This document shows positions 1 to 35,887 of a stretch of DNA of 35,887 nucleotides, piece after piece (positions within the stretch are counted from its first letter, which is position 1; each line of letters starts with the position of its first letter). Made by a program: the position numbers and the translations under genes. The DNA is from Methanomicrobiales archaeon (GTDB lineage Archaea; Halobacteriota; Methanomicrobia; Methanomicrobiales; JACTUA01), in assembly GCA_029907705.1 (NCBI GenBank), contig JARYLJ010000021.1, positions 1-35,887 of the forward strand. Direction: 5' to 3'. A model generated the notes under the pieces. That model was not told where the DNA came from. It did not search any database and saw nothing but the letters and a program-made list of their open reading frames with translations.

Positions 1-165
1 GATCCTGTCAGGATACGGGAACTCAATTTACAGCTTAAGGTGTACACTGCCGTCTGATTTCCGTGTATTTTTATCAACATCCATAATTTTCCAACAAGAA
101 TAAGTGTATGAAAAACCAGTTTCTATTACGCATTTTCTCCCCAAAAAAACGCGAAAAAATGCGGT
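1..165 (+). promoter_or_regulatory. Probable CRISPR leader
   Basis: This AT-rich stretch lies directly upstream of the first repeat. The repeats end in ATTGAAAC, the usual 5' handle of mature crRNAs in type I/III systems, so the array should be transcribed on the plus strand and the leader should be on this side. A TATA-like GTATTTTTAT sits at about 64-73. A perfect 8-nt inverted repeat, CGCATTTT at 129-136 and AAAATGCG at 156-163, ends two bases before the first repeat. Bases 1-57 are open in one frame and could be the last codons of an upstream gene, but 18 residues are too few to identify. No cas gene is visible. Confidence 0.6.
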
Positions 166-1799
166 CTTTCAGAGCGACATCCACGAAAACAAGGATTGAA
201 ACATCCTGGTCGGCTGAAACCCGGTGGGGTGCATCCACCTTTCAGAGCGACATCCACGAAAACAAGGATTGAAACGGATCACCCCCCAAGCCCTCGCGAC
301 CTTCCTGGAGGCTTTCAGAGCGACATCCACGAAAACAAGGATTGAAACATTCAAGGCACTCACAGGCAGCCAGCGTCACGACTTTCAGAGCGACATCCAC
401 GAAAACAAGGATTGAAACTGGAGTCGGATCTCCTGGAGGAGCCTCTGGGCCATCTTTCAGAGCGACATCCACGAAAACAAGGATTGAAACCACATCCCCC
501 CGGTAGGAATAGACCCCTATGATCACTTTCAGAGCGACATCCACGAAAACAAGGATTGAAACTGGTATTCTCGGCTAACGAGCTCCCCCACGTTGACTTT
601 CAGAGCGACATCCACGAAAACAAGGATTGAAACACCTATATACCTTTTATAACGCGCGCGCGTGTGATAACTTTCAGAGCGACATCCACGAAAACAAGGA
701 TTGAAACTCGCAGTCAGGTTGATACTGTAAGTGCCTGCCGTAGCTTTCAGAGCGACATCCACGAAAACAAGGATTGAAACTAGCCCCGCTCACCGTAGCC
801 TTCACAGACAACAGCCTTTCAGAGCGACATCCACGAAAACAAGGATTGAAACTCCTTAAACCATTCTTGTAAGTGCCAGCGGTAGCCCTTTCAGAGCGAC
901 ATCCACGAAAACAAGGATTGAAACTCACCATTGTCCTGGACGAGGCTGACGAAATTTTCCCTTTCAGAGCGACATCCACGAAAACAAGGATTGAAACCAT
1001 CAGGACCGGCAAGGATCGTGAACAGCTATGATGCTTTCAGAGCGACATCCACGAAAACAAGGATTGAAACCTACTTTGACTCACGACCCGACCTTCTATC
1101 CGACACTTTCAGAGCGACATCCACGAAAACAAGGATTGAAACTCTTTATTCGCACATTCGAAGTTATCACGCTTGCATACTTTCAGAGCGACATCCACGA
1201 AAACAAGGATTGAAACAAAATCAAACCTTCGTTTTCTGTAACACTTGTGAATACCTTTCAGAGCGACATCCACGAAAACAAGGATTGAAACTTTCAATAA
1301 AGTAGTAAAAAATTCTCTAAGGCGGACTTTCAGAGCGACATCCACGAAAACAAGGATTGAAACTCTCGATAAAAAGCTTAATATTGTGATAACTAGGCTT
1401 TCAGAGCGACATCCACGAAAACAAGGATTGAAACTGATATAAAATCCGCTTATCCTGCCGAAATAGCAAATCTTTCAGAGCGACATCCACGAAAACAAGG
1501 ATTGAAACCATTATGATAATTTTGTATCACCTTTTATGCAAAACTTTCAGAGCGACATCCACGAAAACAAGGATTGAAACTTATATATTTTATGTCTGCG
1601 TCCTTCTCTTTTTCTTCTTTCAGAGCGACATCCACGAAAACAAGGATTGAAACACGGGGATAAATGAAGGAGAAAAAGAAGATTCAGGACCTTTCAGAGC
1701 GACATCCACGAAAACAAGGATTGAAACTCTGTTTGTCGGTGACCAGATACGGCTCTGAGTGCCTTTCAGAGCGACATCCACGAAAACAAGGATTGAAAC
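166..1799 (+). CRISPR. CRISPR array, 23 repeats of 37 nt, 22 spacers
   Basis: Twenty-three copies of a 37-nt repeat, beginning CTTTCAGAGCGACATCC and ending CAAGGATTGAAAC, start at 166, 239, 312, 382, 454, 526, 597, 671, 744, 816, 888, 961, 1034, 1106, 1180, 1255, 1327, 1398, 1472, 1544, 1617, 1691 and 1763. I found no difference between copies, including the last one. Spacers are 33-38 nt. The GATTGAAAC end is typical of archaeal type I-A/I-B or III arrays, but the subtype cannot be set without cas genes. Spacers S1-S13 are mostly GC-rich to balanced, S14-S20 are AT-rich, and S21-S22 balanced again. Readable spacers: S7 (634-670) resembles a promoter; S8 (708-743) and S10 (853-887) are related; S11 (925-960) encodes a helicase motif II; S18 (1435-1471) encodes a family B polymerase motif A. 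All apparent reading frames through the array are products of the repeat. Confidence 0.99.
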
Positions 1800-1962
1800 A
1801 CCACTCCTGGAGGTACCACCTGTCATCAGTGCATATCCGATCTGTTGCCCCCGGATCCCTCAGGGAACTCCAGAATGGGCAAGCGAGCGGAGACGGTCAA
1901 CTCCCCATATCCTCGGGGTGGCGAACAGCCCTCTGAAAGCTCCACAGTATTTTTAGCATTCC
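1800..1962. other. Array trailer and gap before the protease gene
   Basis: The sequence after the last repeat has no further repeat copy or degenerate repeat that I can see. CTCTGAAAG at 1931-1939 matches the reverse complement of the first nine repeat bases, which is short enough to be chance. An AT-rich GTATTTTTAG at 1947-1956 is a possible promoter element for the downstream gene. Confidence 0.4.
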
Positions 1963-3294
1963 ATGCGATATATAGAAAGAATGGAATGGTTCATCCTCCC
2001 GGCCGTGGCGGTGATTGTTTATGCCACGGTCGCGGTTAATTTCTACATCAGGAGGCCTCTGGGGGATCGCATCGTGTTCTACGGGCCCATCATGGCGATC
2101 AAGACCTTCAGAGTGGGTTTTCTAGATACATTCCTGAGATTCCGTTCTGCATTGAAGGTCTACGGCACCATCGGGGCGTTCATGGTCGTGGTGGTATCCA
2201 TTTTCATGACTTTTTCTCTGCTGCTCATCTTCCCCCAGTTCATCTCCCAACCGCCACCCCCCACCGGCATACATGATCCGAGGAATATTCTCGCGATTCC
2301 AGGGCTTAACCAGGCGATCCCGTTCACCCTCGCCGTCTGGTTGGGCTTACTGCTCACGATCTTTGTCCATGAGTTCGGACATGGTATACTCGCCCGTGTA
2401 GAGTCGATGCGTGTGAAGAGTATGGGCGTGCTGTTCGCGGTCCTTCCCATAGGTGCGTTCGTCGAGCCCGATGAAGGGGATGTGGAAAAAGCGAAGGGCA
2501 TTTCGAAGATCCGGATGTTCGGAGCGGGCATCGCAAACAATCTGCTGGCCGCTCTCGTCTCCTTCGGGCTCCTCTTCCTCCTCCTTGGCTACGCGGTTCC
2601 TTCTCCCGTTCCCCTTGTATGGGGATATTACGGCGGCTCACCCGCAGAGCGGGCAGGTATCCCACCCCTGGGCATCGTGAAGGAGATCGGCGGGGTGGAG
2701 GTTGATACGATCGATGGGGCGTTCCAGGCACTGGAACGGTATGCCCCCGGAGATGAAGTCGCATTCAGGATCGAGAAAGGAGGCATGGAGAATACCTACC
2801 TGCTGAGGGTGGAGGAATGGCCTGAGAACATGTCAGGAAAGAGTCCTGTATTTACGGGTATATTCTATTACAATCCTGTATCAGTCAAGGATACACTGGA
2901 GAGGAGTGCGGAGCTGGGGATCCTTCTCCCGCTATTTCTGCTTGCCGTGCCACTCAACGTCTTCATCGACGGCAACACCGCAGGGCTGGATATTCTGGTG
3001 ATGGACTCCCCGGTCTCGGTCGCCTGGATGGTGCCCTTCCCGGGCTTCTTCTGGTTCATGATACAGGCGCTCTTCTGGTGTGGATGGTTCAATGCGGCGG
3101 TGGGAATCTTCAATGCCCTCCCGCTGCTACCACTGGATGGCGGATATATCATGAAGGAGTGCGTCGAGAGGTTCTTCGAACGGAGGGGCTGGTCACGGTA
3201 CTCCTACCTCGCGGTGAGTGCGATCAGCAGCATCATCGCATTCGTGATACTGACCATCATCGCACTGCCGATACTATCGCAATTTCTCAAATGA
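1963..3294 (+). CDS. Site-2 protease family (M50) membrane metalloprotease with PDZ domain
   Basis: A 443-residue polytopic membrane protein. The zinc-binding motif HEFGH is at residues 136-140 inside a hydrophobic segment, and the second M50 motif, LPLLPLDGG, ends at 394 with its metal-binding Asp at 392. A PDZ-like region, with GSPAERAGIPPLG at about 225-237, lies between them. This is the site-2 protease layout: intramembrane cleavage of membrane-anchored substrates, often signalling proteins; the substrate here is unknown. Hydrophobic segments are near residues 8-27, 70-92, 120-138, 190-212, 320-335, 355-385 and 415-440. An alternative ATG at 1981 (MEWFILPA) would start directly at the first membrane segment and may be the true start, since no ribosome binding site precedes either. 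The TPR gene follows under its own promoter. Confidence 0.93.
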   Translation: MRYIERMEWFILPAVAVIVYATVAVNFYIRRPLGDRIVFYGPIMAIKTFRVGFLDTFLRFRSALKVYGTIGAFMVVVVSIFMTFSLLLIFPQFISQPPPPTGIHDPRNILAIPGLNQAIPFTLAVWLGLLLTIFVHEFGHGILARVESMRVKSMGVLFAVLPIGAFVEPDEGDVEKAKGISKIRMFGAGIANNLLAALVSFGLLFLLLGYAVPSPVPLVWGYYGGSPAERAGIPPLGIVKEIGGVEVDTIDGAFQALERYAPGDEVAFRIEKGGMENTYLLRVEEWPENMSGKSPVFTGIFYYNPVSVKDTLERSAELGILLPLFLLAVPLNVFIDGNTAGLDILVMDSPVSVAWMVPFPGFFWFMIQALFWCGWFNAAVGIFNALPLLPLDGGYIMKECVERFFERRGWSRYSYLAVSAISSIIAFVILTIIALPILSQFLK

Positions 3295-3323
3295 ACATAC
3301 GTCAGCCCGATTGGGGGTATCAA

Positions 3324-3340
3324 AAAGGGTATATACGTTT
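3324..3340 (+). promoter_or_regulatory. Archaeal promoter (BRE/TATA) of the TPR gene
   Basis: AAAAAGGGTATATACG has a purine-rich BRE-like stretch followed by a TATA box centred near 3333. Transcription would start about 25 bases further on, near 3360, upstream of the ATG at 3392. This argues against the longer open frame beginning at 3311. Confidence 0.5.
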
Positions 3341-3391
3341 TTGCCGAATATTCCATTCAGTGGCCAGAGAATCCACCATCACCTGATCCAC

Positions 3392-4069
3392 ATGAGAGAA
3401 GTCCCGAAGAGCAAGCAATATGCCATCGGCTGGTACAATGAGGGTATCGCACATCTGGGGATTAGAGATTACGAGGAGGCCCTATCGTTCATGGACAGGG
3501 CGCTCGGAATCGTTCCGAACCACCCGGACTTTCTGATCGGAAAAGGGGATGTGCTCTATGCGATGGAGAGGTATGATGAAGCATTCGAGAACTTCAGAAA
3601 TGCGATACGGGAGGAGCCGGAGAACCGTTCCGCCTGGCTGAAGGCGGGCCTATGCCTGTTGAAGCTGAATAAATTCGTGGATGCGCTGGAGATCTTCGAA
3701 TATCTGCTGAAAGGGGATGCATATGACGGCGAGTTATGGTTCGCCCGAGGGGTTGCACTCCTGAATCTGGGGCAGAAAGAGGAGGCACTTGAATCCTTCA
3801 GGAATGCGAGAAGGCTGAAGCCGGATCAGCCTGCGCTTTGGCACGCACTCGCGTCACTGGAAGAAGATCATGGGGAGGCAATCGAACTCCTAAAAAGGGG
3901 GCACAGCATCGATCCAACGAATCTGGATATCATGCTGGCGCTGGCGGGGCGTTTCCTCGTACTCGGTCTGACAGAAGAGGCGCGTCTCTGGTGCAGCCGT
4001 GCAGAAGCACTCTATTCCGGAAATCGCCGCCTGGAGGAGGTGGCCAGGCGCTGCCCCCCTGCCATCTGA
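3392..4069 (+). CDS. Tetratricopeptide repeat protein
   Basis: A 225-residue soluble protein made almost wholly of TPR-type helical hairpins. Visible units include AIGWYNEGIAHLGIRDYEEA, ALLNLGQKEEALESFRNAR and LALAGRFLVLGLTEEARLW, with the usual small/aromatic pattern and Pro near unit ends (VPNHPDF, KPDQPAL). TPR proteins are protein-interaction scaffolds; the partner is not evident. The start at 3392 was chosen because the TATA box near 3333 predicts transcription from about 3360; the open frame runs back to 3311 but those residues are not TPR-like. The gene converges with the DUF89 gene (15-nt gap). A second TPR protein is at 22411-23208. Confidence 0.85.
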   Translation: MREVPKSKQYAIGWYNEGIAHLGIRDYEEALSFMDRALGIVPNHPDFLIGKGDVLYAMERYDEAFENFRNAIREEPENRSAWLKAGLCLLKLNKFVDALEIFEYLLKGDAYDGELWFARGVALLNLGQKEEALESFRNARRLKPDQPALWHALASLEEDHGEAIELLKRGHSIDPTNLDIMLALAGRFLVLGLTEEARLWCSRAEALYSGNRRLEEVARRCPPAI

Positions 4070-4084
4070 ATCACCAGCACAGGA

Positions 4085-4936
4085 TCACTCCCTGAGGATC
4101 GCGACATATGAGCCGCGAGGCACACCGACACTCTCCGCAATCACATCGCACTTCACCGCCATCATGAATGCCACGGGGGGGAGATCCCTCCTTTCGTCGA
4201 GCGATTCGTAATTCGCCATCCCCTTGGCGACGATCAGGCTGCACTTCTCCAGCGCCTCTCTCAATTCGGCAGGAAACTTTTCTGGATTCACGCCCACATC
4301 TCCGCTGCCTGTGGTGGTGATGAGATCGACCTCTCTATCCAGTCCCAGTGCTACTGCATCCTTCATCGTGGCATCGTTCAGGATCGGCGCACCCTTCACC
4401 ACCAGGGCTATATGTGCGCCCTTGCGCCTGAGGTGGTCGATCACGAGCCTGTCGAAGACCACTTCACCGCAGTTGTCAGTGAAGTATACCACCCGTCTGG
4501 ATAGATTCATTATGCGATCCGTATGATCGACCGTCAATCCCTTTTCCATCTCTTTCTCGAAGAAACCGAGAAAATCCTCGCTGATATTGTGTTTCTCCAC
4601 ACCATAATCTAGTGTATTTCCCACGATGCTCGCCAGGGCCTTCTCCCGGAAGGTGCTGAGCCTGCCCTTTACCTTTCTGCACACTTCAGACGCGATCCGG
4701 TTGTTCCATCTTTTAAGCTCTGCGAACGGATCGGAGCTCCCCACAAGGCTGTAGGCGAGACCATGCACCTCGCTCGCGATCAGCGGCGCATGGACAGGGC
4801 GCGAGCGGTACGATTCCAGGATATTACGGCATCTTTCGACGATTTCTTTGATCTTCTCCTCATCATTGGTGACAAGCCTGCACTCATAAGCCACACGCGA
4901 TGCAAGGCAATCAAAACAGCGTGAATCGATTCTCAT
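4085..4936 (-). CDS. DUF89 / ARMT1-like family protein, putative damage-control phosphatase
   Basis: A 283-residue protein with the features of archaeal DUF89: an N-terminal CFDC pair (residues 8-11), the metal-site motif YFTDNCGEVVFD, and TTTGSGDVGVNPE followed by LIVAKGMANYESL. In this family the conserved Asp/Asn residues bind a divalent metal, and characterised members dephosphorylate damaged or surplus phosphometabolites. The substrate here cannot be read from sequence. Length is normal for the archaeal subfamily. The gene lies downstream of tRNA-Pro on the same strand, with 25 nt between them. A run of seven Gs at 4175-4181 lies within the gene and the frame is intact across it, a useful control for the frameshifts seen elsewhere. 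Confidence 0.85.
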   Translation of the reverse strand: MRIDSRCFDCLASRVAYECRLVTNDEEKIKEIVERCRNILESYRSRPVHAPLIASEVHGLAYSLVGSSDPFAELKRWNNRIASEVCRKVKGRLSTFREKALASIVGNTLDYGVEKHNISEDFLGFFEKEMEKGLTVDHTDRIMNLSRRVVYFTDNCGEVVFDRLVIDHLRRKGAHIALVVKGAPILNDATMKDAVALGLDREVDLITTTGSGDVGVNPEKFPAELREALEKCSLIVAKGMANYESLDERRDLPPVAFMMAVKCDVIAESVGVPRGSYVAILRE

Positions 4937-4961
4937 GCGAATTGATCCGTTGGTTGAAGGA

Positions 4962-5035
4962 TGGGGCCACCGCGATTTGAACGCGGGTCAGAAGACCCCC
5001 AGTCTCCTAGGATGCCCAGGCTACCCTATGGCCCC
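4962..5035 (-). tRNA. tRNA-Pro (anticodon GGG)
   Basis: On the minus strand the sequence folds as a tRNA: acceptor GGGGCCA/TGGCCCC, anticodon stem GGAGA/TCTTC closing the loop CTGGGGG, T arm CCGCG-TTCAAAT-CGCGG, discriminator A at 4962. The anticodon at loop positions 34-36 is GGG, so proline. CCA is not encoded, which fits the cca gene at 20983. The D-stem is slightly irregular. No intron is seen. Confidence 0.93.
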
Positions 5036-5056
5036 CCCTACAGCTTTACCCCCAGG

Positions 5057-5065
5057 ATATATGAT
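5057..5065 (-). promoter_or_regulatory. TATA box of tRNA-Pro
   Basis: CATATATCC on the minus strand lies about 25 bases upstream of the expected transcription start just before the tRNA 5' end at 5035. Confidence 0.4.
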
Positions 5066-5085
5066 TGTATCTGGAAAAACCGGAA

Positions 5086-5289
5086 TCAGGTGATTTTGAG
5101 TTTTTTAAACTCCTCGATATTTCTCGTGAGCTGCTCGAGCTCCACATCGGTGATCTCCATCCTGCTGTTCAGCCTCTCCAGCTCCTTCATCAATTGCTGG
5201 ATCCTGATATGCATCAGATACATGAGGAAGAGCTCGACGATGATGATGATCATCAGTACAGGCAGTATGATCGTCTCGATCGCCATCAT
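5086..5289 (-). CDS. Small single-span membrane protein with coiled coil
   Basis: A 67-residue protein. Residues 5-27 are a strongly hydrophobic helix (ETIILPVLMIIIIVELFLMY), followed by a charged heptad-like helix (IQQLMKELERLNSRMEIT, then VELEQLTRNIEEFKKLKIT) that should form a coiled coil. It starts inside the stop of minD (ATGA overlap) and has a strong Shine-Dalgarno (GGGGGAG) just upstream, so it is very likely translated with minD. No family was recognised. A membrane anchor plus coiled coil next to a MinD ATPase suggests a membrane partner or receptor for it; this is inference from position only. The second ATG (5286) is an equally possible start. Confidence 0.75.
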   Translation of the reverse strand: MMAIETIILPVLMIIIIVELFLMYLMHIRIQQLMKELERLNSRMEITDVELEQLTRNIEEFKKLKIT

Positions 5290-6068
5290 CTCCCCCTGAA
5301 GAGAGTCTTTGCCACCCTGTCGAGGAAGCTTTCAGATACCTTCTCGGGGACATCCTCATAACGTATACCGGCAATATTCGCAGCCACCCTCTTGAAGGCC
5401 CGGGAAGCATCGGAGTTCGGATACTTCACGACCACCGGTGTCTTGTAGGCGGCTGCTCTCCTCACATTCGCATCCTCCGGGATGATCCCTATCATCTTCA
5501 CGCCCAGCGATCTCTCCATCTTCGCCTGAACGGTGTCGTTCTGATCCATCCCGGCCCTGTTCACGATCGCAGACTGAGCCTTCCCCCCGACCACCTCTGT
5601 GAGGATCTTGGTCTTGAGTGCGTCGACGATGGAAGAGATCTCAGGGTTCACCACGAGGATCACCTCGTCTGCGATGGCGAGGGGTATGACCCCATCCCTG
5701 CTGATGCCTGCAGGTGCATCGATCAGTAGGTAATCGCACCGGTTCACAATCTCTCTCAGGGCATCCCGCATCCTCTCAGGGTTCGCATGCTGGAACCCCT
5801 GCAGCGAGATACCACTGGGAATCACCTTTACACCGGCAGGACCCTCATATATCGCCTCGTCGATCGCTGCTTTGCCTGCGAGCACCTCGTGCAATGTGAC
5901 GGGTACGTCCTCCAGACCTATGATCAGCCCGAGATTTGCCATTCCGATGTCGGCATCCATGATATAGGTCTCTTTCCCGAGCATTGCCATTGCCGTCCCG
6001 AGGTTCACGGTCACCGTCGTTTTGCCTGTCCCGCCTTTGCCAGATGCAATGGTATATGAATGTATCAT
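5286..6068 (-). CDS. minD: MinD/ParA-family P-loop ATPase
   Basis: A 260-residue ATPase with the deviant Walker A motif SGKGGTGKTT (residues 9-18, signature Lys11, catalytic Lys16), Walker A' DADIGMANLG and Walker B YLLIDAPAGIS. The C-terminus (ESFLDRVAKTLFRGR) could form the amphipathic membrane-targeting helix found in MinD proteins. Such ATPases dimerise on ATP, bind membrane and position other complexes. The start at 6068 fits the family (Met a few residues before SGKGG) and is preceded by AAGGAT; the open frame runs upstream to 6143 and overlaps the roadblock gene. The 65-nt AT-rich gap contains AAATTTATC, a possible internal promoter. In archaea, single MinD proteins seldom act with MinC or MinE, and none is seen here. 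Confidence 0.92.
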   Translation of the reverse strand: MIHSYTIASGKGGTGKTTVTVNLGTAMAMLGKETYIMDADIGMANLGLIIGLEDVPVTLHEVLAGKAAIDEAIYEGPAGVKVIPSGISLQGFQHANPERMRDALREIVNRCDYLLIDAPAGISRDGVIPLAIADEVILVVNPEISSIVDALKTKILTEVVGGKAQSAIVNRAGMDQNDTVQAKMERSLGVKMIGIIPEDANVRRAAAYKTPVVVKYPNSDASRAFKRVAANIAGIRYEDVPEKVSESFLDRVAKTLFRGR

Positions 6069-6133
6069 TTGGGATCCTTCTGTTTCAGAATTTGAATCAA
6101 TATTATGATAAATTTTTCTCTTCTGGTTTTCAC

Positions 6134-6676
6134 CTATAACCATTGTTTTAAAATTTTTGAGATATTATCCGTTATATCCTTCAAACCAACCTCCACAAGG
6201 TCTTCTTCACCTTTCAGGATACAGAGAAGACTGACAGGTCCATGCTGCAGTGGGATCAGTCTGACCGCTGGATCGCTGATTTTTTCACCTTTCACGAAGA
6301 GCTGACTGTATACTGCCGCATCCTCCTCTGCATCCACACCGGAGGACGCCACGAGAAGACCGTCGAGAGATGCGATACTGATCTTCTCCAGTCCATAGAG
6401 GTCGGCGAGAGCCATGAGTCCTTCCCCCATATCCTGATACCTCTCCGGTGAGATGGTGCGGGTGGCTTCAGGGATATGGGGGGTGCCTCGCTCTTTACGA
6501 CTTTCGAGCCGGTTTTCGTTATACTCCATGGCAGTGGATGTGTCCAGGCTTCCCCTCCCTCGAACCGATCCCGAAGTTCCCTCCATCTCCATCAGCCACC
6601 GGAGGAGGATGATGCCTGTGATGATGAGCAGGGCCAGAATCCCGATAAAGAATAGTGAAGCGTTGATATCGTCCAT
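6134..6676 (-). CDS. Membrane-anchored roadblock/LC7-domain protein
   Basis: A 180-residue protein. Residues 7-29 are one hydrophobic helix (SLFFIGILALLIITGIILL), followed by a charged, low-complexity linker of about 55 residues and a C-terminal roadblock/LC7-type domain from about residue 85 (LYGLEKISIASLDGLLVASS, then SLLCILKGEEDLVEVGLKDI). Roadblock proteins dimerise and regulate small GTPases (MglB-MglA) or act as adaptors. No GTPase gene is adjacent; the neighbour is MinD. The gene begins 3 nt after the DUF2226-like gene and precedes minD, so the set is probably one transcript. The roadblock assignment rests on the pattern 'sisl DG lvass' and the closing helix, not on an alignment. Confidence 0.78.
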   Translation of the reverse strand: MDDINASLFFIGILALLIITGIILLRWLMEMEGTSGSVRGRGSLDTSTAMEYNENRLESRKERGTPHIPEATRTISPERYQDMGEGLMALADLYGLEKISIASLDGLLVASSGVDAEEDAAVYSQLFVKGEKISDPAVRLIPLQHGPVSLLCILKGEEDLVEVGLKDITDNISKILKQWL

Positions 6677-6679
6677 AAC

Positions 6680-7288
6680 TCACACCTTCTCCCTGACCAG
6701 ATGATCGAGCTCCAGCTTCTCTGCGATCACTCTGGAGTTCTCCTTCATCTTCTCTGCGATCCTTTCGAGGTCCATGGTATCCAGAAGACTGAGATCGTCG
6801 TTCTGTCCTGCAGCCCCTGATCCCCTCCGGAGATCTTTTGGGCTTTCACTCGCCTTCACGGGTCCGCTGTACCTGTGAGGGGATGCAATGGCCTCCTCGC
6901 GGGGTTTTATCATCTCTTTTCTGGAGACCGGCTCCCTCGGTGGTTCCCGTGCGGGGTTCATCACCTTCAGCGGCTCCGATTCGACCCTGAGAACACAGTT
7001 TTTATTGAACTCCCTCGTCAGCTCGACCTGTGCATCCGTGAGGCAGAATAGCTCTGCATCCACCTCTGTGTTGTCAAGGGCACTCAACAATTCCAGCGCT
7101 GCCTTCCCGCATACCGTGCCGCAATCGGCGAGGATCAGCCGCCCTTTCTCCAGTACCACTGTCCACTTGGCATCCTGAATGAAAAACGAGAGATACCCGG
7201 TGAACCTCGATGCACCCATCTCCCCGAGTATTTCCCTCAGCGGAGCGCCCTTCCGGATCGACTGGAATATCCCGCGGGGAAGTTGCAT
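6680..7288 (-). CDS. DUF2226-like archaeal protein, first gene of the roadblock/MinD operon
   Basis: A 202-residue protein. The first 110 residues (MQLPRGIFQSIRKG, RFTGYLSFFIQDAKWTVVLE, KGRLILADCGTVCGKAALEL) resemble the archaeal DUF2226 domain, in which a 'FTGY' strand and a 'G.liiA' strand recur; a PATAN/DUF4388-like fold is an alternative. The rest (115-202) is Pro/Arg/Glu-rich and probably disordered, ending in a predicted helix (LERIAEKMKENSRVIAEKLE). The start at 7288 was chosen because a TATA box (TTATAAAT, 7314-7321) implies transcription from about 7290, giving a leaderless message; the upstream ATG at 7312 would fall before that. Function unknown. It is divergent from the response regulator gene. 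Confidence 0.7.
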   Translation of the reverse strand: MQLPRGIFQSIRKGAPLREILGEMGASRFTGYLSFFIQDAKWTVVLEKGRLILADCGTVCGKAALELLSALDNTEVDAELFCLTDAQVELTREFNKNCVLRVESEPLKVMNPAREPPREPVSRKEMIKPREEAIASPHRYSGPVKASESPKDLRRGSGAAGQNDDLSLLDTMDLERIAEKMKENSRVIAEKLELDHLVREKV

Positions 7289-7630
7289 CAAATAATACTT
7301 AAGGTTTTGCAAATTTATAATTTTATTGTTTTATTTATTTATGAAAAATGTATGAAAAAATAGATTTAATATTTTAAGATCTGTCCATATTAGATATTTG
7401 CTGTGTACAATAAAACAATAATTATATATTTACCAACAATAGAGAATAAATTGACGGAGAATGCTCTGATGCAAGGTGCACATTCATCGGGGGAAGATAG
7501 ATTCGGGATATGCCGGGTGTGGACCGTAGGGGATCAGCTGATCCGCTCCTCTTGTATGGGTGCCTCGATCCCTCTCGGTCTCCCGTGCGGTCCGAAAAAT
7601 TCCAGTGCGGTAACGAGGGAGTGACAATAA
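7289..7630. promoter_or_regulatory. Divergent intergenic region between the MinD operon and the response regulator
   Basis: The left part (7310-7450) is extremely AT-rich and has several TATA-like stretches. The right part contains a perfect 14-bp palindrome, GGATCAGCTGATCC, at 7531-7544, about 87 bp before the response regulator start, a candidate operator. An open frame at 7403-7624 has no family features and ends just before the regulator's Shine-Dalgarno; I do not call it a gene. Confidence 0.5.
7314..7321 (-). promoter_or_regulatory. TATA box of the DUF2226/roadblock/minD operon
   Basis: TTATAAAT on the minus strand, centred about 26 bases before 7290, in a very AT-rich intergenic region. 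It fits a leaderless or nearly leaderless transcript starting at the ATG at 7288. Confidence 0.5.
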
Positions 7631-8284
7631 ATGTATACGATACTTGTGGTGGACGACAGTCCCTTCATCGTGGATGTATTCATCAATATGCTGGAGAGGG
7701 GGGGTTACAGGGCGATCGCCGCCTATAGCGGCCAGGAGTGCCTCGACATCCTCAAGGATGTGACGCCCGATCTCATTCTTCTGGACATCATGATGGAGCC
7801 AATGGATGGCTGGGAGACGCTGGAGAATATTAAAAACAATCCGGCGACGAAGGATATCCCTGTTCTCATGCTGACGGCCAAGCAGCTCACTTCGGAAGAG
7901 GTGCAGGAGTATGGGATGTACATCGAGGATTATGTGCTGAAGCCCATCACTCACAAGGAGCTCTACGATGCGATTGAGAACGTGATGAGGCGCCGTTCAA
8001 CGATAAACATGAATGTGGAGGCAGCAAAGAACGTCGGATTCGATCAGAGGCTTCTGGACGAGTATGCGAGGCTCAGCAAGAGCGTGGATGTGAACAAGAG
8101 GCTGCTGAAGATCCTCGAGACGACATACAACGTCCACGACTCAAAGGTGAAGCTGAGCGAGAAGATCTCCAGCACGATCAAGGGGATGAGCATGAGCATC
8201 AAATTCCAGGAGGAGCGTCTCGGCCATATAAGGGAGGAGTTGAATAAGGTGGTAGATACAAAGGTGACAGAGAGGCAGAGCTGA
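7631..8284 (+). CDS. Response regulator: receiver domain plus coiled-coil C-terminus
   Basis: A 217-residue protein. Residues 1-120 are a CheY-type receiver domain: acidic pair Asp8-Asp9 (VVDDSP), phosphoacceptor Asp52 (LILLDIMM), Thr82 (MLTAK), and Lys104 (VLKPI). The C-terminal ~95 residues have no DNA-binding or enzymatic motif and are largely helical (RLLDEYARLSKSVDVNKRLL; IKFQEERLGHIREELNKVVD), so they probably bind a partner. A strong Shine-Dalgarno (GGGAGTGA) precedes the ATG. No histidine kinase is nearby. It faces the DUF2226/roadblock/minD operon across 342 nt, and a functional link is plausible but inferred. A run of seven Gs at 7698-7704 is in frame here. Confidence 0.9.
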   Translation: MYTILVVDDSPFIVDVFINMLERGGYRAIAAYSGQECLDILKDVTPDLILLDIMMEPMDGWETLENIKNNPATKDIPVLMLTAKQLTSEEVQEYGMYIEDYVLKPITHKELYDAIENVMRRRSTINMNVEAAKNVGFDQRLLDEYARLSKSVDVNKRLLKILETTYNVHDSKVKLSEKISSTIKGMSMSIKFQEERLGHIREELNKVVDTKVTERQS

Positions 8285-8360
8285 TACCCTCCACCCCCCG
8301 TACCTGTCACGATGGAACCCGATGATTAACAAATCTGAAATTTTTATTTTCACAAGAATC

Positions 8361-8368
8361 TTTAAATA
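8361..8368 (+). promoter_or_regulatory. TATA box upstream of tRNA-Lys and the RNA polymerase operon
   Basis: TTTAAATA centred near 8364 predicts transcription from about 8390, some 20 bases before tRNA-Lys. rpoH starts about 80 nt after the tRNA and I see no clear second TATA box, so the polymerase operon may be transcribed from here too. Confidence 0.45.
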
Positions 8369-8408
8369 GTTTTCCTGCATTGTAATAATGCCATATTGAC
8401 CGAAGGGA

Positions 8409-8482
8409 GGGCCCGTAGCTCAGCCAGGTAGAGCGCCTGGCTTTTAACCAGGTGGTCGGGGGTTCAAATCCCCCCGGGCCCG
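8409..8482 (+). tRNA. tRNA-Lys (anticodon TTT)
   Basis: Clean cloverleaf: acceptor GGGCCCG/CGGGCCC with discriminator G, D arm GCTCAGCCAGGTAGAGC, anticodon stem CCTGG/CCAGG around the loop CTTTTAA (anticodon TTT), T arm GGGGG-TTCAAAT-CCCCC. CCA is not encoded and no intron is present. Confidence 0.97.
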
Positions 8483-8511
8483 TTCCCACAGTCGGATGTC
8501 TGTGGTGGAAC
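8482..8511 (+). other. Hairpin between tRNA-Lys and rpoH
   Basis: GTTCCCACAG (8482-8491) can pair with CTGTGGTGGAAC (8500-8511), giving a 10-bp stem with a small bulge and an 8-nt loop, starting at the last base of the tRNA. It may be a tRNA 3' processing or attenuation element for the polymerase operon, or chance. Confidence 0.3.
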
Positions 8512-8559
8512 CGCGGTGATCTATCTGAAATTTAGCATCTGGTCGATGGGAGGTTGCCC

Positions 8560-8811
8560 ATGAGCATCACCTTCAATGTGCTTGACCATGAAATGGTGCC
8601 CGAGCACAGTATCATGAACGAAGAGGAGGTCAAGTCACTCCTCGAAACCTACAGAATCACTATTGAACAACTGCCAAAGATTTTTCACGACGACCCCGCC
8701 GTCAGGGCGATCAAGGCAAAACCCGGAAACGTCATCAAAATTATACGATCCAGTCATACTGCGGGCAGAGCTGAGTCGTATCGTCTTGTGATAAAAAGAC
8801 CGAAGAAATGA
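8560..8811 (+). CDS. rpoH: RNA polymerase subunit H (RpoH/Rpb5 C-terminal-like)
   Basis: An 83-residue protein with the Rpb5 core seen in archaeal Rpo[18 protein letters not shown], the motif [10 protein letters not shown], and the C-terminal [20 protein letters not shown]. It is the small assembly-domain subunit of archaeal RNA polymerase and heads the operon, as in most euryarchaea. The ATG at 8560 has GGGAGG six bases upstream; a TTG two codons earlier (8554) is less likely. rpoB'' follows after 43 nt. Confidence 0.97.
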
Positions 8812-8854
8812 CCCGTACATAAAGGGGCTGGTTAATCTGTTAGAGAGAAGTGTA

Positions 8855-10399
8855 TTGTCGAGGGCGTACTTTTCAAAGTCGCATGTCGCGCGGCATCAGC
8901 TTGACTCATTCAACTATTTTCTGCTGCACAACCTGCAAAAGGTCGTGAACGAACAGCGCATCATCGAGACAGACATTGAGAGCAGGGGGAAGAGCCGTCA
9001 ACCCGTCTGGGTGGAGCTGGGAAAGATAGAAGTGAAGAAACCCATGGTGCGGGAGGCAGACGGTTCGCAGGGTGAGCTCTTCCCGACCGAGGCGAGACTC
9101 CGAAACCTGACCTATGCAGCGCCCATCCAGCTGGAGATGACCCTGATCCAGGGCGATGACAGGTATGAGCCGGTGATTGCCACCATCGGACAGCTGCCTG
9201 TGATGGTGGGATCCGTCGCATGTAACCTCCATGGCCTCTCCGACGGAGAGAGGATCGAACACGGCGAGGATCCTCTCGATCCCGGTGGCTATTTCATCAT
9301 CAACGGAACGGAGAGGGTGTTGATGACCCTCGAAGATCTCGCCTCGAACAAGATCATGACCGAGTTCACAGAGCGCTACAACGAGAGGATATATGTCGCG
9401 AAGGTATTCTCCCAGTATCGCGGGTACCGTGCCCTCATCGTCGTGGAGAGGAACCGCAAGAACCTGCTTGAGGTATCCTTCCCATCCGTCGCAGGGCATC
9501 TCCGCTTCGTGGACCTGATGCGCGCACTCGGACTGGTGAGCGACCAGGAGATCGTGAATGCAGTCTCCACCGACGAGGAGATCCTCACCTTCATGATGCA
9601 GAATCTGGAGGAGAGTGTCGAGTGCGATTCCGTGGAGGCCGGGATCATGTATGTGGGAAGGAAACTCGCCCCGAATCAGACCCGGGACTATCAGCGGAAG
9701 AGGGCAGAGTTCGTGCTGGATAACTACCTCCTTCCTCACCTGAATTACCTGATGCCACCGGATCTGAAGGAAGGGGATCCAGGATATGAGAAGGCAGTAC
9801 AGAGCGTCAGACTGGCGAAGGCGCATTTCCTGGGGAGAATGGCAGAAGCATGTTTCGATCTCGTTCTGGGAAAGAGGAGGATCGACGATAAGGATCACTA
9901 TGCGAACAAACGTCTGAAACTGGCGGGCGATCTGATGGAGGATCTCTTCAGGATATCCCTCAATCGGCTGACGAGGGATATCAAATATCAGCTGGAGCGT
10001 GCGAGCATGCGCCACAGGCATCTCTCGATCGCGACTGCAGTGCGGGCAGATGTGCTGACCGAGAGGCTCCTTCACCCGCTGGCGACAGGCAACTGGGTCG
10101 GCGGACGTACGGGCGTATCGCAGCTCCTCGACCGGGTGGATCACATGTCGGTCCTCTCACACCTCCGTCGTGTGATCTCTCCACTCTCCCGCTCCCAGCC
10201 GCACTTCGAGGCACGCGATCTCCATCCGACACAGTGGGGCAGGATCTGCCCGAGCGAGACCCCCGAAGGTCCGAACTGTGGTCTTGTGAAGAACTTTGCA
10301 CAGATGGTGGAGATCAGCAAGGGTATCGATGAAGAGCTCGAGATGAAGCGCATCCTCTTCAACATGGGTGTGGAGGCGCTGAAGGGGGAGGCAAAATGA
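8855..10399 (+). CDS. rpoB2: RNA polymerase subunit B'' (N-terminal half of beta)
   Basis: A 514-residue protein matching the N-terminal half of Rpb2/RpoB: start [76 protein letters not shown], and the end at [15 protein letters not shown] plus about 35 residues. This is the normal split point of euryarchaeal B''. The start codon is TTG at 8855, preceded by AGAGAG; no in-frame ATG lies near the conserved N-terminus. The last four bases (ATGA) overlap the start of rpoB'. A split beta subunit points to methanogens, haloarchaea, Archaeoglobi or ANME rather than Thermococcales or Crenarchaeota. Confidence 0.97.
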
Positions 10400-12237
10400 A
10401 GAAATCGCGGGTATTTGTCGATGGGGCACTGATCGGCCTCATCGATAACGAATCCGATGAGAACAGGCCATCGAAGGCGAAGGAGCTGGTCAGAAATCTG
10501 CGCGAGATGCGACGAAATGGTGAGATCTCAACCGAGATAAATGTCTCCTACAAGGAGTACAACGGAGACATCATCATCAACACCGACAGGGGCAGGGCAA
10601 GACGACCACTCATTGTCATCAGGGAGGGAAAACCCCTGATCACATCGGATGAGATCGCGCAGCTCAAAAGAGGGGAGATTTTCTTTGATACCCTGGTGGA
10701 GAAGGGGCAGATTGAGTTCATCGATGCAGAGGAGGAGGAGGACCTACTGATCGCGATCAGCGAGGGGGAGATCACCCCCGACCACACCCATCTGGAGATC
10801 GATCCGTCTCTCATACTGGGCATCGCATCGGCCCATGTGCCATTCCCCGAGCATAATGCGAGCCCGAGGGTGACGATGGGGGCGGGGATGGTCAAACAGG
10901 CGCTTGGGTTCACGGCGGCAAATATGAAATTGCGCCCTGACACGAGGGGGCATCTGCTCCACTATGTGCAGAAACCTCTCGTCACCACGCAGACGGCAGA
11001 GGTGATCGGCTCCGAGGAGAGGCCGGCAGGACAGAACTTTGTCGTTGCTGTATTGAGTTACGAGGGATACAACATCGAGGATGCCCTCATATTCAACAGG
11101 GGATCGATCGACCGTGGCCTGGGAAGATCGCATTTCTTCAGGACATACGAGGGCGAGGAGAGGCGTTATCCGGGAGGTCAGCTGGACCGGATCGAGATCC
11201 CGGACGAAGAGGTGGCAGGCGCGCATGGACCTGAATTCTACAAACATCTGGACGAGGACGGGATCATCAACCCAGAGACGATCGTTTACGAGAAGGACGT
11301 CCTCATCGGCAAGACATCCCCGCCAAGATTCCTCGAGGAGCCGACCGGCGAACTGATCGCAGTCGAGAAAAGGCGCGACACCTCGGTCACGATGAGGAGC
11401 AATGAACATGGCATCGTCGATACGGTGATCATCACCGAAGGAGAGAACAGCTCCCGCCTCGTGAAGGTGAGGACGAGGGATCTGCGCGTCCCTGAGGTGG
11501 GCGACAAGTTCGCATCCCGGCATGGACAGAAGGGAGTGATCGGTCTGATTGCCGCGCAGGAGGATATGCCCTTCAACGAGGAGGGTATCACTCCGGACCT
11601 CATCATCAATCCGCATGCAATCCCGAGCCGCATGACGATCGGTCATATGCTGGAGATGCTCGGGGGGAAGGTAGGGGCGCTCGAGGGGAGAAGGATAAAC
11701 GGCACTGCATTCAGCGGAGAGAAGGAGGCTGATCTGCGGGAGGCCCTCAAGAGTCTGGGTTTTGCACACAACGGCAGAGAGGTCCTCTATGATGGGATTA
11801 CAGGCAGACGCTTCGCAGCAGACGTCTATATGGGCGTGATCTATTATCAGAAGCTCTACCACATGGTCTCGAGCAAGATGCACGCACGATCGAGGGGGCC
11901 GGTGCAGGTGCTCACCCGGCAGCCCACGGAGGGGCGTGCACGCGAGGGTGGACTCCGTTTCGGAGAGATGGAGCGCGATGTGATGATAGGCCATGGTGCA
12001 GCGCTGGCACTGAAGGAGCGGCTGCTGGACGAGTCAGACAAGGTGGTGCAGTTCGTCTGTGCACACTGCGGCATGATCGGTTTCCTGGACAGGAAGCGGA
12101 ATGTGACACGATGTCTCGCATGCGGTAGCGAGACGGAGATCTATTCCGTGGAGATGAGTTATGCCTTCAAGCTCCTGCTGGATGAGATGAAGAGTATGGG
12201 TATATCGCCGAGACTTCGACTCGAGGATATGGTGTAG
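10396..12237 (+). CDS. rpoB1: RNA polymerase subunit B' (C-terminal half of beta)
   Basis: A 613-residue protein continuing Rpb2/Rpo[37 protein letters not shown], the catalytic-core motif [16 protein letters not shown] (about 367-383), [20 protein letters not shown], and a C-terminal zinc ribbon with CAHCG at about 554 and CLACG at about 574. Together with B'' it forms the second-largest polymerase subunit. Its ATG overlaps the rpoB'' stop (ATGA), so the two halves are likely made in equal amounts by coupled translation. Length is normal and no intein is present. Confidence 0.98.
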
Positions 12238-12247
12238 AGGGTAGAGT

Positions 12248-16074
<3,827 letters not shown>

Positions 16075-16075
16075 A

Positions 16076-16366
16076 ATGGATTTCAACAGCTCATTGAGAA
16101 AGGCGATCAGGACCGGTGACGTGGTCCTCGGTCAGAACAGTGTAAAGGAGATGGTCCGTGAAGGGAAGGCACAGCTGGTAATCATGGCACAGAATTGTCC
16201 GGCTCCCTTCAGGCAGTTCATCGAAGGTATCGTGGATCTGAGTGTCTACCGCTACGAAGGATCGGGTGCAGAACTCGGCAGGGCGTGCGGGAAACCCTTC
16301 GTCGTCAGCGCCCTCGCAATTGCAAATCCAGGTGATTCGGATATTCTTTCCCTGAAGAGGAGTTGA
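16076..16366 (+). CDS. rpl30e: Ribosomal protein L30e
   Basis: A 96-residue L7Ae/L30e-fold protein: SLRKAIRTGDVVLGQNSVKE, KAQLVIMAQNCP, and SGAELGRACGKPFVVSALAI, the usual L30e RNA-binding fold with its VLG and ELG turns. It sits between rpoA'' and nusA, its standard place in euryarchaea. The ATG at 16076 was preferred over the in-frame GTG at 16067, which would overlap the rpoA'' end. It is part of the polymerase operon. Confidence 0.95.
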   Translation: MDFNSSLRKAIRTGDVVLGQNSVKEMVREGKAQLVIMAQNCPAPFRQFIEGIVDLSVYRYEGSGAELGRACGKPFVVSALAIANPGDSDILSLKRS

Positions 16367-16367
16367 G

Positions 16368-16799
16368 ATGGGAGAGATTGTGCTCACAGAGGATTGTATG
16401 CGGATCATATCCCAGTTCGAGACCCTGACCGGTGCCTCGAGCCGGGACTGCATCATCGACGATAGGAACGATCGAATCATCCTGGTAGTGAACCCTGGTG
16501 AGATGGGCAAGGCGATTGGGAAGAAGGGCGCCAGTATCAAGCGCGCATCAGAGGAGATGGGGAAGAAGATCGAGGTGGTGGAGTACTCCACGAATCCAGA
16601 ACAGTTCCTGAAGAACTGCTTCCTCCCCGCACACATCACCTCTGTAGAGTTCATGGACCAGAATGGCGAGAAGATCGCGAGGGTGGTCGTCAGGGATGAG
16701 GAGCGCGGAATCGCGATTGGAAAGGAAGGTAAAAATATCTTCAAGGCAAAGAGGCTGGCTCAGCGCCAGCATGATATTGTGGATGTACAGCTGATATAG
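16368..16799 (+). CDS. nusA: NusA-like KH-domain transcription factor (archaeal pKH type)
   Basis: A 143-residue protein with two KH domains and none of the N-terminal or S1 domains of bacterial NusA, as usual in archaea. KH1 carries GEMGKAIGKKGASIKRASEE (about 44-63) and KH2 carries RGIAIGKEGKNIFKAKRLA (about 112-130). It binds RNA and is thought to act in termination or antitermination. It begins one base after the rpl30e stop. In many euryarchaea rps12, rps7 and elongation-factor genes follow; here the operon ends and a convergent gene lies 23 bp away. Confidence 0.95.
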   Translation: MGEIVLTEDCMRIISQFETLTGASSRDCIIDDRNDRIILVVNPGEMGKAIGKKGASIKRASEEMGKKIEVVEYSTNPEQFLKNCFLPAHITSVEFMDQNGEKIARVVVRDEERGIAIGKEGKNIFKAKRLAQRQHDIVDVQLI

Positions 16800-16822
16800 G
16801 CCCCCGATCCACTTTTATACTA

Positions 16823-17848
16823 TCAGGGAATCTCTCCCCTCAGCCTGCGCCAGGCCTCGAGGAGGCCGAAGCAACCGGTGAGCATCATATCACCGAAGGG
16901 AGCGGCCGGATACGCATCAGGCAATAGGAGCCTCCTGTTCGGACCTGTGACCGCAATTCCTGTGCTTCTCACACTGTAGTGGACTGCTGCGCCATGCCCC
17001 CCTTCTCCAAATATCTCCTCGTTCGTGAGCGTGCCTTCCTCCAGTTTTCTGATCAGTTGCATGAGGCGTTCCGTTGTGAGCCCGAAGGTATGGTGCTCGA
17101 AGATCCCTCCCACCTCTTCCCCTTCGAGTGTGAAACAGAGGGTATGGCTGCTACCTGCATTCACCAGCGTCACACCCCTCCCCGCCATCTTCTTCACCAC
17201 AGGATCCATAAGCATACCGAATACCGCCGCAGGGCCTGTATCGATGACGAGTGCGTCTGGGGCGCACTTCCTCACGGCCTGCATCCTGCTCATCTCGACT
17301 GGCGGAGGATCCGACAGCAGGGAGGAGAGGGCCCAATCCCCCTTCTCCAGCCGGTCCTTCATCACCTCGAAACGGAAGAGCCGGTTGCTCCTGTGAGACG
17401 AGAAACCGTGATCCTGAACCGCGAAGGCCATGCGAGACGGCATATCGATCCCGAAGAGCCGGAGGGCTTCCCTCAGCTCCCTCTCCATGAAGTCGGTGGT
17501 GACGATCCTGACTGCCCCTCTTTCTGGTGCTTTCTCCACGAGCTTCACCCCCATATCCCTGACCCGATCGAGGCTGTCGTGGAGTGTGTACGCCGCCTCT
17601 TTTATTGCGTAAACTTCCAGCCCGGCGTGCAGGTGCCGTTTCACCGCCCTCGCGATGGGTCCGCCACCCATCGTTACACCTTCCAGGAATACGGCGCGCC
17701 GCGCCAAAGTCGCCTCACCGATCTCTGCCGCCCTGATGAGAGTGGGTGAGGGCATGACCATCTTCGGACACTGCTCCACAGGCCTTCCCCCGGAGTAAAC
17801 GAGGATATCCTGCGTGCCTGTGCCGATATCGACGAGGAGGAGGCTCAT
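16823..17848 (-). CDS. DUF1786 family protein, actin-like ATPase fold
   Basis: A 341-residue protein with the DUF1786 (COG4012-type) N-terminus LLLVDIGTGTQDILVY, a phosphate-1-like motif of the ASKHA (actin/sugar kinase/Hsp70) fold, then MVMPSPTLIRAAEI, GVTMGGGPIARAVK and a second phosphate-like loop, TLVNAGSSHTLCFTLEGEEV. Pfam labels this family, without strong evidence, as a pyruvate formate-lyase activating enzyme; it has no radical-SAM CxxxCxxC motif, so that label is doubtful. It starts inside the nrdD stop codon (ATGA overlap), so it is translated with a glycyl-radical-type enzyme. That makes a role in reductase maturation or regulation a reasonable but unproved inference. Convergent with nusA. 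Confidence 0.8.
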   Translation of the reverse strand: MSLLLVDIGTGTQDILVYSGGRPVEQCPKMVMPSPTLIRAAEIGEATLARRAVFLEGVTMGGGPIARAVKRHLHAGLEVYAIKEAAYTLHDSLDRVRDMGVKLVEKAPERGAVRIVTTDFMERELREALRLFGIDMPSRMAFAVQDHGFSSHRSNRLFRFEVMKDRLEKGDWALSSLLSDPPPVEMSRMQAVRKCAPDALVIDTGPAAVFGMLMDPVVKKMAGRGVTLVNAGSSHTLCFTLEGEEVGGIFEHHTFGLTTERLMQLIRKLEEGTLTNEEIFGEGGHGAAVHYSVRSTGIAVTGPNRRLLLPDAYPAAPFGDMMLTGCFGLLEAWRRLRGEIP

Positions 17849-20031
17849 AGCCTGTTTTCTGCCTCCGCCTTTTTTCCGGTCCAGCCGATGATCGTACCGG
17901 GATCCGCACGATACTCACGGAACTGCCTGAGTGAGACGGTGAGGTCGCGCGTGAATGCGAAGTAGCCGACCTGTGTCCTCTGGCATAGCTTCATTGCCAT
18001 GTCCATGAGCCCCCTCGGATCGGGCCTCGACTCGCCGAGCCAGATATGGAGGATGTTTCCCCCATCGATGATCGGGAAGAATACATGCTCCACCTCTATC
18101 CGTTTTGCAAGTGGCACGCTGGCGCAGGGCGTCACGTGTGTGCCGTTCGTGTAATATATCGGGAGGTCCCTCGTCCTTCCGCACTCCTCGAGTGCCTTTT
18201 TGAGATCCCCCTTCACGACCCGCAACGCGTGGGCCCTGAAGCGTTCGTCGAGCAGGTCTGCCACCGCGAACCGCTGCCCTGTCGTCTCTGCCGGCGTCCT
18301 TGCAATTGCGATGGTCATGCCATGGTGCCTCGACAGCTCCTTTGCATACAGCTCCATCTCGGTCATTGCGCGAATCGCCAGCTCGAAGGCCTTCCTCGAC
18401 TCGTGAAGCTGAGCGCCCACATGATGCTGTACCATCTCGTTCACACCGACCACACCTATCGTGTATACGAGTCCGTCGAGATCCACTGCGATCGCTCCCC
18501 TCTCCCCTGTATTCGGGTCCTTCGGGCGCTGCGTGGCGAACGGCATTCTGCCACTTGCCCTGATGTGGTCCATCCACCTCCTCTTCACTCTGAAGACCTC
18601 GACTGCAATGTCCATGAGCGACTTCAGCTCCAGAAAGAGCCTGGTGTCCTCGCCCTCTGCACGGTATGCGGCGCGGGGGCAATTGATGGACACCACCTGC
18701 CAGGAGCCCATGCTGAAATGCCTCCCATCGCGGAACTCCATCTTGTCCTCATACTCACCGTCTGTGGACGCATTGGAGGAGAACTGATAGGCACAGCACT
18801 GGTAGCAGGAGATACCTTTGCCTGCTCCCCTGTACTCCGGCATCTGATTGTCATAGTAGGGCGTCCCGAACTTGGAGGCGAGTTCGAAGCTCATGAGGTA
18901 GAGATCCCTGTACGTCGGCAGATCAGGATGGAGACTGTTGTAATCCTCGTCCTCCTGCATGAAATCCGGTTCGATGCTGATCTCGGGTTTCGGGAAATTG
19001 AAGGGCTTCCCCCAGTAATCCCCCTCTAGCATCACCTCCATGAGCGCCTTGAAGAGTAACCGCACCTCCCGTTCGAATTCGCCGTATGTGCGTCTTGGTG
19101 CCTGGATACCGTTCCAGACCCTTCCCTTGTATACGCAGGGCCTCTGCCTCCATATGGAGGGGACGCCTGGCGTGAGCTGAACGGATGAGAATACCAGCTG
19201 CCCGCCACGCGCGACCATCATCTGCGTCATCTCGTATACGAACATCTGCATTAACTGGCGTATCTCCTCGTAGGGCATCCCTTCGAAATAGGGTGCGAGA
19301 AAGGTAAGGAAGTTGTAATAGCCCTGTCCGCCGGCGAAGTTCGTCTGGGCGGAGCCGAGCGCCTTCACTGCATGGAGCACCGCCACCTCCGGTCGCTTTG
19401 CAGGGCCCGCGACAGATGCCTTTGTGCCGTTTCCATCGGGTATCAGGCCGTAGTAGAAGAAGTATCGCAGATCCCAGTCCTGACAAAAAGGACGGGTACC
19501 GAAATACTCCAGATCATGAATGTGCATATCCCCCGTGAGGTGGTAATCCGCCAGCGTTGGAGGGAGCTGCAGGAGGTATTGCTCCTTGCTGATCTTGTCC
19601 GCCTTCTTCTTGTGTGAGGTCTCTGCATTCTCCTGCAGGTTCGCGTTGTCCTTCGCCTCGAAGCCCTCACCGACATCGATGAGGTGCGCGTCATATACGG
19701 GCGTACCTACGCGCGTGCAGACATTCCTGAACTCGATCCTCCCCTCCTCCAGTAGCATCATGTTCACGATCTCCCTGATGAGCGGACCGCTCAGGTATTC
19801 GAGGCCCAGCTGCTGTATGTGCATCTCCACTCTCTTCGCGATCCGGCCAGCCTCCTCCTCGGTGATGCCCTTGCTACCGTAGAATATCTCTACGAGCATC
19901 GTCTCCTGAAGCAGCTGTTTTACAATTCTCTCCCGATCCCACTGGATGACATGCCCGTCCGAGGTTCGGACCTTCGGCATCTGCGGGACAAATAGGCCGT
20001 CCAGGGTGGTCTGTTTCGTACTTCTGATCAC
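17845..20031 (-). CDS. nrdD: Anaerobic (class III-type) ribonucleoside-triphosphate reductase
   Basis: A 728-residue protein. An N-terminal ATP-cone (about 20-115, VIQWDRERIVKQLLQETML) is followed by the NrdD core: DMHIHDLEYFGTRPFCQDWD (first active-site Cys), ISCYQCCAYQFSSNAST (about 405-420, thiyl-radical Cys region), GRHFSMGSWQVVSINCPRAA, AVDLDGLVYTIGVVGVNEMV, LPIYYTNGTHVTPCASVPLA and NILHIWLGESRPDPRGLMDM. It reduces ribonucleotides to deoxyribonucleotides without oxygen. The C-terminus is odd: after QVGYFAFTRDLTVSLRQF there is no CxxC...CxxC zinc site and no RVxGY glycyl-radical motif; the only similar glycine is in GTIIGWTGKK (about 711-720). I see no frameshift. nrdH overlaps upstream and DUF1786 downstream; no NrdG activase is in the window. 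Confidence 0.93.
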   Translation of the reverse strand: MIRSTKQTTLDGLFVPQMPKVRTSDGHVIQWDRERIVKQLLQETMLVEIFYGSKGITEEEAGRIAKRVEMHIQQLGLEYLSGPLIREIVNMMLLEEGRIEFRNVCTRVGTPVYDAHLIDVGEGFEAKDNANLQENAETSHKKKADKISKEQYLLQLPPTLADYHLTGDMHIHDLEYFGTRPFCQDWDLRYFFYYGLIPDGNGTKASVAGPAKRPEVAVLHAVKALGSAQTNFAGGQGYYNFLTFLAPYFEGMPYEEIRQLMQMFVYEMTQMMVARGGQLVFSSVQLTPGVPSIWRQRPCVYKGRVWNGIQAPRRTYGEFEREVRLLFKALMEVMLEGDYWGKPFNFPKPEISIEPDFMQEDEDYNSLHPDLPTYRDLYLMSFELASKFGTPYYDNQMPEYRGAGKGISCYQCCAYQFSSNASTDGEYEDKMEFRDGRHFSMGSWQVVSINCPRAAYRAEGEDTRLFLELKSLMDIAVEVFRVKRRWMDHIRASGRMPFATQRPKDPNTGERGAIAVDLDGLVYTIGVVGVNEMVQHHVGAQLHESRKAFELAIRAMTEMELYAKELSRHHGMTIAIARTPAETTGQRFAVADLLDERFRAHALRVVKGDLKKALEECGRTRDLPIYYTNGTHVTPCASVPLAKRIEVEHVFFPIIDGGNILHIWLGESRPDPRGLMDMAMKLCQRTQVGYFAFTRDLTVSLRQFREYRADPGTIIGWTGKKAEAENRL

Positions 20032-20303
20032 AGGACTTCACCCGAGAGAACCTTCCTCAGGCGCGAGATGTCCAGTTTCCCGCCAGGAAAGAGATCCTTC
20101 GATACCAAAAAGACTTCTCCCACTCTCAGCACCGGTGCCTCTCGGACGAAGACACCATGGATCCTGAGTTCTGCCAGCGGCGCTGCGCTCGCCATATCCG
20201 CATCCTCAAAGTCCACACCCTCCCCCGCGAGGAACTTCTTTAATTCATCGCAATTCGGGCAGCTTTCGAGAGAATAAACCTTCACAGGAGCTTTTATGTT
20301 CAT
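20028..20303 (-). CDS. nrdH: Glutaredoxin-like thioredoxin, NrdH type
   Basis: A 91-residue thioredoxin-fold protein. The redox motif SCPNC (Cys15, Cys18) follows the first strand (VKVYSLE), with DELKKFLAGEGVDFEDAD after it and an AP dipeptide (REAPVLRVGEVFL) at the cis-Pro position. It overlaps nrdD by four bases (ATGA). Some class III reductases take electrons from a glutaredoxin-like NrdH rather than formate, and this gene pair fits that type. Upstream, GGGAGG lies 10 bases before the ATG, and a TATA-like GATTATATG (20323-20331) would start transcription close to the ATG. Confidence 0.85.
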   Translation of the reverse strand: MNIKAPVKVYSLESCPNCDELKKFLAGEGVDFEDADMASAAPLAELRIHGVFVREAPVLRVGEVFLVSKDLFPGGKLDISRLRKVLSGEVL

Positions 20304-20452
20304 CTTCCAGCCCCTCCCATTGCATATAATCGGTACTTCAGATTAATTCACTTCTCTTTTTGTATGCATGGGCTCCATGTGATAATGGAGATGCGGATCC
20401 AGATTCAAAATCAACTATAACTAGAAGGAGCCGGAGAGATATTACATCAGAT
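20304..20452. promoter_or_regulatory. Divergent intergenic region, nrdH operon and thpR operon
   Basis: A symmetric AT-rich element, GCATATAATC at 20322-20331, is placed about 25 bp before nrdH on the minus strand and about 125 bp before thpR on the plus strand. The thpR side has AACTAGAAGGAGCCGGAG at 20419-20436, which includes a Shine-Dalgarno-like AAGGAG about 20 nt before its ATG. An open frame running into thpR from 20360 lacks family features. Confidence 0.4.
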
Positions 20453-20992
20453 ATGAGAATTTTTATCGCCATCGATCTCCCCACCGAAATAAAGCGCCAG
20501 ATAGGGGAATGCCAGAAGGCACTCGCTTTATCCGAGTCGAGGCTCAACCTGGTGAATCCTGAGATGGCCCATATCACATTGAAGTTCATCGGGGAAGTGA
20601 TGCCCGAGATGGCGGAGAGGGTCTCGTCGGAACTCGACAGTATCTCGTTTTCTCCGTTCGAAATGATCGTGGAAGGTATCTCAGGTGACAACCGGCATCG
20701 GCCCAGAGTGATCTGGGCGAATGTGAGCGATGGCGGTGTATGTGCCAGGCTCGCAAATGAAGTGGAGCACCGACTCCTTCGCCTCGGCATCGAACGCGAG
20801 AGACGCCCCTTCACCCCACATGTCACCCTCGCGAGGGTGAAGAGGTTTCACCCATCCTTGCTGAAGGCGGTGGATGAAATCTCGCAACGGATGCTCGGCG
20901 TCGCGCGAGTGGATGGGATCGTACTGAAACAGAGCATGTTGCGGCCGGAAGGAGCCATATACCATGACCTGCACCGGATAATATGGAGATGA
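20453..20992 (+). CDS. thpR: RNA 2',3'-cyclic phosphodiesterase / 2'-5' RNA ligase family
   Basis: A 179-residue 2H phosphoesterase. It starts MRIFIAIDLP, the family's usual N-terminus, and has both catalytic HxT motifs: His40-Ile-Thr42 (AHITLKFIGEV) and His123-Val-Thr125 (PHVTLARVKR). Members hydrolyse RNA 2',3'-cyclic phosphates and can join RNA halves through 2'-5' links in vitro. The start at 20453 removes an upstream extension with no family similarity. The stop overlaps the start of cca, and the pairing of thpR with cca suggests shared work on tRNA or RNA ends. Confidence 0.95.
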   Translation: MRIFIAIDLPTEIKRQIGECQKALALSESRLNLVNPEMAHITLKFIGEVMPEMAERVSSELDSISFSPFEMIVEGISGDNRHRPRVIWANVSDGGVCARLANEVEHRLLRLGIERERRPFTPHVTLARVKRFHPSLLKAVDEISQRMLGVARVDGIVLKQSMLRPEGAIYHDLHRIIWR

Positions 20993-22398
20993 GGACACCG
21001 CTGGAGGAGAGTGTACTCAGGCGCATCCGGCCGCGCGAGGAGGTGAGGGCGCAGATTCTCGCCATCGCCGAGAGGCTGATGGCGGCAGTGGACAGGAGCG
21101 AGGTCGCGCAGGGTATGATCGTCGGCTCCATCGCGAGGAATACATGGCTTGAGGGAGACCGCGACCTCGACATATTCATGCTCTTCGAACCCTCTCTGAC
21201 AAGGGATGAGCTGGAGGAGAGGGGTCTCGCCCTCGCCAGAGGGATCGCCCGGGATTTGGGGGCCCGGTTCAGGGAGAAGTATGCGGAACACCCGTACATC
21301 AGCCTGGAGTTCGAGGGTCTGGACGTGGATCTCGTCCCCTGCTACAGGGTGACAGATCCACGCGAGATAAAGAGTGCAGTTGACCGAACGCCGTTCCACA
21401 CCCGCTACATATCTGAGCGAATAAAAGGATTTGAGGATGATGTTCTGCTCTTCAAGCAGTTCGCAAAGGCGGGGGGTTTCTACGGATCGGATCAGATGAC
21501 AGAAGGGTTTGCCGGTTATCTATGCGAACTTCTCGTCCTCCACTATAGGGGCTTTTCTCCCCTCCTCCAGGCCGCCTCCTCCTGGAGGAGGAGGACCTTC
21601 ATCGACATTGAGGGAATCGCGGAGAAGAGTTTCGAGGATCCGCTGGTGGTGATCGATCCGGTCGACCCGAACAGAAACGTCGCCGCATCCGTCTCGCTCA
21701 CACGTAAGTTCGAGTTCGTCGAGCTGGCGAGGGGGTACCTGAAGCAGCCCACCATATCCTTTTTCGAACCCCCTCCGCCGAATACGATGGGGAGTCAGGA
21801 GTTCGAGGATGCGATACGACGGAGAGGTACGAGACTTTACGGGTTACGCCTGTCCACACCACCATATATTCCTGAGATCGTGGTCCCCCAGCTCAGAAAG
21901 AGCCTTAGAGCGGTGAAAGGTCTGCTGGAGCGGAGCGGATTCTTGGTGAACCGCGTGGACAGTGCGATGGGGGAGAGATACTGCCTCCTTCTCTTCGAGC
22001 TGATGGTGGACCATCTCCCGCAGGTCTGCAGGCATGTGGGCCCCCCCGTCTGGGAGGCAGATAATGCAGCAAAGTTCGTCTCGAAATACCTCGAAGATAC
22101 TCTTTCCGGACCCTACATCGAAGAAGGCCTGTACATCGTTGAGATACCGAGGAGGTTTACAGAGGCCCGCGATCTCCTCGCCTCGAAGGAGTGCCTGAAC
22201 ACAGGACTGGGGAAGCATGTGAAGAAGTCGATGGAGGCTGGATGGGAGGTGTTCCAGGATGGTGAATGCTGGAGCGCAGAGTTCTCGCAGTTTGTGTCCG
22301 ATTTCATCAGGCGATCCTCACCGCTGGTGCGGATCAGGCGGGTAGAGAACGGGTTTCCGCCAGCCCGAGATACCTCATCAGATCAATCCTTGAATTAA
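20983..22398 (+). CDS. cca: CCA tRNA nucleotidyltransferase, archaeal class I
   Basis: A 471-residue protein with the class I archaeal signature IVGSIARNTWLEGDRDLDIF: Gly48-Ser49 of the nucleotidyltransferase fold, catalytic Asp61 and Asp63, and the third carboxylate in LDVDLVPCY (about 113-121). It adds or repairs the 3' CCA of tRNAs from CTP and ATP. Neither tRNA gene here encodes CCA, so the enzyme is needed. Length is slightly above the usual 440-460. The ATG at 20983 overlaps thpR by ten bases; the ATG at 20989 would give an ATGA overlap, the pattern common in this window, and is equally likely. Confidence 0.96.
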   Translation: MEMRTPLEESVLRRIRPREEVRAQILAIAERLMAAVDRSEVAQGMIVGSIARNTWLEGDRDLDIFMLFEPSLTRDELEERGLALARGIARDLGARFREKYAEHPYISLEFEGLDVDLVPCYRVTDPREIKSAVDRTPFHTRYISERIKGFEDDVLLFKQFAKAGGFYGSDQMTEGFAGYLCELLVLHYRGFSPLLQAASSWRRRTFIDIEGIAEKSFEDPLVVIDPVDPNRNVAASVSLTRKFEFVELARGYLKQPTISFFEPPPPNTMGSQEFEDAIRRRGTRLYGLRLSTPPYIPEIVVPQLRKSLRAVKGLLERSGFLVNRVDSAMGERYCLLLFELMVDHLPQVCRHVGPPVWEADNAAKFVSKYLEDTLSGPYIEEGLYIVEIPRRFTEARDLLASKECLNTGLGKHVKKSMEAGWEVFQDGECWSAEFSQFVSDFIRRSSPLVRIRRVENGFPPARDTSSDQSLN

Positions 22399-22410
22399 TT
22401 ATACACGCGG

Positions 22411-23208
22411 ATGACATCTGGTATGATGGAATTTACCTCAGAAGGTACGGGCGTTGAGATCGATCCTCCGGAATGCGAGGAGTGGTTCCGCAGGGGGCTG
22501 TACTGCTCTGCGACAGGAAGGTATGAAAGGGCAATCGTTTCCTTTTCGAACGCGCTGAAAGTGAATCCTGAATTCAAGAAGGCATATATCGCACTCGCCT
22601 ATGCACTGGACCGTGTGGGCCGTTCGCTGGAGGCGGCGGAGACATGCGAGGGGGTGTTCGGTTCGATGCAGGAGAATACAGATGCACTCTTCGCAATGGC
22701 GAAGGCATTTCATCACCTCGGCAGGTTCGAGCGGTCGATCGAGATACTCGATCGGGTCATCCGCAACGATCTATCGCACACAGAAGCCTGGCATCTGAAG
22801 GGTAATTCCCTCTACCACCTGGGGAAATACACAGAAGCGGTGGAATGCTACAAAAGGGCGACGGAACTGAATCCCGCGTTTGTGAAGGCATGGTTCAACA
22901 AAGGGGTGAACTACACCGCCCTCTCGAGGTTCGAGGATGCAATCCGCTGCTTCGACCGCTGCCTGCAGTTCAACCCTGGATATGCAGAGGTCTGGAAGAA
23001 GAGGGGAGTGGCACTGGGTGCGATGGGCAGGTACGAGGAGGCGGCATCCAGCTTCGGAAGGGCGGTGGAGATAAACCCGAGGGACGCCAGTTCAATACAT
23101 AGCAGGGGGATATGCTTTCAGAGGATCGGCCGCCAGGAGGAGGCGGAGGTGGAGTTTTCGAAGGCGAGATCTCTGCCCCGCTTTCATGAGCTGATCGGGC
23201 TCCTGTGA
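22411..23208 (+). CDS. Tetratricopeptide repeat protein
   Basis: A 265-residue protein with about six consecutive canonical TPR units from residue 24 on: WFRRGLYCSATGRYERAIVS, AYIALAYALDRVGRSLEAAE, FAMAKAFHHLGRFERSIEIL, WHLKGNSLYHLGKYTEAVEC, WFNKGVNYTALSRFEDAIRC and WKKRGVALGAMGRYEEAASS, each closing near a LNPAF/INPRD-type turn. It is a scaffold for protein interaction; the partner is unknown. A TATA-like TTAATTATAC at 22395-22404 predicts transcription from about 22425, so the true start may be the ATG at 22423 or 22426 (leaderless) rather than 22411. It converges with the FrhB-like gene, 4 nt apart. Confidence 0.9.
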   Translation: MTSGMMEFTSEGTGVEIDPPECEEWFRRGLYCSATGRYERAIVSFSNALKVNPEFKKAYIALAYALDRVGRSLEAAETCEGVFGSMQENTDALFAMAKAFHHLGRFERSIEILDRVIRNDLSHTEAWHLKGNSLYHLGKYTEAVECYKRATELNPAFVKAWFNKGVNYTALSRFEDAIRCFDRCLQFNPGYAEVWKKRGVALGAMGRYEEAASSFGRAVEINPRDASSIHSRGICFQRIGRQEEAEVEFSKARSLPRFHELIGLL

Positions 23209-23212
23209 AGGT

Positions 23213-24256
23213 TTACCTGTCAGAGTCTCGCCCTCTCTTCCGTGGGCGCGTCTCTTTCCTCTCTGCGAGGCGCTTCACCGCAGCCATCTCCGCCTCGCCA
23301 CCCTCCTCGAGGAGACCGGAGAGGAGTGCACTCCTGTAGAACCCCTCCCCTATTTCATTACTAATAAGGAGCGTCGTATAACCCTTTTTCGCCCCTGAAC
23401 TCCCTGCCGATATGTCTGCATCCGCAGCGGCGAAGTCGATGCATTGTATGCAGCCTGGCCTCACGCATCCTTCGATTTCAGAGAGTGGAATCGACTTCAC
23501 TGTGCCGTCCATAAGCGTCAGATCCAACTGCCCCTTCACTTCAAACCTCCTGATCTCCCAGGATGCAATCCCCAGCTCACCTGTGAGCTTCTCTTGTACC
23601 AGACACCTGTAATCGAAGCTCTCGGTGCAGAACAGCCCGATAATCAGTCTGATTGCGTTCCCGAAGGGTTTAACCAGCGGATGCCTGCTCACCTTCATCC
23701 TTCTCGCCGCCTGCACTGCACAGGGGAGCCCAACTACCCCCAGTCTGGAATACTTATGCGTTATGACCGCCTCTTTCAGCGCCGCAAGCAGGGGGCTGCC
23801 CAGACTATAGCGGCTGCCCGCGTGCCGTACCAGCTCTTCCGCCGAGGCGAGCAGCGCTGAGGAGGTGCGGTGCGTCCATGGATCCTCCGTCACCATGATC
23901 ACCGCATCGAGCAACCCTTTGTCGAGGGCGTTCTTCAGTATCGCGGTCACCGCGCCACCGCTCTGGCTCGCGGGAATATCGAATGTCGCCCTCGCCTGGA
24001 TCGCGCTCCGATATGTCCCAAGTGGATCTCCATGCAGGGAGATATTCGCACGCGGGCAGACCTCGACACAGGCACCGCACAGGACATGGTCGCTCTCCTC
24101 CTTACAGTACTCGTTATGACATGGATGCGTTGATCCCTCCTTATCGCCGAAATAGATGGAGTCTGCCGGGCAGACGGCCACGCAGGCGCCGCAGCCGGTG
24201 CAGAGGTTCACCTCCCAGACCTCCTTCTTCAGATCGAGATATGACTTCCTCGCCAT
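23213..24256 (-). CDS. FrhB/FdhB-type F420-reactive subunit linked to glutamate synthase
   Basis: A 347-residue protein. The N-terminus has two ferredoxin-type [4Fe-4S] motifs, CTGCGACVAVCP (about 19-30) and CGACVEVCP (about 61-69). The rest is the coenzyme F420 hydrogenase/dehydrogenase beta-subunit domain: SQSGGAVTAILKNALDKGLL, VVGLPCAVQAARR, and GCIQCIDFAAADADISAGSS, the usual cluster and flavin region. Such subunits pass electrons between F420H2 and FeS/FAD partners. It lies 4 nt after the glutamate synthase domain-3 gene, so it probably makes the complex an F420-dependent glutamate synthase. The ATG at 24256, with GGGAG upstream, was preferred over a TTG at 24289 that overlaps the previous gene. 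The frame is intact. Confidence 0.88.
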   Translation of the reverse strand: MARKSYLDLKKEVWEVNLCTGCGACVAVCPADSIYFGDKEGSTHPCHNEYCKEESDHVLCGACVEVCPRANISLHGDPLGTYRSAIQARATFDIPASQSGGAVTAILKNALDKGLLDAVIMVTEDPWTHRTSSALLASAEELVRHAGSRYSLGSPLLAALKEAVITHKYSRLGVVGLPCAVQAARRMKVSRHPLVKPFGNAIRLIIGLFCTESFDYRCLVQEKLTGELGIASWEIRRFEVKGQLDLTLMDGTVKSIPLSEIEGCVRPGCIQCIDFAAADADISAGSSGAKKGYTTLLISNEIGEGFYRSALLSGLLEEGGEAEMAAVKRLAERKETRPRKRGRDSDR

Positions 24257-24260
24257 CCCA

Positions 24261-25003
24261 TCAGTACTCCCATGAATATTTGCCCGCAAAAGGGCGGTTC
24301 GAGGCGGGGCCGATCCTGGTGAACTCTTCTGACATCAGTTTCTGCACATCGATGTGGAGATAACCGGCGGCTTCCCTCAGGCAGGCACCGATCCTCTCCC
24401 TTTCCTCCTCGCCGAATGGCTGTATGGCGGCGCCTACGCCGAGGAGTCGCTCATCCACCTCCCCGCGAATATAGATCTCACCACCATGAATTCCCGTCCC
24501 GATCCCGCGTTCCATCACCGTCTCCCCCCTCCGAGGCCGAGGACGATCACGAGCCCCCCCGCCATGTACTCTCCCAGAAACGCCCTCGCGCTCCCGCGGA
24601 TGAAGAGTAATGGGAACTTCTCCCGATACTGCTTCATATGTATCCCCCCTCGATATCCGATCGAGTCCCTGACGAATATTCTGCCGCCCCTCATACTGTG
24701 AGCGACCGCATCTCCCGCAGTACCATGGATGATGATCGTGCCTGCGTCCATCGTGTTTCCTGGTGCGTGTTCGCAGATTCCATGGACGATGCATGTGGGA
24801 CCGCTCATGAACATGCCGAGGTCACCTCCTGGAGTGCCATTAATGACGATCCTCACCTCCGCATGGAGTCCGTCGGCGATGAACCGCTGCCCCAGCACAT
24901 GATCCAGCTGGATCTCCTTCGCCCCTTCCGCCACCGCATATCTTATATGCCGGTTCAGTTCTGTGTGATGCATCCCTTCTGCATCGATACGGATGCTCTT
25001 CAT
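24261..25003 (-). pseudogene. Glutamate synthase GXGXG (alpha-3) domain protein, frameshifted
   Basis: Domain 3 of archaeal glutamate synthase, a right-handed beta-helix of GXGXG repeats with a structural role. The first frame runs from the ATG at 25003 (MKSIRIDAEGMHHTELNRHI) through GGRIFVRDSIGYRGGIHMKQ and GGLVIVLGLGGG, then stops at 24515. The rest of the domain (GETVMERGIGTGIHGGEIYI, ending PFAGKYSWEY) is in another frame and stops at 24261. One extra C in the C6 run at 24524-24529 (G on the coding strand) restores GLGGGGETVMERG. So the gene is either broken by a single-base loss or the base was missed in sequencing. It starts 4 nt after the gltB2 stop. Confidence 0.85.
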
Positions 25004-25007
25004 TGCC

Positions 25008-26517
25008 TCACGCCCCTGCCGGTTTCACATCAAGCACCTTCAGCGTCCCTTCATCCAGCATATAGCCACGGAGCCTGTCCCTGTTGCCCCTCATGCTCTC
25101 GATGCTGTTTATTCCGGCCGCCCCCATCAGCTCCGAGAGCTCGAGTGTCCACGCCTTTATCAGGTTCGCCACCTGCTTTGCTCCCTCTTCCGGATCGAGC
25201 CGTTCGACGAGATCAGGCCGCTGCGTCGCGATGCCCCAGGGGCACAAGCCTTTGTAGCAGCTCCCGCACACACGACACCCCATGGCAACGAGAGCGGCAG
25301 TGCCTATGTAGACGGCATCCGCACCCAGCGCAATCACCTTTGCCACATCGGCACTGCTCCTTATACCGCCGCTCGCAATGATCGAGATCTCGTTTCGTAT
25401 CCCCTGCTCCCTTAGCTTGGAGTCGACGCTCGCAACTGCCACCTCCACGGGGATGCCCACATGATCCCTGAATACCCTCGGTGCCGCACCCGTGCCGCCT
25501 CTGAATCCGTTGATCACGACCGCATCCGCCGAGGATCTCGCGATGCCGGCGGCGATGGCTGCTGAATTGTGAACCGCCGCGATCTTGACGAAGACCGGTT
25601 TCTTCCACTCCGTCGCCTCCTTCAGGGATCTGACGAACTGCTTCAGATCCTCGATGCTGTAGATGTCATGATGTGGAGCCGGGCTGATCGCATCGCTTCC
25701 CACAGGGATCATCCTTGTGCAGGAGATATCATCGCAGACTTTCTCCCCTGGAAGGTGCCCCCGATGCCTGGTTTTGCGCCCTGTCCGATCTTGATCTCGA
25801 TCGCGGCACCGCGTTCGAGGTAATCGATATCCACACCGAACCTTCCTGATGCGACCTGTACGATGATATGCTCCTGGAACGGGTGCAGCGCGCTGTGCAA
25901 TCCACCCTCTCCGGTCCCCATAAACGTGCCCGTCTCCATCGCCGCTCTGGCCAGGGCGAGATGCGCGTTCAGGCTGATCGCCCCGTAACTCATATGGGCG
26001 ATCATGATCGGGTTTCAAGCTTCAGGTTCGGCGAGAGGTTTGTGTCGAGGGCCACACCGCCTCCTTCGTTCCGTTTCAGCCTGAGCTGGAGGGGTTTCTT
26101 TCCGAGGTATGTCCGTAGCTCCATCGGCTCCCGCAGCGGATCGATGCTCGGGTTCGTCACCTGGCAGGCATCGAGCAGCAGTTGATCGAAGACGATTGGA
26201 TAAGAACCCATGTTTCCCATCCCTGAGAGCACAATTCTTCCGGTCCTCGCCTGATTGTAGATCGCCTCACGTATCTCCCTGGTCCAGACCGGATGGCTGC
26301 GGTAATCGATCGGGCGCTCCTCGAGCGAGATCGCATCCCTCGGGCACATGGCAATGCACCGGTGGCACGCGGTGCATCTCCGCGAGTTAGCCAGAACCCG
26401 CTCCCCCTCCTTTCTGAAGACGCCGTAGGAGCAGTTCTCGATACAGCTCCCGCACCGCATGCACCGGTCTTCATCCACCTCCACGCGGTACCTGGGGGGC
26501 AGACTGCCTATGCTCAC
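25008..26517 (-). pseudogene. gltB: Glutamate synthase catalytic (FMN, alpha-2) protein with ferredoxin domain, two frameshifts
   Basis: The central glutamate synthase protein, which should make glutamate from 2-oxoglutarate and channelled ammonia on FMN. Frame 1 (26517-26002) starts at GTG and has two ferredoxin motifs, CMRCGSCIENC and CTACHRCIAMCP, then TGRIVLSGMGNMGSYPIVFD. Frame 2 (about 26008-25709) has MIAHMSYGAISLNAHLALAR and ERGAAIEIKIGQGAKPGIGG. Frame 3 (about 25757-25008) has LPGEKVCDDISCTRMIPVGS, DAVVINGFRGGTGAAPRVFR and the 3Fe-4S ligands in CRVCGSCYKGLCPWG. One extra G in the GGG at 26010-26012 gives LETPIMIAHMSYG, and one extra C in the C5 at 25758-25762 gives GIGGHLPGEKV. With both bases restored the protein is complete, about 500 residues. 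Confidence 0.9.
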
Positions 26518-27567
26518 GAAAAAGACCTCCCGATCACCGGTTCAACGGCCCGCGGCATGTACACCTGCCCCACATCCGGATCCATCCGCCTGATCGCCGC
26601 CTCCTCGCTCGAGAGGAGGAGACGCGAGTCATGCTCTCCTGCGACGAGCGGGCGAAGCTTCACCCGGTCGGTCAGACCCATCATCAGCCCCCCGTTCGCG
26701 ATCACGATGGCGAATGGACCGTTCATCATCGCTCCTCCATAGGTGAGCCTGACTGCATGTGCGAGCTTCTTCTCCTCCTCCGGCATCCCTTCGATCTCGT
26801 CCCAGAAGGGGGGTGCGAGCGCCTTCAATGCGATCTCTTCTGGCAGCCCATGCCTCCTTATCAGGAGATCCACCAGGTATACGATGACTTCGGTGTCGGT
26901 AATCATCGTGCAGTAATAGCCGAAGCTCTCGATATAGCGCCGGTTCGTTCCATAGGAGGTGATCTCACCGTTGTGGATCACGCACCAGTCGAGCAGGTTG
27001 AAAGGATGGGCGCCCCCCCACCATCCCGGTGTGTTGGTCGGGTACCGATTGTGCCCCAGCCACATGTAACCGCTGTAGTCCTCGATCCGGTAGAAGTTTG
27101 CCACCTCTTCAGGCCAGCCCGCTGCCTTGAAGACACCAAGGTTCCTCCCCTGAGGATATGATCAGCGCCCCTCTCCTCTCCCTGTTCACCTTCATCACCA
27201 GGCGCGTGACGATCTCCTCCTCAGGCGAAGTGCTCCAGGGCATCAGCCTCCGGTCAGGCTTGAAGAAGTACCTCCATGGCGTATGCACCTTCCGGAGGTT
27301 CGGCTGTTCGAACGTGGGGATCTCCTCGTCATGGACGATCCGCCCCCACTTCTCCAGCATCTCTTCGAAAGGTATCCTGTGTTCGTGGACATTGTCGAAG
27401 AAGACGTGGAGAGCATAATAATCCTCGAAGTCCGAATATGCCCCGTAGACCGCGTAACCGGCGCCTTCGCCGCTACTACGTTCGTCCTTGAGGGAAAGCG
27501 CTCGCCTGATTCCGGATCCGTCCATCTCCTCTCCTTCGCGATCGAAGACTCCGATGATACCGCACAT
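26514..27567 (-). pseudogene. Glutamate synthase glutamine amidotransferase subunit, one frameshift
   Basis: Class II glutamine amidotransferase (alpha-1 domain) that should release ammonia from glutamine. Frame 1 starts at the ATG at 27567 with MCGIIGVFD, Cys2 being the N-terminal nucleophile, and runs to a stop at 27109. From about 27142 the protein continues in another frame: [20 protein letters not shown], then [20 protein letters not shown] (substrate-binding RYPT), [20 protein letters not shown] and the end at VIGRSFS. Removing one C from the C4 run at 27147-27150 restores [21 protein letters not shown] precedes the start. The stop overlaps the GTG of the next gene (GTGA). Divergent from glnA. 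Confidence 0.9.
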
Positions 27568-27794
27568 ATACTCCCTTTATCCTCCCGATCTCGTTACTGG
27601 CCTATAGTTCAAAAAACAAGCTTTCTGATTACACCATATGCTTACAATGATATTCCCCTCCTCTATAAGATAACAAACTATATATAATATTTTGTAGAAG
27701 CATATTTCCTATTCACCATTTTTTGTTCCGGGTAGATCCTCTCATAAAAATCGTTAATAGCGGACGGATAGACCGGTGATCTGGAGAAGATTGC
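27568..27794. promoter_or_regulatory. Divergent promoter region, glutamate synthase operon and glnA
   Basis: The AT-rich centre (27660-27715) contains TATATATAATAT at 27679-27690 and CTTATAGAG on the minus strand near 27667-27659. CTCATAAAAAT at 27741-27751 is a plausible glnA TATA box, giving a start near 27771. The 8-bp inverted repeat ATATGCTT (27636-27643) and AAGCATAT (27698-27705) flanks the central AT-rich core and may be an operator. The methanogen NrpR operator pattern GGAA-N6-TTCC was looked for and not found. Confidence 0.5.
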
Positions 27795-29126
27795 ATGCAC
27801 GATATGCCGAAACCGGAAGAGATATTGGCAAAGATATCCAGAGACGGGATCAAATTCCTCCGCCTGCAGTTCTGTGACATCGAGGGGCTGCCGAAGAACG
27901 TGACTGTTCCGGCGAGCCAGGCGGAGAAGGCACTCAACGGTGGAATCTACTTTGATGGCTCCTCCATAGAGGGTTTTGCCCGCATCGAGGAGTCCGATAT
28001 GCTGCTCAAGCCGGATCCATCCACATACTCGATCCTCCCGTGGCGTTACTCAAGCGAGAGGGTGGCGCGGATGATCTGCGACGTATACACATACGATGAG
28101 AAGCCATATATCGGCGATCCCCGCTTCATTCTGAAACAGACAATGAAAAAGGCGGAAGAGATGGGTTATGTCTTCAATACGGGTCCTGAACTGGAGTTCT
28201 TCCTCTTCAAGAGGGCGGAGGATATGCCCACCACGGAGCCGCAGGATTACGGCGGATACTTCGATTTCGCCCCCGTTGATCTGGCGGAGGACGTAAGGCG
28301 CGATATCATACTTGCGCTGACAGAGATGGGCCTGGAGATAGAGGCATCCCACCACGAGGTTGCCGCAGGTCAGCACGAAATCGATTTCAAGTACAGCGAT
28401 GCGCTTCACACGGCAGACAACGTGATCACCTACCGGATCGCGACGAAGACGATCGCCTTGAACCAGGGGCTGCATGCCACCTTCATGCCAAAGCCGATAC
28501 ATGGAGTCGCCGGCAGCGGGATGCATACCCACTGCTCCCTCTTCCAGGAGGGCAGAAACGCATTCTATGATCCGGATGCCCCGCTTCAGCTATCGCGTCT
28601 GGCGCTGCACTTCATCGGGGGCCTTCTCAGACATGTGAAGGGGATTACCCGGCTTGCAAATCCGACGATAAACTCCTATAAGAGGCTCGTTCCGGGTTAC
28701 GAGGCGCCCGTCTACATCAGCTGGAGTGCCAGCAACCGTTCGGCACTGGTGAGGGTGCCCGCAGCGAGAGGTAACAGCACGCGTGCAGAGTTCAGGAGTC
28801 CGGACCCTGCCTGCAACCCGTACCTCACCTTCGCCTGCATGCTCGCCGCAGGCCTCGACGGCGTAAGGAACCGGATCGAGCCCCCGGAGAGCGTGAACGG
28901 CAATATTTACGAGATGAGCCCAAAGGAGCTGAAGCGACTGAAGATCGAGACACTGCCTCAGGATCTCCCGACCGCGATGCGCGAACTGGAGAGGGACAGC
29001 ATACTCGCAGAGACGCTGGGCGAACACGTGATGGAGAACCTCCGCAGAATTACTGACCTCGAGTGGGAGTCATACAGAACCTCCGTCCACGACTGGGAGC
29101 TGAAAAAATACCTCTCCAAATTCTGA
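27795..29126 (+). CDS. glnA: Glutamine synthetase, type I
   Basis: A 443-residue GS type I: FDGSSIEGFARIEESDMLLK, ELEFFLFKR (metal-binding Glu), GVAGSGMHTHCSLFQ, NPTINSYKRLVPGYEAPVYI, NRSALVRVPAARG and SPDPACNPYLTFACMLAAGL, all in the expected order. It condenses glutamate and ammonia with ATP to glutamine; with glutamate synthase it forms the GS-GOGAT route, and the two operons are divergent. Length and the NIYEMSPKELK segment suit the GSI-alpha type, which is usually not adenylylated. GGAG lies 9 bases before the ATG at 27795; the ATG at 27804 (MPKPEEI) is a possible alternative start. Confidence 0.97.
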   Translation: MHDMPKPEEILAKISRDGIKFLRLQFCDIEGLPKNVTVPASQAEKALNGGIYFDGSSIEGFARIEESDMLLKPDPSTYSILPWRYSSERVARMICDVYTYDEKPYIGDPRFILKQTMKKAEEMGYVFNTGPELEFFLFKRAEDMPTTEPQDYGGYFDFAPVDLAEDVRRDIILALTEMGLEIEASHHEVAAGQHEIDFKYSDALHTADNVITYRIATKTIALNQGLHATFMPKPIHGVAGSGMHTHCSLFQEGRNAFYDPDAPLQLSRLALHFIGGLLRHVKGITRLANPTINSYKRLVPGYEAPVYISWSASNRSALVRVPAARGNSTRAEFRSPDPACNPYLTFACMLAAGLDGVRNRIEPPESVNGNIYEMSPKELKRLKIETLPQDLPTAMRELERDSILAETLGEHVMENLRRITDLEWESYRTSVHDWELKKYLSKF

Positions 29127-29894
29127 TTTCGATATTTTTCCGATCGCTGCCCATCACAGGCTTCTTTCCACCCCCCTCCACCCTCAGGGCGACAGTCATT
29201 CCGACCTGAACGTTGAATGGATCGATAGAACCTTCGAACCACTATAACCGCCCATTTACCGATAATGCCCCGAGTTAGGAATTATCCCTTATTTCGGGAT
29301 ATCCTCTGCTCGATCTTCACCCTCGCACTGCATCATGTGTGGATATAGATAACGATCTCGTTGGATTCAATTTTTCCATGGTGTTGCTGCCTGTTCGATG
29401 TTTGCAGATCGATCTTCCATCGTAAATACCGTCTTGTTGTCGAATAAGACGTGGGGCATCCATTTCGGGATCATCGCATGGGGTAGTTCTCGTATCCTGC
29501 CTTATCAGCGGTTAGATGAACTCCATTACTTCTCATATTGTGGGCGTGCAACGGTAACTTAGAGTGTCCTTGTCAATTCCTGTGGTTATAGGACAGAATG
29601 GATTGAGATGACAGAGTCAAGGTCATAGAACTGCTTCTGGAAGGTTCTCAGGAGAGAGACAGGGCGTATCAAAGGGATTCCAGCGGGAGGAACTCATCAT
29701 GCTCGAAAATGGCACTCCATCGTTCTTCAAGCCCCTTTCCAGCCGGCCTTCTCAATGAGTCTCCGGATGGTGGTACAGCTCAACTGAAGAAGGTATCTGC
29801 ATCGTGTATTTTAGAACGATATCGATGAGCTTCTGAAAAAATTCGGGCATTGCAGGGGATTCGTTCATTCAAATGATGGATATTCATACCGCCC
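29127..29894. other. 768-bp region without an intact gene
   Basis: Stops are frequent in all frames and I find no RNA gene. On the minus strand at about 29800-29735 one frame reads LLQLSCTTIRRLIEKAGWKG between stops, like the recognition helices of a transposase or HTH protein; it is too short to assign and may be a relic. The region has a more even base mix than the coding parts, and could contain a decayed mobile element or a regulatory RNA. Confidence 0.4.
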
Positions 29895-30341
29895 CTAACC
29901 CATTGGCACGAACCGCAGTGCCCCGGAGTTGATACAGTACCTCTTGCCGGTGGGCGGTGGCCCGTCGTCGAATACGTGGCCCAGGTGCGCACCGCACCTT
30001 GCACAACGCACCTCCACCCTCGGGTATCCGAGCTCCATATCCTCTCCATAGATAATGTTCAGTTCTGATACTGGCGAGGTGAAGCTCGGCCATCCTGTGC
30101 CTGAATCGAATTTATCTCTTGATGAAAAGAGATCTGTGCCGCAACAGACACAGGTGAAGACCCCTTTGCCTTTGAATGCATGGTACCTTCCCGTGAAGGG
30201 TGGTTCGGTCCCCTTCCTCCGTGCGATCCTGAACTCCTCCGCTGTCAGCTGCCTCCGCCACTCCTCGTCGCTCTTCGCGATCTTCTCCACCTCTATCGGT
30301 GCTCCCTTCTTTACACTGTATATCATTAATTTATCCGCCAT
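29895..30341 (-). CDS. msrB: Peptide methionine-R-sulfoxide reductase
   Basis: A 148-residue MsrB: structural zinc ligands Cys64/Cys67 (FTCVCCGTDLF) and Cys113/Cys116 (VRCARCGAHLGHVFDDG), the SGTGWPSF motif at 80-87, and catalytic Cys136 in KRYCINSGALRF. It reduces methionine-R-sulfoxide in proteins, an oxidative-damage repair function that also occurs in strict anaerobes. The candidate resolving Cys is less clear. It lies 44 nt after pyrK on the same strand and may be transcribed with it. Confidence 0.97.
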   Translation of the reverse strand: MADKLMIYSVKKGAPIEVEKIAKSDEEWRRQLTAEEFRIARRKGTEPPFTGRYHAFKGKGVFTCVCCGTDLFSSRDKFDSGTGWPSFTSPVSELNIIYGEDMELGYPRVEVRCARCGAHLGHVFDDGPPPTGKRYCINSGALRFVPMG

Positions 30342-30385
30342 GCTCCTGCCTCACAACCTCTCCAAAACCCTGGGGTCGTCTCCCT

Positions 30386-31159
30386 TCATATCATTCTCCT
30401 CCTTCCGGCTCCGTCTCTCTTGTAATGCCCGAACTCTCCATCGAGCAGGAGGTCTCCCCTTATCACCGGACCCTCACGGCAGACACAGATACCAAGTGGA
30501 TCGATGCAGCAGGAGCCGCATATCCCGATCCCGCACTTCATGTATCGGTGCAGACTGAACCACCCCTTCTTCGCCATGTCTTTCGCGACGAGTCTGTCCA
30601 GCACCACCTTCATCATCACCTCGGGGCCACAGACACAGACCTGATCGAATGCCTTCAGATCCACCAGATCTGTGTCGTCGAGCAGATCGGTGACGAAACC
30701 GCTATATCCGAGGGAGTCGTCGTCTGTCGCAACGAGCAGGTTCGTGCATTCATCGAGTATATCGATGAATGGGAGCTCGTCCTCGGATCTCGCGCCCAGC
30801 ATAAACGTATTCACACAGTCCGACATGGCGAGCGGCAGGAGCGGCGCTGCCCCGATGCCCCCGCATATGGCCAGTATCTCACCGCGGTCGGGGAAATAGT
30901 TCCCGTATGGGCCCCTGATACCGATTCGATCCCCTGGCTTCATCCCGAAGAGTGCTTCGGTCGCATCGCCCACTTTCTGGACGGAGATCGAGACCCGCGA
31001 AGAGAGCGCCATCGGGATCTCGTCTACCCCTGGCACCCAGACCATGACGAACTGCCCTGGCCTGAATTCGAACTCTTCCGAGAGGACGAGGGTCCTGATG
31101 CTGGGTGTCTCCCTCACCACTCTCTCGATCTTCACCACATGCGGCGGCCCCTCATCCAT
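30386..31159 (-). CDS. pyrK: Dihydroorotate dehydrogenase electron-transfer subunit
   Basis: A 257-residue ferredoxin-reductase-type protein: FAD-binding barrel (FEFRPGQFVMVWVPGVDEIP, PMALSS), a nucleotide-binding domain (ILAICGGIGAAPLLPLA), and a C-terminal [2Fe-2S] site in MKCGIGICGSCCIDPLGICV with four Cys. PyrK pairs with PyrD in class 1B enzymes and passes electrons from dihydroorotate to NAD+ or another acceptor; the acceptor in this organism is not certain. Its start overlaps the pyrD stop by eight bases, so the two are coupled. Confidence 0.95.
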   Translation of the reverse strand: MDEGPPHVVKIERVVRETPSIRTLVLSEEFEFRPGQFVMVWVPGVDEIPMALSSRVSISVQKVGDATEALFGMKPGDRIGIRGPYGNYFPDRGEILAICGGIGAAPLLPLAMSDCVNTFMLGARSEDELPFIDILDECTNLLVATDDDSLGYSGFVTDLLDDTDLVDLKAFDQVCVCGPEVMMKVVLDRLVAKDMAKKGWFSLHRYMKCGIGICGSCCIDPLGICVCREGPVIRGDLLLDGEFGHYKRDGAGRRRMI

Positions 31160-32039
31160 GGGCGCACCCCACGATCTCCTCCGGGGAGATCCCCTTCTCT
31201 TCGTAAAGCCGTGAGGCGATCCTGGTGAATATCTCCGGATCTTGGTAGATAGCGGTACCGATCTCCACCGCGCTCGCCCCGGCCATCATCATCTCGATCA
31301 CATCATCTGCGGTCGAGATCCCGCCGCAACCCACGAGCGGAATATGGCATGCCTTGTACAGCTCGTACACACACCTCAGTGCGACCGGAAAGATCGCTTT
31401 TCCTGAAAGGCCCCCGATCCCATGCCCAAGCACAGGGCGCCTCATCTCGATGGAGATGCGCATCGCCCTGATCGTGTTTATCGCGACCAGCGCACTCGCG
31501 CCCCCCTTCTCTGCTGCCTGACCGATCTCCCTGATATCCGTCACGTTGGGGGTGAGTTTTACCCATGTGGGTTTGCCCAGAGATGCGACCGCCCTCGTAC
31601 ATTCGTATACCATATCGGGGTCTGTACCTATTGCGGCACCATATCCCTCCGCGTGGGGGCAGCTCAGATTCAACTCAAATCCTTCCACGTCATTCAGCAT
31701 CCATTCCGCGACCATTCTGTACTCTGCCGGATTCGCGCCGAATATGCTGGCGATCACAGGCTCGTTCTTCAATCCGGAGAGCTCCTCCCTGAACTCGTGC
31801 GAGGGATTCGGAAGGCCCATCGCATTCAGCAGGCTGCCTCCGAGCGGGACCACGCAGGGGCCGCGATGGCCCTCGCCTGGCACAGGCCCTATCGACTTGG
31901 TCACTACCCCTCCGGCACCCGCACGGAGCATCCGCTTGAGGGAGGCGCCGGTCGTCCCCAGTATACCAGCGGCGAGGAGGAGATGGTTCCTCAGCCTGAT
32001 CCCGCCCACGCATACGGGGCCTGTTCTGAGCGCGACCAT
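31152..32039 (-). CDS. pyrD: Dihydroorotate dehydrogenase, class 1B catalytic subunit
   Basis: A 295-residue TIM-barrel flavoenzyme: LLLAAGILGTTGASLKRMLR, NAMGLPNPS, FELNLSCPHAEGYGAAIG (Cys is the class 1B catalytic base), KPTWVKLTPNVTDI, ALVAINTIRAM, and the FMN phosphate site VGCGGISTADDVIEMMMAGA. It oxidises dihydroorotate to orotate in pyrimidine synthesis. The frame is open for another 287 codons upstream, but those lie antisense to malate dehydrogenase and have no family similarity; MVALRTGPVCVGGIRLRN at 32039 is the natural N-terminus. Confidence 0.96.
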   Translation of the reverse strand: MVALRTGPVCVGGIRLRNHLLLAAGILGTTGASLKRMLRAGAGGVVTKSIGPVPGEGHRGPCVVPLGGSLLNAMGLPNPSHEFREELSGLKNEPVIASIFGANPAEYRMVAEWMLNDVEGFELNLSCPHAEGYGAAIGTDPDMVYECTRAVASLGKPTWVKLTPNVTDIREIGQAAEKGGASALVAINTIRAMRISIEMRRPVLGHGIGGLSGKAIFPVALRCVYELYKACHIPLVGCGGISTADDVIEMMMAGASAVEIGTAIYQDPEIFTRIASRLYEEKGISPEEIVGCAHG

Positions 32040-32081
32040 GGATGGGGATTGTAGTTTTTTTATTATTAGTATACCTATATT
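32040..32081. promoter_or_regulatory. 42-bp divergent promoter, pyrD and malate dehydrogenase
   Basis: Only 42 bp separate the two start codons. GTTTTTTTATTATTAGTATACC (32054-32075) is AT-rich and can supply a TATA-like element in each direction: TTTATTATTA toward malate dehydrogenase and TAATAATAAA toward pyrD. Both transcripts must be leaderless or nearly so if these are the promoters. Confidence 0.45.
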
Positions 32082-32951
32082 ATGCACATGACCAGCCTCT
32101 CCCTTATCGGAGTCGGGAGAATTGGCGGGGAGGTGGCGTTTCTTGCATCCTTTCTCGGCATCGTCGACGAATTGAACATGAATGATGTGAACACCACATT
32201 GCTGCATGCACAGATCTCCGATCTGAAGCATGCCATGCCCGGGCTGGAGATCACGACGGGGCTCGAGGCGGCGATGAGATCCGAGATCTGCATCTTCACC
32301 GCCGGCATCCCGCGGAATCCATTGGTGCCGAGCAGAGCAGATCTTCTGAAAGACAATCTGCCCGTCGCAGTGCGCTATTCGGAGAGGTTGAGAGGTTACC
32401 GTGGCATACTGATCACAGTCACGAACCCTTCCGACATCCTGAATTACCAACTCTCCACGAGGGCAGAGATAAATCCCTCCCGCTGCATCGGATTCGGCGG
32501 GCAGCTGGACAGCGCGCGCTTTGCCGGGGAACTCATATCCAGGGGGATCAAGGGTGAGGCGTGGGTCCTGGGTGAGCATGGCGAACATCAGGTCCCGATC
32601 TTTAGCATACTGGGGAGCGAGGTGGGACTGGAGGAGCGAGAAGAGATCAGGAAAACACTCCGAAGTGCCAGCATGGGAGTGATCGCGGGGAAGGGGGGGA
32701 CCATATATGGGCCTGCTGCGCATATTACCGAGCTCATCTCCGCCATTGTGGATGATACACAAGGCACATATGCCTGCTCCTGCATCCTGGATGGGGAATA
32801 CGGGATCTCTGGGTGCTCCATCGGTGTTCCGGCCGTCATCGGAGAGGGAGGGATACTGGAGATCGAGGAATGGTCGCTCGATGAATGGGAGAGGAAACAC
32901 CTAGAGGAAGGAGCGCAATTTCTGAAGGATTCGATAAAGAGCACGGGGTGA
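32082..32951 (+). CDS. mdh: Malate dehydrogenase (LDH/MDH family)
   Basis: A 289-residue NAD(P)-dependent 2-hydroxyacid dehydrogenase: SLIGVGRIGGEVAF (Rossmann GxGxxG), FTAGIPRNPLVPSRADLLKD, ILITVTNPSDILNY, FGGQLDSARFAGEL (catalytic Asp), and WVLGEHGEHQVPIFS (catalytic His). The Arg in IPRNP at the specificity position, where lactate dehydrogenases carry Gln, favours malate/oxaloacetate. The family is well known in archaea with dual cofactor use, which cannot be decided here. The start may be the ATG at 32082 or at 32088 (MTSLSLIGVG). polB follows 4 nt after the stop. Confidence 0.93.
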   Translation: MHMTSLSLIGVGRIGGEVAFLASFLGIVDELNMNDVNTTLLHAQISDLKHAMPGLEITTGLEAAMRSEICIFTAGIPRNPLVPSRADLLKDNLPVAVRYSERLRGYRGILITVTNPSDILNYQLSTRAEINPSRCIGFGGQLDSARFAGELISRGIKGEAWVLGEHGEHQVPIFSILGSEVGLEEREEIRKTLRSASMGVIAGKGGTIYGPAAHITELISAIVDDTQGTYACSCILDGEYGISGCSIGVPAVIGEGGILEIEEWSLDEWERKHLEEGAQFLKDSIKSTG

Positions 32952-32955
32952 ACGG

Positions 32956-35403
32956 ATGGCTTCGGATCAAACAATGATACCGCTGGTGGAGAGCACCGGT
33001 GCACCCGTCAGGCTCGCGATCATGCAGATCGAGTACTCGAATACCCCCGACGGACCGGTTCTGCACATCTTCGGGAGAGGGTCCGACGGTCAGGCACTCA
33101 GAATCGAGGCGACTGGCTTCCTCCCGTACTTTTATGCACCTCTCGAACAGGTCGATCAGAGACCGCTGCCCCCTACCTTGAAGAGGGAGGGGGGGACGGT
33201 ATATCACTCGCTCAGGGGGGTACCTCTGAGACGGCTCATCGCGCAGAAACCGACAGATGTGAGAGATCTCAGGGAGGGTTTCGATCATTACGAGGCGGAT
33301 ATCCCTTTTACGATACGGTTTATGATCGACTGCCGCCTCACCTCGGGGGTGGAGGCGCCGGCAGCCAGAAGCGAATACCACTCGCTCGTACCGGCAGATC
33401 TGCATGTTCCCCCCCGGGTATGCATTATGGATATCGAATGCGAGGATGAGCGTGGCTTTCCGGCTCCCGAGCGGGATCGGATCATCTGCATCACCTGCTG
33501 GGACTCATACGCGAGGGACTACACAACACTACTCCTCGCCAGCGGAACACCCGAACCTGATTTCTCCACAATGAGCGAAGGAGGGGGCCTGAAGAATGGC
33601 TGCTTCAGAAAAGGCGTGCACCGGATAATGACTTTCAAAGACGAGCGAGATCTGCTGAGGGCGCTCGCCTCCTTCATGCAGGAGAGGGATCCTGATATCC
33701 TCGCCGGCTGGAACTTTCTCGAATTCGACCTCCGATATCTGATTGGGAGGATGGAGGCTCTCGGCCTTGCGGCCGACTCCCTCGCGAGGCTTCCCGGCAG
33801 GATCGAGAGGAACGCGATAAGAGGCAGAGTGGCATTCGATCTCCTGGAGGCTTACAGGAAGCTTCATGGGGCCCGACTGGAGTCCTATAGGCTCGATGCC
33901 GTGGCGGAGGATGAGCTGGGGGAGAAAAAGGTAAGATATCCGGGTACACTCTCATCCCTGTGGCGGGATCACCCGGCGCAGCTGGTGGAGTATAACTTCA
34001 AGGATGTGGAGCTGTGTGTCGGAATCGATCGGAAGAACAGGATCCTAAACTTTTATCTCGAGATCGCCAGATATGTGGGCTGCCCACTCGATCGTACGCT
34101 GAACTCGTCGAATGTGATCGATATTTACATCCTCCGTAAGGCACACGGCCAGTTCGTGCTTCCATCCAAGGGTTTTGCGGCAGCCGATGAATTCGAAGGG
34201 GCGACTGTATTCGACCCCACACGGGGCATCAAGGAGAACGTCGTCGTCCTCGATCTGAAGTCGCTCTACCCGATGGCGATGATGACGATCAATGCCTCAC
34301 CAGAGACGAAGGATCCCCTGGGGGAGTACCGAGCTCCCAATGGTGTGCGTTTCAAAAAGAGTCCTGATGGCCTTACGAGGAGCATCCTGAGCGAACTCCT
34401 CGGGGAGCGGGAGGCAAAGAAGAGGCTTCGGGACAGCCACCAGATCGGCTCCCCTGAGTATATGCTCTACGATATGCAGCAGAATGTGATCAAGGTGATC
34501 ATGAACACGTACTACGGTGTGAGCGGGTATGCGAGGTTCAGATTGTACGACCGGGAGATTGGAGCAGCGATCACTTCTGTGGGGCGTGCGATCATCGAGC
34601 ATACGAGGAGGGTGATCGAAGGGATGGGGTATCACGTGCTGTACGGAGATACCGACTCATGTATGGTGAATCTGCCTGTGAGTGATGTGGGGGCGATCGT
34701 CGATTCCGCAAGGGAGATAGAGAAGAAGGTGAACGAAAGCTACGACGAATTTTCGCGTGAGGTGTTGAACGCGGAGAGGCATTACTTCTCAATAAAGTTC
34801 GAGAAGATATATCGCCGTTTCTTTCAGGCAGGGCGCAAAAAGAGATATGCAGGACTTCTCGTCTGGAAGGAGGGTCAGGCGGTCGACGATATCGATATCG
34901 TGGGGTTCGAGATCCGAAGGAGTGACTCGCCGCATATAACGCGTATCGTCCAGAAAGAGGTGATCGAGATGATCCTCCGTGGCAAGGGCTACGTGGCGGT
35001 CAAATCATACCTGGGCGAAGTGATCAGGAACTACCGTGCAGGCAGATACTCCCTGGAGGAGATCGGAATTCCAGGCGGAATTGGGAAGGATCTCGACCAG
35101 TATGAAACCGACGATGCCCATGTGAGGGGTGCAAAATACGCGAATATCCATCTCGGCGCGACATTCTCGAGGGGCAGCAAACCAAAGCGAGTGTATATCA
35201 AACACGTAAAGGCAAAGTATCCCCAGACCGATGTCCTCTGCTTCGAGTATGCGGATCAGGTCCCATCTGAATTTGTCATCGATCTGGAGACGATGCTGGA
35301 GAAGACTGTGAAACAGCCCATATCACGCATTATTGAGGCGGTGGGCTGGAAATGGCAGGATGTGGATCCCTCCCATACAACCCTGGCGCAGTTCGGTTTC
35401 TGA
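32956..35403 (+). CDS. polB: DNA polymerase family B (PolB)
   Basis: An 815-residue replicative-type polymerase. The 3'-5' exonuclease motifs are present: Exo I CIMDIEC (Asp159, Glu161), Exo II NFLEFD (253-258) and Exo III YNFKD (346-350). The polymerase motifs follow: motif A DLKSLYP (433-439), motif B KVIMNTYYG (513-521) and motif C YGDTDS (563-568). All catalytic carboxylates are there, so both proofreading and synthesis should work. Length is typical of archaeal PolB without inteins. GGGGTG precedes the ATG at 32956; it starts 4 nt after malate dehydrogenase, probably on the same transcript. Its motif A DNA differs clearly from that in CRISPR spacer S18. Confidence 0.98.
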   Translation: MASDQTMIPLVESTGAPVRLAIMQIEYSNTPDGPVLHIFGRGSDGQALRIEATGFLPYFYAPLEQVDQRPLPPTLKREGGTVYHSLRGVPLRRLIAQKPTDVRDLREGFDHYEADIPFTIRFMIDCRLTSGVEAPAARSEYHSLVPADLHVPPRVCIMDIECEDERGFPAPERDRIICITCWDSYARDYTTLLLASGTPEPDFSTMSEGGGLKNGCFRKGVHRIMTFKDERDLLRALASFMQERDPDILAGWNFLEFDLRYLIGRMEALGLAADSLARLPGRIERNAIRGRVAFDLLEAYRKLHGARLESYRLDAVAEDELGEKKVRYPGTLSSLWRDHPAQLVEYNFKDVELCVGIDRKNRILNFYLEIARYVGCPLDRTLNSSNVIDIYILRKAHGQFVLPSKGFAAADEFEGATVFDPTRGIKENVVVLDLKSLYPMAMMTINASPETKDPLGEYRAPNGVRFKKSPDGLTRSILSELLGEREAKKRLRDSHQIGSPEYMLYDMQQNVIKVIMNTYYGVSGYARFRLYDREIGAAITSVGRAIIEHTRRVIEGMGYHVLYGDTDSCMVNLPVSDVGAIVDSAREIEKKVNESYDEFSREVLNAERHYFSIKFEKIYRRFFQAGRKKRYAGLLVWKEGQAVDDIDIVGFEIRRSDSPHITRIVQKEVIEMILRGKGYVAVKSYLGEVIRNYRAGRYSLEEIGIPGGIGKDLDQYETDDAHVRGAKYANIHLGATFSRGSKPKRVYIKHVKAKYPQTDVLCFEYADQVPSEFVIDLETMLEKTVKQPISRIIEAVGWKWQDVDPSHTTLAQFGF

Positions 35404-35887
35404 TGCGGTGCATGGAGTCTCATGATGGGAAATTATATCACAGAACATTGATGCATTCAAGGTGAAGCCATTGGATGTATCCCGCCCTCTCTGGTTCTGG
35501 CAATTTTTCATTCCCTCTTTCAGTCCTTTCTTCTCCTGAATAATCGCAGTAATCGCCGTCAGCGTCTATCCTGCTGTTCTGAACCATACACTGGATTCCA
35601 GACAAATGGCCCCCTGCTCGATTATGGCACTGAAAACATCTGTTAATATAAAGCCCCTCCATTTTTTGGCGATCCATCGGGTTCCGCGCATCCCCTGTTT
35701 TCTCGAGCGCACGTTGTTTTCATGACTTCGAAAAAATCAAACCCTGAACTCCGGGATAGATGGACGGCACTTTCGAAAAAAAACCATCGAACCCATGATG
35801 TACTTTTATTCGAAAATGAGGGAGTATCTTTTTCATTCGACCCGGATCGGTAGAGAAGTTCATTTAGGATTTTTCCTGGAAGGGGCA
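35404..35887. other. Region after polB without an intact gene
   Basis: No intact gene or RNA is visible up to the window end. The last 200 bases (35690-35887) are AT-rich with A-tracts and could be the promoter or decayed region of a gene outside the window. Confidence 0.35.
35438..35677 (-). pseudogene. Possible degraded TnpB (IS200/IS605) C-terminus
   Basis: A 79-codon open frame reads NRCFQCHNRAGG, SGIQCMVQNSRIDADGDY and SGEERTERGNEKLPEPERAG. The order CxxC, then C, then IDAD-G resembles the zinc-finger and final catalytic Asp region of TnpB (typically CxxC...CxxC...DADxNAAxNI), with the fourth Cys and the Asn-Ile part lost. If right, it is a decayed transposon-encoded nuclease; upstream RuvC parts are not seen. 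It may equally be a chance open frame. Confidence 0.3.

What the first reader, a model, noticed from the sequence alone, without database searches (positions are those of the whole stretch)
1435..1471. CRISPR spacer S18 encodes family B DNA polymerase motif A
Read on the plus strand from 1436, the spacer is open for 12 codons and gives DIKSAYPAEIAN. This fits motif A (DxxSxYP), and is closest in form to protein-primed polymerases such as phi29 (as I recall, DVNSLYPAQM). The host PolB motif A (DLKSLYPM at 34254-34281) differs at the DNA level, so this is not self-targeting. The spacer lies in an AT-rich block (S14-S20), so the target is probably an AT-rich virus or plasmid with its own PolB.
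Basis: partly seen in the sequence, partly recalled or inferred. Interest (0 to 1): 0.7.

Follow-up and report, generated by a model that had tools for sequence, protein, structure and literature searches.

The report
CRISPR spacer copied from viral DNA-polymerase gene
A methane-producing archaeon carries in its CRISPR immune memory a 37-letter piece of a DNA-polymerase gene from an unknown AT-rich virus-like element, so it has probably met a kind of virus not yet described for its group; the immune memory itself is of an ordinary kind.

Summary
S18 (1435-1471) lies between perfect 37-nt repeats and reads DIKSAYPAEIAN on the plus strand. A DxxSxYP motif in any of the 22 spacers arises in 0.4% of shuffles. 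The polymerase reading is supported by a relative: a 9.6-kb, 31% GC contig (L119) in a Methanomicrobiales MAG encodes exactly the same 12 residues at motif A of a DNA_pol_B_2 polymerase. It shares 30/37 bases with S18, and all 7 differences are silent. Chance expectation of such a match in the 232 genomes searched is about 3e-7. S14 (minus strand) encodes a second conserved stretch of the same polymerase (3 of 20,000 shuffles); S20 is only suggestive. Nearest named relatives of the polymerase are those of haloarchaeal His1 and His2, not phi29. The host has a type I-B cas operon ending at a contig edge; no Csm1-type Cas10 was found. No near-identical protospacer turned up in the IMG/VR, phage, plasmid or Methanomicrobiales genome searches. 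The actual protospacer, its PAM and the virion type remain unknown. This is normal CRISPR memory pointing at an apparently undescribed archaeal pPolB lineage.

The parts
1..165 (+). Probable CRISPR leader, at the contig start; repeats end in ATTGAAAC, so the array is probably transcribed left to right
   Evidence: Position directly upstream of the first repeat; A-rich run before it. Inference.
166..1799 (+). CRISPR array: 23 identical 37-nt repeats, 22 spacers of 33-38 nt
1435..1471 (+). Spacer S18; codons 1436-1471 = DIKSAYPAEIAN, motif A of a protein-primed-type family B DNA polymerase
   Evidence: 12/12 residues and 30/37 nt with L119:2760-2796, seven silent differences; motif A columns invariant in alignment with His1/His2/ABV/phage pPolB
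1143..1179 (-). Spacer S14; on the minus strand YASVITSNVRIK, matching the conserved AS-x-IT-xxx-R stretch between motifs B and C of the same polymerase
   Evidence: 8 of 12 residues identical and 2 similar to YASLITSGCRVK at P0001 373-384; 3 of 20,000 shuffles as good; same place is the best nucleotide site of S14 in L119, 23/37
1581..1616 (-). Spacer S20; on the minus strand EKEKDADIKYI, resembling the stretch just before polymerase motif B (suggestive only)
   Evidence: P = 0.012 against all L119 ORFs, 0.0025 against the polymerase alone; not significant after correction for 22 spacers
1143..1616 (+). AT-rich spacer block S14-S20 (23-38% GC), probably several captures from AT-rich elements
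   Evidence: two of the seven map to one polymerase gene
32956..35403 (+). Host replicative PolB; motif A DLKSLYPM at 34252-34275, not the source of S18
   Evidence: 16/37 nt with S18; up to about 71% identical to Methanomicrobiales PolB over the full length

Best explanation
S18 is an ordinary CRISPR spacer, most likely of a type I-B system, in a Methanomicrobiales archaeon. It was captured from the motif A region of a protein-primed-type family B DNA polymerase gene (pPolB) on an AT-rich extrachromosomal element, most likely a small linear dsDNA archaeal virus. S14, and possibly S20, came from the same gene of the same or a related element. Shown: the array, the motif, the homologous gene, the silent-only differences, the second spacer in the same gene, and a type I-B cas operon in the genome. 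Inferred: that the operon adjoins the array, that the crRNA guides Cascade and Cas3 to the polB DNA, that the element is a virus replicated by protein priming, and that it infects this host.
For: Exact 12-residue match with only silent changes in a DNA_pol_B_2 gene; chance expectation 2.5e-7 in the genomes searched. Alignment puts the match on motif A, with motifs B (ILNSLYGK) and C (STDS) also intact in the relative. S14 maps in frame to the same gene. The relative is 31% GC against 52-61% in sampled contigs of its MAG and matches the AT-rich block in composition. Nearest named relatives are linear-genome archaeal viruses His1, His2 and Hardyhisp2. The host genome has Cas8b, Cas7, Cas5, Cas3, Cas6b, Cas1, Cas2 and Cas4 at a contig end, and no Csm1-type Cas10 was found. 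S18 has coding-strand polarity, which suits a DNA-targeting system.
Against: The true protospacer was not found: no exact or 12-codon match for S18 in IMG/VR, no convincing nucleotide match in phage or plasmid records. No PAM could be read from a genuine target. The relative has 7 mismatches, too many to assume it is itself targeted. Its binning with a methanogen MAG is weak host evidence, because other AT-rich PolB contigs in that bin look foreign. No other spacer of the block besides S14 is individually significant after correction.
Confidence: 0.93

Rival explanations
1. S18 comes from a pPolB gene, but of a casposon, linear plasmid or other integrated element rather than a virus.
For: pPolB is also carried by casposons and other selfish elements (PMC7544198; PMC4046053). 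The relative contig has no gene with a recognisable capsid or packaging family.
Against: No Cas1 was recognised among the L119 proteins scanned, and the contig is rich in small genes and membrane proteins, as in His1-like viruses. No tblastn match for this polymerase in 72,556 plasmid records, while the matches in phage records are viral. PF03175 is absent from the host genome.
Confidence: 0.2
2. S18 comes from a phi29-like bacteriophage or other bacterial mobile element, taken up by mistake.
For: Two IMG/VR phi29-like contigs encode YDIKSSYPA.
Against: They share only 21 and 25 of 37 bases and diverge after YPA; L119 shares 30 and all 12 residues. S14 also fits the L119 polymerase.
Confidence: 0.04
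3. The motif is a coincidence and S18 targets something unrelated.
For: Short peptide motifs can arise by chance; three of the six frames are open.
Against: 0.4% for the bare motif across the array, and about 3e-7 for the exact 12-codon match in the searched genomes, which falls on motif A of a real polymerase.
Confidence: 0.02

Closest known systems
Type I-B CRISPR-Cas memory (archaeal, Cas8b with Cst2-type Cas7)
   Same: ATTGAAAC-ending repeats, 33-38 nt spacers, Cas8b-Cas7-Cas5-Cas3-Cas6b-Cas1-Cas2-Cas4 in the same genome
   Different: The operon lies on another contig (C66, ending at its edge), so its adjacency to this array is inferred
pPolB of His1 (Halspiviridae) and His2/Hardyhisp2 (Pleolipoviridae)
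   Same: Motif A DINSAYPA against DIKSAYPA; about 29-30% identity over the polymerase of the S18-matching relative
   Different: A separate deep branch in the tree; AT-rich and associated with methanogens, not halophiles; the rest of the gene content is not recognisably the same
Chaacviridae pPolB viruses of ANME-1 (PMC9894754)
   Same: Linear 10-11 kb genomes with pPolB, found through CRISPR spacers of methane-metabolising archaea
   Different: Known from the paper only; record OP548099 is not in the collections, so sequence relation is untested
phi29-like phage DNA polymerases
   Same: Motif A of the form DxxSxYPA (L010, L127, L128)
   Different: More distant than the archaeal relatives; separate clade in the tree

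Membership tests
CRISPR spacer | Unique 30-40 nt sequence between identical direct repeats | tested here: met
CRISPR spacer with identified target | Near-identical protospacer in a mobile element with PAM | tested here: not met
   None in IMG/VR, phages, plasmids or 232 Methanomicrobiales genomes; only a diverged homologue. Most spacers lack a known protospacer, so this limits the target claim, not the spacer claim.
Type I-B CRISPR-Cas | cas8b, cas7, cas5, cas3, cas6b, cas1, cas2, cas4 in the genome | tested here: met
Type I-B CRISPR-Cas | Operon adjacent to this array | tested here: inconclusive
   C66 ends 54 nt after cas4 and C59 begins with the array, but no overlap joins them
Family B DNA polymerase, DNA_pol_B_2 (S18-matching relative) | Profile match above the curated cut-off | tested here: met
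   76 bits against 25.8, E 3.7e-21
Family B DNA polymerase, DNA_pol_B_2 (S18-matching relative) | Motifs A, B and C | tested here: met
   DIKSAYP, KIILNSLYGK, STDS
Protein-primed polymerase | Terminal protein primes replication of a linear genome with inverted terminal repeats | not testable with these tools
   L119 is cut at both ends inside genes; no terminal repeats seen; needs complete genomes and biochemistry
Halspiviridae / Pleolipoviridae | Family capsid, spike and membrane proteins | tested here: inconclusive
   Several two- to four-helix membrane proteins, but no family match

The most novel reading that the evidence does not exclude
Methanomicrobiales methanogens are infected by a so far undescribed family of small AT-rich linear viruses with their own deep-branching protein-primed polymerase, and type I-B immunity samples that polymerase gene repeatedly.
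Probability: 0.55. Interest if true: 0.55.

Novelty: new member of a known kind. Interest (0 to 1): 0.42.

Why it matters
Few viruses of Methanomicrobiales are known (for example Blf4, PMC8540584), although these archaea are important methane producers. The spacer, together with contig L119, gives a concrete handle (a polymerase sequence and two conserved target sites) for finding a virus lineage that the IMG/VR scans did not recover. It also shows that a spacer can be assigned to a gene through silent-only divergence even when no nucleotide protospacer is known.

Tried and rejected
Exact S18 and 12-codon degenerate scans of IMG/VR: nothing. Blastn of S18 in phages: one 22/24 hit in a human gut contig that lies antisense in a reverse-transcriptase-like gene, rejected as chance; in plasmids: two weak hits in rhizobia, rejected. 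All spacers against phages: only a weak Lactobacillus phage hit. L010, the only IMG/VR contig matching the D-[IMV]-[KN]-[ST]-AYPAE pattern, is a GC-rich phage-like contig whose motif lies in a 100-aa side ORF. Close relatives of the L119 polymerase or of its 203-aa ORF in IMG/VR: none; an alignment query found only L137 and His1/His2. S14 degenerate pattern in IMG/VR and 232 genomes: only itself. L119 DNA against 232 genomes: no convincing CRISPR spacer against it. Weaker PolB-like hits L123 and L124 are exonuclease-domain-like proteins without motif A. Structure prediction of L119 proteins was not tried, because the tool does not list such loci as allowed.

Full report
OBSERVATION. The window starts with a CRISPR array of 23 identical 37-nt repeats (166-1799) and 22 spacers. 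S18 is 1435-1471 and reads DIKSAYPAEIAN from 1436 on the plus strand. In shuffled arrays a DxxSxYP motif appears in any frame of any spacer in 0.4% of cases. The host PolB motif A (34252-34275) shares only 16 of 37 bases with S18, so S18 is not a piece of the host gene.

HOST. The window's PolB finds its closest relatives, at up to about 71% identity over the full length, in Methanomicrobiales MAGs, so the host is a Methanomicrobiales methanogen, in a family with few genomes. Its genome (G000, 1.79 Mb in 70 contigs) carries Cas8b, Cas7/Cst2, Cas5, Cas3, Cas6b, Cas1, Cas2 and Cas4 on contig C66, a type I-B operon. That contig ends 54 nt after cas4, and the window's contig begins with the probable leader and the array. 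No overlap joins them, so adjacency is inferred. A Csm1-type Cas10 was not found; other type III families were not tested.

THE RELATIVE. A degenerate codon pattern for the 12 residues, with up to 3 mismatches, was run over 232 Methanomicrobiales genomes. It matched only S18 itself and one other place, G180:C388:2761-2796, with no mismatch. A Pfam search run separately showed that this place lies within a DNA_pol_B_2 gene (76 bits against a cut-off of 25.8). Base by base, S18 and the contig (L119) agree at 30 of 37; the seven differences are all at third codon positions and all silent. Shuffled versions of S18 reached 21-23. The expected number of exact pattern matches by chance in the searched genomes is about 3e-7.

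ALIGNMENT. In an alignment with His1, His2, Hardyhisp2, ABV, LCBv1 and phage polymerases the matched residues fall on motif A (D218, S221, Y223 and P224 of P0001 invariant), and motifs B and C are present. The nearest named relatives by tblastn are the polymerases of Hardyhisp2, His1 and His2 (E about 1e-20 to 1e-26), at about 29-30% identity; plasmid records gave no match. A tree places the sequence as a long, separate branch near those and the tectivirus-like phages, away from the phi29-like ones; its exact place is not resolved.

A SECOND SPACER. All spacers were compared, in six frames, with the likely L119 ORFs. S18 scored best (0 of 20,000 shuffles). S14, read on the minus strand, gives YASVITSNVRIK against YASLITSGCRVK of the same polymerase (3 of 20,000 shuffles; about 0.003 after correction for 22 spacers). 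It falls on the stretch aligned with ASYITGLTR in His1/His2. S20 gives EKEKDADIKYI against DSESDEDIKYC just before motif B (P 0.012, suggestive only). S13 and the rest are not significant. So at least two of the seven AT-rich spacers sample one gene, on opposite strands.

THE CONTIG. L119 is 9,623 bp, 31% GC, cut at both ends inside genes, with many small ORFs, a possible P-loop protein (5680-6291, by eye only) and a run of membrane proteins. No capsid family was recognised. Sampled contigs of its MAG are 52-61% GC. The bin also holds two AT-rich contigs with long, different PolB_2 genes (L118, L120) that look foreign to a methanogen, so binning alone is weak evidence for L119's host. The stronger link to Methanomicrobiales is the spacers themselves.

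MECHANISM. Most likely the host took up spacers from the polymerase gene of an AT-rich pPolB element, and the crRNA directs the Cas8b effector and Cas3 to that DNA. S18 has the polarity of the coding strand and its crRNA would not pair with polymerase mRNA, which fits a DNA-targeting I-B system better than an RNA-targeting one. The flanks in L119 (TTA before S18, TAA before S14 and S20 on their own strands; read) are AT-rich, but they come from a diverged homologue and cannot define a PAM.

NOVELTY. Viruses with pPolB are known from haloarchaea, Sulfolobales and ANME-1 (Chaacviridae, PMC9894754). I found no described one for Methanomicrobiales in the literature searches made, which is not proof of absence. 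The CRISPR part is ordinary; the target lineage appears new.

Noticed in passing
window 708-743 and 853-887 (S8, S10): The two spacers share a core TGTAAGTGCC-GC-GTAG; on the minus strand they read TAGTYSINLTA and ATAGTYKNGLR, like repeated Ig/PKD-type domains, so they may target the same or related surface-protein genes.
   Followed up: partly
window 925-960 (S11): Reads TIVLDEADEIF on the plus strand, resembling a DEAD-box helicase motif II; it has no other match in the host genome within 3 mismatches.
   Followed up: partly
L136:10056-10988 (G000:C47:42091-42939): A second, solitary cas1 far from the I-B operon, near AMP-binding enzyme genes and a 1195-aa ORF without Pfam match; the genome has no PF03175 match, so no casposon-type polymerase was seen.
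   Followed up: partly
L119:1072-1118 and 6695-6744: Inverted repeat, 92% identical, that gives two oppositely oriented genes the same peptide MTTKKLKLSE near their starts.
   Followed up: no
L119:1976-2161 and 2110-3795: The exonuclease-like LDTET stretch lies in a short ORF upstream of, and in another frame from, the rest of the polymerase: a frame break by sequencing error or decay.
   Followed up: no
L123:155-1741 and L124:1330-2799: Two Methanomicrobiales proteins with a PolB-exonuclease-like N-terminus (33-36% to P0001) joined to a different C-terminal part with a nuclease-like DADLxIDxTxIDIKTTK stretch.
   Followed up: partly
L010:1962-2264: A phage-like IMG/VR contig carries, besides a full pPolB (2810-4804), a 100-aa ORF with its own motif A (DINSAYPAEL), perhaps a polymerase remnant.
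   Followed up: no
L152 (G438:C33): A contig with a 718-aa His2-like polymerase (DINSAYPAVM) in another family of the same phylum, probably a provirus or viral contig.
   Followed up: partly

Follow-up and report, generated by a model that had tools for sequence, protein, structure and literature searches.

Does a glutamate synthase (GOGAT) operon broken by four single-base frameshifts record the genuine decay of a pathway, a reversible switch, or errors in the sequence itself? The operon lies in a 70-contig, 1.79-Mb draft genome (98.85% complete) of a Methanomicrobiales archaeon, on contig C59, whose 35,887 nucleotides are referred to here as the window. This genome is the only one of its genus in our comparison set; among named genomes it matches Methanolinea and other Methanoregulaceae most closely, which puts it in Methanomicrobiales. 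The operon spans 23213-27567 on the minus strand, and by Pfam it comprises an archaeal split glutamate synthase and an FrhB/Fsr-N-like subunit (Table 1). Its gene order, running from the GATase subunit through the ferredoxin-FMN and GXGXG subunits to the FrhB-type subunit, is common to relatives, and its synteny is conserved within the order. We suggest that the ancestral operon encoded a putative F420-dependent glutamate synthase (FGltS), with three GltB-type subunits and one of FrhB type. Known FGltS-type systems, including that of Methanothermobacter (PMC3087415), likewise set archaeal GltB-type subunits beside an FrhB/Fsr-N-type F420-binding subunit, but here three of the subunits are frame-disrupted. 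The F420H2-linked activity of FGltS is putative in the literature too (PMC3448663).

Table 1. Positions of the operon pieces, frameshifts, neighbouring features and broken genes elsewhere; positions are those of the window unless a contig of the same genome (G000) is named.
Feature	Location	Strand	Basis
GATase (glutamine amidotransferase) subunit, first frame	27109..27567	-	tblastn to relatives, frame -2
GATase subunit, second frame	26514..27146	-	GATase_2 1.8e-10; 69-73% identity to relatives
Ferredoxin-FMN subunit, first frame, two 4Fe-4S motifs	26002..26517	-	Fer4 2.7e-11; edge of Glu_synthase
Ferredoxin-FMN subunit, second frame	25739..26011	-	Glu_synthase 1.2e-33
Ferredoxin-FMN subunit, third frame (FMN/3Fe-4S part)	25008..25760	-	Glu_synthase 4.2e-81
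GXGXG subunit, first frame	24515..25003	-	GXGXG 5.8e-25
GXGXG subunit, C-terminal piece, other frame	24261..24536	-	40-63% identity to relatives
FrhB/Fsr-N-type F420-binding subunit, frame intact	23213..24289	-	FrhB_FdhB_C 5.1e-32
Frameshift 1, GATase gene, +1 base vs relatives	27140..27158	-	DNA alignment to 9 relatives; 86 ORF fragments
Frameshift 2, ferredoxin-FMN gene, -1 base vs relatives	26006..26018	-	DNA alignment; 76 fragments
Frameshift 3, ferredoxin-FMN gene, -1 base vs relatives	25757..25763	-	DNA alignment; 94 fragments
Frameshift 4, GXGXG gene, -1 base vs relatives	24515..24540	-	DNA alignment; 76 fragments
Promoter region common to operon and glnA	27568..27794	.	motif scan
Intact glnA (glutamine synthetase)	27795..29126	+	TIGR00653 3.7e-168, full length
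Gene-poor stretch, ~770 bp, downstream of glnA	29127..29894	+	
Second glnA (glnA2), broken	G000:C18 (locus L124) 405-1750	-	frameshift near 1571-1574; TAG at 1206-1208
Ku, in-frame TAG, and adjacent ATP-dependent DNA ligase, two TAGs and a frameshift	G000:C16 (locus L247) 14826-16648		
SBF/ACR3-like (arsenite-type) transporter, single frameshift	G000:C33 (locus L248) 15145-16223		
ABC-2 permease, single frameshift	G000:C8 (locus L258) 6996-7747		
CxxCxxCC protein, single frameshift at T7 run	G000:C60 (locus L261) 2316-2718		

The original prediction placed four single-base frameshifts in these genes, with one base too many in the first and one too few in the other three. Both the gene assignments and the signs hold. 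When the intact proteins of relatives are searched by tblastn, the match switches frame near 27140-27158, 26010, 25740-25760 and 24515-24540; DNA alignment to relatives returns the same signs, and each break is located by 76 to 94 ORF fragments from relatives. The prediction also put every shift in a G/C run, which is clear for the third, at the C5 run 25758-25762 (G5 on the minus strand). The first is in or beside the run 27147-27150 (G4 on the minus strand), with an extra G that could equally sit in the adjoining GG, and the missing base of the second is placed near 26010-26013. The fourth is near the C6 run 24524-24529 (G6 on the minus strand); its exact base is ambiguous, and its placement is the least certain of the four because the GXGXG protein is poorly conserved there. 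A related protein is encoded in 57 of 61 genomes, and clear orthologues uncut by contig ends are open, with lengths of 503-773 aa on complete contigs against 337 aa here, so that only the present genome is fragmented. The four frameshifts are thus confirmed, from alignment, as real features of the sequence, and with four sites and both signs the operon carries more than one independent lesion. The GATase first frame begins MCGIIGVF and includes the class-II catalytic Cys2; the Pfam GATase_2 match covers only the second piece. A second Glu_synthase copy on contig C46 (38% identity), considered as a backup GOGAT, was rejected as a rubredoxin-type paralogue, and similar copies (36-42% identity) are found in many relatives.

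If low coverage or mixed strains had produced four wrong run lengths, the operon would be intact in the cell, and G/C runs are indeed present at or next to all four breaks. The protein around them is also still well conserved, the third ferredoxin-FMN frame being 80-90% identical to most relatives' orthologues, and some genes elsewhere have a single break in well-conserved sequence, such as the ACR3-like transporter with 85% identity past its break. Such local sequencing or assembly error, the one serious rival to decay, is nonetheless an unlikely explanation, in the first place because the background rate is low. We compared 629 kb outside the window with relatives' ORFs; in the 294 kb with homologues, five frameshifts and four TAG nonsense codons remained after antisense shadows and neighbouring genes were filtered out, the five being a minimum since sensitivity is lower outside the window, where most genes have only one or two relatives. 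At this density about 0.06 frameshifts are expected per 3.3 kb, against the four found in 3.3 kb of GOGAT sequence (Poisson P of at least four ~4e-7, or ~2e-4 allowing for block choice). The window's RNA-polymerase genes and, on C33, the region of ribosomal-protein genes (locus L129) showed no breaks, and errors would therefore need to cluster in one dispensable pathway. Longer C7 runs inside the operon (24554-24560 and 27013-27019) stay in frame, and the window's G7 runs (4175, 7698, 32693) fall, much as predicted, in or beside unbroken genes.

The prediction further held that the window has no other frameshift and that the breaks are confined to the GOGAT genes. We found none besides these four in the window; genome-wide the confinement fails, as at least six other genes in the 629-kb sample are broken (glnA2, Ku, DNA ligase, a transporter, a permease and a CxxCxxCC protein). 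The Ku/DNA ligase end-joining pair looks decayed, judging by its stops and frameshift. Several candidate breaks were discarded: L129, L135, L252 and window positions 12242, 14936 and 16089 are antisense shadows at gene junctions; DUF655/RrnaAD, the gene beside DUF371, and PurS are separate neighbouring genes, as is the pair at L129 11499, judging by ORFs alone. A 582-aa ORF at 31152-32900, considered as a fusion, is pyrD plus the antisense of a malate-dehydrogenase-like gene. All four in-frame nonsense codons elsewhere are TAG (L124 1206; L247 15396, 15819 and 15969), a pattern that is probably due to chance; the main terminator is TGA, used by 254 of 334 genes.

The proteins themselves also bear on the question. 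At columns that are invariant in relatives, the GATase N- and C-terminal pieces have changed at 5 of 40 and 7 of 102 and FrhB at 8 of 88, each above any relative, the FrhB count being matched by none of 74; the FMN C-terminal part has changed at 2 of 147 and the adjacent intact GlnA at 0 of 136. We preferred an amino-acid relative-rate test, with three genomes per comparison, to dN/dS because the nearest genomes share only ~73% DNA identity and silent sites are near saturation. On this branch every comparison gives a raised rate for GOGAT, by a factor of 1.4-2.2 (p 0.0003-0.04), and FrhB evolves 1.6-3.5 times faster; the control ratio for CCA is 0.86-1.06, and a further control, NrdD, shows a slight excess in a single comparison, at 1.61 (p 0.045). 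The excess change is strong in GATase and FrhB and weak in the FMN domain. The operon proteins thus show relaxed constraint on this branch, unevenly between domains. Since FrhB is unbroken, its fast evolution is no by-product of the frameshifts, and it speaks against sequencing error. The departures in GATase and FrhB, with a rate that is raised in the operon but not in CCA, suggest that some time under relaxed constraint has elapsed. The conserved flanks had been taken to favour an error or else an event of very recent date, a reading that these changes show to be too strong.

Functionally linked genes elsewhere in the genome point the same way. The glnA2 gene, on another contig, is broken twice, once by a frameshift and once by a C-to-T substitution that turned CAG into TAG (DNA alignment), which cannot be put down to a miscounted run. 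This gene is ~78% identical to relatives' GOGAT-adjacent glnA and groups in the tree with a G008 copy that is intact at 448 aa (support 96/93 for the sister pair). It lies next to a gene for F420 gamma-glutamyl ligase, an arrangement also seen in G008:C177. The Amt transporter, present in 58 of 61 genomes, was not found in the draft, and an intact 418-aa glutamate dehydrogenase (GDH) offers an alternative. For these reasons, together with the relaxed constraint, real decay is the best supported of the three options originally listed, and the operon is likely to be a set of pseudogenes left by genuine decay of an ammonium-scavenging pathway.

The remaining alternatives fare much worse. Slippage-based phase variation, which would toggle the operon by adding or dropping single bases at or close to short G/C runs and was among the options first proposed, is highly improbable: usual switching tracts are longer than the 3-6 bases of the runs here, there is no long simple-sequence tract at the breaks, the window's G7 and C7 runs lie away from them, the runs at these sites are not kept in relatives, and four simultaneous off-states across three genes would be required. 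Programmed ribosomal frameshifting or other recoding could account for protein conserved on either side of the shifts, and a reassigned TAG could account for the uniform stops elsewhere, but it has hardly any claim, since bases are both gained and lost, three genes are affected, the sites are common to no relative, relatives read each gene in one frame, a search for pyrrolysyl-tRNA synthetase (PylS) gave nothing above the cut-off, and TAG terminates 43 of the 334 genes as an ordinary stop.

Under genuine decay, the putative F420-dependent glutamate synthase would have lost its function in this lineage, with further single-base indels later piling up in or near G/C runs. Glutamate would then be made via GDH and glutamine via the window glnA, which is divergent from the operon and is the genome's remaining intact copy; both alternative-route genes are present and intact, as gene presence. 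This would suit an ammonium-rich habitat, in which the high-affinity Amt/GS/GOGAT route would no longer be selected; Ku/DNA ligase and some transporters are apparently on the way out as well, which fits mild genome reduction. Some observations count against decay: the GOGAT pieces contain no in-frame stop, although the inferred number of neutral changes might have produced about one or two; the excess change is uneven; NrdD is slightly fast; both NrpR-domain proteins are present and intact; and the absence of Amt is absence from a draft. The promoter region shared by the operon and glnA has a weak NrpR-operator-like site with one mismatch at 27696-27709; the operator scan showed no enrichment, and Rfam gave no match over 27400-30400. 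Several relatives, G003, G004 and G005 among them, carry amt downstream of the glnA that neighbours GOGAT, and no amt remnant was found in the stretch downstream of glnA here.

Precedents for such loss exist in the order, and there is little new in kind. The operon is wholly absent from 8 of 54 near-complete Methanomicrobiales, and GDH is present in 6 of these 8. One of them, G029, is a parallel loss, without GOGAT, Amt or NrpR and with two strong GDH matches. In these genomes (genus g18, G029 and others) the same pathway is gone and GDH is usually kept, but no recognisable operon is left, whereas the present genome is caught part-way; from its gene remains it looks like an intermediate stage of a loss completed in several Methanomicrobiales. 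In two near-complete genomes of the order, G013 and G018, neither a GOGAT orthologue nor a full-length match to GDH was found. As in ordinary archaeal and bacterial pseudogenes of shrinking genomes, several dispensable genes here carry indels and nonsense codons, but this case differs in having four lesions within a single operon and losses that centre coherently on nitrogen.

Evidence from linked genes in other parts of this genome allowed pathway decay to be told from sequencing noise. A more specific scenario, which we put forward tentatively and hold to be somewhat less likely than its alternatives taken together, is that the lineage is mid-way through giving up both its Ku/ligase repair genes and its whole high-affinity route for ammonium, with Amt gone, breaks in GOGAT and glnA2, and NrpR kept, possibly in a host-associated or permanently ammonium-rich niche. 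The genome should not be annotated as having GS/GOGAT, and decay of the operon predicts that the organism would need ammonium at levels fitting glutamate dehydrogenase.
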